Below are positions 1-64,000 of a stretch of 64,000 nucleotides of DNA, in pieces. Position 1 is the first letter of the stretch. The number at the start of each line of letters is the position of its first letter. The position numbers and the translations under genes are program-made. The notes below the pieces were generated by a model, which was not told the DNA's origin, ran no database searches, and worked only from the letters and a program-made list of their open reading frames with translations. Source of the stretch: a bacterium (lineage in GTDB: Bacteria > Bacteroidota > Ignavibacteria > Kapaibacteriales > UBA7675); contig JAUIKM010000020.1 of NCBI GenBank assembly GCA_030430495.1, positions 1 to 64,000 on the forward strand, given 5' to 3'.

Positions 1-3000
1 TCGTCGCCGGGACAAAAGTCAGGATGCCGGTGGTGGCTGCAATCCGCGGTTGCACGGCGAACAGCGCATTGTTGTCGTTTTGAACCTCAAAACTGAGTGT
101 CTGTGTCGTCTCCGGATCGGAGTCGTCGATGCCCGTGGCGAACAGGCTGTCATACAGTCCACTATCCTCATTGACCGTCGCGTTTGCGCCCGTGTTAAAA
201 GCCGGCGCGTCGTTGACCGGCCGCACGTCCACGCTGAATGTCGTCGATCGATTAAACCCGCCGTCGTCCACAGTGACGACAATATCAACCGTGCCGTTTG
301 CCTGTGCGACAGGCGTTATCAGCAGCGAAGTCGTTGCGCTTGTCGGCGTGTTGATTGAGATTGAACTGTCGTCAACAATGGACTGGTCTGCGCTTGTGGC
401 GCTCAGGATCAGATTGTTAAACGGAGTGTCGATGTCCGCCAGATTAACGGACAACGTAAGCGGCGTATCTTCCGGCGTGTTAACAACAGCATTGTTGGTA
501 CTGATTACCGGCGCGTCGTTAACCGGCAGAACGTCAATGACAAACTGCTGAGCGGCGCTCGAACTCGTGTGCAGACCGCCCGACGGACCGTCGTCATGCA
601 ACACGACCGAAACAATTGCCTGGCCATTCTGGTTCGTCGCCGGGACAAAAGTCAGGATGCCGGTGGTGGCTGCAATCCGCGGTTGCACGGCGAACAGCGC
701 ATTGTTGTCGTTTTGAACCTCAAAACTGAGTGTCTGTGTCGTCTCCGGATCGGAGTCGTCCATTCCTGTCGCAAATGCCGCATCGTAAACACCGCTGTCT
801 TCGTTGACGGTCACATTTGCCCCGGTGTTAAACACGGGTGCATTGTTAACCGACACGACCGAAATCGAGAAGGTCGTGGAGCTGCTCAGCGCACCGTCGT
901 CAACCGCGAATGTCAGAGTCGTGCTGCCGTTGGCGTCCACAACCGGCGAGATCAGAAACTTTGTGTATTCAGCCGTAGCGCCGACTTTGGCAATCGACTG
1001 AATCAAGCTGCCGTCGGCCGCCGGCAGCGTGAACGACAAACCGGCGATTCCAGGGTCGACGTCCGTCAATTTCACATGTAGTGCAAACGGCGTGCTCTCG
1101 GGCGATGCGATCACCGTCTGTCTCGTAGCGATAATTGGTGCGTCGTTCACAACCGTAAGCAATGCGCTCGCCTCGCCGCCCGGCGTGACGATGTAGAGGT
1201 CGTACGGACCAATCTCATCCAGATTCCCGGCCGGAACCGTCAGCGTCGAACGCGTGCGGCCCTTCGTCGTAACCTGCACTCCGACGGAGCCGGTCGTAAC
1301 GCCCGCGGGCAGCAGATGCGCCGAATTTGGGTAGACGTCCCAGCCGCTCACGTCAACCTGCACCGAGCCCGTTGTGGCCGTAACCGCACCGGGCGCCAGC
1401 GCGCTGATCGACGGCGCGTCGAGGTTATGCCAGATGCGTTCCGCGCCGCTGCGCGCCACCAGGATGTCCACGCTGCCGTCGGAGTCGATGTCCGCCATCG
1501 CCGCAGCGCGCGATGAACCCGAACCTTTGTTGCTGCGCGAAATCAGCGCAAGACCGTTGTTTAACACAATGTTGTCGTTGGACTGTCCCTGCACGTCGGA
1601 ATGCTCAGTGGCGATAAAGACATCAATATCGCCGTCGTTGTCCACATCGCCCGTGGCGATGCCGTGCGGCTCGCCCGTCAGTTCAAGCGAAGATTTGTTG
1701 TAGCTGAACTCGCCGATGTTGCGCCAGGTGTCCAGCGAGGGCAGGTTGTCCTGATCTGTCTGCAGATCGCCTTTGGTGTTGGTCGCCCAGAGAATATCCA
1801 TCACGCCGTCGCTGTCGACGTCCATGATCGCCGTATCCCATGCTTCGGGCGCGCCCAGCGCCTGGCTCGTGAAAGAACCGCCGTCATTGCGCAGAATCAG
1901 CGAGGCCGCACTCTCCTGCGCGCCGACGATGTCCGGCAGGCCGTCGTTGTTTAAGTCGCCGATCGCCACAGCGACCAGGTCGCTGCCGCTCGCCAGCACG
2001 CTCGTCGAAAATCCGGCCGCACCGTCGTTTAATGCCAGAACAAGTTCGTCGTTGCGCGCCAGCACGGCGTCCAGGTCGCCGTCGCCGTCGATGTCGTGCA
2101 GCGCCACGTCGTCGCCGTCCGCACCGCCGAACCAGGAGATGTTAAAAGTGCCGTCGCCGTTGTTTAACCACACTTCGGCCGCCGCCGCGCCGCCGCCGCT
2201 GCTTTTGTTCGCCAGCATCGCGTCCAGATCGCCGTCGCCGTCCAGATCGCCGATTTCAACGGCGTAGTGATCGTTGCCGCCAAAGTCCGTGGAAGAAAAC
2301 TCACCCGCCCCCTGGTTGATCCATATCTGTGAACTGCCGCCGCTGTTGGCCGCGATGGCGTCAATCTGTCCGTCGCCGTTTAAGTCGCCCAGCGCCACAT
2401 CCTGCGTGTTGCCGGAGCCAAAGCCGGACTCAAGCAGCACGCCGGAGCCGTCCTGCACTTCAGCGCGGAATTCGTACACATGCGCGTGATCGATCGGCAG
2501 ATTGCCATGACTCTGAACTTCTTCGCTGACCGACAACAACACGCGCTCATTCGGGTTGGCCCTGCGTCCCAGGCTGAAGTCCAGCACGCGGTTGACGTTC
2601 GACGACGTCACCACCGCGCCCGTTGACAAGCCGCCCTGCATCCCCTGCACGGTGAAGTGGCCGTAGCCGCCCGTACCGGAAAGCGTTAAACTCGTCGCGG
2701 CAATCGGGTTGTTAAACTGCAGACTGATCTTGCCGATCGTTGCCGCATTCGCATTTGTTGACGGGCGGAGATCGGTAATGACCGGCAGCGCAGCCGCGTT
2801 GCGCCAGACGGCCGGTCCGGCCTGATTCTGCGCCACCACCAGGTCCACATCGCCGTCGTCGTCGATGTCGCCGTGTGCGCCGCGCACGTTGCGATCACCC
2901 TCCTCAACGACCCGGTAAAACGTCGCGTCGCCGTTGTTGTAGTAGATCTGGCGGCCGCGCGTGGCGATCACGACAGCGTCCAGATCATTGTCGCCGTCGA

Positions 3001-5602
3001 CGTCGAACACCTCAACCGCTTTGCAGTTGCCCGTGCCGAGCAACTCGACCTCAAATGAACCGTCGCCGTTGTTTAACCACTGTCGCATTTGCTGTCCGTG
3101 TGCGCCGACGATAAATGCGTCCAGATCGCCGTCGCCGTCAAAGTCACCGAGGTCGACGTCACTGGCCTGGGTGCTGTCGTAGTTGTGGCGCGAAAAACTC
3201 GGAAACCCGGTATTGATCCAGACCTGCTGCCCGATGATGCCGTTGCTGCCCGAGCGGTCGGTCGTAAAAATTGCATCCAGATCGCCGTCGCCGTCCAGAT
3301 CGCCCACGGACACGCCGTTGTTGCGGCGGTTGACCGCCTGGCTGACGCTGAACGTGCCGTTGCCGTTGTTAACAAGAATCTCCTGGTTGCTGTTGTAATT
3401 CGCCACCAGAATATCAAGATCGCCGTCGCCGTCAAAATCGCCGATACCGTAATCGCGTGTGTCCAATTCAGGCCCGAAATCCACTTTGCTGAACGTGCCG
3501 TCGCCGTTGTTGAAACACAAAGTGTGGACGCCGAATTTGCCGACGATCACATCGAGGTCGCCGTCCCCGTCGAAGTCACCCGCCTCCGCGCATTCGCCAA
3601 AGGTAAACACGGAGGTTTCAACGCTGAAGTTGCCGTTGCCGTCGTTGCGAAACAACTCCGAATCCCCGCCGGAATGGCCGATGGTAAATCCGTCCAGATC
3701 GCCGTCGCCGTCAAAGTCGCCCAACACCACGTCGCTGGTTTCACTGCCGAGTACTGCAAGATCAAAATGCCCGCTGCCGCCGGTCGCTTCGCCGCGATAA
3801 GAATACACTTTTGCACCGATCAGGTCCTCGCCGTCAGCCGATGTGCCGTCTTCCACCACCGTTACCATCACTTTTTCACCGGCGAGTATCGGCGCAGGCG
3901 GGACAAAACGAATGTTAAAATAGCCCGTTCCGTGAAAGATACCGGACGTTAAAATCTTTCCTGCCTTGCCGAAGGGATGAATGATTCCGCTGAGCGGGTT
4001 TAACGACAGTGGATTCATCTTCTGGCTGTAGTAAACCAGGATTTCCTCATTTTTACCCGAAAAGCCGTTCTCCTCCGGCGATACCCTGGCTATAACGGGC
4101 GCACCGGTGTTCTCCCAGATGATGTTGGCGCCGTCGATTGCGATATACACATCCAGGTCGCCGTCGCCGTCCATATCGCCCACCACCACGTCCTGCGCCG
4201 TCCCCGTGCTGATAACCGACGAAGTAAACGTTCCATCGCCGTTGCCCATGTACAGAACGTGATTGCCGTCCAACGCGATGACGCGGTCCATGTTGCCGTC
4301 GTTGTCAAAATCGCCCACCGCCGCCGCGCCCGCGCCGGTGTATTCTTCCAGAATTCCGTCGTTGTTAAAATCGGCCTGCAGAGCGTAGTCGTCGCTGCCG
4401 GAAGCCGTCCCGTGATCGCTGATCGCAAAAGTGCCGTCGCCGTTGTTGGTGTAGCGTTTGTTGTACATGCCGCGCGTCGAGGTCAGAATATCCAGGTCGC
4501 CGTCGTTCTCCAGATCGCCGACCCACAGCCCCGTCGTCTGTGTATTCGGCCCCAGCATCGTGCGGTTAAACGTGCCGTCGCCGTTGCCGAAAAAGAGTTC
4601 GTCGGCATCGTTGTTTTCATTGCCGACGATAAAATCGACAACGCCGTCGCCGTTGAAGTCGCCGGCTTTAACAACGCGGCTGTCGGTCGCTTCCGTGCTG
4701 ATCTGAACCGAGACAAAGGTGGCATTGCCGTTGTTTAACCACACTTTTGCGCCGGCGTTGTCGAGCACTTCAAACACGTCCAGATCGCCGTCGTCGTCCA
4801 CGTCCGCCAGCGCAATATCGCGCGAGTCATCAGTCGCCGACCCGAAATCTTTCGGATTGTAAGACATGGCGGAAATCTGCTGCAACACGCGGTTTTTGGC
4901 ATTGCCATTGGCCATCACGATGTCCATGTCGCCGTCGCCGTCCATATCGCCCAGCGAAGCGCCGACCGAATTGTGCGTCGGCGATCCCGCCGCGATTGAC
5001 GTAAACGTTCCGGCGCCGGCCAGCGGTGCGGCTGTAAATTGATAGGTAAAGGGACGCGACATTGCCGTTCCGCCCGCGCTCTCGGCGTTTTTAACATTTA
5101 CGGTGATATCTTCGCCAGGAAAAAAATCAATATTGGGATTGACTGTCACGCGGCTGTTGCCGCTGTTGTAACTCACTGCAAGCCTGCCGTCGTAGCTGCG
5201 CCGCGAACCTATGACTGTGATATTGGCGTTTAACGACGTCGTCCCGGTCGTCAGGGTGTTGGTGTTCATCGCCTCGCTGAAGCTGATCTGTACCGACTGC
5301 GACGGCGGCGAAACATGCGAATTCGTAACCGGTAGCAGCGTCGTGATTTCAGGCGTCTGAGCCGACAGCACGTTGCCGCCGCACAAGATCAGCACTACTC
5401 CCGCAGCGGAAGCCGCAACCTGGCGCAGCCCGCTCAGCTTTAACATCTGAGCCAGTTTTTCAATGCGTTTAATGAGCGTGGATTTTTTGCGCAGGTCCTG
5501 TCCGGCCGCGCTCTCCGCGCACATCAGTCTGTTAAGTCTGCGCACGCTTTTGCGCAGGCGGCGCAGCGCAGCAAGAGTGAATGAATGTTTGTTAAGTCGC
5601 AT
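1..5602 (-). CDS. giant secreted FG-GAP/VCBS and cadherin-like repeat protein (3' end beyond window)
   Basis: The frame is open from the ATG at 5602 to the left edge, giving about 1867 codons without a stop; the C-terminus lies outside. Residues 1-58 are basic, then a hydrophobic stretch (about 59-78) ends in LSA, a plausible signal-peptidase site. An ATG at 5446 would give a conventional-length signal peptide and may be the true start. Three bacterial Ig-like segments (about 81-185, 500-600, 937-1060) alternate with blocks of FG-GAP/VCBS repeats built on GDxDGDGDLD (about 219-490, 620-930, 1067-1390), the calcium-binding loops of integrin-like propellers. An IPT/TIG-like segment (about 1396-1480) is followed by tandem cadherin-like domains with NDAP linkers near residues 1484, 1587, 1694 and 1796. 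Inference: a very large calcium-binding surface protein. A T9SS tail is expected beyond the window but is not seen. Confidence 0.9.
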   Translation of the reverse strand, partial: MRLNKHSFTLAALRRLRKSVRRLNRLMCAESAAGQDLRKKSTLIKRIEKLAQMLKLSGLRQVAASAAGVVLILCGGNVLSAQTPEITTLLPVTNSHVSPPSQSVQISFSEAMNTNTLTTGTTSLNANITVIGSRRSYDGRLAVSYNSGNSRVTVNPNIDFFPGEDITVNVKNAESAGGTAMSRPFTYQFTAAPLAGAGTFTSIAAGSPTHNSVGASLGDMDGDGDMDIVMANGNAKNRVLQQISAMSYNPKDFGSATDDSRDIALADVDDDGDLDVFEVLDNAGAKVWLNNGNATFVSVQISTEATDSRVVKAGDFNGDGVVDFIVGNENNDADELFFGNGDGTFNRTMLGPNTQTTGLWVGDLENDGDLDILTSTRGMYNKRYTNNGDGTFAISDHGTASGSDDYALQADFNNDGILEEYTGAGAAAVGDFDNDGNMDRVIALDGNHVLYMGNGDGTFTSSVISTGTAQDVVVGDMDGDGDLDVYIAIDGANIIWENTGAPVIARVSPEENGFSGKNEEILVYYSQKMNPLSLNPLSGIIHPFGKAGKILTSGIFHGTGYFNIRFVPPAPILAGEKVMVTVVEDGTSADGEDLIGAKVYSYRGEATGGSGHFDLAVLGSETSDVVLGDFDGDGDLDGFTIGHSGGDSELFRNDGNGNFSVETSVFTFGECAEAGDFDGDGDLDVIVGKFGVHTLCFNNGDGTFSKVDFGPELDTRDYGIGDFDGDGDLDILVANYNSNQEILVNNGNGTFSVSQAVNRRNNGVSVGDLDGDGDLDAIFTTDRSGSNGIIGQQVWINTGFPSFSRHNYDSTQASDVDLGDFDGDGDLDAFIVGAHGQQMRQWLNNGDGSFEVELLGTGNCKAVEVFDVDGDNDLDAVVIATRGRQIYYNNGDATFYRVVEEGDRNVRGAHGDIDDDGDVDLVVAQNQAGPAVWRNAAALPVITDLRPSTNANAATIGKISLQFNNPIAATSLTLSGTGGYGHFTVQGMQGGLSTGAVVTSSNVNRVLDFSLGRRANPNERVLLSVSEEVQSHGNLPIDHAHVYEFRAEVQDGSGVLLESGFGSGNTQDVALGDLNGDGQIDAIAANSGGSSQIWINQGAGEFSSTDFGGNDHYAVEIGDLDGDGDLDAMLANKSSGGGAAAAEVWLNNGDGTFNISWFGGADGDDVALHDIDGDGDLDAVLARNDELVLALNDGAAGFSTSVLASGSDLVAVAIGDLNNDGLPDIVGAQESAASLILRNDGGSFTSQALGAPEAWDTAIMDVDSDGVMDILWATNTKGDLQTDQDNLPSLDTWRNIGEFSYNKSSLELTGEPHGIATGDVDNDGDIDVFIATEHSDVQGQSNDNIVLNNGLALISRSNKGSGSSRAAAMADIDSDGSVDILVARSGAERIWHNLDAPSISALAPGAVTATTGSVQVDVSGWDVYPNSAHLLPAGVTTGSVGVQVTTKGRTRSTLTVPAGNLDEIGPYDLYIVTPGGEASALLTVVNDAPIIATRQTVIASPESTPFALHVKLTDVDPGIAGLSFTLPAADGSLIQSIAKVGATAEYTKFLISPVVDANGSTTLTFAVDDGALSSSTTFSISVVSVNNAPVFNTGANVTVNEDSGVYDAAFATGMDDSDPETTQTLSFEVQNDNNALFAVQPRIAATTGILTFVPATNQNGQAIVSVVLHDDGPSGGLHTSSSAAQQFVIDVLPVNDAPVISTNNAVVNTPEDTPLTLSVNLADIDTPFNNLILSATSADQSIVDDSSISINTPTSATTSLLITPVAQANGTVDIVVTVDDGGFNRSTTFSVDVRPVNDAPAFNTGANATVNEDSGLYDSLFATGIDDSDPETTQTLSFEVQNDNNALFAVQPRIAATTGILTFVPAT
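634..760 (-). repeat. exact 127-bp internal duplication (second copy at 1-127)
   Basis: Positions 1-127 and 634-760 are identical base for base and lie 633 bp (211 codons) apart in the same frame. They encode the same piece of two cadherin-like domains of the giant surface protein. Identity at the DNA level, where the surrounding domains have diverged, points to recent duplication or gene conversion of a two-domain module. Confidence 0.9.
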
Positions 5603-5936
5603 GACAATAGTCTCAAGAATATGGTTGAACTGTGTGTTATCGCGTTCGTTTTCTCAAGACCTGAAGGGCCGTTCCGTTCAGTTTAAGACAAGACGGCCTG
5701 CTCGGCTTCACGGTATTGCCGGCACCGCGAAGCCGAAAAGCATAGCCGTCTCGTTCTTGAGATGCTACAAAATTACGCTGCGCGGGAGGTCGCCGCACCT
5801 CGTCACGATTACACCATTTGCTGTATGTTTTTGGTGTATAGGCGGCATTTCCGCCGCCATTTTGTCGGTTTGACACTACAGGACTACACCATTTGCGTGG
5901 AGACTGGTGTACCCTGCATTCACCCTGCGGCATGTG

Positions 5937-6138
5937 AATCTTTGTCTGAGGCGCTTCGCCTCCCGCTCTGCGGTTGGGCTTGCTTTTGTGCTTTTGCTCG
6001 TCAGCGTGGTGGAAGTTTTCGAGGCCGGAGCCGGTGATTGGACATGCATGTTTGCAGTCTTCAGGCAGGCGCCACTACGTAATTAATACGTATGAGCTGT
6101 GAGCCCTGAGGGCACACAACTCAAAAGTCTTGCGTGCC
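5937..6138. repeat. composite dispersed intergenic repeat, copy 1
   Basis: About 170-200 bp that align, with substitutions, to 12185-12375. Shared blocks in order are a GC-rich start, a TTTTGCTCGTCnGCG block, GAAGTTT, and an end block TACGTATGAGCTGnGAGCCCT that can fold (GAGCTGTG...CACAnCTC). The last block also occurs twice at 28659-28798. No coding signal is seen. Confidence 0.65.
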
Positions 6139-6311
6139 AGAAACCCTGAATTTGAGCACGCCGCTAAAAATCGCGTAGAAATACCTGGTCCTCCGGGCGT
6201 TTCCGGCTTCGGAACGCCACTTGTGACAGGCTGAACGTCTCCAGCCCAACAGCCTGAAACCAGTCCAAAAGCCCCAACCATCAAGCTGCATGACAAACAA
6301 AAAGTCAAGCA

Positions 6312-6351
6312 GAGCCTGAGACGCAAGTGCAACGCGCGGCTCAAAGCGGTC
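6312..6351. repeat. type-B dispersed repeat (GAGCCTGAGACGC ... CGGCTCAAAGCGGTC)
   Basis: The same boundary sequences recur at 13113-13145 and 29063-29095, each with a GAGCC...GGCTC or similar short stem. In the other two places the element sits just past the stop codon of a minus-strand gene. Confidence 0.6.
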
Positions 6352-6474
6352 TGTACAAAAGTGAGAACGAGTAGTTGAGAAGTGCAGGCTCGCCAGCCCA
6401 TTTGCCGGGTCGAAACCGGCGAAGAATACCCTTGCTCTGCACCCGTGGATGACACGAAAATTCATTAAACCAAA

Positions 6475-6519
6475 AACCCGCCCGGAAGCCGGTTAAACAC
6501 CAGCAATTCCGGACGGGTT
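6475..6519 (-). terminator. Rho-independent terminator of the 6554 gene
   Basis: AACCCGCCCGGAA (6475-6487) pairs with TTCCGGACGGGTT (6507-6519) with one mismatch over 13 bp and a 19-nt loop. Read on the minus strand, the stem is followed by a short T run, about 35 bp past the stop codon at 6554. Confidence 0.75.
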
Positions 6520-6553
6520 GATTTGTTAACCAGCCCTCGACCATTCGCCGAGT

Positions 6554-9500
6554 TTAAGGCGCTATAACGATACTGCGACGCAGCTGCTGTGCCACGCCCT
6601 CGCCATCCACGTAGTCGACAAGCATGACGTAAACGCCCGCCGCCAGTTTAACGCCGCCGACCTCGCGCCCCTCAATGCTGAACTGCTGCGTGCCGGTGTG
6701 CGCCGCCGGCAGACTGAATTCACACAGCGCGCGGCCGCTCATGTCCAGCAAACGAATTTCGAGCGGAGTATCGCTGCCCGTTTCGATCGCGACGTCGGCA
6801 TGTTGAACCACGGGATGCGGGCTGACGCGAATACCGCTCTCAACAACCGCAACCCGCTCCTCGCCTTGTTTAACAGAAGCGACCGAAATGCTCACCGTCG
6901 CCGTCGAAGAGCCGCCGTTGCCGTCCTCAATCGTGTAGGTAAAGCTGTCAACGCCTGTTGCGGCGCCTGCGCTGTACTCCAGCGTCGTGCCGCCGCCGGT
7001 AATCGCCACTGTTCCCAGTGTGCCGTCCGTTTTGGCCGTGATTGTCAGTGCGTCGTTTTCCGGATCGCTGTCGTTGTTTAACACGCTGATGGTTACACTG
7101 TTGTTCGGCGCTACAAATCCGCCGTCGTCGTTTACCGCCTCCGGCGCCAGGTTGCGCGCAAAGACGGAAATTGCATCGTCGTTGCGGCCGGCGCAGTAGA
7201 CGTGGCGGCTGTCGTTGGAAACGTCCAGCGCACGCACGCGGCGCAGACCGTCGACGCCGTCCTGACCGTCTTTGAGGCACTGCACGTAGGTCAGCGAACA
7301 ATCGCCCAGCGAGCGGCGGAAGAGCGCAATGGCATTGTCGAGTTCGCCGACGACATACACGGAGCGGCCGTCGTCGCTGCACTGCACATCGTAAGCGCCG
7401 TAGAGTCCGTCGACGCCGTTCTGTCCGTCCTTGATTTTCTCGGAGAAACTTATCGTGCAGGTCTGCGGATTGCGCTTGAACACCGCCAGCGCTTTGTCGC
7501 CCAGACCGGTCACGTAAACGCTTTTGGAGTCGGGACTCAGCGCCACGCTCGTCGGAGAAGCAAGGCCGTCGACGCCGTTGATTCCGTCGCGATACTGCGT
7601 TTCCCAGCTCAGCGTTCCGTCGTTCAGTGAGCGGCTGAACACCGCCAGGGCGTCATCGCCATTGCCGGCCACGTAGACGTTTTTGCCGTCGGGACTGACC
7701 GCTACGCCCATGGCATTGCGCAGACCGTCGATACCTTCCTGACCGTCCTGATACAGACCGACGAAGCTGATGTTCGCCGCGGACGACTGCGTCTCAAAGT
7801 GCGCCACGCTGTGATTGTTGAACGAAGCCACGTACACGGATCGGCCGTCGCTGCTGGCGGCGATGCCGACCGGATTCTGCAGCAGGTCCGGGCCTCCGTC
7901 CGCAGTCAGAATATTGTACAGGTCCAGCTCGCCGTTGTCGTAATCGATGTTAAACACGAGCAGAGAGTTGTCGGCATAAGACGTGACGTACAGAACACTC
8001 TCGTCCGGCGACAGCGCCAGGGCCGAGGGATAACGCATGTTCGTCACTCCGCCACGCAGGTGGCGTGCACGGCCCAGATATGTCAGCGTGCCGGTGGAAA
8101 CATTACGCTCAAACATTGCGACGGAGTGGTCGCTCCAGCCTGCGCCGAAGACATAACGCCCGTCGGCGGTCAGTGCCACATCGGCCACGCGTTTAAGTCC
8201 GCGCACGCCGCCGCGGCGGTCTTTCTTGCGCTGTACATAGGAAAGGTTCGGCTGCGCCTCCTCCGAAGTCTTGACCGCGATCACAACGTTGACGGTTATA
8301 CCCGTGCACAGACTTTCGCCCTGCGCCGTGTAACTGAAGGTCTCAAATCCGGTGAAATCGGCCGGCGCGGTATAGGTTATCACCCCGCTGGAAATCCAGC
8401 TTGCCGTACCGCTCAGCATCTCTTCGTTGTTCAGACCGGTCACCGTCAGACCGGCGGCTATGTCGTTGTTCAACACGTTGAACGTGACGGTGCTGCCGGC
8501 CGTCACGCAGACGTAGTCCATCTGCCCCAGAACCGGAAATGTCGAGACGACCAGCGTGGTCGCGCGCGAAGAGCCGTCGGGGAAGTCTTCCACCACCGTT
8601 ACGCTAGCGATTGTCTGATTCTCCCAGATGACGGTGCCGCCGGTGCACGTCGGATTTAATTCGACCCCGAGCTCGACACTGCCGTCGTTGAAGAACCAAC
8701 TGTAGCTGTGCTCCGTGCTGAAAAAACGCAGCTTGTAAATCAGGTCGATGCCGACACACGCCGTCGTCGCACCGACAATTTCGAGCGGCGGCAGAGCTTC
8801 AAACGAGCCGATGTCGCGAATGCCGTAGGCCGGCCGTTCGCGCTGATCGAGAGGATCCAAACCAAAGGGAGCGCCGTGGTTGATGGCCGGACTGCTCAGG
8901 TCCAGCGCATGCGTGAAGGTCTGTCCGCCGTTGTCGGCCAGTGCCTGCAGACCGGCGTCGATGGTCGTCGCAGATTCCTTTGCACCCGCGTTTTCCGTCG
9001 TTGTGCCGTTCGGGTCGCCGTAGCGGTCGCCCGTGGTGTTGGAGGCAAAATTCAGGTCGCCGACTGTGCCGATCAGGTTGTAGCCGTCCGAGCTGAATGC
9101 GCCGCCGACGTCGGGATACTCGCCGCCTCTGTCGGTGTTGCCGGCAATGATGTTGGAGCGGACGCTGCCGCCGGGACCGTAGATCCCGCCGCCGTGGCCG
9201 CCGCCGTCATCGTCGTCGTCCGCAGTATTCAGTGTAATAGTGTTGCTGGTCAGAAACAGCGGTTTGGACGAGTAGATCGCCCCGCCGTGGCCGGCCGCCG
9301 AATTCTGTGAAAAGGTGTTGTCGTGCGCTTTCAGGGCCGATTCGTTGTGAATTGCGCCGCCGAAATGCCCGGCCGAATTGAGCACAAAAGTGCTGCCGGT
9401 GACAACCAGTTCGCTCGCCTGAGTGAGGATCCCGCCGCCGTCTTCGCCGGCCGTGTTTTCCGAGATCGTGCAGGACGTCACGTTCGTCGTCGAGCCGGAA

Positions 9501-11890
9501 TGCGAGAGAATCGCGCCGCCGTGCACCGCCGCCGTGCAGTTGGCAATCGTCGTCCAACCCACCGAAATCAATGCGCGGGTGGAAAAGATGCCGCCGCCAT
9601 TGCGCCCGGCGCTGTTGTTCAGCAGGTCGCAATAGTCGACGAAGCCGATGTTGACGCCGTCGGCAAAGAGCATGCCGCCGTCCATTTCAGCGCGGTTGTT
9701 GGCCATCGTGCTGGTGTACATGTAAACAAGGCTGAAGTCATCGGCATAAGCCACGGCGCCGTTGCGCGTGGCACTGTTGTCCGATAGCTCACAGTTGCCG
9801 AAATCCACCAACCCGCCCAGCAAGTGTAAAGCCCCGCCGTCGAAGGCGGCATGGTTATCTGTAACGGTACAATAGTCCATGAAAATTGCTGAAAGTCCTT
9901 CCGGATCGCGTCCCGGCGGTTCGGTTTCAGGCTCGCCGTCGTCGTCGGCAAAGTAGGAGTTGACCGCGATTGCACCGCCGTTGTTTGTCGCGATATTGCC
10001 GTAGACATTGCACTCCACAAGAAAGAAACCGGCTTTGTATCCCCAGGCCGCACCGCCGTCTTCCGCCTGGTTGTTGGCAAAAGTACAGTTGTGAACTTCG
10101 AGCCCGGAGTGGGAGATGCGCACGCCGCCGCCGTTGTTCGCGGCCGTGTTGTTCCTGAACGTGCACGAGGTCACCGTCAGATCCGAACCGCTTATTTTAG
10201 CCGCGCCGCCGGAAATGCCCGCCGTATTCCATGCGAAGGTGCAGTTTTCCGTCCACTGATACGACCCGCCCTGCTGACGGTACGCGCCGCCGTTGTCCGT
10301 GGCGCGGTTGTGCATGAACGACGAGTTCACCATCACCAGATAGCCGAAGTCCTGCGCATAAATTGCGCCGCCGCTCACGTCGGCAAAATTGGAATCCAGA
10401 CGACAATCGTAGAAGTACATCTCCGATTCTTCATAGGTGTAGTACGCGCCCCCGCGCACCCAGGCCGTATTGTTGGCAAAGGTGCAGTTGTACGACTCCG
10501 CGTAGCCGAAGTCGATAAATACACCGCCGCCGTCGCCGAAATTGGAGTGGTTGTTGCGGAAACTGGAATTGGTCGAGATAATCTCGGATGAAAACGCAAA
10601 TACCGCGCCGCCGTCGTAGTAGGCATTGTTGCCGTAGAAGTAGCTGTCTTCCAGCCAAAGAAAATCTTCCTCGCCTTCCTGAAAGAGCGCCCCGCCGATA
10701 ATCGCCGCCGTGTTGTTGCGGAAGGTGCAGGACGTCACCAGCGTAAAGTCCGGCACCAGACATGCGCCGCCGCCCGTGCTGGCCACGTTGTCTTCAAACA
10801 GCGTCGAATGCAGGAACAGGCCGCCGTTGTAGTGCGCAATCCCCGCTCCGCTGCGCGTGCTGTAATTGTTGATGAACGTCGAGGAGGTAACGATGGCGTC
10901 GCCCGAAATCCGCAGGCCGCCGCCGTTGCGCACGGTGCTGTTGTTGGCGAAGGTGCTGTGCGAAACATCCAGCTGTTCGCCGTCAAATCGAACTCCCGCA
11001 CCGGAACGCGTCGACTGATTGTTCACAAACGTGCTGGAGGTAATGCTCAGTCCGCCATAGGCGAAGATTGCGCCGCCCTCTTCATCGACGTGGTTGCCGT
11101 CAAAGCGGCTGTGCTCCACCGTCATGAAGTCGCCGTCCAGGAAAATCGCCGCACCGCAGAGCGTCGCGTGGTTCGTCACGAAGTTGCAATTGGCCACAGT
11201 CGCCGTTCCGTACACGTAGATGCCCGCACCGCAACCGCCGGCGCGGTTATTGGCAAAGGTGCTGTTTTCCGCGCTGACCAGTCCGTCGAAAATATTCAGT
11301 ACCGCTCCGGTGCCGTGCGATTCGTTGTCGTAAAAACTACATCCGCGCACCGTTATGCTGCCGTAGTCGGCGTAAATAACCGAACCTTCCGTGGCGCGGT
11401 TGTCGAACGCCGAGCAGTCGATCATGGTAATATTGGCGTTTGTGGCGCGCAGCACGCCGCCCGCAGTCGACCAGGTATCGCTGAAGTGCAGGTTCTTGAA
11501 GGTCACATTTGCATTGCTCACGCAGAACAACTGGTGCAGCGAAAGTCCGCTCAGCGTCACCTGCGACGTCGTACCGGAGACGATGCACAGATTGCCGGTC
11601 ACGGAAATGCACCCGCGCGTCACTTCCACCGGGCCGGGCACATTGATTGAAATCGTGTCGCCCGGCGACGCATTCTCAATTTCGTGGCGCAGCGACCCTT
11701 CCATGTCGACATCCGCGCTTAACGTCACGGAATGCGTCGTGGCGAAGGCCGGCGCGAGAGTGGCCAGCATGCCGACAAAAAAAGCGCACAACAAGGCGCT
11801 CAGGCGGCTCGTTGCTGCTGTTATTCGTCCGGGTGAGGACGCCAAAACACAGTCATGAGTAGGGATCATAGTGAATCTCTCGTTGTACAA
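6554..11890 (-). CDS. secreted parallel beta-helix / beta-propeller protein with T9SS type A sorting domain
   Basis: 1778 residues. A signal peptide is visible (hydrophobic core around residues 30-48, ending APAFA). The ATG at 11869 is an alternative start. Residues about 60-920 are repeats of the F-x-N-N and GGAI/GGGV type, like Chlamydia polymorphic membrane proteins, forming a right-handed beta-helix. About 920-1030 resembles the choice-of-anchor-Q segment (GYNLIG, DxGSFE). A PKD/Ig-like part (about 1033-1200) is followed by a Lactonase/YVTN-like propeller (about 1210-1583) with repeated DGQ-GVDGL and SPDGKxVYV motifs, then a cadherin-like Big_9 domain (about 1583-1670) and a T9SS C-terminal domain (about 1680-1778) containing VSPHPV, DMSGR and AAGVYV. 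Known of the families: these tails direct outer-membrane export and anchoring. Inference: a surface adhesin or structural protein. Confidence 0.93.
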   Translation of the reverse strand: MYNERFTMIPTHDCVLASSPGRITAATSRLSALLCAFFVGMLATLAPAFATTHSVTLSADVDMEGSLRHEIENASPGDTISINVPGPVEVTRGCISVTGNLCIVSGTTSQVTLSGLSLHQLFCVSNANVTFKNLHFSDTWSTAGGVLRATNANITMIDCSAFDNRATEGSVIYADYGSITVRGCSFYDNESHGTGAVLNIFDGLVSAENSTFANNRAGGCGAGIYVYGTATVANCNFVTNHATLCGAAIFLDGDFMTVEHSRFDGNHVDEEGGAIFAYGGLSITSSTFVNNQSTRSGAGVRFDGEQLDVSHSTFANNSTVRNGGGLRISGDAIVTSSTFINNYSTRSGAGIAHYNGGLFLHSTLFEDNVASTGGGACLVPDFTLVTSCTFRNNTAAIIGGALFQEGEEDFLWLEDSYFYGNNAYYDGGAVFAFSSEIISTNSSFRNNHSNFGDGGGVFIDFGYAESYNCTFANNTAWVRGGAYYTYEESEMYFYDCRLDSNFADVSGGAIYAQDFGYLVMVNSSFMHNRATDNGGAYRQQGGSYQWTENCTFAWNTAGISGGAAKISGSDLTVTSCTFRNNTAANNGGGVRISHSGLEVHNCTFANNQAEDGGAAWGYKAGFFLVECNVYGNIATNNGGAIAVNSYFADDDGEPETEPPGRDPEGLSAIFMDYCTVTDNHAAFDGGALHLLGGLVDFGNCELSDNSATRNGAVAYADDFSLVYMYTSTMANNRAEMDGGMLFADGVNIGFVDYCDLLNNSAGRNGGGIFSTRALISVGWTTIANCTAAVHGGAILSHSGSTTNVTSCTISENTAGEDGGGILTQASELVVTGSTFVLNSAGHFGGAIHNESALKAHDNTFSQNSAAGHGGAIYSSKPLFLTSNTITLNTADDDDDGGGHGGGIYGPGGSVRSNIIAGNTDRGGEYPDVGGAFSSDGYNLIGTVGDLNFASNTTGDRYGDPNGTTTENAGAKESATTIDAGLQALADNGGQTFTHALDLSSPAINHGAPFGLDPLDQRERPAYGIRDIGSFEALPPLEIVGATTACVGIDLIYKLRFFSTEHSYSWFFNDGSVELGVELNPTCTGGTVIWENQTIASVTVVEDFPDGSSRATTLVVSTFPVLGQMDYVCVTAGSTVTFNVLNNDIAAGLTVTGLNNEEMLSGTASWISSGVITYTAPADFTGFETFSYTAQGESLCTGITVNVVIAVKTSEEAQPNLSYVQRKKDRRGGVRGLKRVADVALTADGRYVFGAGWSDHSVAMFERNVSTGTLTYLGRARHLRGGVTNMRYPSALALSPDESVLYVTSYADNSLLVFNIDYDNGELDLYNILTADGGPDLLQNPVGIAASSDGRSVYVASFNNHSVAHFETQSSAANISFVGLYQDGQEGIDGLRNAMGVAVSPDGKNVYVAGNGDDALAVFSRSLNDGTLSWETQYRDGINGVDGLASPTSVALSPDSKSVYVTGLGDKALAVFKRNPQTCTISFSEKIKDGQNGVDGLYGAYDVQCSDDGRSVYVVGELDNAIALFRRSLGDCSLTYVQCLKDGQDGVDGLRRVRALDVSNDSRHVYCAGRNDDAISVFARNLAPEAVNDDGGFVAPNNSVTISVLNNDSDPENDALTITAKTDGTLGTVAITGGGTTLEYSAGAATGVDSFTYTIEDGNGGSSTATVSISVASVKQGEERVAVVESGIRVSPHPVVQHADVAIETGSDTPLEIRLLDMSGRALCEFSLPAAHTGTQQFSIEGREVGGVKLAAGVYVMLVDYVDGEGVAQQLRRSIVIAP

Positions 11891-12388
11891 TTCGCAGGCC
11901 CGGAGGCCCGATTTCCATGAAAACTTGCACTGCCGTCAGGCGTGGAGTTTCTCATCCGCATCGCAAAACACGTTCCACGCGACCGTAATCCGGATGCTGC
12001 AATCTACAGCGCGGCAACTGTCACTCCACCACTACAAATCTACTACAGCCCGTTCGGCAGTTTTCCACAGGGCGCGGCAATTGCTTTATTCGGCCCCAAA
12101 ATTGCATGGATCTTTCGGGTGCAGCCTGTTGTAATCGGGGCGGTAAAACCGGAAAAACTCAGTGGTTTTCTGTGCGGAAGCGATTCCTGAGCGCTTGCGC
12201 CTCTGCGCCGCGGCGTTTCACTTGCGTCTTGCGGCTGGCTTTTTGAGCTTTTGCTCGTCGGCGGGATTGAAGTTTCGGGACTTTGAGTAGGTGAGACGTC
12301 TTCAAGCGGTCTTACTTGAAACTCGGCAACTACGTAAAACTACGTATGAGCTGAGAGCCCTCAGGGCGCACAGCTGTTTTTTTTGTAT
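11891..12388. other. 498-bp spacer upstream of the beta-helix gene
   Basis: No gene is supported. The part next to 11890 should contain the promoter of the beta-helix gene. I cannot identify a convincing -10/-35 pair. The far half (12185-12375) is the second copy of the composite dispersed repeat. Confidence 0.5.
12185..12375. repeat. composite dispersed intergenic repeat, copy 2
   Basis: It aligns with 5937-6138 over most of its length. It ends with TACGTAAAACTACGTATGAG and a hairpin GAGAGCCCTCAGGGC. The stop codon of the 12389 minus-strand gene lies just beyond it, so this end may act as a 3' element. Translation of the end block yields spurious peptides such as YELRALRAHS, which should not be annotated as protein. 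Confidence 0.65.
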
Positions 12389-12907
12389 TCATCCCGCAGT
12401 TTGCTCCTCTTCTTCCGCTTCATCAACTTCACGCCTCAACAACATGCCCTCGCGCGTCCAGGGCCAGAAATGCAACAGCACCGCGGGCAAGTGATAAATC
12501 ACCGTGTGAATGAATTCATAGTCAGTGTCGGACCACAAAAACACCAGGTGCGAAAGTACTGTCAGAAACACAATGTTGATAAACACATGAGTCCGGACGG
12601 AAACCTGCCGCCGCGACGCCAGAATCCAGACCGTTCCGTTGCTCAACAGCCCGGCAAACAAAAACCACACAAAAGCAAAAGGCAGACCGGAAAAAACAAA
12701 CAGCGGCAGATTCTCCAGGCTGTCGGCATCCAGCCTTACGCCCCCACCGGAAAAGGGCAGTGCAAAATATATGTTGACCAGAACGATAAATCCCAGTGCA
12801 TAGAGCGCCGCCACGGCCGCCAGGCGCACAAGCATAGCCGAAATCTCCGCAAAGCGCGATTGCGGCGCTCGCGCGTTTTCCTGTTGGTTCTCTGCACGTG
12901 CCGACAT
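12389..12907 (-). CDS. hypothetical multi-pass membrane protein
   Basis: 172 residues. I do not recognise a family. Four hydrophobic segments are visible (about 25-50, 65-90, 105-125 and 132-150). The N-terminus is polar and basic and the C-terminus is acidic (EEAEEEEQ-like). The start is supported by a strong GGGGGAG Shine-Dalgarno sequence a few bases upstream of the ATG. It is probably an inner-membrane protein with both ends in the cytoplasm. It lies downstream of the 13151 gene on the same strand but 243 bp away, with a type-B repeat between, so co-transcription is uncertain. Confidence 0.7.
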   Translation of the reverse strand: MSARAENQQENARAPQSRFAEISAMLVRLAAVAALYALGFIVLVNIYFALPFSGGGVRLDADSLENLPLFVFSGLPFAFVWFLFAGLLSNGTVWILASRRQVSVRTHVFINIVFLTVLSHLVFLWSDTDYEFIHTVIYHLPAVLLHFWPWTREGMLLRREVDEAEEEEQTAG

Positions 12908-13112
12908 GACTCCCCCGTGTTGTGTTGCTGTGTTCGCCGGATTCCCGCCCCCAGACGATTCACCGACTCGCGGTGTTGCCCTGCTGACTAAATAATTTCA
13001 GTGCTCCGATGTTCGACAAGTTGTATTCACGCCGAGCCCACATCACAGTCGGACCCGCGGCCGACTGAAATGCATTCTGTTTCCAACACAACAATTAACA
13101 AAAGCTTCAAAA

Positions 13113-13145
13113 GAGCCTGAGACGCGGACGCGGCTCAAAGCGGTC
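13113..13145. repeat. type-B dispersed repeat
   Basis: GAGCCTGAGACGC followed by a GCGGCTCAAAGCGGTC-like end. It sits immediately past the stop codon of the 13151 gene. The GAGCC/GGCTC arms can form a short stem, so a role in transcript ending is possible but not shown. Confidence 0.6.
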
Positions 13146-13150
13146 TCAGC

Positions 13151-14716
13151 TCAGCCGACATCCGCCAGTTCGGCCAATGAGTCGTTAAACCCACAGCCGC
13201 GGCCGAATTCCTCGCGCACGACCTCCGCCCAGCTGCGCCCCTCGTATTTGGCGCGAACCCACTGCGCAAAGTCAAAGCGTTTAATTGCACCGTACTCCAG
13301 TCGATCCCGTTTAAGCATCTGCATCTCTTCGTGAAAAGGCTTCCATTCCGCCGCACTCAGATTTGTGCGTCCCAGCTGGATGACGTGTTTAAACAAACGC
13401 CTTAAACAATCTTCCAGGCGATACACCTGTCCGCGGACCTGCAATTGCGACCAGACCGAGGGTAGCAAAGACTCCAGCGTGTCGATATTTCCCATTTCAA
13501 AATGCAACAGCAGAAGCAGCAGACGCGAGCCGTAATAACGCTGTTGGCTCAACTGGCGCACATTCGGGTAGGAAAAATAGGCGTTTAAACTGTCGATGGC
13601 CTTGTCGTATTCCCCTGTTCCGAAGTAGGCGCATGAACGCAAGTGATAAATGAACAGCGTGTTCTCCGAATCAAGTTGTCGATCCGCAATTTCAATCTCG
13701 CGCGAGGCGGTATCGAGCTGCTCCAGCGCCAGTTCAAACTCTCCGCGCATGCTGGACAGGTAGGGCGGTAAAATGAGCGCAACCCAGTACATGCTTCCGT
13801 GTCCCTGCGCGATCTGGGAACGGCACTCGTCAATCAAAATGGCGTGATAATGTGCAAACTTGTCGGCATCCTCCGCTTCGATGCAACTTAAACAGGTGTT
13901 GTACAACGCCGCCGAGACGGTACTGCGATAGCGGCTCAGGTTGGGGAAATTGATTGACAAATGGTACAGCTCTTCGTAGTAGTGCAGCGCTGCGGCCGTA
14001 TTGTTAACCATCCGATGACAGGTAGCCAGACTTAACAGCATGTTGCGCCGCCCGAGGACGGAAGAAACGCCGAAGGGATTTTGCATCATCGGGTGGCGCA
14101 TTATCGATTCGTATTCGGCCAGCTCATCGGCATTGCGCGGGTGGAACAACTTCGTCATGGCGATATAGGTTCGTTTGATAATCGGCAGCGTCTCGATGTA
14201 TTCAAAGAACATGTCGCGGTTGACGCTGATTTGCTCAAGCACTTCCTCCAGCTGTTGTTCGAACTTGACGGCGTCTTTTGAAAAGAGGTGGGAAAAACTT
14301 TGCAGCAGGGATTCGAGGGCGCGCCCGGCCAACTGGTTGCGGTCGGCAATGCCGCGCGCCTTTTTCAGCAGCGTCATCGACTGCGCGGTCAATCCTTTTT
14401 TGTCGAGAATGGCGGCCTGGGCGTTTAACATCGCCACCTGGGCCTCGGGCGTATCTTCGAGATTAAACAGAAAGAGCGCTTTGAGCAGCGACTGGTAGAG
14501 ATAGCGTTTCAGGGCGGCAAAATTGACCGCGTCGCCGCCGAACTGCGCACGCAGACTCGCTTCGTCGTACTCATCCTGCGCATCGACCGCATCAAACAGG
14601 TTGAGATAGCGCGTATTGCCCTGGCCGGCGTGAATGCCGGACTGCAGGCGGAAGAAGCGCTTTTCACTGCGGTTCATCGTGCGAATCAACTCAAACAGTT
14701 TGTCGCTTTTTTTCAT
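13151..14716 (-). CDS. helical-repeat (TPR-like) protein of unknown function
   Basis: 521 residues, almost entirely predicted helical by composition, with pairs of amphipathic helices of TPR-like spacing from about residue 90 to 440 (for example CHRMVNNTAAALHYYEEL and SCAYFGTGEYDKAIDSL). No signal peptide or membrane segment is seen, so it is likely cytoplasmic. The N-terminus (MKKSDKLFELIRTMNRSEKR) is distinctive. The start has a GAGG Shine-Dalgarno 7 bases upstream and an unusually conserved leader (see 14721-14752). It is divergent from the Ycf48-like gene at 14997. A broken copy of its first codons lies at 16518-16585. I do not assign a function. Confidence 0.8.
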   Translation of the reverse strand: MKKSDKLFELIRTMNRSEKRFFRLQSGIHAGQGNTRYLNLFDAVDAQDEYDEASLRAQFGGDAVNFAALKRYLYQSLLKALFLFNLEDTPEAQVAMLNAQAAILDKKGLTAQSMTLLKKARGIADRNQLAGRALESLLQSFSHLFSKDAVKFEQQLEEVLEQISVNRDMFFEYIETLPIIKRTYIAMTKLFHPRNADELAEYESIMRHPMMQNPFGVSSVLGRRNMLLSLATCHRMVNNTAAALHYYEELYHLSINFPNLSRYRSTVSAALYNTCLSCIEAEDADKFAHYHAILIDECRSQIAQGHGSMYWVALILPPYLSSMRGEFELALEQLDTASREIEIADRQLDSENTLFIYHLRSCAYFGTGEYDKAIDSLNAYFSYPNVRQLSQQRYYGSRLLLLLLHFEMGNIDTLESLLPSVWSQLQVRGQVYRLEDCLRRLFKHVIQLGRTNLSAAEWKPFHEEMQMLKRDRLEYGAIKRFDFAQWVRAKYEGRSWAEVVREEFGRGCGFNDSLAELADVG

Positions 14717-14720
14717 TGAG

Positions 14721-14752
14721 TCCTCATTTTCTCAAAATCTCCGTTTGCCGCC
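14721..14752 (-). promoter_or_regulatory. 32-bp leader block conserved exactly at 16590-16621
   Basis: This is the stretch just upstream of the 14716 start codon. The same 32 bases recur without change at 16590-16621 although the flanking duplicated DNA has diverged. It contains CAAACGGAGATT on the minus strand. Nearly the same 12-mer precedes the 20842 start, and a related AAACGGAGT precedes the 18867 start. It may be a ribosome-loading or regulatory leader; the function is inferred only. Confidence 0.5.
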
Positions 14753-14996
14753 CGCCCCGTGATATTGAGCGCTTTTCCACCGGTACATGCCGAATTCGCG
14801 ACGCAAAAAGCGATTGTTAAGCGATACAGACAGTGCAACGATCGATTTGGATACGCTTTGTGGAAAAAAAACACAGAATTAGAAAACTCATAATTTGAGT
14901 TTTCATTCTTGCCGCCACAACGACACGCCAATAGTTTTGGCATCCGGAGGCTTCTACCGCACTCCCCTTTTTTTACGACAAAACGGAACGAAAAAG

Positions 14997-16316
14997 ATGG
15001 TTCAAATTGACACTGCTTCTTCAAACACCTGCAGAGGATTGCACGGGCCGCTGCTCTGGCTGGCTGCGCTGCTTTTGTCGAGCACAGCCCCTCTGGATGC
15101 CCAGTGGGTCGACATATCCCCGGCACAGACTGAATATCCCGATCTGTTTTTCTTTGGCGGAGCTTTTTACAGCGACGACCTCGGAATTGCGGTTGGGCAG
15201 GACTTGTCATCCAGTCGCGGCGTCATTGCACGCACGGCGGATGGCGGGCAGAGCTGGGAATTGCACGACTACAATAACGAAGACCTGCGCGGCGCCGGTT
15301 TTTTCTCCGGGCAATCCGTTCTCGTCATGGGTTACGACGGCCCGCTGCGCACCAAAACGGTCCTGCACAATTCCACCAACGGCGGTATGGATTGGTCGGC
15401 GGCTGAAGTACCGCAGGTCAGGGGCGCCGAAGAACTTGAGGTCGTCAGCCCCACAGCCGCGTGGGCCCTGGGCTACGGCCCAACGGGAGGCATCTCCGGC
15501 GGACTGCTGCGCACCGTGGACGGCGGCAGCACCTGGACGCTGCCCCTGGCAATGGAGGGCTTCCGCTTCGTCGGCCTCAGCGCGCTGGATGAGAACACGG
15601 CCTTTGTGGCCGCCACCGACTACGATATAGGCGCTCTGCTGACGACGCTGGACGGCGGCAACACCTGGACGCAGTACAATTTTGCGGAATGGCCCGAAGA
15701 CGTCCACTTCCTGGATCGCAACACGGGATTTGTGCTTGCCGGTGGAACACTGCTCAGAACCGCCGATGGCGGTGCGAACTGGAACAGCGTCGCGATCGAC
15801 GGCGACGTAAACCGCATCTGGTTCACGTCCGAGTCCATCGGCTACGCCGTCGGCGAAAACGGTCTGGCCCGCAAGACCGCGGACGCCGGTGCGACATGGG
15901 TTGATTTGCAGATAGACACTGACCTCACTCTGCTGCAACTGTCGCGGCAAGGCGACTATCTCTACGCTTTCGGCATTTTTTCATCGGCATTCCGCCTTGA
16001 CATCTCCGGAACGTCCACGAGTGTCGATGACGAAGTTGTCAACGCGGACGCCGTGTTAAACATGAGCCTTGCGCCCATGCCGGCCGCTTCGACCGGCGTA
16101 TTGAAATACACGCTTCAATCAGCAACGCGACGGTCCGTTAACATCGACCTGACCGATGTTAACGGACATCGTGTACGTACCTTCGTTGACCGCGTTCACG
16201 AACCCGGCGACCACACTCTGATGCTGGACCTCAAGGGCTGTCCGGCCGGTGTGTGGTTTATTACGGCCACGGTAAACGGACGACAATCCGTATTGCCACT
16301 AACGATCCATCGATAG
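14997..16316 (+). CDS. secreted Ycf48/BNR-like beta-propeller with T9SS sorting domain (copy 1)
   Basis: About 440 residues from the ATG at 14997. This start is chosen because its paralogue at 16867 begins in the same way and a signal peptide follows directly (hydrophobic core about 15-30, ending LDAQW). Repeated blades carry TxDGGxxW signatures (TADGGQSW, TVDGGSTW, TLDGGNTW, TADGGANW), typical of Ycf48/Hcf136-like and BNR propellers. The last about 85 residues form a T9SS type A domain with APMPA, LTDVNGHRV and CPAGVWFI. Likely role: an exported surface or extracellular propeller; its ligand is unknown. It was duplicated in tandem with its upstream region. A hairpin terminator follows at 16380. 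Confidence 0.9.
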   Translation: MVQIDTASSNTCRGLHGPLLWLAALLLSSTAPLDAQWVDISPAQTEYPDLFFFGGAFYSDDLGIAVGQDLSSSRGVIARTADGGQSWELHDYNNEDLRGAGFFSGQSVLVMGYDGPLRTKTVLHNSTNGGMDWSAAEVPQVRGAEELEVVSPTAAWALGYGPTGGISGGLLRTVDGGSTWTLPLAMEGFRFVGLSALDENTAFVAATDYDIGALLTTLDGGNTWTQYNFAEWPEDVHFLDRNTGFVLAGGTLLRTADGGANWNSVAIDGDVNRIWFTSESIGYAVGENGLARKTADAGATWVDLQIDTDLTLLQLSRQGDYLYAFGIFSSAFRLDISGTSTSVDDEVVNADAVLNMSLAPMPAASTGVLKYTLQSATRRSVNIDLTDVNGHRVRTFVDRVHEPGDHTLMLDLKGCPAGVWFITATVNGRQSVLPLTIHR

Positions 16317-16379
16317 CCCCCGACGGATTGCGACACTGCCCCAGGGCCGATTGCCGGTTCGAAGTCAACGCCAGGTACA

Positions 16380-16419
16380 AACTGCCGCCCGATTACGTGA
16401 GGAGTAACCGGCGGCAGTT
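16380..16419 (+). terminator. hairpin terminator after propeller copy 1
   Basis: AACTGCCGCC (16380-16389) pairs perfectly with GGCGGCAGTT (16410-16419); inner bases TTAC/GTAA can extend the stem. A T-rich stretch follows. The same CTGCCGCC/GGCGGCAG core is used after copy 2. Confidence 0.7.
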
Positions 16420-16517
16420 GATTTTGGCTGCGGAGTGCTGCTCTTTGTTTAACACCCGATGCAACAGCTCGAATCCCGCCGTCGGTTTTTCTCATGGCGT
16501 ATCAAGCACGATGGTCG

Positions 16518-16585
16518 GCGGAACAAGCGCTTTTCACTGCGGATCATCGCGCGATTCAACTCGTACAGCTCGTCGCTTTTTTCAT
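16518..16585 (-). pseudogene. relic of the 5' end of the 13151-14716 gene
   Basis: The sequence matches 14650-14716 closely, including the start codon (CAT at 16583-16585) and the codons for the first about 22 residues. The reading frame is shifted after MKK, and the match stops after about 68 bp. It was carried along when the adjacent propeller gene was duplicated. It cannot encode the protein. Confidence 0.8.
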
Positions 16586-16866
16586 TGAATCCTCATTTTC
16601 TCAAAATCTCCGTTTGCCGCCGACGCCGGATTCTCGGCTCTTTTCCACGGAAAAATGCCGAATCTGCGGCAGAAAAGGCGATTCTCGGGCGCCAGAGGCA
16701 TTAAAACAGCGGGTGTGGATGTGTATTTCGGCAAATTTTCGCGCGATTGAATTCTCATTTGTCGCGACGACAGCCTTTGCCGGCGGCGGCGGGCCTGTCT
16801 AGATTGGCGTTTCGAGGGTACTGCAGCACTCCCGTTTTTATTCATGTATTTAACGGGACGCCAATA

Positions 16867-18186
16867 ATGTTTCAACTTGATACTACACATTCAAATCGAT
16901 TGAACACTCTGCGCACGTCGCTCTGCTGTTTTGGTGCGATGCTGCTCTGCGGCACGACACAGCTGGACGCGCAATGGGTCGACATCTCACCGGTCCAGAC
17001 GGAATACTCCGATCTGTTGCTGTTCGGGGCCGACTTCTACAGCGACGACATCGGAATAGCCGTCGGTCAGGATCTCGCGACCAACCGCGGCGTGGTGGCA
17101 CACACAAGCGACGGCGGCGCAAATTGGAACCTGGGCCATTTTGAAGCCGAACACCTGCGCGGCGTCGGTTACTTCACAGAAAAGTCCATTCTGGTGATGG
17201 GTTACGACGGCCCTCCGGGCACCAAAACCCTGCTGCACCTGACGGGCGACGGCGGCGAGTCCTGGCTCAACGCCGAGATTCCGCAGGTAACCGGCACCGA
17301 TGAGCTCGACATTGTCGGCCCGACGGCCGCATGGGCGATGGGCTACGGCACGTCCGTCGGTTTTTCCGGCGGCATCATGCGCACGCTGGACGGCGGCCAG
17401 AACTGGGAACTCAAGATGGCTATCGACGGCACGATTTTCGGCGGGCAATGTGCGCTCGACGAAAACACGGTCTTTGTAGCCGTTACGGACTTTGTCATCG
17501 GAGCGATGTTTAAAACGCTCGACGGCGGCGAAACCTGGACGCAATACAACTTTGATGAATGGACCGAAGACGTCTTTTTCATCGATAAAAACGTCGGTTT
17601 TGTGCTGGCGCGCGACAAGATGTACAAAACAAGCGACGGCGGTGAAAACTGGGTCGCCACGGACATAGCCGACGCCGTGGACCGCATCTGGTTTACCAGT
17701 GAAACAACCGGATACGCCATCGGCGACGACGGCCTGGCGCGGATGACCGAGGACGGCGGCGAAAGCTGGACCGACATGGACATCGACACGGACTACGACC
17801 TGATGCAGTTCGCGCAGCATGGCGACTATCTCTACGCGGTCGGCCAGCAGGCCGGCGTCTTCCGCCTGGACATCGGACAACAACCTACAGATGTTGAACC
17901 CGAAGTCGCCGACGCGGATGTGCTGTTAAACATGAACGTAGCGCCCATGCCGCTGGCGTCGGAAGGTACACTTACATACACGCTTCAAACTGAAACGCGC
18001 CGGCACGTCGACATCGCTCTGACCGATGTTACCGGCCGCCGCCTTAAAACTCTCGTTGACTCCGTCCACGAACCCGGCGAGCACGCACTCACGCTCGACC
18101 TCGCGGCCTGCCCGGCCGGCGTCTGGTTTCTGACGGCCACGGTGAATGGTCGGCAGTCTGTGTTCCCGCTTACAATCCATCGTTAA
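16867..18186 (+). CDS. secreted Ycf48/BNR-like beta-propeller with T9SS sorting domain (copy 2)
   Basis: About 439 residues, paralogous to the 14997 gene over its whole length. The signal peptide spans about 1-36 and ends LDAQW. Blades carry TSDGGANW, TLDGGQNW, TLDGGETW, TSDGGENW and TEDGGESW. The C-terminal T9SS type A domain has APMPL, LTDVTGRRL and CPAGVWFL. Compared with copy 1 the protein is clearly diverged, yet the signal peptide, blade order and tail are kept, so both copies appear to be under selection. It may be an extracellular structural or binding protein. A strong hairpin terminator follows. Confidence 0.9.
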   Translation: MFQLDTTHSNRLNTLRTSLCCFGAMLLCGTTQLDAQWVDISPVQTEYSDLLLFGADFYSDDIGIAVGQDLATNRGVVAHTSDGGANWNLGHFEAEHLRGVGYFTEKSILVMGYDGPPGTKTLLHLTGDGGESWLNAEIPQVTGTDELDIVGPTAAWAMGYGTSVGFSGGIMRTLDGGQNWELKMAIDGTIFGGQCALDENTVFVAVTDFVIGAMFKTLDGGETWTQYNFDEWTEDVFFIDKNVGFVLARDKMYKTSDGGENWVATDIADAVDRIWFTSETTGYAIGDDGLARMTEDGGESWTDMDIDTDYDLMQFAQHGDYLYAVGQQAGVFRLDIGQQPTDVEPEVADADVLLNMNVAPMPLASEGTLTYTLQTETRRHVDIALTDVTGRRLKTLVDSVHEPGEHALTLDLAACPAGVWFLTATVNGRQSVFPLTIHR

Positions 18187-18255
18187 TACACATTGGATTG
18201 CAACACCGCCCCCCGGAACCGTCAGTGGGTTCGCTGTTGACGGAACTGCGTCCGA

Positions 18256-18292
18256 CTGCCGCCTTTTTACCTTTGGTGTAAAAAGGCGGCAG
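18256..18292. terminator. perfect 15-bp hairpin, probably a bidirectional terminator
   Basis: CTGCCGCCTTTTTAC (18256-18270) and GTAAAAAGGCGGCAG (18278-18292) are perfectly complementary around a 7-nt loop. It lies between the convergent genes ending at 18186 and 18319. The A/T blocks inside the stem allow it to serve both strands. Confidence 0.85.
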
Positions 18293-18318
18293 TTCGTATT
18301 AACAACAGTATTTACTTT

Positions 18319-18867
18319 TCAGTCTTCGGCCTGCTCATCTCTGTTGGCATGTATCGCCAGCAGCATGTTTAAATCTTCGTCGATAATATCAGCTCGCTGT
18401 GCCGAGAAACGCTGGTGTTTAATCTCGCCGTTGTACACGTAAAACGTTATCGGAGTTGAGCGAAGTTCGTGTTTGCCGGCAAAGAATTTTGACGCCAGTT
18501 CCTGATAGGAAAAAACAAGGAAAGCAAAGGTAAAATCAGCCAATTCTTCTCTTCTCATGATACCAGCCCTCAACACCGAAAAGGCGTTCGCGATATCCGG
18601 CCCGCTCCAGACAGCATACGAAACAACAACAAGCGGTCCGCGCGCGAATCTTGTGTCAGTGATCTTTTCGTTTGGTTTAACAACGATAAAATTGGACGGA
18701 ACCACGCGATGAAATTCGTACATCTCTTCGTCGGTGTCTTTGTCTTTCCCTATGTAGTTGAGTACCGATTCAACCTTGTGATTCGCCAAGGCTTGCGGCG
18801 CCTTTATTCCCAGCTCGTCTGCAATGGTGGCAATCATCTGGGCAAGCGTAATTCTCTGTTGTTCCAT
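18319..18867 (-). CDS. thioredoxin-fold protein lacking catalytic cysteines
   Basis: 182 residues from the ATG at 18867, which has GGAG upstream; an ATG at 18894 is less likely. No signal peptide is seen. From about residue 78 the order of elements looks like thioredoxin: a hydrophobic strand ending in W followed by SGPD (87-91, where thioredoxin has WCGPC), a helix, a second strand (FTFAFLVF, about 112-119), then TPITFYVYNGE (138-148), matching the cis-proline strand (TPT...F.NGE) of thioredoxins. Both redox cysteines are absent. The domain is clearly homologous to the C-terminal half of the 19796-20842 product. Inference: a redox-inactive thioredoxin-like protein. The fold call comes from motif matching only. 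Confidence 0.65.
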   Translation of the reverse strand: MEQQRITLAQMIATIADELGIKAPQALANHKVESVLNYIGKDKDTDEEMYEFHRVVPSNFIVVKPNEKITDTRFARGPLVVVSYAVWSGPDIANAFSVLRAGIMRREELADFTFAFLVFSYQELASKFFAGKHELRSTPITFYVYNGEIKHQRFSAQRADIIDEDLNMLLAIHANRDEQAED

Positions 18868-18998
18868 CAGGCGACTCCGTTTCAGATAAATCAAACAAGA
18901 CTGGATTCATCTAACTGACTGCAGTATAGTGTTGATTGAGTTTAACGACTGGATCATCGATCGTCTGTCCCTTTCTATACGACCGCACTGGACTATCT

Positions 18999-19778
18999 TC
19001 ACTTTGCGGGCAATTCTTCATAGGGTGTCGTACAGTAACATGCGGGACCGAACTCTGACAGGTCCTGCGAATACCAGTACCACTCTCCATTGTAGCAGAC
19101 ATAGTTTGCATTCCGTAATCTGACGGCGTGAAACAGTCTCTCACCTGCGGATATTCCATCCGGCGTCTGAGACAAACGAATCATGTCAGAATAATACAAG
19201 GCGTGAACTACATCGTATTTTAGTGGAACGTTTAAGCGCTGCCGCACATCCGCCTTGTCGTTTTCGATACAAAATACATCCTGTTTGAGAACTAAACCGG
19301 ACGTTCCGTTGCGCCTTTTGCATTCCAGACCAATTGAATCCCGTCCGTAAAAGTATGGTCCGCGCCGTTCAATAAATTCCCCAAGGAAAAACCGCTCATA
19401 ACTCTGCAAGTTCAAACTTGTCACAAATTGACCATTGCGAATGGTCAGAATTATCAATTGTTCATAACTTGAGTTCGATCCCCCGTGCAACCACAGCCTG
19501 TACGCCAGTTGATCTGAGTCGCCCAAATCTATCCGGCCCGTTGTCCATCTTACGCTCCGTGAATAAAAGCTGTCAATGACGGCATGATCGCGCAAATCTA
19601 TCAATTTGAAAATCAGTTCCCGTCGCACAAGGTCCTGCTCGACTTCAACGTGGGATTGAATTTCAGGTAATCGTTCTGTTGAATGACTCGGCGGCAGCAA
19701 TTGTCCGGTCATTGAGCCGGGCATCAGACAGTTCAATAATAGTCCTGTTAAGAGAGCGCAAAACATGTGAATTGTCAC
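18999..19778 (-). CDS. secreted protein of unknown function
   Basis: 259 residues. The GTG at 19778 is favoured over the ATG at 19766 because GGAG lies at proper spacing upstream. The N-terminus has a signal peptide (about 3-25, ending around GSMTGQ). The mature part has many aromatic and charged residues and five cysteines, two of them close together (ACYC near the C-terminus). No family is recognised. It starts 17 bp after the stop of the 19796 gene, so the two are probably one transcript. It has lower GC and less biased codon use than most neighbours. Confidence 0.7.
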   Translation of the reverse strand: MTIHMFCALLTGLLLNCLMPGSMTGQLLPPSHSTERLPEIQSHVEVEQDLVRRELIFKLIDLRDHAVIDSFYSRSVRWTTGRIDLGDSDQLAYRLWLHGGSNSSYEQLIILTIRNGQFVTSLNLQSYERFFLGEFIERRGPYFYGRDSIGLECKRRNGTSGLVLKQDVFCIENDKADVRQRLNVPLKYDVVHALYYSDMIRLSQTPDGISAGERLFHAVRLRNANYVCYNGEWYWYSQDLSEFGPACYCTTPYEELPAK

Positions 19779-19795
19779 TCGTCAATCTCCTGATC

Positions 19796-20842
19796 TCAGC
19801 TATGAGTATCTCGAATTTCTCTTTCCGTCGCCAGCAACACTTCAATATCCCGGTTGATTTTGGCGGGCGTCTGCACAACCATTCTCTTTTGTTTAATTTT
19901 TCCGTGGTATGCGTAATACGTCAACGGCGAACTGCTCAACACGCGTTTGCCGCCAAAAAAACGCTCGGCAAGTTGCGTGTCCTCAAACAACAGGAATACA
20001 AAAGTCACCTTGTCGCGCAGTTGCGGACGTTCCAGAGCGTAAGTTAAAAACACGCGGGCATTGACGTGATCTGCCGCACTCCACAAGTTAAACGCAATCA
20101 CAACGCAGGATTTCGCCCGGAATCGCCTGTCCGTAATCTGCTCACCGTGTTTGGCTATCGTGATGTTTTCAGGTACAAGCGGATCAAATTCGTAGGTCCG
20201 TTCAACTCCGGGTGAACCAGGTTTCACTAAACGGAAAACTGCGCCGGGCTCACGGCTCATCCACCTGTTCGGCGCAGTCATGTTGAGCTGTTGGGCACGT
20301 TCGGCAAACAGGTCCGTCAGAGCAATTCGCACAATCTTGCCGGTCGAACCTTTACGTGCAAGCGTCGAAACGGCGAGTTCAGAATTCATCAATTGCAGCA
20401 TGTGTTTAAATTTCGCGATCGTGTCATATGCAAGACCGTACATCCGGCAGGTTCTGGTCTTTTCCCCATAGCCGATTCTGATGCGAACAATATTCCGCTT
20501 TGGTCCTGTCATCGAAAACTCAAAGGCGTCTATGTCTTCGACGGGAATTGTGCGGCTGCTTATTATGCCCCAGCTGTTCACAATGCGCAGCTCGGCGGCG
20601 TTTAACTCCAGACTGTACATCTGTCGCCGGAAATAGAAAGCACTAACATAGAACGAGGCCAGACTTGCAGGCAGAGTCGTCGCCAGACTGGCGGTTCCCC
20701 CAAATATCAACCCGGTAGCGACTGTAAACACCGCCAGTGGAAATACAAACAAATAGCGCGGGTTTACCTCGCCCGACAGCACGATGTTTTGCCACGTTTC
20801 AGTTTTGTTCTTTCGGCCAAACAATTTGCTCACACTCCACAT
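19796..20842 (-). CDS. membrane-anchored bacterial-PH-like protein with C-terminal cysteine-less thioredoxin-like domain
   Basis: 348 residues from the ATG at 20842, which has GGAG just upstream within CAAACGGAGATT. A longer frame to 21097 lacks coding character. Two adjacent membrane segments (about 31-49 and 53-71) form a hairpin, followed by a domain (about 72-165) resembling bacterial PH (bPH2) domains in its strand pattern, including WGIISSRTIPVEDI. Residues about 215-348 are homologous to the 18319-18867 protein. WSAAD (254-258) stands in the WCGPC position and SPLTYYAYHGK (305-315) in the cis-proline strand position, so no redox cysteines remain. It is likely an inner-membrane protein with cytoplasmic domains. 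The function is unknown; it is probably co-transcribed with the secreted 18999-19778 protein. Confidence 0.65.
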   Translation of the reverse strand: MWSVSKLFGRKNKTETWQNIVLSGEVNPRYLFVFPLAVFTVATGLIFGGTASLATTLPASLASFYVSAFYFRRQMYSLELNAAELRIVNSWGIISSRTIPVEDIDAFEFSMTGPKRNIVRIRIGYGEKTRTCRMYGLAYDTIAKFKHMLQLMNSELAVSTLARKGSTGKIVRIALTDLFAERAQQLNMTAPNRWMSREPGAVFRLVKPGSPGVERTYEFDPLVPENITIAKHGEQITDRRFRAKSCVVIAFNLWSAADHVNARVFLTYALERPQLRDKVTFVFLLFEDTQLAERFFGGKRVLSSSPLTYYAYHGKIKQKRMVVQTPAKINRDIEVLLATEREIRDTHS

Positions 20843-21546
20843 CGAATCTCCGTTTGTTTCCTCTTTGATTGCAGAATCGCGACTCCCACGCCGTTGCCGC
20901 TGCGCGCCTCGCTGCACTCGTCGACTTGCTGCCGGCTTCCTGATTCTCTTGTTCGTCATCGAGCCGCAAACCCGGAGTCTCCGAGTCTGTCGACAGCCTT
21001 CAAACGCACCGGCCCGACGTCTGCCGACAGTCCTCAAACCCGCGAGCCGCACGCTCAAAACCAGCTCGAAGACGCGAGACTCCGCTCCGCGTGACAAACA
21101 AAAAAGTCATGGAACAAGAGATGCCAAAGGCAGCTCGAAGTGCTCAGGCCGCCAATATACATCCTCGCGCCGGCATGCCCCTATAATGCGATGCTACCGG
21201 ACGCCGCGCCGACGGTGCATCAGGCGGCGACAGGCCGAGCCGACCCGTTCCACAGCACGCACAGAGAGCAAAAGTCTCGCGTGGATTGCGGACTCTCAGC
21301 CCCAATAACGACCAAAAACAGCCAAAAACTACCCAAAGCGCGCGGAAATCGCGGACCGCCAAAGCTCGCGTTGTGAATCATGTTGCGCAGCAGTATATTT
21401 GGTCGGTTTCTCGTTTTGACCGCAGTCGTATTTTTTTATCTGACTCAATCAGTTTGGGTCGGCGTCTCAGAGCGCCCAATGTGCAATGGCCCAACGCCGC
21501 GTTCGCGTGGGCGACCAATTTCAGCTTGATTCCCGCCAGTGAGCCG
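20843..21546. other. 704-bp divergent spacer
   Basis: Promoters for the 20842 (minus) and 21547 (plus) genes should lie here. Near 21093 is one copy of the TGAC-AAACAAAAAA-GTCA element, and near 20950 a degenerate TTGTTCGTC copy. An upstream extension of the kinase frame to 21286 exists but its composition is not protein-like. No other gene is supported. Confidence 0.5.
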
Positions 21547-23532
21547 ATGAGTGAAGTACGTGAAGAAGTCCGGACCGGCGCAAGTCGATCCGTTGAAGAA
21601 GAGCAGGTAAAGCAGCTCAACCGCAATGCCCGCAAATTGTCCAAAGGCAATCCCGAGCTGGCGGAGTCGCAGGCGCGTTCCGCCCAGAAACTGGCGCGAC
21701 GCCTGGGCATGACATATGAACTGGCCTACGCGCACAACGTGATCGGCATCATCCGCCTCGCGCAGTCCGACGCGGCCGGAGCGCATGAGGAAGCCGACGC
21801 GGCCCTCAAAATCAGCCGCATCACGCAGGACACGCGCAATATCTGGACTGCGCTCAAAATCCGTGGACGCGCCGCCACCATGACCGGCGACTATCACATG
21901 GCGCTGGAAGCCCTGCTCGAAAACCTGTCCATCCAGGAACGCACCGGCAACAAACAGGAGCTGTCCAAAGTCCTGATGGACCTGAGCCGCATCTACACGC
22001 TGCTCGAAGCGTTTTCCAGCGCGCTGGACTACTGCCTCAAGAGCCTGACGATCCGCCGCCAGCTGGGCAACCGCACCGACATCTCACTGGCGCTGAACAA
22101 CCTGGGGCTGATCTGCTCCGAAATCGGCGACCACGGCCAGGCGCTGGAATACTTCCTCGAATCGACCGAACTGCAAACAGTCTCGCCGGGCGATTCCCTC
22201 ATCTGCGGCACGGAGAACAACATATCACGCGCTTACCAGGCGCTCGGCGAGCTGGACGCCGCACTGCTCTTTGCTCAGCGCAGCCTCAAAAAATCGCGCG
22301 AATCCGGCAACCAATACGTCGAGTCGCTCGCTCTGCGCAGCTTCGGCGAAATCTGCATGGAACGCGGCCTGCAGGACGACGCGCTGCGCTACTTTGAACA
22401 GAGCCTCGACCTCTGCCGCCTCATCGGCGACAAACACGGCGCGGCGCAGACGCTGCACTCGATGGCCGTCCTCAGCCTGGAGTTGCAGCGGATCGACGAG
22501 GCCGAGGCGCGCCTGGCGGAGCTTGGCGAACTCGTCAAAGACCTGGGCCTGAAAAAGCTGGCGTTTGAGCTGGAATACACCTGCTCGCAGATCCACGCAC
22601 AACGCGGTGAGTACAAAGAAGCCTGGCGGCGACTCAACAATCACCACAAGCTGAAAGAAGCCTACTACGACAGCCGCGAGCAGAAACGCCTGCGCGACAT
22701 CCTCGTGCTGCGCCAGGTGGAAAGCTGGAGCAAACGCGTTGAAAATTACCGCCGCCACGTCGATGAGCTGGCGACCCTCAACGAGCGCCTGCAGGAATTA
22801 AACGAGGAAAAAAGCGAGTTCCTGGGCATCGCCGCCCACGACCTGAAAAATCCGCTCAGCGGCATCATGATGACGGCCGAGGTGCTCATCCACCAGTTTG
22901 AGCGCCTGGACGAATGCGGTATTAAACAACGCGCGGACGTCATCTACAATGCGGCGATGCGCATGAGCGACATTATCGGCAGCCTGCTCGATATCAACGC
23001 CATCGAGTCCGGCAGCATGCAGGTTAACATTTTCACCTTTCCGCTGGAACCCGTTCTGCGCGACCTGGTGCACAGCTGGGAGGAACGCGCACAGCACAAA
23101 GGCATTGCGATTACAACCTCGATCGAGCCGGCGACGATCGACGTGCGCGCCGACCGCGACATGCTGCACCGCGTGCTCGACAACCTGCTCTCCAATGCGA
23201 TCAAGTTTTCACAACCCGGCACTCAGGTGCAAATCCGCGCGGTGCTTCCCGAGGGAGGCGGCGTGTGTATCACCGTGGCGGACCAGGGGCCGGGACTGAC
23301 GGACGGCGACCACGAACGCATGTTCACCAAATTTGGGCGTTTAAGCGCCAAACCCACGGCCAACGAACACAGCACCGGTCTGGGCCTCTCGATTGTTAAA
23401 AAGCTGCTGGATCTGGTGGGCGGCGCGGTGCGCTGCAAAAGCACGCCGGGACGCGGCAGCAGTTTTATCGTTGAACTGCCCGGCGGTTCCGCCTGCACTG
23501 GGCGCATCTCCGGCGGTCACAAGGCAGGTTAA
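21547..23532 (+). CDS. cytoplasmic TPR-domain sensor histidine kinase
   Basis: 661 residues from the ATG at 21547, an uncertain start; the frame stays open upstream to 21286. No membrane segment or signal peptide is seen. Residues about 55-385 are tandem TPR repeats (for example SGNQYVESLALRSFGEIC, LGNRTDISLALNNLGLIC). A coiled coil (about 385-420) leads to the H-box FLGIAAHDLKNP with phospho-acceptor His431. The HATPase domain has the N-box DNLLSNAIKFS (about 544), G1 DQGPG (about 579) and G2 STGLGLSIVKK (about 612). It autophosphorylates and should pass phosphate to a response regulator, but no receiver or regulator gene is in the window. TPR-kinases of this kind usually sense through protein contacts. 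The operator-like array at 24001 lies downstream. Confidence 0.92.
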   Translation: MSEVREEVRTGASRSVEEEQVKQLNRNARKLSKGNPELAESQARSAQKLARRLGMTYELAYAHNVIGIIRLAQSDAAGAHEEADAALKISRITQDTRNIWTALKIRGRAATMTGDYHMALEALLENLSIQERTGNKQELSKVLMDLSRIYTLLEAFSSALDYCLKSLTIRRQLGNRTDISLALNNLGLICSEIGDHGQALEYFLESTELQTVSPGDSLICGTENNISRAYQALGELDAALLFAQRSLKKSRESGNQYVESLALRSFGEICMERGLQDDALRYFEQSLDLCRLIGDKHGAAQTLHSMAVLSLELQRIDEAEARLAELGELVKDLGLKKLAFELEYTCSQIHAQRGEYKEAWRRLNNHHKLKEAYYDSREQKRLRDILVLRQVESWSKRVENYRRHVDELATLNERLQELNEEKSEFLGIAAHDLKNPLSGIMMTAEVLIHQFERLDECGIKQRADVIYNAAMRMSDIIGSLLDINAIESGSMQVNIFTFPLEPVLRDLVHSWEERAQHKGIAITTSIEPATIDVRADRDMLHRVLDNLLSNAIKFSQPGTQVQIRAVLPEGGGVCITVADQGPGLTDGDHERMFTKFGRLSAKPTANEHSTGLGLSIVKKLLDLVGGAVRCKSTPGRGSSFIVELPGGSACTGRISGGHKAG

Positions 23533-23790
23533 ACTCTTCCTCCGCATCGTCGACATTCACCAACCGCGGACTGCGCAACAATTCCCCGCCGTCCCTTCCC
23601 CACCGCACCTGGAGAACAAGTCCCCGACGCCCGGTCCCGCTTAAAAACGGAGGTCCATGTACGACTTCATGATCGCTTTGCCGCAGGCTCAGAGTGAGCG
23701 GTGACGCCGTTCTGAATCGGGAGCCCTGCGGCAGGCTCTTTGATGTTCCTGCTCGTCGCGCAGAGCGACGTCGTCAGGTTGACAGTTTGT

Positions 23791-23892
23791 CGCCGGGCCG
23801 AGCGCCTGAAACGGCGGGACCTGTCGCCGGGCCGAGCGCCTGAAACGGCGGGACCTGTCGCCGGGCCGAGCGCCTGAAACGGCGGGACCTGT
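23791..23892. repeat. three tandem 34-bp repeats
   Basis: Identical 34-bp units start at 23791, 23825 and 23859 (beginning CGCCGGGCCGAGCGCC and ending CGGGACCTGT). Each unit contains CGCCG/CGGCG-type arms able to form a hairpin. No coding capacity is believed. Exact identity suggests recent expansion. Confidence 0.9.
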
Positions 23893-24000
23893 GAACAGAC
23901 GCCGAGACTTCGGGTTTGAAACCCGGCGACAAACAAGATGGGTTGGGAGAAAAAACTGCCGCAGGCAGGTTTTGAGGCTGTTGTGAGCGGTATAAGGAAA

Positions 24001-24070
24001 TCACCTAGCAGGATGTAGGGAATTCACCTAGACGTTTTTAAGGCATTCCCCTAGCCAGAATTAGGGGAAT
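24001..24070. promoter_or_regulatory. array of three 23-bp operator-like units
   Basis: TCACCTAG at 24001 and 24024 and TCCCCTAG at 24047 are spaced exactly 23 bp apart. Each is followed about 15 bp later by an inverted arm: TAGGGAAT (24016), the degenerate TAAGGCAT (24039) and TAGGGGAAT (24062). The last unit contains a perfect 9-bp inverted repeat, ATTCCCCTA/TAGGGGAAT. Regular spacing of about two helical turns is typical of cooperative binding of a dimeric regulator. It lies 468 bp after the TPR-kinase gene and 477 bp before the secreted propeller gene at 24547. The binding protein is unknown. Confidence 0.6.
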
Positions 24071-24546
24071 CTCCGATTGTGCAGGCGCAGTTTAAAACCT
24101 AATTTGGGCCAAGCAAACGACGCAAGTTTTCACTGCCCTTTGTTAACCACGTCTACAAAGCGATGCCGCACCCTGGAAAAACAATGAGAATTTTCCACAA
24201 CCTGCGATGTTGACATTTCTGTTAATTCCCGGTCGATCTCTCATCCGGTCGATCCGTCAGAAACAACAAACATCCGCTCGGACAAGGCCTGCTCCGCGCA
24301 CCAAGGCTCAGAAGCAGCGCTCCCGACGGGATTATCCCATTTGATGTAATTGCCATGTCCGTTGCCGTAAACGGACGCTATACTGCCACGCGCCTGTTAA
24401 ACGGCGTATTACACATAACCGCTCCATCGCCGGACGCACAAGTGCGCCCGCAGATTTGACATGTTCTTACTTAAACAAACCAGCATGCATAACCATGCAT
24501 GTATACATTTTTCACATACCCATTCACTATAATGGAGGTTCAGATC

Positions 24547-26340
24547 ATGCAGAAGAATCGCGTGATCCTGGCAGCACTTGCTTTTGGCTGCCTTACACTT
24601 ATTGCAAGCGAGCAGGCCATGTCCCAGCAATACTGGGAGCGCGGCGCAGGCGAACGCCTGCTGGAAAATGCGCATAAAGTTGTCAGCTCGGACGCCTTCC
24701 AGTGCGGGCCGGTGGCCATCGGCGGCACCAAGTCCTACGGCCAGGCCAACGTCTCCAACCCACCCAACGTTTATGTCACCGCATGGTCGCCCGACGGCAT
24801 CCTGCAGCGCGACTACGTGTTTGACGCGCAGTCCTGGGACGTCGACTATTCGATCGTGGCGCTCAACTCCGAATTTTCCGAGCCCGGTTTTGTCTGGACC
24901 ACGGGCGTGTTAAACCCGACGACGGGTTCCTACGACCTGGCCGTGGTGCGTTTTGACCTCTTCGGCGCTATTCAGTGGTCGGTTGCACTGGGCGGACTGG
25001 CCCCCGACGCCGGTACGTCTGTCATTCAACTGACGGCGGACTTCAACGGCGACATCGTCGTGGCCGGCATGACTGAAAGCTACGGCAACGGCACGACGCG
25101 GGACGGCGTCCTGGCGCGCCTGGATCAGAATACCGGCGCAATCGTCTGGGCCTTTGCCTACGGCGGACCGCAGAACGACGAACTCTACGCAGTTAAACAG
25201 GACGTTGTCGGGTTTAACGACTTCAGCCTGTACGCCGTTGGACAATCGAACAGTTTTAACACGCAGGGTGACGACGACGCCTGGCTTATCAACGTCGATG
25301 TCAATACCGGCGCGTTCAACTTCGGCTGGGTCTATGGCAACCTGGCCAACGACCGCGCCTACAACCTCATTCTGCATTCGGAAGATCCGAATCTGGGCGA
25401 GGCCGTCACGATCGTCGGTGAAACTTATTCTTTTGCCACGCAGAACTCCGACGCCTACGTGATCCGCACGGACGCCTTCGGCGCGCCCGCATGGCAACGC
25501 GCTTTTGATCTCTGGGGCGCAGCCGGCTGGGAAACCGCCTATGATGTCGCCGAGAGTGTGCAGTACGGTCCCGGCAACGTGGTAGTCGTCGGCCAGAGCA
25601 ACAACAGCGCCAACGCCCCGCGCGGCGAGGGTTTTGGACTTGAAATCGACTTCGGCGGCAACCTGCAAAGCGCCAACCGCGTGTACGGCGGCAGCGACTA
25701 CGAAACGATTCGCTCCATCACACAAAAGAATCAAGACGTCGCCGAACCCGGCTACTGGATGGCCGGCCAGACGCAGAGCTTCGGTCTCGGCGCGGGCGAT
25801 CAGTACATCCTTTCGACGGACTTCAACCTGGCGACGGGCAATGACACGGCGGGCAACGAGTGCGCCCCCGAGATTGATGTCAGTGAAGTTGATGCCTTCG
25901 GCGAAGTCGAAATTCGCGTCGATCCCCTGACAATTGAACCCGTCGAGTTCAGCATTCCCGACGCCACGGAAGGCGGCAAATACGTTGAAATCTGCAATGA
26001 GGAAGGTTTCTTCGGCATGGTGGATGAGAACTCCGGCGGCAGCGCGATCAGCCGTTCCGGCGCTGCCGCTCCGATGACCGGCAGCGACATTCAGGTCCAG
26101 GCGCATCCGAACCCGATCCAGATCGGCACGCCGCTGACGGTGGAAGTCAACTCGGGCCAGAATGAAAAACTGATGGTCGTGATCTCCGACCTGATGGGCC
26201 GCACGCTGGCGCGCAAAGTTGTCACTCCCGGCTCCGGCGCGGTGAGCTTCGCCACGAAATACTGGACGGCAGGCGCATACACCATTTCGGTCGGCAGCGG
26301 TGAACACATGCGTACCAGCCAGGTTATCCTGCACGACTGA
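24547..26340 (+). CDS. secreted beta-propeller protein with T9SS sorting domain
   Basis: 597 residues. The ATG at 24547 is chosen over upstream starts because GGAGG lies 7 bases before it and a signal peptide follows at once (about 5-27, ending QAMSQQ). Repeated blades carry GGxxxD, VVGQSNS, GGPQNDELYAV and similar motifs, like the SBBP/delta-60 propeller repeats seen in exported FCB proteins. About 440-500 is a spacer with two cysteine-containing segments (NECAP, EICNEEG). The C-terminal about 80 residues are a T9SS type A domain (AHPNPIQIG, ISDLMGRTL, TAGAYTISV). It is followed 75 bp later by a paralogue, and the pair may be one transcription unit. Exported; ligand unknown. Confidence 0.9.
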   Translation: MQKNRVILAALAFGCLTLIASEQAMSQQYWERGAGERLLENAHKVVSSDAFQCGPVAIGGTKSYGQANVSNPPNVYVTAWSPDGILQRDYVFDAQSWDVDYSIVALNSEFSEPGFVWTTGVLNPTTGSYDLAVVRFDLFGAIQWSVALGGLAPDAGTSVIQLTADFNGDIVVAGMTESYGNGTTRDGVLARLDQNTGAIVWAFAYGGPQNDELYAVKQDVVGFNDFSLYAVGQSNSFNTQGDDDAWLINVDVNTGAFNFGWVYGNLANDRAYNLILHSEDPNLGEAVTIVGETYSFATQNSDAYVIRTDAFGAPAWQRAFDLWGAAGWETAYDVAESVQYGPGNVVVVGQSNNSANAPRGEGFGLEIDFGGNLQSANRVYGGSDYETIRSITQKNQDVAEPGYWMAGQTQSFGLGAGDQYILSTDFNLATGNDTAGNECAPEIDVSEVDAFGEVEIRVDPLTIEPVEFSIPDATEGGKYVEICNEEGFFGMVDENSGGSAISRSGAAAPMTGSDIQVQAHPNPIQIGTPLTVEVNSGQNEKLMVVISDLMGRTLARKVVTPGSGAVSFATKYWTAGAYTISVGSGEHMRTSQVILHD

Positions 26341-26415
26341 TGTTGTTTAACCACACATAATCCATTACCAACAATCATTCTTTAACAACTGAAATACAAA
26401 CACAGAGTGTTAACA

Positions 26416-27918
26416 ATGAAGACCAAACTCAATACATTCAAAAACCTGTGCCTCGCGGCCGGTTCTTTTTTAACTGCTGCGATCCTGATTGCGCCGACGG
26501 CATCCGCGCAACCGTGGGAACGCGCCATCGGCGGTCCCCAGCAGGAAAACACTTTTGACGTCAAAACCAGCGATCAATTCGGCGGCGCGATTCAGATCGG
26601 CGGCACCTGGACCTACGGCGCCACCTTCAGCCCCAACCCGCCGAACGTCTACGTCAGCCAGATCGCGAACAACGGCAACGTCGCCCAGGGCATGGTGTTT
26701 GAAGCCAACGGCTGGGACGTGGACGCCGACGTGGTCGAATACGAAGACCAGATCGTCTGGACCACCGGCGTGTTTAACTCGCTGACGGGCAGCTTTGACA
26801 TCGCCGTTGTCTCCGCCGACCAGGGCGGCGGCATTCTCTGGACGGTGTGGTTCGGCGGTTTCCAGCGCGACGGCTCCACGAGTATTATCGCTACGGAAGA
26901 CGGCAACTTTATCGTGGCCGGTTACGTCGAGAGCAACACCTTCGGCGGCCGCGACGGCTTCCTGGCCAGCATCAACAACGGCGGCGGCGTGAACTGGGCG
27001 TTTAACTACGGCAGCACGGGCAACGACGAACTGTGGTCCGTAATTGAATCGATCGACGGCAGCGGCGAAATCTACGCCATCGGATATTCCGACGGTCCCG
27101 GCTCGGCCGGCGGCGACGATGTCTGGCTGCTGGCGGTGGACAACGCCGGCGGCGTCGCCTACTCCAACCTCTACGGCGGCGCGGCCAACGACCGCGGTTT
27201 CGACATCGTGATGAACGACGCCGTCTGCGATCCCGAGCTCACTCTTACGCTCGTCGGTGAAACCTGGAGTTTTGGCGGCCAGCGCAACGACATCTTTGTG
27301 ATCCGCACTCTGCCTGGCGCGGGCAACACGCCGCAGTGGCAGTTCGCCTATGAGATTTTCACGGCGGGCAGCTGGGACGTCGGCTACGGCATCACGGACG
27401 CGCTCAACACGAACTTCTCGAATGTGGTCATCAGTGGCCAGACCAACTCGCTGGCCGGCACGGCCGTCCTCGGCGAGGGTTTTGCCTTTGAGCTGGGCCC
27501 CAACGGCGGCAACCCGCTGTGGACGCGCACTTACGGCGGCGGGCAATACGAAACGCTGCGCGGATTGTCCACGCGCAGCGGCGGCTACTTCACCGTCGGC
27601 CAGACGCTGTCCTACGGTGCGGGCGGCGGCGATCAATACCTGCTGGCGCTCGACGGCATCGGCGGCACGGGCACGCGTTTCGGCACGGCCTGCGCCACGC
27701 AGCAGTTCCCGAACTTCGTCTCGGTGGACGTGATGACGGAACTCGAGACGCAGCAGCAGGACTACCCGCAGATCGAAGGTATCGATCCGGTCGTCAGCTT
27801 TGAAGGCGATCTGACGGAAATCTGTACGCCCGGTCTGGCGCCTCCCCCGCCGTTCGAGCAGCCGATCCAGTTGGAGCGCACCTACGAGCAGAACCCCGGC
27901 AACGACGGCACGAATTAA
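26416..27918 (+). CDS. secreted beta-propeller paralogue without T9SS tail
   Basis: 500 residues from the ATG at 26416. The signal peptide (about 8-32) ends ASAQPW. It shares with the preceding protein the WERAxGG start of the mature part, GGTWTYG, WTTGVFN, VVGETWSF-type blades and the GGGDQYLLA segment. It stops after a short Pro-rich end (PGLAPPPPFEQP), where the paralogue continues into a sorting domain, so no T9SS tail is present. It may be periplasmic, released by another route, or a partner of the first protein. The stop is followed by a good terminator, with no sign of a frameshift near the end. Confidence 0.88.
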   Translation: MKTKLNTFKNLCLAAGSFLTAAILIAPTASAQPWERAIGGPQQENTFDVKTSDQFGGAIQIGGTWTYGATFSPNPPNVYVSQIANNGNVAQGMVFEANGWDVDADVVEYEDQIVWTTGVFNSLTGSFDIAVVSADQGGGILWTVWFGGFQRDGSTSIIATEDGNFIVAGYVESNTFGGRDGFLASINNGGGVNWAFNYGSTGNDELWSVIESIDGSGEIYAIGYSDGPGSAGGDDVWLLAVDNAGGVAYSNLYGGAANDRGFDIVMNDAVCDPELTLTLVGETWSFGGQRNDIFVIRTLPGAGNTPQWQFAYEIFTAGSWDVGYGITDALNTNFSNVVISGQTNSLAGTAVLGEGFAFELGPNGGNPLWTRTYGGGQYETLRGLSTRSGGYFTVGQTLSYGAGGGDQYLLALDGIGGTGTRFGTACATQQFPNFVSVDVMTELETQQQDYPQIEGIDPVVSFEGDLTEICTPGLAPPPPFEQPIQLERTYEQNPGNDGTN

Positions 27919-27954
27919 CATTCAGGCCGTAAACCGGTCAAGCGAACTCTGACC

Positions 27955-27986
27955 AAGGGCCTCGTCGTTTCTGCGGCGGGGCCTTT
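27955..27986 (+). terminator. Rho-independent terminator
   Basis: AAGGGCCTCGTCG (27955-27967) pairs over 13 positions (some G-U) with CGGCGGGGCCTTT (27974-27986) around a 6-nt loop, followed by a T-rich tail. It ends the propeller pair. Confidence 0.8.
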
Positions 27987-28206
27987 GCTGTTTAATTGTT
28001 ATTGTTAACCGCGGGCGCGCACTCGGGACGGGACACGGAAATACATCTCACCGGCGGACTGACCGCCGCGCCGTCACTCGGGGAGTTCCGGCTTGCTCTT
28101 TATGACTTTTTTGTTTGTCGGCGGGCGCGAAGTTCGGAGCAGATGAGTCTGTCACCAAGACGCAAAGTAAAAAGTTAAACAAGCCGAAGTGAGCGGCGGA
28201 AAATCT

Positions 28207-28632
28207 TCAGTCCTGAATAATCAGATACATTCCGTCGAGAGAATCCTGGTCCATGTACACCATCCAGTCGACCGAAGCGAAGCGGTCCAGCACCAGCGGT
28301 TCGTGATCGGGGCGCATGATAAACAAGGTGTCGTAGACAAAATCTCTTTCGTCGACAACGTTTAGAGCATAACCTATTGGCAGGATGGCGCCGGGCGGCA
28401 AGATCAGCGCCGAGTCGGCCGTCATGTCGAACGGGTGAAAGGTGTCGATCGAGTCGACCCTGGTCAGGTTCCCGAAACTCTTGCGATCACTGCGAACGTG
28501 AATGTCATTGTTGGTCCAGTTAATCAGAAACTCTTTGAATATGATCGAGCAGGAAGAGAGCGAAAGCCCGGCAATCAGCGCCGCGAGGACCAGCGGCAGA
28601 GAGACCCTGAGTTTGTGGATGTTGAATTTCAT
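28207..28632 (-). CDS. small putative lipoprotein
   Basis: 141 residues. The N-terminus has basic residues, a hydrophobic core and a lipobox LSSC with Cys28, so a lipid-anchored envelope protein is likely. The mature part is about 113 residues with no recognised domain. It is rich in Asp and strand-forming stretches (ILPIGYALNVV, YDTLFIM). It stands alone, flanked by repeat-bearing spacers. The ATG at 28632 has a weak GGAG upstream. Confidence 0.75.
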   Translation of the reverse strand: MKFNIHKLRVSLPLVLAALIAGLSLSSCSIIFKEFLINWTNNDIHVRSDRKSFGNLTRVDSIDTFHPFDMTADSALILPPGAILPIGYALNVVDERDFVYDTLFIMRPDHEPLVLDRFASVDWMVYMDQDSLDGMYLIIQD

Positions 28633-28658
28633 GATCTTGTGAAGCTCCGATACAAATC

Positions 28659-28798
28659 AGCTGCGAGCCATGGAGGCACACAGCTGGATCCCGGCTGAAA
28701 ATCTTGCGTGCCAACAACCGGGAATTTGAAATTGAGAAGCAAAAATACGTATGAGCTGTGAGCACTAAGGGCTCACAGCTCAAAATTCTCGCGTGCCA
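28659..28798. repeat. two copies of a hairpin-forming dispersed repeat
   Basis: The better copy spans 28746-28798, with GAGCTGTGAGC (28753-28763) and GCTCACAGCTC (28771-28781), a perfect 11-bp inverted repeat with a 7-nt loop, followed by TCTCGCGTGCC. A worn copy at 28659-28712 keeps AGCTGCGAGCC, GGCACACAGCT and TCTTGCGTGCC. Related copies lie at 6087-6138 and 12341-12375. Confidence 0.75.
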
Positions 28799-29062
28799 AA
28801 CTTTGGGGTTTTTCGGCTCGTTTGCGGAAAATACGTAAAACTACGCAGATATTCTACCCGACTTATTGCACCTGGTCGAAGTACATTGTGACATAATAAC
28901 CGGCGTTTAATACTCGAAAGTGTCCGATCAATCATCAGTATATGCCGATTGGCAACTCCGTTCATCTATGCAGTTCACACAGCCGGAAATGTGAAGTCCA
29001 ATGCCTCCGGACATGCTCAAAGACCGGTGGTTTTAATCACAATAACAAACAAAGAAATCATC

Positions 29063-29095
29063 GAGCCTGAGATGCGACAGCAGCTCAAAGCGGTC
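29063..29095. repeat. type-B dispersed repeat
   Basis: GAGCCTGAGATGC...CAGCTCAAAGCGGTC, the third copy of this family. It lies 37 bp past the stop codon of the 29132 minus-strand gene and follows an ACAAACAAAGAAATCA element, the same order as at 6291-6351. Confidence 0.6.
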
Positions 29096-29131
29096 AAGGC
29101 GCAAGTGCAAAGTCGGCCCATGTGTCTCAAG

Positions 29132-30181
29132 TCAGTGAGTCGCGCCTTTGAGCTGAGCACCGGAGTCATCACGGAAATCCGGCAAGCGGCACGAGTACAG
29201 GACGCACTCGCCTTCGGTGGAGAAACCCAGTGCGTAGAGTTTGTTAATTGTAGTGTCAAGGTAGTACATCACGCCACCGCTCCAAAAATCCATGTAGGCA
29301 AAGTTGGAAATATCTCGACGCAATGCCGGCCGGCCGCCGAAGCTGATATTAAACAGGCCGACTCTGTTAAATGTGCCGTTAAAAGTTAAAACCGCATCCT
29401 GCTGCGAACCCCGGCGACTTAAAAGAATAAGATAGTACCCGTCGTGACTCCCCAACAGTCGCGCGGCCTCCCTGTCGGGCGGCATCAGTTTGTTAAAATC
29501 GTATACCACGTCTTCCGCGACGCTGGTTGACAAGGCGGTCAGAACTCCCAGATTCAAGTAAAACAGGTGTTTATCATCAACAAAGAGCGGCTGAGAATTA
29601 ACGCTGTAGTTGCGGCGGAATCCGTCGCAGTCCGGAACGCCGAGATAGTTGCTGTCCAGCCTGAGCGTCCCAATGTTATCCACCCAATCATGTGAATCGC
29701 CGCGATTGTCAACTTTCTGATGCGCGTCAAAATAGCAGTAATTGTTTCGATCAACCGCGACGTCATAGATAAAACAATCGGCATCACAGAATTCGTAAAA
29801 CACGTCTCCATTAAGTCCGACAACAGCCAGCGCTCCGCGGTGCGCCACGAGAATTTTGTCATTGTCGTAAATGTCCATGAATGCGGCAGCCATCTCACAG
29901 GGCAAAAGAATCTCGCGATGATTTGACGCCGCAATGTCGACAACGTGGATTACACCCCGGAATTCCGTGACAAGCAGGCTGTCGTTCACGACCAGAAAAT
30001 CAGTGGGCGGCTCTTCCATGTTGTCAACCGGTTCCGGCGCTGCTATGTCCAGCGGCATGGCAAATTCCTCCGTCATTTCGAGACTGGAAAAGACCGGAGG
30101 AATATAATCCGGCGGCGGAGAAGCAGAAGTTTTGTTGAAAGTCTGCGAGTCAGCCGGTGTGCGAACAGATATTAAACGCAA
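29132..30181 (-). CDS. six-bladed-propeller-like protein, start uncertain
   Basis: The open frame is 349 codons from a TTG at 30181; the first ATG is at 30076. The sequence (LVVNDSLLVTEFRGVIHVVDI, GALAVVGLNGDVFYEF, KLYALGFSTEGECV) resembles NHL/6-bladed propellers of the BF3164 type that are usually lipoproteins. No signal peptide exists in this frame: an in-frame TGA lies just upstream. In another frame, immediately upstream, a TTG-started stretch reads MINFALLAGLTLN before a stop, which resembles a signal-peptide core. A frameshift that detached the leader is therefore possible. As it stands, the protein would be cytoplasmic or non-functional. Confidence 0.65.
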   Translation of the reverse strand: MRLISVRTPADSQTFNKTSASPPPDYIPPVFSSLEMTEEFAMPLDIAAPEPVDNMEEPPTDFLVVNDSLLVTEFRGVIHVVDIAASNHREILLPCEMAAAFMDIYDNDKILVAHRGALAVVGLNGDVFYEFCDADCFIYDVAVDRNNYCYFDAHQKVDNRGDSHDWVDNIGTLRLDSNYLGVPDCDGFRRNYSVNSQPLFVDDKHLFYLNLGVLTALSTSVAEDVVYDFNKLMPPDREAARLLGSHDGYYLILLSRRGSQQDAVLTFNGTFNRVGLFNISFGGRPALRRDISNFAYMDFWSGGVMYYLDTTINKLYALGFSTEGECVLYSCRLPDFRDDSGAQLKGATH

Positions 30182-30429
30182 ATCAGTTCAGAGTCAAACC
30201 GGCCAATAATGCAAAGTTGATCAATTTTGCGTTAAGCGAACAACAATCGATCTGAGTAAAGTGCGATACGAGTTATCAAACCGGGATTCGCGCAAAGACA
30301 TACCGAACTTTGCAATAACAGCATTTATTGTTCTGCATTGATCAGTCCGCCGCTGGAATACCGATAAAATGATAAATTGGACTTCCGTGCGGCGGACAAT
30401 TCTCACATTCAATAAAATAACCACTGAAC

Positions 30430-30804
30430 ATGCCAGACTTCAAACGGATTATTCCCATCCTGCGCATCTTCGACTACGACAAAACACGCGAGTTCTACTG
30501 CGACTACCTCGGCTGCAAAATCGACTTTGAACACAGCTTTGACGACAATACGCCCATGTATATGCAGGTGTCGCGCGGCAATCTCGTGCTGCATCTCTCG
30601 GAACACTACGGCGACGCCACTCCCGGCGCGTGCATGTATGTGTTCTGTGAAGGCGTCGACGAACTGCACGCCGAGCTGCAATCCAAACACTACACATACC
30701 TGAATCCCGGTGTTGAAAACATGCCCTGGGGTCACAAAGTCCTGGAACTCACCGATCCGTTCGGCAATAAAATTCGATTCGGCGAACCGAACGGCGAAGC
30801 CTGA
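30430..30804 (+). CDS. VOC (glyoxalase/bleomycin-resistance-like) protein
   Basis: 124 residues, the usual length of a single-domain VOC protein. Two beta-alpha-beta-beta-beta modules are visible: residues about 4-60 (RIIPILRIFDYDKTREFYCDYLG...) and 65-120 (MYVFCEGVDELHAEL... ELTDPFGNKIRF). The ending DPFGNKIRFGEP is a hallmark of bleomycin-resistance-type members, which often bind antibiotics or small metabolites instead of catalysing. It is cytoplasmic. It is a single gene, convergent with the TetR gene that ends 54 bp downstream. Substrate unknown. Confidence 0.88.
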   Translation: MPDFKRIIPILRIFDYDKTREFYCDYLGCKIDFEHSFDDNTPMYMQVSRGNLVLHLSEHYGDATPGACMYVFCEGVDELHAELQSKHYTYLNPGVENMPWGHKVLELTDPFGNKIRFGEPNGEA

Positions 30805-30858
30805 GCGCTTCGACATAAAAATGCACATCCAAATTCCAGCACATGCATCCGACGGCGC

Positions 30859-31491
30859 TCAATCGGCGTTTGCCGCATAGGACATCAGAATCGACCGCAG
30901 GTGATCCACCGCATTGTGCAGGTAGCGCGTGTCGTCATTCAGCACGCTCAGAAACATTGCACCCTCCAGCAGCGCCGTGAAAACATCGGCCAGGTGTTCC
31001 AGGTTCAGGTCAGCCGGCAGCTCGCCTTTTTCGATCCCTTTTTCGCCGATTGTTAGCACTCTGCCGCGAAACTTTGCCATGGCGTCGCGCGCCGGTTCGC
31101 GCAGGATGTCCATCTCACCTTTGGCTTCGATGCCCGTGTTGAGCACCGGGCAACCCGCCGGAAAGTAGGTGTCGTTTTCGTAGAGCGCGCAAAATGATTC
31201 CGCAAGGTGAATCAATTGCTGCGGCGCGGAGGCTTCCGAAACCTGCCGCATGCAGTCGTCCAGCGCCGCGCCGAGCCGCTGTTTGGCCCAGTCGAACGAC
31301 GCCAGAACGATATCGTTTTTACTGCTGAAGTGATTGTAAAGCCCGCCTTTCTGGATGCCGCCGGCTTCACAGATGTCCCTGATTGAGCTGGCGGCATAAC
31401 CTTTGCGGTTGAACAGATGCGTGACGGCCTCAATAATGGCGTGGCGTGTGCGCGCCCCTTTGCCCGGCGAAGTTTGGTCTGTGGACTGCAT
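30859..31491 (-). CDS. TetR/AcrR-family transcriptional regulator
   Basis: 210 residues. The N-terminal HTH (about 14-60: TRHAIIEAVTHLFNRKGYAASSIRDICEAGGIQ..., LYNHFSSKNDI) is a textbook TetR_N domain. The C-terminal domain has GCPVLNTGIEA (about 112-122), found in the AefR/YcdC-like TetR_C subgroup. It is divergent from fabF with a palindromic operator between (31538-31551), so it probably represses itself and perhaps fabF in response to a lipid-like or xenobiotic ligand. The ligand is not predictable from sequence. Confidence 0.92.
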   Translation of the reverse strand: MQSTDQTSPGKGARTRHAIIEAVTHLFNRKGYAASSIRDICEAGGIQKGGLYNHFSSKNDIVLASFDWAKQRLGAALDDCMRQVSEASAPQQLIHLAESFCALYENDTYFPAGCPVLNTGIEAKGEMDILREPARDAMAKFRGRVLTIGEKGIEKGELPADLNLEHLADVFTALLEGAMFLSVLNDDTRYLHNAVDHLRSILMSYAANAD

Positions 31492-31537
31492 GTTGTGCTC
31501 AATACGGTAAAAATCTATAAATTGCAGGCCGAAAAAT

Positions 31538-31551
31538 ACCGAACGGTCGGT
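31538..31551. promoter_or_regulatory. TetR-type operator
   Basis: ACCGAACGGTCGGT is one base from the perfect palindrome ACCGACCGGTCGGT, a form typical of TetR operators of this subgroup. It lies 47 bp upstream of the TetR start and 61 bp upstream of fabF, placed to control both. Confidence 0.7.
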
Positions 31552-31611
31552 TTGAAGTCAAGTGCAGATTTTCAGGCACGGCATTTCAACACAACACAAT
31601 AGCGGCAGAAT

Positions 31612-32874
31612 ATGCAGTCACTTCCCGATTCGAAGCGCATCGTCATAAGCGGAATGGGCGCGATTACGCCCATCGGCAACGGCATTTCCCGGTTCAACGA
31701 GGCGCTGCAGAACGGCCGCGGCGGCGCGGCGACAATCACACATTTTGATGCTTCGGCGCTGGCCACGCAGTTTGCCTGCGAAGTCAAGGACTTTGACCCG
31801 CGCGACTACATGGACGCCAAGCAGGCGCAGCGCTTTGATCCCTTCTGTCAATTTGCGCTCGCGGCGGCGCGCGAAGCTATCGGAGACGCGGGACTGGACC
31901 CCGCGGCGCTGAGCGCATCACAGCGCGACCGCATCGGCGTCATTTTCGGCTCGGGCATCGGCGGCATCCAACTGCTGGAACAGCAGACGCGGCGCCTGCA
32001 CGACAAAGGTCCGCGCGCGGTATCGCCATTTCTTGTGCCGATGATGATCGGCAACATGGCGCCGGGCGTGATCGCAATGGAATTCGGGCTGCGCGGTCCC
32101 AACCACGGAGTGGTGTCGGCCTGCGCCTCCGCCAACCACGCATTTGGCGATGCACTGGCGGTCCTGCGCGCCGGCGAAGCCGACGCGATCATTTGCGGCG
32201 GCGCGGAAGCGCCGATCACCGAGCTGGCGATGGCCGGCTTCAGCCGCATGCAGGCGCTCTCGACGCGCAATGACGATCCGGCGCGCGCCTCGCGGCCCTT
32301 TGACCGGGATCGCGACGGCTTTGTCTCCGGCGAGGGCGCGGCGGCGCTCGTGCTGGAAACGCTGGAACACGCGCGCAAACGCAACGCACCGATCCTGGCT
32401 GAAGTGGTCGGTTATGGCGCGTCGGCCGACGCGTATCACTACGCCGCGCCGGACCCCGAGGCGGGCGGCATCAGACTCTCTATGCGGCGCGCGTTGAACG
32501 CAGCCGGGCTGTCGCCGGCCGACATCGATTACATCAATCTGCACGCCACGTCGACGCCGCTGGGCGACCGCGCCGAGAGCAAAGGCATCGCCGAGCTGTT
32601 CGGCGAACGCAGCAAACAGCCGCACATGAGTTCGACCAAAAGCATGACCGGACATTTGCTGGGAGCAGCCGGCGCAATCGAGGCGGTCGCATGCATCCTG
32701 GCGCTGCGGCACGGCTACATTCCGCCGACAATCAATCTTGACAACCCGGACGAAGACACGGAGTTCGAGTTCACGGCAAAAACGATGCGGAAAGCGGATG
32801 TCAATGTCGCAATGTCAAACGCCTTTGGTTTCGGCGGGCACAATACCACGGTGATCTTCCGGCAATTCAAATGA
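31612..32874 (+). CDS. fabF: beta-ketoacyl-ACP synthase II
   Basis: 420 residues, the normal length. It condenses malonyl-ACP with acyl-ACP in fatty-acid elongation in the cytoplasm. The catalytic triad is complete: Cys171 in SACASANHAF, His311 in NLHATSTPLGD and His348 in TKSMTGHLLGAAGA. The C-terminal NAFGFGGHN motif is present. It stands apart from other fab genes and opposite a TetR regulator, which suggests a regulated or secondary KAS II, not the housekeeping copy of a fab cluster. It could equally be a polyunsaturated-lipid or specialised synthase, but no partner ACP or KR gene is nearby. Confidence 0.93.
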   Translation: MQSLPDSKRIVISGMGAITPIGNGISRFNEALQNGRGGAATITHFDASALATQFACEVKDFDPRDYMDAKQAQRFDPFCQFALAAAREAIGDAGLDPAALSASQRDRIGVIFGSGIGGIQLLEQQTRRLHDKGPRAVSPFLVPMMIGNMAPGVIAMEFGLRGPNHGVVSACASANHAFGDALAVLRAGEADAIICGGAEAPITELAMAGFSRMQALSTRNDDPARASRPFDRDRDGFVSGEGAAALVLETLEHARKRNAPILAEVVGYGASADAYHYAAPDPEAGGIRLSMRRALNAAGLSPADIDYINLHATSTPLGDRAESKGIAELFGERSKQPHMSSTKSMTGHLLGAAGAIEAVACILALRHGYIPPTINLDNPDEDTEFEFTAKTMRKADVNVAMSNAFGFGGHNTTVIFRQFK

Positions 32875-33110
32875 AACCGGCACTGTCAGACGGGAGGCAA
32901 TGTACCTGCTTTGTCGGGTCTCTCCCACCGCGTCCGGCAAGCATGATTTTTTTGTTCGTCAGCGCGTTTGAAGCAGTGAGTCCCGGGACTGTGAAATGGC
33001 TCCGGGACTTTGTGCTGCGGTGTTCAGCGGCTGATTCGATGACATTGGACTTCAAACCGCAGGACTAACAAAAAAATCAGGCAACAGTCGGGAGTCTGCT
33101 TTAAAACCAA

Positions 33111-33144
33111 AAAACCTCCGAAATCGCATGACTTCGGAGGTTTT
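33111..33144 (-). terminator. terminator downstream of tRNA-Thr
   Basis: AAAACCTCCGAA (33111-33122) and TTCGGAGGTTTT (33133-33144) are perfectly complementary with a 10-nt loop. On the minus strand the stem is followed by a T-rich run. It starts 5 bp past the tRNA 3' end. Confidence 0.9.
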
Positions 33145-33149
33145 AGCGG

Positions 33150-33222
33150 AGCCAACCATCGGACTTGAACCGACGACCTGCTCATTACGAGTGAGCTGCT
33201 CTACCAGCTGAGCTAGGTTGGC
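33150..33222 (-). tRNA. tRNA-Thr (anticodon CGT)
   Basis: On the minus strand a 73-nt cloverleaf is seen: acceptor GCCAACC/GGTTGGC (perfect), D-stem GCTC/GAGC, anticodon stem GCTCA/TGAGC with loop CTCGTAA giving anticodon CGT (reads ACG, Thr), T-stem GTCGG/CCGAT with loop TTCAAGT. The CCA end is not encoded (TCC follows, including the discriminator). It lies 97 bp past the carboxypeptidase stop and has its own terminator. Confidence 0.97.
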
Positions 33223-33319
33223 CTGATGTTTGAGCGATAAGCCCGCTCAAACAAGAACGCAAAAATACGACCTCTGGCAATTCTCCGCAAGCGAATTACG
33301 AAAAATGTTGCGGATTTTT

Positions 33320-34825
33320 TTACGCCCCATAAATATCGTCGATCTTGACGCGCATATAGGCCAGATAATCTTTTTCCGTCAGCTCGCGCCCGGAAATATC
33401 CGTGATGATCCGGCGGCTGTCGCGCGTGCGGCCATATTGATGCACATTGCGTCGCAGCCAATCCAGCAATGAGGCGAAATTGCCCGCCGCTATCTGGCTG
33501 CGCACGTCCGGCATATCCTGCTGCACCTGCGCCCACATCATCGCCGCGTACAGTTTGCCGAGCGAATACGAGGGGAAATATCCAAAACCGCCGAAGGACC
33601 AGTGCACGTCCTGCAGGCAGCCAAGTGCGTTGTTGGGCGGGACAATGCCGAGGTAGTCGCGCATTTTTTCGTTCCAGACAGCCGGAATGTCTTCCGCTTT
33701 CAGCTCGCCGCTGAACAGCGACCGCTCGATTTCGTAGCGCAGGATGATGTGCATGTGATAAGTCAGCTCGTCCGCGGCAATGCGAATGAGGCCGGGGCGC
33801 ACAAGATTGACCGCGCGATACATCTGCTCGGCGTCGACCGCGGTATTTGCATCCATATAGGTCTCGCGGAACTGCGGAAAGAGCCACTGCCAGAACTCGC
33901 GGCTGCGCGCCACGATGTCCTCCCAGAAGAGCGACTGCGACTCGTGAATGCCCATTGACACGCCGCCGGCGGCGGCGGAACGCGCGTAGCGCGGGTCGAT
34001 ACCCTGCTCGTACATGCCGTGGCCCGCCTCGTGGATGACGCTGAACAGACAGGTGCGCAGGTCGTCCTCCACACGCGTTGTGAGCCGCACATCCGAATGC
34101 GAGAAGTTTGTGCAGAACGGATGCGCCGAAAGATCGAGCCGGCCGCAGTTGAAATCGAAGCCGATTTTGGTTGCAACCTCACGCGCAAAACGCATCTGTG
34201 TTTCCGACGGCACGTCGCCATTGGTCAGGTAGGAATCGTCCGGTTGTTCGTGTTCGCGCACTTCATCCAGCATGGCGGAAACGCCGGCTTTTAGACGTGC
34301 AAAAACGGGATCAACCGTTGCAACGGTTAACCCCGGCTCAAACAGGTCCATGAGGGCATCGAGTTTGTGGCCTTCATAACCGTAGAGCTCGGCCGCACGC
34401 GACTTCAACTCGATCAGTTTGCTCAGATGCGGTTGGAATTCGGCGAAATCGTCATTGGCGCGCGCGGTTTTCCAGGCTTCGCCGGCGAGCGCTTCGGCCA
34501 TCGCGGTCTCGCGCACAAGTTCGTCCGGCAGTTTAACAAGCCTGTCGAAGTCGCGCAGAAAACATCGCATGATGCCCTGCTCAAAGTCGGGCAATTCTTC
34601 CAGATTGGCGCGTATCTCCTCGGCCAGGGAAACGGTCGAGGCTTGCGTCATCAGGCTGTGACTCATGGAGGAAAGGCCGGCCATGGTCTCGGCGCGCGAG
34701 TTAAGCGCGCCCGGCGGCATCAGCGTTTCCTGGTCCCAGTTAAACACCGCGGCGGCCGCGTCGAGGTCGGCCACCTGTCCCATCAGTCGTTCAGCCTGTC
34801 TGTATAAGGTCTTCATCAATTCCAT
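33320..34825 (-). CDS. M32-family metallocarboxypeptidase (carboxypeptidase Taq type)
   Basis: 501 residues, typical for the family. The zinc site HEAGH is at 265-269, with the family block HPFCTNFSHSDVR (235-247) before it and HESQSLFWED (about 293) after it. It removes C-terminal residues from peptides in the cytoplasm, needs a divalent metal and is not selective except against proline. The start could be the ATG at 34825 or 34816. It lies 54 bp after the acyl-CoA ligase stop on the same strand, so the two may share a transcript that runs towards the tRNA. Confidence 0.95.
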   Translation of the reverse strand: MELMKTLYRQAERLMGQVADLDAAAAVFNWDQETLMPPGALNSRAETMAGLSSMSHSLMTQASTVSLAEEIRANLEELPDFEQGIMRCFLRDFDRLVKLPDELVRETAMAEALAGEAWKTARANDDFAEFQPHLSKLIELKSRAAELYGYEGHKLDALMDLFEPGLTVATVDPVFARLKAGVSAMLDEVREHEQPDDSYLTNGDVPSETQMRFAREVATKIGFDFNCGRLDLSAHPFCTNFSHSDVRLTTRVEDDLRTCLFSVIHEAGHGMYEQGIDPRYARSAAAGGVSMGIHESQSLFWEDIVARSREFWQWLFPQFRETYMDANTAVDAEQMYRAVNLVRPGLIRIAADELTYHMHIILRYEIERSLFSGELKAEDIPAVWNEKMRDYLGIVPPNNALGCLQDVHWSFGGFGYFPSYSLGKLYAAMMWAQVQQDMPDVRSQIAAGNFASLLDWLRRNVHQYGRTRDSRRIITDISGRELTEKDYLAYMRVKIDDIYGA

Positions 34826-34879
34826 CCGATTGGCGCCCGGTCAGGTTCATGCGGAGAGCGGACCGGCCCGGGCCTTGTG

Positions 34880-36691
34880 TTAATTGTTGCTGTACAATTC
34901 TTCGATATCGTTGGCAAATCGTTGCTCGACGATGCGTCTTTTGATTTTCAGCGTCGGCGTAATCTCACCGTCCTCTTCGGAAAAGGCGCGTTCCAGCAGT
35001 TTAAAACGACGTACTTTTTCATACTTTGAAAAGCCGTGCAGAAGTTTGTCGAGGTCGCGTTTGACTTCGGCGATTATATCTTTGTTAACCACCAATTCGG
35101 CAACGCCCGAGACCTTGATGCCCTTTTCAGCGGCGGTCTTTTGCAGCAGTTCGTAGTTCGGCACGATGAGCGCCGTGCAGAAATCGCGTTTTTCACCGAT
35201 GAGCATGACCTGGTCGACGAAGCGACTCTGGGACACGGCGTTTTCAATCGGCTGCGGCGCGATGTTTTTACCGCCGCTGCTGACGAAGATATTTTTCTTG
35301 CGATCGGTAATGACGAGGTTGCCGTTCTCGTTAAACGCGCCGATATCGCCGGTGTGCAGCCAGCCTTCCTCGTCGATGGCTTCGCGCGTCGCTTCCTCAT
35401 CGTTCAGGTAGCCCAGCATGACGTTTTCACCGCGCGCCAGGATTTCGCCGTCGTCCGCCAGTTTAACTTCCACGCTGTCCATCGGGCGGCCGACGGAACC
35501 GAATTCGTAGGAAGCGGGGCGGTTGACGGTGATTACGGGCGAAGCCTCGGAGAGTCCATAGCCCTCCAGAATGACGAGGCCGGCAGCTTCAAAAAACTCG
35601 CCGAGTTCTCGCGGCAAGGCCGCCCCGCCGGAAATAAAGTACTGCAGGCGTCCGCCCGTGCGTGCGCGAATCTTGCTTAACACCAGTTTGTCGGCCAGCG
35701 CAAATTGCACTTTCAGCAAAGGCCCCGCCGAACCGCCGCGCTGCGCTTTGCGGTACTCTTTGGCCGTTTCCAGCGCCCAGTGGAACATCTTTTGTTTAAA
35801 CGGCTTTTCGCGGTCCATTGCGGCCAGAATGCGCATCTGCACGCGCTCAAAAAAGCGCGGCACACTTGTTAAAAAGGTCGGGCTCAGCTCCACGAGGTTG
35901 GCCGCCACCGTATCGATCGAAGGCGCCATGGCCACCGTCGCTTCACAGGCAAAGGCCGTGTAAAAACCGGCCATGCGCTCGTAGGAATGGCAGAGCGGCA
36001 GGTAGGACAGCAGCAGGTCCGTGTGATCCAGCCGTTTAACATTGCGCGCATCTTTCACGTTGGTCAGCAGGCAGCGATGCGCCAGCATGACGCCCTTGGG
36101 GTTGCCGGTTGTGCCGCTCGTGTAGATTACCGTCAGCAGGTCGTCGCGTTTAACCTGGCCGCACATTTCTTCAAACAGTTCGCGGCGTTGCTCGGCGGGC
36201 ACGCTGTCCGCACCGCGTTTAATCACCTCGGCCATGGTGATGACGCGCTCATCGTCGTGCGTAAAATCTTCCAGCATAACGATGATGTGTTGCAGGTGCG
36301 GCAGAGACTCGGACGCCGCCAGAATTTTGTTTAACTGCATGCGGTTGGACACCACAATGGCGCGCGCGCTGCAGTGCCCGTAAATGTAGGCGCACTGCTG
36401 CGTGGTCATCGAAGGAAAAATCGGCACGTCCGCCGCGCCCAGCGCCGTAATCGCAAAGTCGGAAATGATCCATTCTACCCGGTTTTCCGAGAGAATTCCA
36501 ACAAAATCGCCTTTGCCGACGCCGAGAGCGCGCAGGCCAAAACACATGAGTTCAACCTGCTCGCGCAGATAGTCGTAACTGACGGGCAACCACTCATCGC
36601 CGCTTTTGTACAGGTACGCGGGATGTTCGGTATTGGATCGATACTTGTTCGTAACACCGACAAACATTTCAGGGATGGTTGTATAGGTCAT
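34880..36691 (-). CDS. long-chain acyl-CoA ligase (AMP-forming)
   Basis: 603 residues, of the FadD15/bubblegum-like type. The P-loop motif IYTSGTTGNPKG is at 189-200, the adenylation motif GYGLSEASP near 390, the TGDIG motif near 450 and the KNIFVSSGGKNIAPQPIE hinge segment near 470. It activates long-chain fatty acids with ATP and CoA at the membrane face, for degradation or phospholipid repair. The N-terminal Y-T-T-I-PEMF is typical of this subfamily. Nearby fabF is in a different unit. The start at 36691 fits the family. Confidence 0.94.
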   Translation of the reverse strand: MTYTTIPEMFVGVTNKYRSNTEHPAYLYKSGDEWLPVSYDYLREQVELMCFGLRALGVGKGDFVGILSENRVEWIISDFAITALGAADVPIFPSMTTQQCAYIYGHCSARAIVVSNRMQLNKILAASESLPHLQHIIVMLEDFTHDDERVITMAEVIKRGADSVPAEQRRELFEEMCGQVKRDDLLTVIYTSGTTGNPKGVMLAHRCLLTNVKDARNVKRLDHTDLLLSYLPLCHSYERMAGFYTAFACEATVAMAPSIDTVAANLVELSPTFLTSVPRFFERVQMRILAAMDREKPFKQKMFHWALETAKEYRKAQRGGSAGPLLKVQFALADKLVLSKIRARTGGRLQYFISGGAALPRELGEFFEAAGLVILEGYGLSEASPVITVNRPASYEFGSVGRPMDSVEVKLADDGEILARGENVMLGYLNDEEATREAIDEEGWLHTGDIGAFNENGNLVITDRKKNIFVSSGGKNIAPQPIENAVSQSRFVDQVMLIGEKRDFCTALIVPNYELLQKTAAEKGIKVSGVAELVVNKDIIAEVKRDLDKLLHGFSKYEKVRRFKLLERAFSEEDGEITPTLKIKRRIVEQRFANDIEELYSNN

Positions 36692-36833
36692 ACGATCGGT
36701 TCAGCCCATGTTTAATGAATATTGACGTCAGGCCCGTGCGCGCACGCATTGCAGACGTTCGACTGTTGTGCCTGTGCGGGTTTGCCCGCCCGTGAGAATT
36801 TACGCCCACTACCCGAATTCTCAAACTGCCGCG

Positions 36834-37310
36834 TTAATTCATGCGGGCAATGACGCGATTCGCGGCTACGTAGGCCGTCAGAAATTCCGGTTCCAGATCC
36901 AGGGAGTTGCGATAAGCTTCGACAGCTTCGCGCAGAGCGCCGCGGCGTTCCAGAGTACGCCCAAGATTGTACCAGGCGTAGTGGCGCACGTCGTAGCGCG
37001 GCGCGTCGATCGCTTTGCGCAGCCAGCCTTCGGCTTCGTCATAACGCCCCAACTCAATCAGGTAACTGCCGATGTCGTTGTAGGGATTGCCGTAGTCGGG
37101 ATCCAGTTCTATCGCCTGTTTACAGCCGCTGATTGCCGCAGCGTATTTGCTGTTCTGGCTCAGGGCCCAGGCGCGGAAGGTGTGCGCTTCCGCCGTGGCG
37201 TGCAGCTCAATCGAGCGGTCGTACAACTGCAACGCCCGTTCAATCTCACCGGCCATATGGCGTTTGTAAGCGGATTGGAACAGCCTGCGCGCCCGTTCGA
37301 CCTTCGTCAT
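36834..37310 (-). CDS. TPR protein
   Basis: 158 residues made of about four tetratricopeptide repeats (for example IERALQLYDRSIELHATAEAHTF, YDEAEGWLRKAIDAP, LREAVEAYRNSLDLEPEFLTA). No signal peptide is seen; it is probably cytoplasmic and acts by binding proteins. Its ATG overlaps the murQ stop by 4 bp (ATGA), so it is translationally coupled to murQ. What it contributes to amino-sugar recycling is unknown. Confidence 0.88.
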   Translation of the reverse strand: MTKVERARRLFQSAYKRHMAGEIERALQLYDRSIELHATAEAHTFRAWALSQNSKYAAAISGCKQAIELDPDYGNPYNDIGSYLIELGRYDEAEGWLRKAIDAPRYDVRHYAWYNLGRTLERRGALREAVEAYRNSLDLEPEFLTAYVAANRVIARMN

Positions 37311-38284
37311 GCACCGCCCTCCCGTTTCCGATGATTTCCTTGTTTGTCACTGGTCTGATCGGCATGCGAGTCCCGCAGCGCCGCGCGCACGTGGCCATCG
37401 GCGCGGCGCAGACGCGCGCGCGCTTCGGCGCAGTCCACACCGGCGATAAGGCTCACGATGGCGGTCTTGACGTGGCCGCCGCAGTCCGTCAGCGCGCGGT
37501 CGGCTTCGCTGTATTCAACACCGCAGACTTCCATGACCGTTCGGCGCGCGCGGGCTTCCAGCTTGCCGTTGCTCAGCTGCAGATCGACCATGACATTGTG
37601 ATAGGTCTTGCCGATGCGCACCATCGACGCCGTCGTCAGCATGTTGAGCACGAGTTTCTGCGCGGTTCCCGACTTCATGCGCGTCGACCCGGCAATCGGC
37701 TCGGGGCCCACCTGCGGACAGATCAGCACGTCTACTGCGACGCCGCGTCCGCGGATGTTCTCGCGCGTGGACGTGCTGAGAAAGATTGTTTTGCATTCTA
37801 ATTCACGCGCGTGCGCCAGCGCGCCGAGCACAAAGGGCGTGCGGCCGGAAGCGGCAATGCCGCAGACGACGTCGGCGCTGCTCACGCTGATTTCATCCAG
37901 CGCCGCGGCGCCCGCTTCGCGCGAGTCCTCCACTCCTTCCTGCGAGCGGAACATGGCCTCGGAACCGCCGGCAATGATTCCCTGCACCATCTCCGGCGGC
38001 GTACCGAAGGTCGGCGGACATTCGGAAGCGTCGACCACGCCCAGACGGCCGCTCGTGCCGGCGCCGACGTAAACAAGTCGACCACCGCCCTGAAAGCCGG
38101 CAACGATCAAATCAACCGCGGCGGCAATGTGATCCAGCTCCGCGCCGACCGCGGGAATCACGCGCGCATCTTCGGCGTGCAGCAGGTCCACGATCTCACG
38201 CGTGGGCAGCACGTCGATGTCGACCGTTGCCGGGTTGATTCGCTCGGTCGGCAGCGATGAAATGTCCTTGAAAAGGGGATGCAT
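37307..38284 (-). CDS. murQ: N-acetylmuramic acid 6-phosphate etherase
   Basis: 325 residues. It cleaves the lactyl ether of MurNAc-6-phosphate to give GlcNAc-6-phosphate and D-lactate in peptidoglycan recycling, in the cytoplasm. The SIS domain shows VYVGAGTSGRLG (72-82) and ASECPPTF (86-93) with the catalytic Glu88, plus GSTRMKSGTAQK. N-terminal TERINP matches the family. The last about 25 residues (QTSDKQGNHRKR) are an unusual basic tail encoded by a copy of the dispersed TTGTTTGTC element, so the original stop may have been displaced. It is coupled to a TPR gene. Confidence 0.95.
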   Translation of the reverse strand: MHPLFKDISSLPTERINPATVDIDVLPTREIVDLLHAEDARVIPAVGAELDHIAAAVDLIVAGFQGGGRLVYVGAGTSGRLGVVDASECPPTFGTPPEMVQGIIAGGSEAMFRSQEGVEDSREAGAAALDEISVSSADVVCGIAASGRTPFVLGALAHARELECKTIFLSTSTRENIRGRGVAVDVLICPQVGPEPIAGSTRMKSGTAQKLVLNMLTTASMVRIGKTYHNVMVDLQLSNGKLEARARRTVMEVCGVEYSEADRALTDCGGHVKTAIVSLIAGVDCAEARARLRRADGHVRAALRDSHADQTSDKQGNHRKREGGA

Positions 38285-38363
38285 ATTTCAATATCGCATT
38301 TTTGGGATTGTTGCCGGAGTTGAGTTTTCAACATCGCCGCGAAACTCGCTCCGATGCATAAAA

Positions 38364-38401
38364 AAACACAACAGGCGCCGTTCCCGACTCCTGTTGTGTT
38401 T
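38364..38401 (-). terminator. terminator of the DUF4175 gene
   Basis: AAACACAACAGG (38364-38375) and CCTGTTGTGTTT (38390-38401) pair perfectly with a 14-nt loop. On the minus strand a run of T follows. It separates the rsmG/DUF4159/DUF4175 genes from murQ. Confidence 0.9.
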
Positions 38402-38427
38402 AATCGTTTTGCTCATCACAGTACCGT

Positions 38428-41400
38428 TTACTGCGGCGAGCTCTCCGAATTCTGCAATGCCTCAAAGTACTGGCGGATCAGCGTTTCATAGTCTTTTGTG
38501 TAGCCGCGCTGGATCGACTCCATTAACTCGCGCAGGGCGCGTTCGCGGCCTTCCTGCGAGGCCATGTCGATTTCAGCGGGGCTTTCGACTGCCGTGTTTG
38601 TTCCGCGGCGACCTTCGCGTTTGCGCTCGTAGTCGCGCTCGCGCATCGAGCGCGAGGCGTCCAGCAGCCGCGAGAGGATTTTGTTCTGGCGCTCGATCGT
38701 TTTGTCGTTTATCTGCCCCGACTCCATGTCGGCCACGACTTCGCGCATTTCTTCCGCCAGTTTCTCGAGGTCGCCGAGCGCGCGGCGTTCGCCGCCGGAC
38801 TCTTTCTGTTCGCGCGCCAGTTCCTGCAGCGATTTCTGCACGCCGCCCTGTTCGCCCGCAAGGCGACCGAGTTCACCGCGCTGCTGACCTGACATGGAAC
38901 CGCCCTGGCCCTGCCCCTGCTGCATCATTTTCTGCAGGGCGTCATTGATCATTTGCTGCTGCGCGGCCGCCTGCTGAAGCCCCTGCATGAATCCGGCGCC
39001 GCCGGATCCCTGGCCCTGACCTTGCCCCTGACCCTGGCCTTGTCCCTGTCCTTCGCCCTGGCCCTGCATGTCGGAAAGCGCACTCGACATTTGCTGTGCG
39101 GCGCGGTTCATGGCGCCCATGGCGCCGGACTGCGCACCGGCGCAGGCCTGCGGATTGCGTTCGCTCAGATTTTCGATGGAGGACTGCATTTTGCGCATGG
39201 CCGTGCCGATTTCCTTGCCCATTTCAGGCGTAACGGAAAAGGACTTTTCAGACAGTTTGGACAGGTTGTTGGCCACGTTGTTGAGGTCCTGCATGATGTC
39301 GGCCTGCCGGCGCGCCAGCTCGCGCAGTCCCGTTGAGTTGTGATCCATCATGCCGGTTTTGTCTTTGAGCTGTTCCTGGCGCTGCGAGAGGTCGAGCATA
39401 TCGCTGATGGACTTGCGCATCTGGCGCACCGCCTCCTGTTTGGCGTTTTTCTCCATCTGCTCTTTGAGTTCCTGCATGCGTTCGGCAAACTGCTCCAGGT
39501 TCTGCTGGGCCTGCTGCTGATTCTGCTGAGCCTGCTGCTGATCGCCCTGGCGCATCTGTTCGCCGGCCTGCTGCATGGCCATCTCGGTCATTTCTTTCTG
39601 CAGGTCTTCAATGGCTTTCTGCATCTCGTACATCGGCACGTCGTCGCCGATATCGGTCATCAGTTCTTCGAGGTCCATCAGTTCCTCACTTAGCTGATCG
39701 AGTTCTTTCTGCAGTTGTTCCTGTTTTTTGGCCAGCTCGTTCATGCGCTGCTGGTCGTTGGAGTTGGAGTTCTGCAGCTCTTTCTGCAGCTCGGCCTGTT
39801 TGTCGCGCAGTTCCTCGGCGCGCTTGGCCAGCTCGTCGGTTTTCTGCTCGGCCTGGACGCGCTGCAAGACCTTCATGGTGCGCTCGATGCCTTTGCGGAA
39901 TTGCTCTTCGTTGAACTCGAAGTTCTCCATGGCTTTGCGCATCTGGTCGGGCGACATCTGTTCCATGGCTTCGTTCATGCGTTCCATGGCGCGCTGCAGT
40001 TGCTCGGACTTGACTTCTTTGAGCAGGCTCTGCAACTCCTGGTATTTCTCCAGTGTTTCGGGCGAAATGGCCTGGTTCTGGTCGAGCTGCTGCGTCATCT
40101 GTTCGAGGTTTTCACGCACCTCGTCGACGCGTTTGTTGAACTCGTCCTGTTTGGCGAGCAACTCTTCGACTTTTTTCTGCTGTTGCCAGTCGACCTTGTC
40201 GTTTTTGTCCTGTTTGAGCAACTCGCGATTGACTTCTTCCATGTCGCGTTTGAGCTCTTCGGCATCCTTGAGGATGTTTTCGAGTTCTTTGGCGGCCAGA
40301 TCCTGCACCTCGTCGGCTTCGTCGAAGATTTCATCGAGCGAAGGCAGGCGCACCGTCAACACGCTGGTTTTGGCCGATTTCGGTCCCGTAATGACGTCGT
40401 TGTCGAACACTTCCAGATAAAACTGATAGCGGTCGGCCGGCGAAATGCCGATGTCGTTCAGGTTCCAGACATAGGGCACTTCAATGGCGCGCTCGTAGCG
40501 CGGCACCGCGATGCTGATCGAGGTGTATTCTTCCTCGGGAGCGGCGTATTCGGATTCGACCAGTCGGTAGTTCAATTTGAGCGTGCGGAAGCCATAGTCG
40601 TCCGTCGCCACCACCTTGATCGGCAGAATCGCATTTTCATTTAACTGTACGTCGACCGTCGGCTCCACGAGCGAAATCGTCGGGTAGGCGTCGTTGAGCG
40701 GCACGATCGAGTAGCGGATCGGCTCGGGATTTTTCTCGCCGTCCTTGTCCACGACATGGATTTCGTATTCACCGTATTTCTCGACTGTGAAGTCACCGGC
40801 GGCGCGGCGGCCGTCGATCTGCATGTCGATCACAACAGTGTCCGGTCCGATGACTTCTGCGGACGCGACTTCTCCTTCTTCCGCGGAGGCGAGCACCGCA
40901 GTTTCGTCGCGGCGATCCAGACGCACGATCGTTGCGGCGCTGAGATCTTTGTTGGCGAGCACTTCCAGCTCCACGCGCGAACCGCGCAGCGAGATGATGT
41001 CGGCCGAATTGGCGTCAAAGGAGCGCGCTGCGAGACGCGTATACGCCGGCGGCGTCACCGTGCCGCTCAGCGAGCGAATGTCGGGGCGGTCGAGTACGCG
41101 AATCTGGCCGGAGCCGGTAGCGACGGCTTCGCCGTACCAGGGCGCTTCGGCGTAAAATTCCACGCCGCGTTTGATAGCCGGAATCTCAAAGCGGTATTCG
41201 CCGAGCGAGTCCGGACGCAGTGTGTACGAGTCGAAATCTTCCTGGCGATCTTCGCGCAGCATCAGCGTCACCTGGTCCGGCGGCGTCTGTCCCTGTGCGC
41301 GTACGACAATCGCCACGTCCGCGCCGCGCAGCACGCGCGCGTCCTGCGGTTCGATTTCGAGGCTGAAAGGCGCCGGCGGAATGAATGCTTTATTGAAGTT

Positions 41401-41982
41401 GGCCAGACGGTTGAAAGCCTGGCCGGTGTCGGAGAACGCGGTGAACATCAGCAGCGTGGCGGCCGCGGCGAGACCGAAGTACATCAGCGCGCGTTTGGGA
41501 TCGGCGCGGTCGATGATGACGTCAAAATCCAGCGTCCGGGACTCGCGCCCCACTTCGCTGAATCGCGCCAGCGCCAGTTCGCGCGACACGCCCGCCGGAG
41601 CATCCGACATGCGAAACAGCTGCATCGCATTGGAGAGTTTGTCTTTCAGTTGCGGGTAGTGGCGGCCGACGCGCAGAGCGAGCTGCTCCACATTGTCAGC
41701 CGCGCCGATGCCCAGCACAGTCAGGATGTCGCGCCCGGCGAAGATTGCCAGCGCGCCGAGACTGACGCCCAGCCACGCGGCGGCCAGCGCCGTGCGTACA
41801 CTCACCGAAAAGAAGCCGAAAGTCTCGGCGACGACCAGAAAAGTCAAAAAGCCCACCGAAACGGCGAAGCTCTTCAGCAAGCCGGAGGTGAGGCGCATGC
41901 CTTTTTCTTTGCGGCGGGTAGCCGTCAATTTATCGTGCAGAGACTGGAAGAGCGTCTGGAAGTTGGATTGATCGCTGCTCAT
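38428..41982 (-). CDS. large DUF4175-type membrane protein with long coiled coil
   Basis: About 1184 residues from the ATG at 41982; an in-frame extension to 42072 is less protein-like. Three hydrophobic segments lie near the N-terminus (about 36-58, 62-80 and 135-155). A periplasmic-type strand-rich part (about 180-570) follows, then a very long Gln/Glu/Lys/Met-rich coiled-coil region (about 580-1000). A low-complexity stretch of GQ dipeptides (around 995-1020) and a helical C-terminus close it. The architecture matches DUF4175 proteins, which in FCB bacteria occur beside DUF4159 and the BatA/MoxR stress genes. The role is unknown, presumably envelope integrity. It follows DUF4159 by 127 bp. 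Confidence 0.85.
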   Translation of the reverse strand: MSSDQSNFQTLFQSLHDKLTATRRKEKGMRLTSGLLKSFAVSVGFLTFLVVAETFGFFSVSVRTALAAAWLGVSLGALAIFAGRDILTVLGIGAADNVEQLALRVGRHYPQLKDKLSNAMQLFRMSDAPAGVSRELALARFSEVGRESRTLDFDVIIDRADPKRALMYFGLAAAATLLMFTAFSDTGQAFNRLANFNKAFIPPAPFSLEIEPQDARVLRGADVAIVVRAQGQTPPDQVTLMLREDRQEDFDSYTLRPDSLGEYRFEIPAIKRGVEFYAEAPWYGEAVATGSGQIRVLDRPDIRSLSGTVTPPAYTRLAARSFDANSADIISLRGSRVELEVLANKDLSAATIVRLDRRDETAVLASAEEGEVASAEVIGPDTVVIDMQIDGRRAAGDFTVEKYGEYEIHVVDKDGEKNPEPIRYSIVPLNDAYPTISLVEPTVDVQLNENAILPIKVVATDDYGFRTLKLNYRLVESEYAAPEEEYTSISIAVPRYERAIEVPYVWNLNDIGISPADRYQFYLEVFDNDVITGPKSAKTSVLTVRLPSLDEIFDEADEVQDLAAKELENILKDAEELKRDMEEVNRELLKQDKNDKVDWQQQKKVEELLAKQDEFNKRVDEVRENLEQMTQQLDQNQAISPETLEKYQELQSLLKEVKSEQLQRAMERMNEAMEQMSPDQMRKAMENFEFNEEQFRKGIERTMKVLQRVQAEQKTDELAKRAEELRDKQAELQKELQNSNSNDQQRMNELAKKQEQLQKELDQLSEELMDLEELMTDIGDDVPMYEMQKAIEDLQKEMTEMAMQQAGEQMRQGDQQQAQQNQQQAQQNLEQFAERMQELKEQMEKNAKQEAVRQMRKSISDMLDLSQRQEQLKDKTGMMDHNSTGLRELARRQADIMQDLNNVANNLSKLSEKSFSVTPEMGKEIGTAMRKMQSSIENLSERNPQACAGAQSGAMGAMNRAAQQMSSALSDMQGQGEGQGQGQGQGQGQGQGSGGAGFMQGLQQAAAQQQMINDALQKMMQQGQGQGGSMSGQQRGELGRLAGEQGGVQKSLQELAREQKESGGERRALGDLEKLAEEMREVVADMESGQINDKTIERQNKILSRLLDASRSMRERDYERKREGRRGTNTAVESPAEIDMASQEGRERALRELMESIQRGYTKDYETLIRQYFEALQNSESSPQ

Positions 41983-42109
41983 GATTTTCACACAGAAGTT
42001 GGAAGTCGTTGATACGTTTGTGTTTGCGTCCCGTCGAACGCGGTGAGCGGCAGTGTATGCGTCGTGTGTCACGCGGGAAAGGTTCGGATTTCCGGGCCGC
42101 GCGCCGACG

Positions 42110-42805
42110 TCAGTGCGTCAACGCCCAGACCACGATGTTTGTTCCGAATTTGAGCGCTTCCTCGCGCTTGGCAGGTGTATTGTCGTGTACCTCGGTATCG
42201 GCCCAGCCGTCGCTGGGATTGGTCTCAACCGTGTAGTACACGCACAGGCGGCCGTCGTGAAACAGACCAAATGCCCGTGCCGGTTTGTTGTCGTGTTCGT
42301 GCGTTTTTGGCGGCCCCTGGGGAAAGTCGTAAAAAACCGAATAAATTCCATGCGAAAAGGGCAGCTCGGCAAAATCCTGATCGCCGAAGACGCGCCGCAT
42401 TTCCCGCCTTATGGACTTGTCCAGGCCGTAATCGTCGTCGATGTACAAAAATCCGCCGTTCTGCAGATAGGCCCGCAGGCGGCGCACTTCCGCATCGGTA
42501 AAAGCCACGTTGCCGTGCCCGGTCAGGAAAAGCATGGGATACAGAAAGATGTTGTCGGAACCGAGGTCGACGAATTCGAACTCCGGTTTGACGTCGATGT
42601 TGGTGTTGTCGCTGATGAACTTGAGGAGGTTGATTTCCGACGAGGGGTCGTTGTACCAGTCGCCGCCGCCGGAATATTTGAGGCGCCCGATTTTGAGCGG
42701 GCTTTCCTGGGCGTCCTGCGCGTTGAGGGGCGCAAGCGCCGCGGCAAAGGTCAGCGCCAGCGCAACCGCCGCGCACGCGTACATCTTCCTGATCTTATGC
42801 TGCAT
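42110..42805 (-). CDS. DUF4159-domain exported protein
   Basis: About 231 residues from the ATG at 42805; the longer frame to 42883 would place an implausible tail before the signal peptide. The signal peptide spans about 8-29, ending APLNAQ. The mature part has the DUF4159 pattern: RLKYSGGGDWYNDPSSE near the start, FLTGHGNVAFTDAE, LRAYLQNGGFLYIDDDYG and HGIYSVFYDFPQG. DUF4159 has a glutamine-amidotransferase/ThuA-like fold without known catalysis and commonly accompanies Bat-type operons. It lies between rsmG and DUF4175 on the same strand, probably one operon. Confidence 0.88.
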   Translation of the reverse strand: MQHKIRKMYACAAVALALTFAAALAPLNAQDAQESPLKIGRLKYSGGGDWYNDPSSEINLLKFISDNTNIDVKPEFEFVDLGSDNIFLYPMLFLTGHGNVAFTDAEVRRLRAYLQNGGFLYIDDDYGLDKSIRREMRRVFGDQDFAELPFSHGIYSVFYDFPQGPPKTHEHDNKPARAFGLFHDGRLCVYYTVETNPSDGWADTEVHDNTPAKREEALKFGTNIVVWALTH

Positions 42806-42994
42806 GTCCTTCCCTGCTGCAAATGCCCTGCTGTAAGTTTGTTTGCGGTCCCGTCGGACCGTCGTTATGGTTGTTTGTTGCAAGCGCCGAGTATTCTACT
42901 GTACCACGAACGGACGCGCGATTGCGTGTGCCGCCGCTGCGGCTGTTTGTGAGTTCGACGGCGCACAATCAATATTGAATCTGCGCACGGTTGC

Positions 42995-44017
42995 TCAGCG
43001 CGGTTCAACGGGCGGAATCGTCGGCTGAGCGGGCGCGGGGTCGGGATCGACCGGCGGAACGGTCGGCACTGCCGGTTCAACGACCGGCTCGCTCGGCGGA
43101 ACGGTCGGTATCGACGGTTTAACGACCGGTTCGCTCGGCGGAACGGCGGGCACTGTCGGTTCAACGACCGGTTCGCTCGGCGGAACGGAGGGCTGCGCGG
43201 GATCCTTTTGCGGTTCTACCGGCGGCACTGTCGGCAGCGGATTGGCCGCCCCCGGCTCGGCGACCGCGGGAGACACCTGCAACGGCGGCTCCTGACCGAC
43301 TTCCGACAGAATTTCTTTGGCTTCCGCGACGACCTTTTGTACTTCGCCCGGCGGGGCAAACCGACAGAGAACCAACTTTTTGTCCTGGTCGCGGAACCAG
43401 GTGGTTCCCATCATGTCGATGTCGACAACGCTGACCGACAGCTCGGGGAATTTACGCGTGGTCTCCTCGATCTCGCGGCTCAGATCACCGCCTTTGAGCG
43501 TCGCCAGCACGCCGTCGGGGCGCAGCAGGGGCAGCGTCCAGGAAGCCAGCTGCACGAGCGGAGCCACGGCGCGGGCGGCCACCATGTCAAAGGTGCCGCG
43601 AAATTGTTTGTCATCCACCAGCGCCTCGGCGCGGATGGTCTTGGCGCCGATGTGACGCATGCCGGTGTGTTTGGCCAGCATGTCCGTCACTTTAACTTTT
43701 TTGGCGATCGAATCGACCAGCATGACGTAGAGGTCGGGCCGCGCAATTTTCATCGGGATACCGGGGAAACCGCCGCCGGTGCCGACGTCGATAACGCGCG
43801 CTTTGGGGCGCAGTTCGACGTATTTGAGGATGGTCAATGAATGCAGGATATGGCGTTCGTAAACGTGTTCCATGTCCTGACGCGAGATGAGGTTGACGCG
43901 TTTGTTCCACTTGATCAACTCGTCGTGGTAGCGCTCCATCGCCTGCATCTGTTCAGGTTCAAGCACAATGCCGTCGGTGGCACAGGTTGTCCAGAACGTG
44001 ACTGCATCCATAGTCAT
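42995..44017 (-). CDS. rsmG: 16S rRNA m7G527 methyltransferase with a proline-rich C-terminal tail
   Basis: 340 residues, against about 210 usual for the family. Residues 1-221 are a complete RsmG: FWTTCATDGIVLEPEQM, KWNKRVNLISR (36-46), RHILHSL (55-61) and the SAM loop VIDVGTGGGFPGIP (75-88). It methylates N7 of G527 of 16S rRNA, a change linked to streptomycin sensitivity. Residues 222-340 are added: a short helical linker, then VPPSEPVV-type repeats rich in Pro, Glu and Val. No stop or frameshift separates the two parts. The tail is likely disordered and has no counterpart that I know of in RsmG. Alternative starts at 44017 and 44011 (MTM). Confidence 0.93.
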   Translation of the reverse strand: MTMDAVTFWTTCATDGIVLEPEQMQAMERYHDELIKWNKRVNLISRQDMEHVYERHILHSLTILKYVELRPKARVIDVGTGGGFPGIPMKIARPDLYVMLVDSIAKKVKVTDMLAKHTGMRHIGAKTIRAEALVDDKQFRGTFDMVAARAVAPLVQLASWTLPLLRPDGVLATLKGGDLSREIEETTRKFPELSVSVVDIDMMGTTWFRDQDKKLVLCRFAPPGEVQKVVAEAKEILSEVGQEPPLQVSPAVAEPGAANPLPTVPPVEPQKDPAQPSVPPSEPVVEPTVPAVPPSEPVVKPSIPTVPPSEPVVEPAVPTVPPVDPDPAPAQPTIPPVEPR

Positions 44018-44261
44018 TCCCCGCTAAACCGGCGCTGTACGCGCCTTTCCGAAAAAAGTGTCAATTTTCCGCTGCTGCTGAAAGTCCGGTTCCCGGCGCG
44101 GCCGGAGCGCCGCGGACGATATGCCGCACTTAGACGCCCGCCGCCCTTTTAACGTGCACCGCGTTTGTTAAACCGCTCGGTTTTTTCAATTTGGCGCGGG
44201 AAACACAGCGTCGCTTCCCGCCGCATCACTTTGGTTTAACCCGGACCGCAAGGAAAGCCCC

Positions 44262-47078
44262 ATGAGATTTTTTTTGCTTGTCAGCGCGTTGTCAGCCTGG
44301 AGCCTTCTGGCGCTTCAGGCCTGCGGCGGCGGGCGGCCTTTTGTGGAGTACCGCGACCGCGCGCTGCAACCGGGCACGGATTTCGACTCGATCCAGACAG
44401 CCCACAGAGTTGACGATCGTTCGCCGCACACACACCGCGCGGGATTTCTCTGGCATCTCTACGCGGTCAACGCACCGATGGCCTGGCGCATCAGTCGCGG
44501 CGCGCCGGACGTGGTGGTTGCGGCGGTGGACATCTGGACGGACACGCTGGACGCGCATCCCGACCTGCATGCGACAAATGCGCCGGGCGGCGGCGGCAAC
44601 CTGATTATCAGCAACGGCAGCGACGGATCGGTGGAATCGCTGCCGCTGCGCGGCGGGCACGGCCTGACGGTGATCGGCATGGCCGTGGCCGAAGGCGCGA
44701 CGGCGACGGGCGACGAGCAGACGGACAACGGCCCGATGATCGGCATGAGTCCGGAGAGCCGCGGCCTGGCGCTGCGCTCGGAACACGACGTGCTGCGCGT
44801 CGACACGGACCTGACGCCCAACGGCCGGCGCAGCTTGCCGGCCGTCTGCAACGTGAGCCTGGTTGACTTCAGCCGCGAGAACTACCGGAACATCGTCGAG
44901 GCCGGCGTCGTGCTGGTTTCCGCCGCGGGCAACAGCCGCAAGTTGCCGCAGTTTGCCGAAGCGCGCGACACGACAGCCAACGGCGAACGCGTGCGCATTC
45001 ACTACCCGCGCATCCTCTACCCGGCCGGTTTTGCTTTTGCGGATGCGGCCGCGCCGGACAATCCGCTGCTCGACGCCAAGGTGATTGCAGTGGGCGGCGT
45101 ACGCGACGGCGACGTCACGTGCAGCGATTCGAGCATCTGCGGCGGCGATTTCCACGGCTGCCGCTACAACGACGGCTGGTCCTGGCGCGGCCCGTTGCAG
45201 TTTGTGGACAACTGGAATTTTTCGGTCGGCACGGACAAGTTCAACAGCGACCCCGACCCGGACGTGCGCATTCCGGCGCGCGAGCGGGCCTTTATCGATA
45301 TCGTCGCGCCGTCCAACCCGCTGATGTCGCTGAGCGGCGACAGCGCGACCTACGGATTTTCTTCGGGCACCTCACAGGGAGCGCCGCTTGTGGCGGGCAT
45401 CGCGGCCATGATGTTGAGCATCGACCGCACGCTGGGACTGCCCGGCACTTTCGACACTGCCGGCGTTTTTACGGGCGGCGCGGCGCTACAGCGGCGCGCC
45501 TACGACATCCTGACTTTTACCGCGGAGAAAATCGGCGACACCTGCAACATGTTTTACCGTTTCAGCCCGACCTACGGCTACTTTGCGCGCGACTACCGCA
45601 ACCGCAAGGTCTTCATGGCGCTGGACAACATGGACGGCTCGCCGATTCAGTACAACTACCAAACGCACATCAACGACCCGCTGCGGCGGAGCTGGGCGCA
45701 GCGCACGGGCTTCGGCATGGTGGACGCCTACCGCGCAACGGCGCACGCCATTCCACTGAAAGCGCCGCCGGAATTTGAGCGGAGCGGCGCGCTGGATTTC
45801 AGCCGGGCGACGCAGAACCGCGACGGCAGAAAACTCATGCACATGGGCGCGTGGCGGCCGGCGGCGGGCGCGACAGGCTACGCGGCGGTTCTGGACTCGG
45901 GCGGCGTGAGCCTGCCAGGCGAGCAACACAACAATCAGGGGCTGACGACGCTGCCCGGCGGCGTCGAACTCGAGGTTGACGGCGACGACAAACTGCTCGC
46001 GATCGACGGCATCGTGCGCGCCGCCTCAAGCCGGACTAAACCAAAAATAACGAGCCGGAACGGCGCTGTAATCATGGCCGCCGGAATGATTGACAATGTT
46101 GCACTGGAAGGCAGGCTGACGATCGGAGATTTGATTGTCGCAACGGATGTTAACAATAATGAAACGTCGCTTGCTCTCAGCGGCGACTACAGCGAAATTT
46201 TCGGCGAGGTGGAGCTGCTGCCCGCGGCTGGTCTGTCAATTCTGGACGGCAGCACGACCATACATCCGGGCGCGCGGATCACGCTGCACGACAAAAGCGG
46301 CATTGTTGTTAAACAGGACGCACGACTGCGGATGTGTTACAGTTCACAGATTAAACAGACTTCGGCGGCCGATGCGCGCATCGTCGTTGAAGACGGCGCA
46401 GTGATAGAGTGCAACGGAATTGTCAACCTGCACACAACACTTGAGCTGCTGCCCGGAGCGGAACTGCGTTTAAGTTCAGGTGCAAAGGTAAGTTGCGACA
46501 GCGTCAGAATTCACTCCGGGGCGCGGGTGCTGCTGGCGGACAACTCACACTGGGCGCTGCGGCGCGGCGTGCACTGCGAAGGAGAAATTGTCAACCCGAG
46601 CGAATCGCCGGTCGGCAGGTCTGCAATAACCGGCAGTTTTCCCGAAATAGATATCGACATCGACCGCGTACGCTGCGAAGGTGTGACGGGCGCGGCGACC
46701 ATCCACCTGGACGGAAGCACAGGGGCGGCGGAACTGAGGTTAAACAATGTGGACTTCGACGGCGTGTTCCTGAACTGCGGCGGCGCAGCCGGAATACAAC
46801 TGTCGGGCGCGCATCTGGACGTGGCGCGTCCGTTTGCCGCGGGACGCCGGGCGATTATTCAATCAAGGAACGAGCCGGGCGAGCAGGCAACAATCACGCT
46901 GCGGGAAACGACATTCAGTCTGAGCGGCGAGGCGGACGAGGAAGATTTGTTGGACGCGGCGTTGTATATTCGCAACGGCGACAGCTACAAAGGCACAGCC
47001 GTGCGGACCGTCGGTCTGAAACACACGGTGCTGCGCCCCGGCGGTCACACCGGTACAAGCGAAGGCAACCGGGATTAA
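44262..47078 (+). CDS. subtilisin-like (S8) lipoprotein protease with long beta-rich C-terminus
   Basis: 938 residues. The N-terminus has a short signal peptide ending ALQAC with Cys21, a plausible though imperfect lipobox. The protease domain (about 60-500) shows Asp90 in VVVAAVDIW, His133 in RGGHGLTVIG and Ser371 in SSGTSQGAP, an intact catalytic triad. A long insert with four cysteines (TCSDSSICGGDFHGC) lies between His and Ser. Residues about 590-930 are strand-rich with repeating GA/LPGAEL patterns, like a beta-helix or passenger stalk. It is likely anchored in the envelope. The signal-peptide codons overlap a copy of the dispersed TTTTTTGCTTGTCAGCGCG element. A glycosyltransferase gene follows 54 bp later. 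Confidence 0.9.
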   Translation: MRFFLLVSALSAWSLLALQACGGGRPFVEYRDRALQPGTDFDSIQTAHRVDDRSPHTHRAGFLWHLYAVNAPMAWRISRGAPDVVVAAVDIWTDTLDAHPDLHATNAPGGGGNLIISNGSDGSVESLPLRGGHGLTVIGMAVAEGATATGDEQTDNGPMIGMSPESRGLALRSEHDVLRVDTDLTPNGRRSLPAVCNVSLVDFSRENYRNIVEAGVVLVSAAGNSRKLPQFAEARDTTANGERVRIHYPRILYPAGFAFADAAAPDNPLLDAKVIAVGGVRDGDVTCSDSSICGGDFHGCRYNDGWSWRGPLQFVDNWNFSVGTDKFNSDPDPDVRIPARERAFIDIVAPSNPLMSLSGDSATYGFSSGTSQGAPLVAGIAAMMLSIDRTLGLPGTFDTAGVFTGGAALQRRAYDILTFTAEKIGDTCNMFYRFSPTYGYFARDYRNRKVFMALDNMDGSPIQYNYQTHINDPLRRSWAQRTGFGMVDAYRATAHAIPLKAPPEFERSGALDFSRATQNRDGRKLMHMGAWRPAAGATGYAAVLDSGGVSLPGEQHNNQGLTTLPGGVELEVDGDDKLLAIDGIVRAASSRTKPKITSRNGAVIMAAGMIDNVALEGRLTIGDLIVATDVNNNETSLALSGDYSEIFGEVELLPAAGLSILDGSTTIHPGARITLHDKSGIVVKQDARLRMCYSSQIKQTSAADARIVVEDGAVIECNGIVNLHTTLELLPGAELRLSSGAKVSCDSVRIHSGARVLLADNSHWALRRGVHCEGEIVNPSESPVGRSAITGSFPEIDIDIDRVRCEGVTGAATIHLDGSTGAAELRLNNVDFDGVFLNCGGAAGIQLSGAHLDVARPFAAGRRAIIQSRNEPGEQATITLRETTFSLSGEADEEDLLDAALYIRNGDSYKGTAVRTVGLKHTVLRPGGHTGTSEGNRD

Positions 47079-47132
47079 ACAGAATATTTTTTCCAGGCGA
47101 ACGACATCCGAACTCACAAGTCCAGCAATACA

Positions 47133-47834
47133 ATGAGCACGCCCGTCTACGGCAATTTCCAGCCATTTTTCAGTGTGGTGATCTGCACGTTCAACCGCGC
47201 CGACCGCCTGCCTCAGGCCATTGAATCAGTTGTTAACCAGAAGGAAACGGATTGGGAGATTGTCGTCGTCGACGACGGCAGCAGCGACAACACGTTTGAG
47301 CTTGTTAAACACTACATCGGGATGGGCGTGCGGCTGCGCTACCTGTACCACAGCAATCGCGGCACGGCGCTCTCGCGCAACGCGGGCATCACGGCCGCGG
47401 CCGGGCTGTTTGTTACGTTCCTCGACTCGGACGACTACTATCGCAGGGACCACCTCTACGTGCGTCGCCAGATCCTGATTGAGAACCCGGAGATCGACCT
47501 GCTGCACGGCGGCGTGACGATCGTGGGCTCCGAGTTTGTCCCGGACAAAAACGACCCCGAGCGACTGATTTCGATCAAGTCATGCGTCGTTGGCGGCACC
47601 TTTGTGATGCGACGCGACAAGATGCTGGACCTGGACGGTTTTCCGCCGGTGCGTTTTGCGGACGACACACAGTTTTTTGAGCAGGCGATGCAGGCGGATC
47701 TGAGCGTGGCGCGCATCGATATTCCTTCTTATGTCTATGTTCGTACGTCGCCGGATTCGCTGTGCAACATTGTGGAGCGCGGCGGGCTTGCGGGGATTGA
47801 GGAGTATGTGCGTGGCGGCGGGGGGGCGGTTTGA
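47133..47834 (+). CDS. family 2 glycosyltransferase
   Basis: 233 residues. The GT-A fold shows FSVVICTFNRADRLPQAIESV (13-33), VVDDGSSDNT (46-54), NRGTALSRNAG (75-85) and FLDSDDYY (96-103), the DxD-type metal/nucleotide site. Beyond it, FVMRRDKML and FADDTQFFEQ resemble the acceptor part. It is cytoplasmic or membrane-associated, transferring an activated sugar to a glycan, lipid or protein. It ends with a Gly-rich GGGGAV from GC-rich DNA. It probably shares a transcript with the S8 lipoprotein gene. Donor and acceptor unknown. Confidence 0.9.
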   Translation: MSTPVYGNFQPFFSVVICTFNRADRLPQAIESVVNQKETDWEIVVVDDGSSDNTFELVKHYIGMGVRLRYLYHSNRGTALSRNAGITAAAGLFVTFLDSDDYYRRDHLYVRRQILIENPEIDLLHGGVTIVGSEFVPDKNDPERLISIKSCVVGGTFVMRRDKMLDLDGFPPVRFADDTQFFEQAMQADLSVARIDIPSYVYVRTSPDSLCNIVERGGLAGIEEYVRGGGGAV

Positions 47835-48355
47835 GGTCCAGGTGCGCGGGGTGGCGGGCGGCGCAGACTAAAGTTTGACGGTTGTTATGCGCGTACATTT
47901 AAAGCAATTGCTTCGTGTCGCCTATCTAAAGACTCGAACGCAGCGCAATATCGCCCAAAACCGCGCTTCGCGCGTACGTCAATAGTACTTGAGTCAGAGG
48001 TTTAACTTGTGGTTCTACAAGTGAAATCAAGTGGGTGGGCTCCGCCGGGTCACCGCCGCCAGGTCGTACCCATTTTTTTCCGACACACAGCGCCCGCCCG
48101 CCGCGTCCACACGCAACGGTCCATTTCTCCTTAAAATCACGGTCACTTCAAATGCATCTGAACGTTAACACCCGCAAGCTGCTCACAGCCGCACGCACTC
48201 ACAAGCGCAATCGTGTAAGCGGTCAGTTTTCGCCGCTGAACGCTCGCAAAATCGTGGATGAACGGATCGATAATCCTTTCGCAAACATTCGTACGGCCCC
48301 GGCGGTGACGCGGGGCTGCATCCGTAAGGACCGGCGGTGACCGGTCCGCATCATG
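47835..48355. other. 521-bp spacer with one doubtful small ORF
   Basis: The first 300 bp show nothing I can name. Two hairpins end the spacer: GCCCC/GGGGC around 48297-48316 and a perfect GGACCGG/CCGGTCC at 48328-48347. The latter lies between opposing transcripts and may be a terminator. Confidence 0.45.
48152..48340 (+). CDS. doubtful small basic ORF
   Basis: 62 codons from the ATG at 48152 (MHLNVNTRKLL...). The product is strongly basic with no recognised family. Against it: no Shine-Dalgarno is seen and the stop codon lies inside the hairpin 48328-48347. In favour: it is the only open frame of any size here and it is preceded by an AT-rich stretch. Listed with low confidence. Confidence 0.2.
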   Translation: MHLNVNTRKLLTAARTHKRNRVSGQFSPLNARKIVDERIDNPFANIRTAPAVTRGCIRKDRR

Positions 48356-48700
48356 TTATTCCGCAGTCGAAATAATCTCTTCCAGTACGACGGCCGTCCC
48401 GTTGGCGCTGACCATCATCATGTTGCCGCTGGAAGACGTTAAGGTGGCGTAGTCGAGGTCGAGTGAAACCACGGCAGTTGCGCCGTGATCCCGCGCTTCG
48501 GCTATCATCTCATCGATGGCAATCTGCTTGGCCTTGCGCAGCTCCTTTTCATATGCCGTCGATCTGCCGCCCACCACATCGCGCACACCCGCAAAAAAAT
48601 CGCGGAAAATGTTTGCGCCGAGAATAGCCTCCCCCGTTACCAGCCCAATGTACCTGGTAATGCGGTAGCCTTCAATGTTTGGCGTTGTCACGATCAGCAT
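48356..48700 (-). CDS. YbjQ/UPF0145 family protein
   Basis: About 114 residues from the ATG at 48700; the frame extends to 48712. It matches YbjQ closely in layout: [47 protein letters not shown], then [17 protein letters not shown] and [12 protein letters not shown]. These proteins form pentamers with a dodecin-like fold and are annotated as heavy-metal-binding, though the role is unclear. Cytoplasmic. It lies 28 bp after the 48729 gene on the same strand, likely co-transcribed. Confidence 0.93.
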
Positions 48701-48728
48701 GCTCGCCTCCACCTGCTGACTGGTTGGG

Positions 48729-49025
48729 TTAAATCCTCTCGATCATCGTCGAGTATTCTATCTTTCCCTTGACGGCCAATGCATGCACTTTTTCCGTCAA
48801 CTCGTCGATTACTTCGTCTTCCCAGTCGTCCGACGCTTCGTACTCCGTCACGCTCTCATAGAGGTACACTTCCTGGAAGTGGCCCGATTTATGGCGAGCT
48901 TCGTACACATTGTAGTCCGCGCCCTGGCCTTTGACCCGCTTGCGCAGCCGCGACACGAGCTGAATATACTCCGTCCGAAATTCATCCGGAATGGAATAGG
49001 ATATGGTAAACAATACGCGCGCCAT
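48729..49025 (-). CDS. small protein, possible dimeric alpha/beta-barrel (ABM-like)
   Basis: 98 residues from the ATG at 49025. The pattern [29 protein letters not shown]... [22 protein letters not shown] is like antibiotic-biosynthesis-monooxygenase/NIPSNAP-type ferredoxin-fold dimers: strand, helix, strand with EV/YEAR, acidic helix at the end. No catalytic residue is recognisable. It lies between the E1 beta gene (142 bp upstream) and ybjQ (28 bp downstream). The family assignment is an inference from the secondary-structure pattern. Confidence 0.6.
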
Positions 49026-49167
49026 GTGCCTGGCCTCCAAACGTTGCAATTCTCATGCAGTTCCAGCTGCAGTCCGCCACCAACTTACTAACGGACCGCC
49101 ACCCCATCCCGATTATCTTGAAAAGCCCTTTAAAAGGCCCTCTTGTTTGTCACCTGGATGTAAATGT

Positions 49168-50145
49168 TCAGTATTCCAGCAGCTCGCGCAGCGCCTTCGT
49201 CACCACGTCGACGGACGGCAGCACGGCGCGTTCCAGCGTGGGAGCAAAGGGCGTCGGCGAGTCAAATGCCGCCACGCGACGTATCGGGGCGTCGAGAAAC
49301 TCAAAACATTTGTCCGCCAGACGCGCGGCGATTTCGCCCGCGAATCCTCCTGTCAGCGTCGCTTCGTGCGCCACAAGTGCGCGACCCGTCTTGCGCACCG
49401 ACGCCAGCACGGCCTCCTCATCGAAAGGCACCAAGGTGCGAATATCGATGATTTCGATGTCCGCGCCTTCTTCCTGCGCCAGTTTTTCGGCGGCCTCGCG
49501 CGCGGTAAAAACCATCGAACCGTAGGTAATCACGCTGGCGTCATTACCGCTGCGAACGGTGCGCGCTTCGCCGAGCGGCACCATGTACTCGCCCTCGGGC
49601 ACGTCTTCCCTGATCTTGCGATACAGTCCCTTGTGTTCAAACATCACCACGGGGTTGTTGTCGCGAATCGCCGCGGTCGTCAAACCTTTGGCGTCGGCGG
49701 CGGACGAAGGACAGACCACCTTGATACCGGGCGTATGCGCAAACCAGGCTTCGGAATTGCGGCTGTGGAACGGACCGCCGCCCACGCCGCCGCCGGCCGG
49801 GCCGCGCACGAGCATCGGCACGGGAATCCCCCAGCGATAGGCCGTCGTTGCGGCCACATTCGCCAGCTGATTGAAGCCGTTGGTCACAAAATCCATGAAC
49901 TGCATTTCCACGACCGGGCGCATGCCGTTCAGCGCCGCGCCGATGGCCGCGCCGATAATGGCGGTCTCCGATATCGGCGTGTTGATAACGCGCCGTTTGC
50001 CGAAGTCCTCCACAAAACCTTTGGTAATCCGGAACGCGCCGCCAAATCCCGCCACGTCCTCACCGAGAATAAAGACGCTTTCGTCCCTGTGCATCTCGGT
50101 GCGCAGCGCATCGGAAATTGCCTCCAGATAAGTCATTGTCGGCAT
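49168..50145 (-). CDS. 2-oxoacid dehydrogenase E1 component, beta subunit
   Basis: 325 residues, the normal length for the beta subunit of heterotetrameric E1. It shows the family blocks TYLEAISDALRTEM, GEDVAGFGGAF, VINTPISETAIIGAAIGAAL, RGPAGGGVGGGPFHS and EHKGLYRK, ending with the transketolase C-terminal domain (LVPFDEEAVLASVRKTG). With the alpha subunit it decarboxylates pyruvate or branched-chain 2-oxoacids using thiamine diphosphate and passes the acyl group to lipoyl-E2. It lies 51 bp after the alpha gene. The GGGVGGGP-FHS pattern fits the branched-chain or acetoin-type clade as well as PDH, so the substrate is left open. No E2 or E3 gene is in the window. Confidence 0.93.
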   Translation of the reverse strand: MPTMTYLEAISDALRTEMHRDESVFILGEDVAGFGGAFRITKGFVEDFGKRRVINTPISETAIIGAAIGAALNGMRPVVEMQFMDFVTNGFNQLANVAATTAYRWGIPVPMLVRGPAGGGVGGGPFHSRNSEAWFAHTPGIKVVCPSSAADAKGLTTAAIRDNNPVVMFEHKGLYRKIREDVPEGEYMVPLGEARTVRSGNDASVITYGSMVFTAREAAEKLAQEEGADIEIIDIRTLVPFDEEAVLASVRKTGRALVAHEATLTGGFAGEIAARLADKCFEFLDAPIRRVAAFDSPTPFAPTLERAVLPSVDVVTKALRELLEY

Positions 50146-50196
50146 GTGTACCCGGCTCTCCCGCTTCGATCGCGCAGCGCGGCGCGAACAAACTCA

Positions 50197-51258
50197 TCAA
50201 TCCATGAAAATATTCTTGAAGCCCTCTTCCGCATCGGGGAACGGCAATTCAACTACTTCGTCAATCACCGCGTTCATCTGGCTGCTGATTTCCTTGCGGC
50301 GCGCAGCAATCTCATCGGCTGTCATGATTTTGCGCTCAAGCACCAGCTTCTCGTAGCGATCCACCGGATCGCGCCGCCCCCAGTACTCGATGACTTCGCG
50401 CGGTACGTAGGAAAAATCATCGTGCTCGGCGTGGCCGCGCATGCGCATGCTCACCGTTTCAATCAGCGCCGGTCCACCGCCGCCGCGGGCATTGCGGATC
50501 GCTTCAAAACAGGCGTCGTAGACCGCTTCGGGGTTGGTCCCGTCCACCGTCACTCCGTGACAACCATAACCAAGCGCTCTGTCGGAAAGCCGCTCGCAGG
50601 CAAAGCTCTCGCTGTTGGGCGTGGAATAGGCGTACTGGTTGTTCTCAATGATGACAATCAGCGGCAGGTTTTGTACGGCCGCCAGATTCATCGCCTCGTG
50701 GAAATCACCTATCTGCGAGCCGCCGTCGCCGATATAGGTCATGGCGACGCAGTCTTCGCCTTTCAGTCTGGAAGCCATGAGAAAACCTGCGGCGACGGGA
50801 ATCATCGCGCCCAGGTGTGAAATGTTGCCGTAAATGCGTTTGTCTGGGTCGGCATAGTGGCCGGTGCCGTCCGTGCCGCGCATCATGCTGCCCTTGCGGG
50901 CCAGGTGATTGAGCATCAGTGCGTGCAACGACTGCCCGCGCACAAAGTGCGCTCCGATGTCGCGGTGCATGGGAAACAGGACGTCCTGCTCCTGCAGCGC
51001 ATATGCCGTGGCAACGGCGGTGGCTTCATTGCCCATTTGCGAGTACACGCCGCCAAATGCGCGGCCCTGTCGGTAGAGGCGCAGCATGGCCAGGTCAAAT
51101 TCGCGGGTTTGAAGCATGAAGTCGAAAACGCGGCGGCGGTCGTCGTCGTCCAGGTGGGCGCCCGCTTCAATCGGCGGCACGATGTCCGTTTCAGCCCTGG
51201 AATCGATACTGTTCTCAATGTCTTGCGAAGTCGCAGTAGTCTGTTGACTTGAACTCAT
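50197..51258 (-). CDS. 2-oxoacid dehydrogenase E1 component, alpha subunit
   Basis: 353 residues from the ATG at 51258; the frame extends to 51285. After about 38 variable residues come FMLQTREFDLAMLRLYRQG, the block GNEATAVATAYAL, and the thiamine-diphosphate motif GDGGSQIGDFHEAMNLAAVQ (177-196) ending ENNQYAYS. MRGHAEHDDFSYVP is the segment near the regulated loop. It pairs with the beta subunit downstream. The MRGHAEHDD form is more usual in branched-chain 2-oxoacid dehydrogenases than in pyruvate dehydrogenases, which favours but does not prove that substrate. Confidence 0.93.
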   Translation of the reverse strand: MSSSQQTTATSQDIENSIDSRAETDIVPPIEAGAHLDDDDRRRVFDFMLQTREFDLAMLRLYRQGRAFGGVYSQMGNEATAVATAYALQEQDVLFPMHRDIGAHFVRGQSLHALMLNHLARKGSMMRGTDGTGHYADPDKRIYGNISHLGAMIPVAAGFLMASRLKGEDCVAMTYIGDGGSQIGDFHEAMNLAAVQNLPLIVIIENNQYAYSTPNSESFACERLSDRALGYGCHGVTVDGTNPEAVYDACFEAIRNARGGGGPALIETVSMRMRGHAEHDDFSYVPREVIEYWGRRDPVDRYEKLVLERKIMTADEIAARRKEISSQMNAVIDEVVELPFPDAEEGFKNIFMD

Positions 51259-51530
51259 GATTGTCGTCTGAACGCTGTTGTGCACACACGTGCCTGATTC
51301 ACGCTAGGTTGCCCGTGTGCGCTTACGCAAGCCGCCAAATTACCACTGTCCGCCATGATGTGCAAGATCAATTAATACACATGCGGGTCGCGGCCCCGCC
51401 GCAGCGCCGGAACGATTGACCGGATTTGATTATATTGCGCGATTAGACCTCCGCGCAAGCGCTCCGAGCGCGCCGCAGAGCTACGAGCAGCAGCATTGGG
51501 ACCACGGTCCGCAGAAAGAGAGCCCCTTTA

Positions 51531-52700
51531 ATGTCCTGGTCGCAGATTATCGGTCAGCAGCGCATCAAGTCCGTCCTGCAGCGCGTCATCACCGACGGGC
51601 GCATTGCACATGCCTACATGTTCTGGGGACCGCAGGGCATCGGCAAGGATGCACTGGCTCTCGAATTTGCCAAAGCCGTCAATTGTCCAAATTCCATCAA
51701 AATGGACGGCGAATACATCGCCTGCGACGAATGCGACAGCTGCCGGCGCGCCAGATCGCTGCAGCATCCCAATATCAAATTCATTACGGCACTGCCGGCC
51801 GGCAAAGGCGAAGATCGCAAGTCGCGCTCTCCGCTCGCCAAACTGAGCGATGAACAGTTAAAACAGGTCCAGGATCAGCTGGCGCAAAAAGCGGCCAATC
51901 CCTACCACCGCATCGCCATTCCAAATGCCAATGCAATTCGCATCGCGGCCATTCGCGAGATTAAACAAGGCGTCGCACTCAGCGGCACGGGCAAAGGGCG
52001 GCGTTTCTACATCGTTTCCAATGCCGAAAATATGAATCAGGAAGCCGCCAACGCCTTCCTGAAAACGCTTGAAGAGCCCTCCCCCGACGTAACAATCGTG
52101 TTAACTACTTCGCGGCGCGATCAGATGCTGCAAACGATCCGTTCGCGCTGCCAGGACGTGCGCTGCGCCGTCCTCAGTGACGACGAGATTGCGGATGCGC
52201 TGCGCGACAACACGACGGAAACCATTTCCGACGAAAATGCCCGTCTGATTGCGCGACTGGCCAACGGCAGTTACACGCGGGCGCTCAGCCTGACGGGCGA
52301 CGACTTCAGTGAAATCAGGGGTGAAGTGGTGGACTTTTTCCGCGCCATGTTAAAGCGGCGCAACTACGTTCTCGATCTCTACGCCCAGATAGAACACATC
52401 GCGGGCGACAAGGACCGCAAACGCGTGGAACAAATGTTAACATTGCTGCTGCTCTGGCTGCGGGATGCCTTTGCGCTCTCCGCCAGCGGCAATACGGACG
52501 CCGTGGTCAACATCGACCAGGTGGCGCCGATGCAACGCTTTGTCGAAAATTTCCCCGGCGCCGATCTCCTGGCCGCCAGCATGAAAGTTGAGGAAGCCCT
52601 GCGCTACCTTAAACAAAACGTGCAGATACATCTTACGCTTACGCGCCTGGCGCTGGAGATGCGCAGCATCTTCATCCGCAAGGTTTCGCGCGCGGCTTAA
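51531..52700 (+). CDS. holB: DNA polymerase III delta-prime subunit
   Basis: 389 residues. An AAA+ clamp-loader protein of the replisome. The modified P-loop GPQGIGKD is at 33-40. The zinc module has Cys52, Cys65, Cys68 and Cys71 (NCPN...CDECDSC). NAENMNQEAANAFLKTLEEPS is the Walker B/sensor-1 area, and TIRSRCQ carries the SRC motif that completes the neighbour's ATP site. A lineage-specific insert (about 84-130, rich in K, D and Q) sits after the zinc module, as in other FCB delta-prime proteins. It is followed 29 bp later by ricT, the same order as holB-yaaT in Firmicutes. Confidence 0.95.
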   Translation: MSWSQIIGQQRIKSVLQRVITDGRIAHAYMFWGPQGIGKDALALEFAKAVNCPNSIKMDGEYIACDECDSCRRARSLQHPNIKFITALPAGKGEDRKSRSPLAKLSDEQLKQVQDQLAQKAANPYHRIAIPNANAIRIAAIREIKQGVALSGTGKGRRFYIVSNAENMNQEAANAFLKTLEEPSPDVTIVLTTSRRDQMLQTIRSRCQDVRCAVLSDDEIADALRDNTTETISDENARLIARLANGSYTRALSLTGDDFSEIRGEVVDFFRAMLKRRNYVLDLYAQIEHIAGDKDRKRVEQMLTLLLLWLRDAFALSASGNTDAVVNIDQVAPMQRFVENFPGADLLAASMKVEEALRYLKQNVQIHLTLTRLALEMRSIFIRKVSRAA

Positions 52701-52729
52701 CATTCCAGTGCAGAAAAGACGGTAGATAT

Positions 52730-54547
52730 ATGGGTGACCAATCCGGTTCAATCGTAACGCTTTCTCATATTGATCTCGGCAAGATTGACGACCTGCCCGA
52801 TGCGGCCAGCGTGCACGTGGCCAAAACAATCCGAAATCGCAAATCCAACTGCGACGCCTCCTGCGGCAAGGACGACGGCGGTTGTGAGAATTGCGGCAGT
52901 AAATCGGAAGCCGCCGCTTCTTCCGCTCAGGATGGCGCGGCGAGCGAAAGCGCCGAAGTCAACGGCAAAAGCGCCGCCAAAACGGCGATTAAACAGAAAG
53001 ACTCGGACTCCCCCGCCGACCCGCACTCGCCTGCCGACGAAGGCGACAAAGGCAAGAGTTATTCGCACATTATTGAAGTCGAGTTCAAGAGCCGACGCAA
53101 ACTTCTGTATCGCAACGAAAAACACCTGGAGCTCGCACTGGGCGACCTGGTTATCGTTGAGGCGGAGCGCGGTCTGGACGCCGGGCGCGTCTCGGCCATG
53201 GGACGCATCGCCAATGAAAAAATGCACATCATTTACAAGGGAGAGGAACCGCTCTTCCAGGTGGTGCGCAAGGCCAACAAAAAAGACCAGGAGCGCTACG
53301 ATCAGAACAAGGCCAGCGAAAAAGAGGCCTTTTCCGTGTTTAAGGAACGCATTAAACACTTTGCGCTGGATATGAAAGGCGTCGACGCGGAGTGGCAATT
53401 CGACCACCACCGCCTGACCTTGTTTTTCACCGCACCGCGACAGGTGGATTTTCGTTCGCTGGTGCGCGATCTTGCGGCAATCTTCACGACGCGGATCGAG
53501 CTGCGCCAGATCAGTCCGCGCGACGAAGCCAAGCGCGTCGGCGGCGTAGGAATTTGCGGGCGTGAACTGTGCTGCAGTACCTTTCTCAATCGCTTTGAGT
53601 ACATCACGCTGGATCATGCGCGCGAGCAGCAGCTGGCACAGAACCCCACCAAGCTGAGCGGACTGTGCGGGCGGCTCAAGTGCTGTCTTTTGTATGAAAT
53701 CGACTACTACACTTCGGCGCTGAAAAACTATCCGCCGTTAAACTCGACCATTGTAACGGCCGACGGCGCCGGCAAGATGTTCAAGATTGACATTTTCCGC
53801 GATGAAGTGCATTTGTACTACGGAAAATCGGGCAACTACGGCACGGTGACACTGAGTGACTTAAACAAGCTGCGTCGCGACGGCAAGGTGCTGGCTCCCG
53901 GCGAAGTGTACGTCGAGCCGCCTGAAGAGCCGAAGGAACACAACCTGGATAAAATGGACGCCTCGAATCGCGGCAAAGGCGGGGGCCGGCGCGGCGGACG
54001 TGGAGAGCGCAAACCGCGCAGAGGAAAACCCGACGACAGACGCGAACGACCCGCCAGGCCTCAGGCCAAAGATTCGGCCCCGGAATCGCGTCAGGCGGAT
54101 CCCACGGGTGCGGAAAACGAGGACAATGCGGAAAATCGCGAGAAACGCGGCGATCGCCCACGGCGGCGCAGACGCGGCGGCCGCGGACGCGGCAGTAAAA
54201 CCGAAGGCGGTGAAAAACCCGAGGGCGGCGTCGGTACTGCCGGCGACGAACAGAGCGGCGAGACCCGGCAAGTTAAACAGGACAGCGCAACACCCGGCGA
54301 CAGACCGGCCGGCGACGAACACAAGGACGACGGCGACAAAAAAGGCCGCGGCCGCGGCGCACGTCGTTCCGACCGACGCAATCGCGACAGGAATCGCCCG
54401 GACGACAAAACCAACAATCAGGGCCGCTCTTCGCCTGAAAACAAACGCGACGCCGGCAACTCCGAGGGCGGTAGTGCACGTGATTCCGGCAGTAAACCAG
54501 ATGGCGGCAAGACTCCGCCGCCCGGGCCAAACAAAGAAAATTCATAG
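52730..54547 (+). CDS. ricT: PSP1-domain protein (RicT/YaaT family) with RG-rich C-terminal tail
   Basis: 605 residues, about double the core family. Residues about 1-100 are a variable acidic/Cys-containing region with CGKDDGGCENC. The PSP1 domain (about 105-330) carries the paired cysteine motifs CGRELCC (276-282) and CGRLKCC (313-319), which in Bacillus RicT bind iron-sulphur clusters in the RicAFT complex acting on RNA processing. Residues about 410-605 are a disordered tail rich in Arg, Gly, Asp, Lys with many RRGG and RGRG runs, suggestive of RNA binding. It sits next to holB as in Firmicutes. Fe-S binding here is inferred from conserved cysteines. Confidence 0.9.
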   Translation: MGDQSGSIVTLSHIDLGKIDDLPDAASVHVAKTIRNRKSNCDASCGKDDGGCENCGSKSEAAASSAQDGAASESAEVNGKSAAKTAIKQKDSDSPADPHSPADEGDKGKSYSHIIEVEFKSRRKLLYRNEKHLELALGDLVIVEAERGLDAGRVSAMGRIANEKMHIIYKGEEPLFQVVRKANKKDQERYDQNKASEKEAFSVFKERIKHFALDMKGVDAEWQFDHHRLTLFFTAPRQVDFRSLVRDLAAIFTTRIELRQISPRDEAKRVGGVGICGRELCCSTFLNRFEYITLDHAREQQLAQNPTKLSGLCGRLKCCLLYEIDYYTSALKNYPPLNSTIVTADGAGKMFKIDIFRDEVHLYYGKSGNYGTVTLSDLNKLRRDGKVLAPGEVYVEPPEEPKEHNLDKMDASNRGKGGGRRGGRGERKPRRGKPDDRRERPARPQAKDSAPESRQADPTGAENEDNAENREKRGDRPRRRRRGGRGRGSKTEGGEKPEGGVGTAGDEQSGETRQVKQDSATPGDRPAGDEHKDDGDKKGRGRGARRSDRRNRDRNRPDDKTNNQGRSSPENKRDAGNSEGGSARDSGSKPDGGKTPPPGPNKENS

Positions 54548-54613
54548 AGAAAACCAGGTCGGATTCGGCAGCCCTTAAACAGATCCGAACGCAGCGCCAG
54601 GCAGGTTAAACGC

Positions 54614-55354
54614 ATGTCAGAACAATCGCCTCATTACCTCGTGTTTGCGCGATTTCCGGAGATCAACAAGGTCAAATCCAGGTTGGCGGACGAGGTTGGA
54701 CCGGAACAGGCTCTCGCCCTTTACCGGGCGATGCTGCTGGACATTGTCGAACGGCTGTTAAATAGACGGGCATTGACCGTGTTTGTGCACCCGGCGGAAA
54801 AGCTGGATGAACTGAAACTGTTCATTCAATCGGAGCTTGGCGAACACGACAACTTAACATTCGGCATTCAGCAAGGCGACAATCTTGGCGACAAAATGTT
54901 AAATGCTTTCCGCCTGCATGCATCGAGTGTGGGAAGCCCGGCGATAATTATCGGCACGGATTCGCCCACCCTGCCGGATGCATTTCTGGAAATGGCGGAA
55001 GAAGAGCTGGCCGGCAACCGGGCGGTAATCGGCGGGTGTGAGGACGGCGGTTTTTACCTGATGGGCCTGCACGCGGCGGTCGAAGCGGCATTCTTCGGCG
55101 CGGACTACAGCCATTCCGACGTGTATACCAACACTCTGGCGGCGCTGGAGGAAGAGTTGGACAAGGTTGCCGAGGTTCCGCTGTGGTACGATGTGGACTA
55201 CCTGAGCGATCTGCACCGGATGTACGCGGACCTCAACACGGACACAAGCGGCAGCTACACGCCAAAACGCACACAATCGTTGTTGAACGAACTGTTTGAT
55301 CCTTCAAATGCGCATGGAGTCAATACGAGTGAAACACGAACAACGCGATGTTGA
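54614..55354 (+). CDS. DUF2064 / TIGR04282 glycosyltransferase-like protein
   Basis: 246 residues. A nucleotide-diphospho-sugar transferase fold: YLVFARFPEINKVKSRLA (8-25) near the N-terminus, with KSRLA as the nucleotide-binding signature of MobA-like proteins, then IIIGTDSPTLPDAFL (about 116-130) and GGCEDGGFYLMGL (about 141-153). Relatives are annotated as arsenosugar-biosynthesis-type glycosyltransferases (TIGR04282), but the substrate is unknown in most bacteria. The C-terminus overlaps the next gene by about 47 bp in another frame. It lies 66 bp after ricT. Confidence 0.88.
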   Translation: MSEQSPHYLVFARFPEINKVKSRLADEVGPEQALALYRAMLLDIVERLLNRRALTVFVHPAEKLDELKLFIQSELGEHDNLTFGIQQGDNLGDKMLNAFRLHASSVGSPAIIIGTDSPTLPDAFLEMAEEELAGNRAVIGGCEDGGFYLMGLHAAVEAAFFGADYSHSDVYTNTLAALEEELDKVAEVPLWYDVDYLSDLHRMYADLNTDTSGSYTPKRTQSLLNELFDPSNAHGVNTSETRTTRC

Positions 55355-55787
55355 CGAGCGCGAGCTGCGCGGCGATTCTTCGGACGACGAGACAGCCAAA
55401 AAGGGCGGTATTCGCAGCGCATCAATCATCTGTCTGGTGGCCGGAGTAGCGCTCCTCCCATTCGCCCGCATGCTGCCCATGATGCTTGTGTCCACCGGTT
55501 TGCTGTCGACCGGAATAATCGGTCTGATATTCGGGCCGCGCCTGCTGCCCAACAGCCGCAGCATCATCCTGAAGCGCGAGAACCACGTGCTGGCGATAGC
55601 CGCCAAACACCAGGGCATTCTGACGCCGACGCGGCTGGCGCTGGAAGCACGCATGACGATCGACGAGGCGAGGCGCGAATTGAACAAACTGGTTAAAGCC
55701 GGCGCCTGCCGCACCAATGTCATTGAAGAAGACGGTCGCATCGAGTACGAATTCCCCGACTTCAGGGAGCGCCGCAAAGCCGACTAA
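55308..55787 (+). CDS. two-pass membrane protein with C-terminal winged-helix-like domain
   Basis: About 159 residues from the ATG at 55308; ATG at 55314 and GTG at 55329 are alternatives, none with a clear Shine-Dalgarno. Residues 1-35 are charged. Two close hydrophobic segments (about 38-54 and 58-78) follow, then a soluble part with helix-turn-helix character (LTPTRLALEARMTIDEARRELNKLVKAGACRTNV), resembling a small winged helix. No family is recognised. It is inner membrane with cytoplasmic C-terminus by the positive-inside rule. The gene overlaps the DUF2064 gene, so translational coupling is likely. The 3' end abuts tandem repeats. Confidence 0.75.
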   Translation: MRMESIRVKHEQRDVDERELRGDSSDDETAKKGGIRSASIICLVAGVALLPFARMLPMMLVSTGLLSTGIIGLIFGPRLLPNSRSIILKRENHVLAIAAKHQGILTPTRLALEARMTIDEARRELNKLVKAGACRTNVIEEDGRIEYEFPDFRERRKAD

Positions 55788-55806
55788 ATCCGGGCCGGGC
55801 ATGCGA

Positions 55807-55906
55807 TTTTTTGGCGTTCAGGTGTTTTTTGGCGTTCAGGTGTTTTTGGGCGTTCAGGTGTTTTTGGGCGTTCAGGTGTTTTTGGGCGTTCAGGTGTTTT
55901 TGGGCG
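55807..55906. repeat. 18-bp tandem repeats, five full copies plus a partial
   Basis: Units TTTTTGGGCGTTCAGGTG start at 55807, 55825, 55843, 55861 and 55879, with a partial sixth from 55897. The first two have TTTTTTGGCG in place of TTTTTGGGCG. They begin about 20 bp after the stop codon of the membrane-wHTH gene. Read on the other strand they would encode a KTPERP-type hexapeptide, but no start or coding context supports that. Confidence 0.9.
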
Positions 55907-55914
55907 CAGTTTGG

Positions 55915-56175
55915 GGAGATCAAGGGGCCCGCCTGCCCCATCGCCCGCCCCGCCGCCACCGCGAGTTTCCACCACGTCCAGACGCACTCCTCCCTCCCTG
56001 CAACCAGTGCAGTTTTTTTTGAGGCAAACGTCAGTCCGGCATAGCACGGCGCGTTGCATGCGGCGCTCCGTGACATGTGCCAGTCTACGTCGAAACCACA
56101 AACGATCCTCGTATAAAAAACTGAACGACGCTCAGAACGTGGTTGAACGGGCATTTATTCCTGCTGAACGGTTTG
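55915..56175. repeat. dispersed non-coding element, copy 1
   Basis: About 260 bp that align block by block with 62351-62610: GATCAAGGGG..., CCGCCGCCACCG, TTCCACCACGTCCA, ACGCACTCCTCCC, TGCAGTTTTTTTT, AAACTGAACG, GAACGTGGTTGAACGG and GCTGAACGGTTTGA each have a close counterpart in the same order. No conserved reading frame is evident. Confidence 0.7.
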
Positions 56176-56416
56176 ATTCACTTCCAACAAGACAAAATGA
56201 CAGCCTCAAAAGACGGACTCAGTGGTTTCGCCCAAGCGTTTGCAGGATTAATTCGCCGATATTTCCAACACGTCCAACAGCTTCTGACCGTTCAATCCGC
56301 TTTACCCAACGGTTAAACAGTTCCATCGCCCGCTTAACTTTTTACGCTTGATTCCTCCGCAAACCAGACTCAACTTGCCTGAAATCATTTTTTTCACTGG
56401 CGGAACAAGGATCATC

Positions 56417-58111
56417 ATGTTAATCGGGAAAAGTACAGGTATGTGCGCCGTTGTCGCGGCAGTCAATTTCATCACACTGCTCCTGATGTGCAACGGCGCA
56501 ATGGCACAAAACATCGTAATAAACGAGTTGTTTGCACGCGCCGACGACACAACTCCGGAGTGGATCGAACTATTTAACACAGAAAAGCGCGCCCGCAATC
56601 TGACCGGTTTGCTTGTTGCCGACAATAGTTCAAAGAAGGGAATCCCCGATTTTCGAATAGATGCCGAATCGTACATCGTATTGTGCGTTGACAGCAGCTT
56701 GATGCGTCTGCGCTACGACCTGCCGGAACACATTGACTTGCTTGAGGTTAAGCTGCCCTCTTTAAACAACGGCGGCGATGAGTTGCGACTGTTTAACAGC
56801 AAAGGCGAGCGCCTTGACTCGGTTTCTTATACAAGCACCCAGGTTCTGGCAGCGGTCTCGCTGGAACGCAGGGAAGCGGGGCTGGATGGATTTTCGACCG
56901 ACAATTGGGCATTTTCCGTCCATCCTGACGGCGCAACACCCGGACGACGGAACAGCACAACTCCCGTGGACATTGATCTTGTCTGCTCGTCCGTAGTTTC
57001 ACAGGAGAAACACGTGGTCCTGAAGTGTTTGAATGCCGGTAAAACGGATCTTGAGAATATTTCTGTCAGGGTGGACATACAGAATGATGGCCGCACGGCA
57101 TTCACAGCGGACAGCAGTCTGACTTTACTGGCGGCTTCCGATTCAGCCAGATTTGTTTTCAACCATTCACTGAGTACATCCGGTTGGTACAGCTGCGTTG
57201 CTACCGCAAGCGCGGAAGGAGACGAGAGGCCCGGAAACGACAGCATCACCTCGACGTTGTACATGGATGCGGGCAGGGACAACATTCTTATCTCGGAGAT
57301 CATGTTTCGTCCGCTGCCGGGGCAGGCCGAATACGTTGAACTGCACAATGCGGGCAATGACTCAACAGATATTCGATCCTGGAGGCTGATCCATTCGGCC
57401 AAAGGCGGAGTTGCCGACAGTCTGGTTTTCGCAATTCCATCCTACTGCGAACAAGGCGTTTGCATTGCCCCGGAGGGAGTCCTGGCGGTTTGCTGGAACA
57501 CGGCGCTTTTTGCACAATTTCCCGGCCTGAACGAATGCCGGAATGCGCTGTTTGTCGATCAGGCATTTAATCTCCGATCCGGCGGAGGGACGTTGATGCT
57601 GGCAAATCCCAATGGGCGGATTGTCGACTCCCTGTGTTTTAGTCCCAATCTGCACCTGGTTCCTCTCAGCGCGCAGCAGGGACGCAGCCTGGAACGCGAC
57701 ATCAGATCCGGAACGCCGCAATTCGAGCGCGACTGGACAACCAGCGCAGATGAACGCGGCGGCAGTGCGGGAGAATCGAATCGCACATCGGACATACCGG
57801 CGAGGGCGTCGATTGAAATACAACCGAATCCACTGTTGCTGGGCGAATCTCCGGCGATAACACACATCAGCTATCGGGTGCCATTCAGTCATTCTTTTGT
57901 CCGCGTTCAAATCTTTGACAGCGAAGGCAGACAGGTGGCCACGTTGTTGGATGCGCAATTCAGTGCGGCGCATGGCAGCGCGGAATGGGATGGTCGCGAT
58001 GATCGCGGTGCTCAGGTCAATCCCGGAGTATATATCGTCCAGGTTGAAGCTGCCGCGTACACTGCCGGCGAGGTACACTGTGAGGCAGACCTGTTGCTCG
58101 TCGGAAGGTGA
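56417..58111 (+). CDS. secreted lamin-tail-domain protein with FlgD-like C-terminus
   Basis: 564 residues from the ATG at 56417, which has AAGGA 6 bases upstream and is followed by a signal peptide (about 8-30, ending GAMAQN). Residues about 31-145 form a lamin-tail domain (IVINELFARADDTTPEWIELFN, LTGLLVADNS). A CARDB-like Ig segment (about 195-285) follows, then a second lamin-tail domain (about 293-420: ILISEIMFRP, EYVELHNAG). The C-terminal about 90 residues (IQPNPLLLG, FDSEGRQVATLLD, WDGRDDRGAQVNPGVYIV) are a FlgD-Ig-like domain as in many T9SS cargoes, though the last residues are not a canonical type A ending. It is probably exported. Stands between repeat DNA and ppk. Confidence 0.88.
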   Translation: MLIGKSTGMCAVVAAVNFITLLLMCNGAMAQNIVINELFARADDTTPEWIELFNTEKRARNLTGLLVADNSSKKGIPDFRIDAESYIVLCVDSSLMRLRYDLPEHIDLLEVKLPSLNNGGDELRLFNSKGERLDSVSYTSTQVLAAVSLERREAGLDGFSTDNWAFSVHPDGATPGRRNSTTPVDIDLVCSSVVSQEKHVVLKCLNAGKTDLENISVRVDIQNDGRTAFTADSSLTLLAASDSARFVFNHSLSTSGWYSCVATASAEGDERPGNDSITSTLYMDAGRDNILISEIMFRPLPGQAEYVELHNAGNDSTDIRSWRLIHSAKGGVADSLVFAIPSYCEQGVCIAPEGVLAVCWNTALFAQFPGLNECRNALFVDQAFNLRSGGGTLMLANPNGRIVDSLCFSPNLHLVPLSAQQGRSLERDIRSGTPQFERDWTTSADERGGSAGESNRTSDIPARASIEIQPNPLLLGESPAITHISYRVPFSHSFVRVQIFDSEGRQVATLLDAQFSAAHGSAEWDGRDDRGAQVNPGVYIVQVEAAAYTAGEVHCEADLLLVGR

Positions 58112-58362
58112 ATCTTGTCAGACAACCTTGAACTGCCGGGCAATGGAATATTGATTTCAGGTGATTCCCGGCGGCGCCAGACTTGAAATGTTTGACGCCA
58201 GGGCATTCACGCGGCGGCGCTACGTGCGGCGTGAGTTGATTTCGACGCTGGTTCAGCGGCCGTTGAATGCCCTTTTTGAGTATTTTTGCACACTCCAGTG
58301 CATGGTCCTCGGCAAAGAAATGTTCACACTTCGTCACGGTGCTTATGTCCAGCGCAAGTGCA
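58112..58362. other. spacer upstream of ppk1
   Basis: About 250 bp without a supported gene. A partly open frame overlaps the ppk1 start. No clear promoter or hairpin was recognised. Confidence 0.4.
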
Positions 58363-60519
58363 ATGCCTCGCAAGTCCAAGAATAAATCGAAAAACAAGGA
58401 ACGCTCTCTCGTTCAGGAGCGCGATCTGCACGATCCGGATCTTTACTTCAACCGCGAATTGAGCTGGATTGAGTTCAACCGGCGTGTGCTGGAAGAAGCA
58501 GAGGACAGCAACCATCCTTTGCTGGAGCGCCTGAAATTCATTTCGATTTTCACCTCCAACCTCGACGAATTTTTCATGATCCGCGTTGCGGGTCTGAAAG
58601 AGCAACACTCCGCCAGTGTTGTCAATCTCTCGCCCGACGGGATGTCGGCTCAGGAGCAATTGGACGAAATCCGCGAGCGTCTGGCGCCCTTGATTGAACG
58701 GCAGTTCAACGTTCTGCACAGCGACATCATGCCGCAGCTGGCAAATCACAATCTGATTATACACCCCTACTCGACGCTGCCGAATCGCGATCGCCTGCAC
58801 CTGAGAGAGTACTTTACACGCAATCTGCTGCCGTTGTTGACGCCCCTGGCCGTTGATCCGGCCCACCCGTTTCCGCACGTTTTGAATCGCTGGCTGAATG
58901 TTCTGTTTGTCATCGCTTCTCCGGGCGAACATACGACCGACCAGCATCGTTATGCCGTGTTGCAGTTGCCGCCGGGTCTCTCGCGCTTCATCCCGCTGGA
59001 ACGGCGCCATGGACATCACTTTGTCATGATGGGTGAGATCATTCAGGCCAACGCCGATTTACTGTTCCCTGGTTTTACGATTGAAGAGTCGTATACCTTC
59101 CGCGTCATTCGCGATGCCGATATTGAGATTGCCGAGGACGAAGCCAGCGACCTGCTGACAGAGATGGAAGAACAGGTGCGCAACCGGCGATGGGGTTCTC
59201 CGGTGATGTTGGAAACCGAGGAAGGTTTGCCCGCCCACCTTACCTCTATGTTGCGGGAAATTCTCGATCTGGAAGACAAAGACATTTACAAAGTCAAAGG
59301 TCCGCTCAACCTGTCCGACTTCATGGCGCTGACGGACGTCAACCTTCGTTCGCTCAAATTCCGACCGTTTGCGACGCGTCCGCTGCAAGACTTTAATACC
59401 GAAGGAACTTCGGTCTTCACGGCAATCCGACGCCAGGACCTCATGGTTCATCACCCCTTTGACTCGTTCTCGCAGAACGTCGTCAAATTCCTGGACGCCG
59501 CGGCAGCCGATCCCAAGGTAATGGCAATCAAATTAACTCTTTACCGAACCGGCGGCGACTCACCGATTATCGAAGCACTTAAACGCGCTGCTGAAAACGG
59601 CAAACAGGTTATTGCTTTTGTGGAGTTGAAAGCCCGTTTTGACGAACAAAACAACATTATCTGGGCGCGAGCGCTCGAACAGGCGGGCGTGCATGTTGTC
59701 TATGGAATTATCGGGCTGAAGACACACTGCAAAATTGCCATGGTAGTGCGACGCGACGACGACCGCATACGCACGTACCTGCATCTTTCGACCGGCAACT
59801 ACAATCAAAAAACGGCACGCCTGTACACCGACATCGGATACTTCAGCGCCCGCGAAGACTTTGAGGAAGATGCGATCAATCTGTTTAACCTGTTGACCGG
59901 GTATTCTGAAAACAAAAAATGGCGCAGGCTTGCGGTGGCGCCGATCAACCTGAGTCTACGCGTCATTGAGATGATTGACCGCGAGGTAAAACTCCATTCG
60001 AGTGAATCTCCTGGTGAGATATTGATCAAGATCAACTCGCTCGTCGACGACAAAATCATTCGCGCTTTGTACCGCGCCTCGCAGGCCGGCGTCAAGATTC
60101 GACTGGTGGTTCGCGGCATCTGTTGCCTGAAACCCGGCATTCCCGGGATAAGTGAAAACATCGAAGTTCGCAGTGTTTTGGGTCGTTTTCTTGAACACAC
60201 GCGCATCCTGTGTTTCCGCAACGGCGGCGATGAAGAGTATTATCTGACGAGCGCCGATCTTATGCCGCGCAACCTCTACAGACGCGTTGAAATAATGTTT
60301 CCGGTGCTCGAAGACAAGCGCAAGGCCGAATTGCGCGACATCCTGGAAGTATACTGGGAAGACAATGTCAAGTCGCGTCGCCTTCTTGCGGACGGCACGT
60401 ATGAACATGTTGAAGCGGCCGAAGGAGAAAAACCTCTTTCCGCCCAGCAACATTTTCTCAATCAGCTGCGTCGCACGATGCAGCGCAGCAGTCGCGCCAA
60501 ACGTTTACTGTCGAATTGA
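58363..60519 (+). CDS. ppk1: polyphosphate kinase 1
   Basis: 718 residues from the ATG at 58363; an ATG at 58345 would add six residues. It reversibly polymerises the gamma-phosphate of ATP into polyphosphate at the inner membrane face. The N-domain begins DLYFNRELSWIEFNRRVLEEA; NLDEFFMIRVAGLK follows. The catalytic region has KLTLYRTGGDSPIIEAL and the phospho-acceptor His474 in TYLHLSTGNYNQKTARLYTD; the second histidine-domain region around RNLYRRVEIMFPV is present. Length and motifs are normal. The basic N-terminal run (KSKNKSKNKE) is an extension. The permease gene begins 42 bp downstream, so co-transcription is possible. Confidence 0.96.
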   Translation: MPRKSKNKSKNKERSLVQERDLHDPDLYFNRELSWIEFNRRVLEEAEDSNHPLLERLKFISIFTSNLDEFFMIRVAGLKEQHSASVVNLSPDGMSAQEQLDEIRERLAPLIERQFNVLHSDIMPQLANHNLIIHPYSTLPNRDRLHLREYFTRNLLPLLTPLAVDPAHPFPHVLNRWLNVLFVIASPGEHTTDQHRYAVLQLPPGLSRFIPLERRHGHHFVMMGEIIQANADLLFPGFTIEESYTFRVIRDADIEIAEDEASDLLTEMEEQVRNRRWGSPVMLETEEGLPAHLTSMLREILDLEDKDIYKVKGPLNLSDFMALTDVNLRSLKFRPFATRPLQDFNTEGTSVFTAIRRQDLMVHHPFDSFSQNVVKFLDAAAADPKVMAIKLTLYRTGGDSPIIEALKRAAENGKQVIAFVELKARFDEQNNIIWARALEQAGVHVVYGIIGLKTHCKIAMVVRRDDDRIRTYLHLSTGNYNQKTARLYTDIGYFSAREDFEEDAINLFNLLTGYSENKKWRRLAVAPINLSLRVIEMIDREVKLHSSESPGEILIKINSLVDDKIIRALYRASQAGVKIRLVVRGICCLKPGIPGISENIEVRSVLGRFLEHTRILCFRNGGDEEYYLTSADLMPRNLYRRVEIMFPVLEDKRKAELRDILEVYWEDNVKSRRLLADGTYEHVEAAEGEKPLSAQQHFLNQLRRTMQRSSRAKRLLSN

Positions 60520-60561
60520 TTACACGTTCAGCCCATCCGGGCTTTGGGTCCTGTTTTGCCG

Positions 60562-61806
60562 ATGAATATTCCGTTTTGGGTTGCCAGGCGCTACGTCTTC
60601 GCCCGGCACTCGTTTAATTTCATTACGATCATTACAACGATTTCAATCGTTGGCATTGCAATCGGTGTCGCCGCTCTTATCAGCGTCACATCGATTTTCA
60701 ATGGATTCCGCATGTTGGCCGAGACGCTGCTGATCGGTTTTGACCCGCATGTTCGGGTCTCCGCGGCGGAGGGCGCCTGGATTGAGAGCGCCGACTCGCT
60801 CGCCGCGGAATTGGAGTCGATGGAATACGTCAAGGCTGTTTCGCCTGTCATTTCGGGCAAGGTCGTGGCTTCGGTCGGAAAAACCATCCACGTGTTTCAA
60901 CTTCACGGCGTCGACTCGGCCGGTTTCATGGCCGTTTCCGGGTTGCGCCGCAATATGGTTGGCGGCGCCTTTCAGTTAAGTCCGCAGGACGGTCGCCCAC
61001 AGGTGATTCTCGGCATTGCACTTGCCGACAAAATCGGCTCTTTTGTCGATGACTCACTCATGTTGCTTTCACCGGCAGCTCTTGAACAGACCGTCATTTA
61101 CTCGGCCTTGCCCGCTGCACAGCAGGCGCGGGTAAGCGGTATTTTTCAGTTGAATCACAAGGAATACGACGCGTTTCACGGTTACACTTCACAGTCCACT
61201 GCGCGCAATCTGTTCAAGGCGCCGGCGGGTGCGGCAATGTATCTGGACATCAGATCACAGGATGTTAAACACAGCGACGAAATTGCGGCCGCACTGCGCG
61301 CCAAACTGGGAGATAACTACCACGTTGAGACGTGGTACGACCTGCACCGCGAGTTGTACAACGTCATGCGTTTTGAGCGTATGGCGGCTTTCACGGTCCT
61401 GACCATTATCATTCTGATTGCCGTGTTTAACGTCTTCGCCTCTCTCACGATGACGGTCAAAGAAAAACACGCAGAAATCGGCATTCTGAAAGCGCTGGGC
61501 GCAACGCCAAAAATGATTATTCAGATTTTCATCAACGAGAGCATTGTAATCGGCGGAATCGGCACTCTCGGCGGAGCGTTGTTGGGCCTTGGCCTGTGTC
61601 TGGGCCAGCAGGAATTCGGCTGGTTTGCGCTGGACACAAGCAAGTATATCGTGCCGGCAATTCCGGTTGAAATCCACTCATTTGACGTCATATTCACCAT
61701 AGTCCTTGCGCTGGGACTGACTTTGTTGGCGGGTTGGTATCCAGCGCGCAGTGCGGCCCAGGTGCGTACCGCGCGTGCTTTGATGATTGAGCAGGCGTTG
61801 CAGTAG
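60562..61806 (+). CDS. LolC/LolE-type ABC transporter permease
   Basis: 414 residues from the ATG at 60562. The layout is that of MacB/LolC/E permeases: membrane segment 1 (about 20-42, FITIITTISIVGIAIGVAALI) after FWVARRYVFARHSFN, a large periplasmic domain (about 43-265), then three membrane segments (about 272-295, 320-345 and 372-392) flanked by KEKHAEIGILKALGATPKMI, the family coupling segment, and the ending PARSAAQVRTARAL. In Lol systems such a protein, with ATPase LolD, releases lipoproteins from the inner membrane. No lolD is in the window, so it works with genes elsewhere. The envelope lipoproteins seen here would be natural clients. Confidence 0.92.
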   Translation: MNIPFWVARRYVFARHSFNFITIITTISIVGIAIGVAALISVTSIFNGFRMLAETLLIGFDPHVRVSAAEGAWIESADSLAAELESMEYVKAVSPVISGKVVASVGKTIHVFQLHGVDSAGFMAVSGLRRNMVGGAFQLSPQDGRPQVILGIALADKIGSFVDDSLMLLSPAALEQTVIYSALPAAQQARVSGIFQLNHKEYDAFHGYTSQSTARNLFKAPAGAAMYLDIRSQDVKHSDEIAAALRAKLGDNYHVETWYDLHRELYNVMRFERMAAFTVLTIIILIAVFNVFASLTMTVKEKHAEIGILKALGATPKMIIQIFINESIVIGGIGTLGGALLGLGLCLGQQEFGWFALDTSKYIVPAIPVEIHSFDVIFTIVLALGLTLLAGWYPARSAAQVRTARALMIEQALQ

Positions 61807-61984
61807 TCTCAAATACCGGACGGAGTTACAAGCGCCGTTCCCGGCCTGGACTGCGGCTGCTCGTGATTCGACTACGACTTTTGCACTTCGTGATTTTCGC
61901 ATTGGAAGTTTTACTCAGACTGCGTTTTCTGCTGAATAATTCAGGTGACAGTCGCTTTCGGAGGTGTTGAACTTCCGTGGATTG

Positions 61985-62283
61985 ATTGCGGCGTAAGTTG
62001 ATCTTCGATCTGAGTTGATTGTGCACTGATTGATTGTGGCGGTGAGTGATCTTCGATCTGACTTGTAATTGGACAAACAAACATTGGCACTTGACTGTTT
62101 GAGCCGCTGATTGATTGTGGCGGTGAGTGATCTTCGATCTGACTTGTAATTGGACAAACAAACATTGGCACTTGACTGTTTGAGTCGCTGATTGTTTGTG
62201 GCGGTGAGTGATCTTCGATCTGACTTGTAATTGGACAAACAAACATTGGCCCTTGACTGTTTGAGCCGCTGATTGTTTGTGGT
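61985..62283. repeat. 81-bp tandem repeats, three full copies plus a degenerate one
   Basis: Units begin with GGTGAGTGATCTTCGATCTG at 62041, 62122 and 62203, exactly 81 bp apart, with one or two base differences. A worn partial copy precedes them from about 61985. Each unit contains GGACAAACAAACATTGG, the same ACAAACAA core found in dispersed spacer elements elsewhere. Confidence 0.92.
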
Positions 62284-62350
62284 TTTGTTAACAGCTCCGT
62301 TTTCAGTTCTGCAAACAGGATTGGATGTGAGTTGTTGTTGAGTTCAGGCC

Positions 62351-62610
62351 GTACTTCCCCCTAGATCAGGGGACCACCCCGCCGCCGCCACGGTCGAGTT
62401 CCTCCACGTTCAAACACACTCCTCCCACCCTGCTTGTGTGCAGTTTTTTTGAGTGATTCGGTCGCGGATTCCCCGTGCCGCATGCTGCACAGGTCTCATC
62501 ACAAGCTTACGCGATTACGAGTTCTCTTCCCAATGTAAAACACTGAACGTAGGTCGAAACGTGGTCCAACGGTCGTGGTTTGCCGCTGAACGGTTGAGTA
62601 CTTACGGTGA
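62351..62610. repeat. dispersed non-coding element, copy 2
   Basis: It aligns with 55915-56175 in the same order (GATCAGGGG, CCGCCGCCGCCACGG, TTCCTCCACGTTCA, ACACACTCCTCCC, GTGCAGTTTTTTT, ACACTGAACG, GAAACGTGGTCCAACGG, GCTGAACGGTTGA). It starts with a CCCCCTAGATCAGGGG inverted repeat not conserved in copy 1. Confidence 0.7.
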
Positions 62611-62690
62611 AAGCATTAAGACCGGTCCAACAACCTCAAGTCTCAAGCCGGTCTCTCAGCCCGAAACCGCAGGACAAACAAGAAAAAAAA

Positions 62691-62813
62691 CAAGCCGGAA
62701 GTGCGTCAGCACAAGGGCGAAGTGAGCTAAAAACAAGCCGGAAGTGCGCAGGCACGAGGGCGAAGTGATCAAAATGCAAGCCGGAAGTGCGTCAGCACAA
62801 ACGCGAAGTGATC
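62691..62813. repeat. 43-bp tandem repeats, three copies
   Basis: Units beginning CAAGCCGGAAGTGCG start at 62691, 62734 and 62777 and contain GCACnAnnGCGAAGTGA. They differ by a few bases. An ACAAACAAG element directly precedes the first unit. A related AACAAGCCGAAGTGAGC occurs near 28162. Confidence 0.85.
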
Positions 62814-63057
62814 TGAAGTCGAAACCGCAAGTGACAAGTAGAATCGGAATCTCTGATTTGAACGGTTGCGAGTGGTGGATTCTACGCCAAATCCGATCAG
62901 TCTGAATTGGACGATATACAGCGATCTATGGCTCTTGAAATGTATTGACCAGAGCAAAAATGATGCGAGCGTTCAGCTGCGGCGGACCAGAAGTGTCGCC
63001 GGAACCAGGCGAGGAAAGAAGCGAGTATCCACAGACCGAAATGTTTAACCCCACGAA

Positions 63058-64000
63058 CTACAAAATCTGCAGCATGCGCCGTGCTCGCGCTACCAGCTCG
63101 CCATCGGGATAGGTGTCAACAAGTTGCTGGAAGTACTTGCGCGCCTGATCCGTGTCGCCCAGCTTAACATGTGCGTTGCCCAGCAGGATCAGCACCGCCT
63201 GGACCTCGTCCGGATAACTGCCGGAATTGAGGAATTCCAGAAAAAAGTTAATCGATTCCTGCCACTGCCCTGCGCCGTAGTATGCCTCGCCCAGCCAGCG
63301 AAAAGTCTTGGCGCGCACAAAAGGATCGTCGTTGCCGTCGAGAACAAGGAGCAGCGAGTCGGCAGCCTGGAGGTAGTCGCGCCGGCGGATGAGGTCGAGC
63401 CCGTCGTAGTAGCGCTGCGGGAAGACCGGCGGATTGACAATTCGCCGGTCCGGATTAAACTCCTGCGCAAGACTGTTTGGTTCGTTAAACGCATCAGAGC
63501 CGGATTTGCCTGCCTTGTTGGACTTTCCGGACTTCCTGGGCGGGTCCGGTTGCAGAATTACGACATCGTCATCGGCAGGCTGTACGTCCTTTGTCGGGCT
63601 GTTAACATCGCCGGCGGCAAGCTGAGACGTCGCCTCATCGGGCAATAAAAACGTCTCCGGATCCTGTTCAATTGCCGAAGGTTTATCGCCGGTGGCATTT
63701 GGACTTTGCGTGACAAAGGGAGAATCCTGCACCAGGCGGCGCAGATCGGCCAGGTCGGATTTGACATCGGCAAGGTCCGTGCGAATCGCCTGAACATCGG
63801 TCTGTATAGCCGCCTGTCGTTCTTCAATTGAACGCATTTGCTCACGCAGGGTCGGGAGGCGACGCGGAGGCTGTTGCACTGCGCCGGTATCCAGCGGAGC
63901 GCCGTCCGCAAATTGCGCGTCCGTCGAATCCGCCGAAACGGTCCCGGCCGACTGCCCGTCCGTTCCCTGAAAAAGACTGCACGAATGCAGCAGCAGGGCC
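63058..64000 (-). CDS. CpoB/YbgF-like TPR lipoprotein (5' end beyond window)
   Basis: The frame is open to the right edge; a GTG at 63879 is internal. Near the right edge the translation reads LLLHSC, a lipobox-like sequence, so the true start lies just outside and the protein is probably an outer-membrane or periplasmic lipoprotein. After a disordered stretch comes a coiled coil (LREQMRSIEERQAAIQTDVQ...), a Pro/Lys/Ser-rich linker, then TPR-like repeats (YYDGLDLIRRRDYLQAADSLL, RWLGEAYYGAGQWQESINFFL, LGNAHVKLGDTDQARKYFQQLV) typical of Tol-Pal accessory YbgF/CpoB. The C-terminus RARRMLQIL is the usual end. No tol genes are visible in the window. Confidence 0.85.
   Translation of the reverse strand, partial: ALLLHSCSLFQGTDGQSAGTVSADSTDAQFADGAPLDTGAVQQPPRRLPTLREQMRSIEERQAAIQTDVQAIRTDLADVKSDLADLRRLVQDSPFVTQSPNATGDKPSAIEQDPETFLLPDEATSQLAAGDVNSPTKDVQPADDDVVILQPDPPRKSGKSNKAGKSGSDAFNEPNSLAQEFNPDRRIVNPPVFPQRYYDGLDLIRRRDYLQAADSLLLVLDGNDDPFVRAKTFRWLGEAYYGAGQWQESINFFLEFLNSGSYPDEVQAVLILLGNAHVKLGDTDQARKYFQQLVDTYPDGELVARARRMLQIL

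Follow-up and report, generated by a model that had tools for sequence, protein, structure and literature searches.

A phased array of palindromic sites at a predicted activator-controlled promoter for exported propeller genes in a Kapaibacteriales bacterium

In the window analysed here, a 64,000-nucleotide stretch of Kapaibacteriales DNA, we observed four 15-bp palindromes at exact 23-bp steps (positions 23993–24076, consensus TMAGRAAWTYYCYKA), followed directly by predicted promoter elements and by genes for exported propeller proteins. This arrangement is probably an activator-controlled promoter, in which four head-to-head dimers of a NarL/FixJ-type regulator with a LuxR-type helix-turn-helix (HTH) domain would occupy the four palindromes. 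Arrays of the same kind appear to define a regulon that is conserved in the genome of the window (G000), in a related genus (G002) and, with fewer units, in another family (G011).

The palindromic array and its predicted promoter

The four units, which are symmetric and were assigned no strand, lie at 23993–24007 (D1, TAAGGAAATCACCTA), 24016–24030 (D2, TAGGGAATTCACCTA), 24039–24053 (D3, TAAGGCATTCCCCTA) and 24062–24076 (D4, TAGGGGAATCTCCGA). D1, a predicted dimer site 23 bp from D2, matches at all eight core positions, and no fifth unit was found 5' of it, the score falling there from 8/8 to 3/8. D2 was recognised by symmetric-unit scoring and D3 by unit scoring together with a pattern spanning D3, D4 and the promoter, while D4 abuts the predicted −33 element. 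A preliminary description of this region had reported three 23-bp units at 24001–24069; these are present as described, but the sequence is more naturally read as 15-bp palindromes, four of which run from 23993. The score for triplets of period 23 reaches its maximum about 10 bp 5' of the start reported there, and the strongest symmetric units coincide with the junctions between those 23-bp units. The unit pattern lies far above chance, with four matches in the window at up to three mismatches compared with 0.14 in shuffles, and a weight matrix built from G002 promoters alone scores 69.7 bits at the window array (23993), the best scores in 60 shuffled windows having a mean of −39.8 (s.d. 4.8) and a maximum of −25.7.

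Directly after D4, the trinucleotide TTG (24077–24079, plus strand) forms a predicted −33 element, as it does in most of 21 aligned promoters, and the TCCGA-TTG end of D4 is seen again at many sister promoters. The predicted −7 element, TAATTTG (24100–24106, plus strand, TAnnTTTG type), is positioned 20 bp past the TTG, a spacing that is constant at all promoters and has no match in controls. The primary promoters of Bacteroidota (sigma-ABfr) carry TTTG at −33 and TAnnTTTG at −7 (PMC7366714). Across the aligned set, the array promoters, as predicted from sequence, show TTG separated by a constant distance from TA(nn)TT(T)G; they resemble sigma-ABfr promoters in that TTG is followed by TAnnTTG 20 bp on. 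They differ in two ways: D4 runs at its end straight into the −33 element, and the −7 element frequently departs from consensus, which activator-dependent promoters would be expected to show. A sigma-70-type promoter was sought in the spacer before the propeller genes and not found. These phased units with predicted promoter elements directly behind them are in line with the multi-site operator proposed initially.

Transcription would start near 24113 and run through a leader of about 430 nt into the two propeller genes. The predicted leader (24108–24546, plus strand), placed by the position of the promoter, could be a 5' untranslated region or a short RNA followed by a gene; it contains a weak hairpin (24483–24502, −9.6 kcal/mol) and no terminator comparable to those of the array RNAs described below, which makes a long 5' leader the likelier reading. 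The product of the first target gene (24547–26340, plus strand) is an SBBP-like propeller, exported and bearing a T9SS-type sorting domain at its C terminus (TIGR04183, with a score just under the cutoff), and the probable operon partner of this gene encodes a second propeller (26407–27918, plus strand) that is 41% identical to the first; the array thus precedes the exported propeller genes at 24547–27918, as previously described. Upstream of the array lies a gene for a TPR-HisKA-HATPase histidine kinase (21286–23532, plus strand), and a 34-bp GC-rich tandem repeat (3.1 copies, 23788–23892) is located between the two. Further tandem repeats of the window are found at 62026–62282 (81 bp, 3.2 copies, 97%), 55807–55906 (18 bp, 5.6 copies) and 43052–43188 (42 bp, 3.3 copies).

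Related arrays, their target genes and predicted RNAs

The 23-bp unit of the preliminary description is nearly unique in a genome-wide search, its other matches being at or near the control level, a result of the less conserved register chosen for it; in the corrected register, the search of the genome that had been suggested does yield the regulon. One of its second-tier matches, at G000:C63:11875, is found past the 3' end of a gene for a LuxR-type response regulator, and this locus too carries an array of four units, which closes with a matching end of the form TCCGATTG-N20-TAGTTTG. In the order-wide search set of 123 genomes (draft assemblies), a three-unit pattern matched in G000 and G002 only, its reversed control giving two matches, both in G454. 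The D3-D4-promoter pattern, for which overlapping matches within one array were each counted, gave nine matches in G000 and 14 in G002, with none in G001, a genome of the same family, when these three genomes were searched at up to three mismatches. At up to two mismatches in all 123 genomes, it gave six in G000, 13 in G002 and 11 in G011, with none in the remaining 120 genomes of the order and none in the controls of either search.

Alignment of 21 distinct promoters from G000 and G002 showed four units in 10, three in two and two in nine. Units additional to the search pattern lie 46 bp (12/21) and 69 bp (10/21) 5' of D4, with stray matches only at other distances, and the arrays of G011 consist of two or three units, whose halves read TCAG/CTTA. 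A DNA search with the array region in 60 relatives returned the region itself as the only significant match, because the units are too degenerate, and CCTA-TAGG sites were not found at the G002 propeller locus, because the sites there have TCAG/CTTA/CTGA halves, which the corrected pattern recovered. Phylum-wide, the strict CCTA/TAGG grammar gave chance matches in coding sequence, with controls equal; in other phyla, non-repetitive matches to the bare grammar barely exceeded the chance estimate (about two), and viral contigs gave no informative match.

Neither outcome that would have refuted the preliminary description was observed: the D3-D4-promoter pattern also occurs at promoters of further surface-protein genes in the genome, and the sites are kept in sister genomes, including before the G002 homologues of the propellers (41% and 42% identical), both of which are preceded by arrays (C141a and C141b). 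Other targets in G000 and G002 comprise exported proteins (C71/C110, C124, C75), propeller-like exported proteins (C51, C151, C160) and a TonB-plug protein (C155). In G002, a TPR-protein gene has an array (C97) before it, and the G011 arrays (L209, L211–L218) precede mostly exported proteins. An FG-GAP/UnbV-type gene stands behind an array in both genera (G000 C63, G002 C142). In G000, this FG-GAP/UnbV_ASPIC gene has a four-unit array promoter. Behind it come two unassigned genes and then genes for a DUF1702 protein and a ketosynthase (L147 6276–13001, corresponding to G000:C63 at about 21.3–28.0 kb), and the whole forms an enediyne-type polyketide cassette; DUF1702 proteins have been drawn beside enediyne polyketide synthases (PMC7692728). 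In G000 and G002, the predicted leaders of protein-coding targets are long, spanning about 150–850 nt when counted from the −7 box up to the first open reading frame listed.

At three orthologous array loci in G000 and G002, no gene is evident directly downstream. The first (C63a/C142a; L135 6370–6830, minus strand) lies 3' of the regulator gene, the second (C21/C39; L184/L183) is convergent with pyrF, and the third (C64/C119; L200/L205) combines an array promoter with a conserved 3' block. These loci are predicted to encode terminated non-coding RNAs of about 350–420 nt: conserved 3' blocks are found 345–430 nt past the −7 box (blastn E values 1e-29, 4e-9 and 1e-8), each block ends with a strong hairpin (−19.8 to −24.3 kcal/mol) and a T-tract, with TTTTAAA in five of six, and the stems show compensatory changes between the genera (G-C to A-U in C63a/C142a, A-U to G-C in C21/C39 and G-C to A-U in C64/C119). 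At the conserved end of the C63/C142 RNA, a small-protein frame (MPQSL..SIDPISLC) stays open in both genera, yet four of its six changed codons are non-synonymous, whereas changes in the terminator stem preserve pairing, so that this end is preferably read as RNA. An Rfam scan at gathering score, which left out the C21, C64 and G002 C119 loci, returned only a tRNA of the window, and CsrA-type GGA motifs in the array RNAs occur near the shuffled expectation, with no clear enrichment.

At least 7 nt complementary to an RNA loop are present in nine of 19 leaders, compared with a mean of 4.6 and a maximum of nine in 60 shuffles, so that pairing between RNAs and leaders is a weak lead only. One could imagine, speculatively, a coherent circuit in which a pseudo-receiver regulator controls both the surface-protein genes with long leaders and the three RNAs of about 350–420 nt, the conserved terminator loop of one RNA (GUGGCAGUGGG) pairing with leader sites that read CACUGCC; the regulator would then both switch on the mRNAs and tune them by way of the RNA; we regard this extension as rather unlikely.

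The linked regulator and alternative readings

NarL/FixJ proteins bind as dimers on inverted half-sites. On the window array, one head-to-head dimer would sit on each palindrome, and the 23-bp period, which spaces half-sites about 11.5 bp apart, would align the dimers along more or less the same helical face. The last dimer, on D4, would abut the −33 box and help the primary sigma factor to open the promoter; the merging of D4 into the −33 element would suit a direct interaction with sigma or the alpha-CTD. The array could instead repress, which is less probable given that its units lie upstream of the promoter elements and end at the −33 box. Elsewhere, the same switch would drive the other exported proteins, the UnbV-DUF1702-ketosynthase operon and the three terminated RNAs.

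The candidate binder is the GacA/UvrY-like NarL/FixJ-type response regulator encoded at G000:C63:12037-12663 and G002:C142:14413-15042, since an array lies directly 3' of its gene in both genera. It is 82% identical between G000 and G002, whereas the propellers and the kinase are only 40–42% identical. A DUF885-like gene, related in both genera, flanks it on the side opposite the array, and beyond the array the downstream genes differ (recO-like in one genus, another gene in the other), suggesting that regulator, array and RNA travel together. Its sequence combines a receiver domain (PF00072, 80.9 bits) with a GerE/LuxR HTH domain (PF00196, 64.4 bits); the best of 93 NCBIfam matches is NF007018 (UvrY/SirA/GacA) at 139 bits, below the curated cutoff of 280, and the closest solved structures are VraR and NarL. 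The receiver of both genera has VADGH at the DD position of homologues, the second acidic residue being replaced by glycine, and LSID at the site of their conserved lysine, here isoleucine; the complete phosphorylation site (DD, D, T/S, K) is not present, and the published definition of a pseudo-receiver (PMC12632262) fits this incomplete domain. Activation by this regulator would therefore presumably proceed without classical phosphorylation. Adjoining arrays were absent from 28 distant homologues of the regulator in the order.

It is possible, although we consider it unlikely, that a different NarL/FixJ-type regulator of G000 binds the arrays and that the C63 array drives only its local RNA; the array beside the regulator gene may indeed be only the promoter of the RNA encoded there. 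G000 has 38 matches to the LuxR-type HTH (GerE), and G011 has arrays without a close C63 regulator, its nearest regulators being only 35–39% identical over aligned positions; in that genome, or indeed in all three, the binder may thus be a different NarL-type protein. Against this stand the adjacency of regulator and array, kept in two genera, the unusual 82% conservation of the regulator, and G001, which has neither an array nor a close homologue of the regulator.

The binder could also be the phosphorylated partner of the adjacent TPR-HisKA kinase, the missing partner suggested in the preliminary description, and the kinase does lie directly upstream of the array, with a TPR-protein gene also behind the G002 array C97. 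This proposal now appears improbable: the linked regulator is encoded on another contig, its degenerate receiver (VADGH for DD, SID for the lysine) makes classical activation by the neighbouring kinase unlikely, TPR-HisKA kinases form a large family with 59 matches in G000, and the best G002 homologue of the kinase (C168, 40% identical) is near no array match. The adjacent kinase is probably outside the array circuit.

It is very improbable that the palindromes serve in the RNA, as hairpins or terminators behind the kinase gene, and not as protein sites; the third of the originally described units does form a perfect stem (−12 kcal/mol, z = −2.9), but the whole array on the plus strand folds no better than shuffles (z = −1.0), no U-tract follows it, and the 23-bp phasing and fixed promoter distance are repeated before unrelated genes. 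A tandem-repeat expansion or mobile-element relic with no regulatory role, which the nearby 34-bp repeat (23788–23892) and tandem repeats of similar grammar in Spirochaetaceae might suggest, can practically be dismissed, since the units vary in sequence except at the symmetric positions, flanks are unrelated from locus to locus, promoter spacing is fixed and the position before homologous genes is conserved.

Relation to known regulatory systems

Among the closest parallels to the predicted activator array is BvgA of Bordetella, which binds at Pfha and Pptx as head-to-head dimers every 22 bp, the last abutting the −35 element (PMC7250471); its strong site is TAAGAAATTTCCTA, with inverted half-sites of about 7 bp, TAAGAAA-TTTCCTA (PMC7250471). 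The array promoters likewise have inverted-repeat sites in a row, with about two helical turns per dimer and the last site abutting the −33/−35 box: two to four units stand at exact 23-bp steps with D4 against the TTG, for which head-to-head dimers and activation are predicted. They differ in their period of 23 instead of 22 bp, with one extra base at the dyad, in their Bacteroidota-type promoter, in the good consensus of every unit, where BvgA promoters combine one strong site with weak ones, and in the degenerate receiver of the linked regulator. The best reading is that of a phased activator array that would work like the BvgA sites at Pfha.

The linked regulator also recalls GacA, UvrY and SirA, as a NarL-type protein with presumed sites before several non-coding RNAs (compare RsmX/Y/Z and CsrB). 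The GacA site is TGTAAG-N6-CTTACA (PMC4950607), which the array sequence TAAG-N7-CTTA resembles, but the array consensus, TMAG-N7-CYKA, is one base longer and does not match it. Unlike in GacA systems, the sites form arrays of two to four units and also precede exported-protein genes, and the RNAs are longer (about 350–420 nt), without clear GGA enrichment; by score cutoff, site and GGA-rich small RNAs alike, the regulator falls short of a GacA/UvrY/SirA equivalog. It resembles BldM and WhiI of Streptomyces, orphan atypical NarL-type regulators (PMC4125116), and pseudo-receivers in general (PMC12632262) as a presumed DNA-binding regulator whose receiver active site is incomplete and whose gene has no kinase beside it, and is set apart from them by the phased four-unit arrays, the linked RNA genes and the exported propeller targets.

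Taken together, unit number, 23-bp phase and promoter distance would constitute a regulatory code readable from sequence alone, in bacteria with exported T9SS-type surface proteins and with a predicted regulon that includes an enediyne-type cassette and three RNAs. The linked regulator is a candidate natural case of a NarL-family protein that lacks a full phosphorylation site and acts through phased arrays.

Arrays matching the grammar were also found directly 3' of NarL-type regulators on one Ignavibacteriales and one Desulfobacter contig, as TAGG-N7-CCTA units at 23-bp steps (L062 5420–5500; L069 5386–5435). Units of the same form and step occur upstream of an flhD-like gene in Nitrosomonas (L067/L070) and of a hydroxyacyl-CoA dehydrogenase gene in Desulfoprunum (L072), and the Spirochaetaceae carry tandem repeats with a grammar similar to that of the array.
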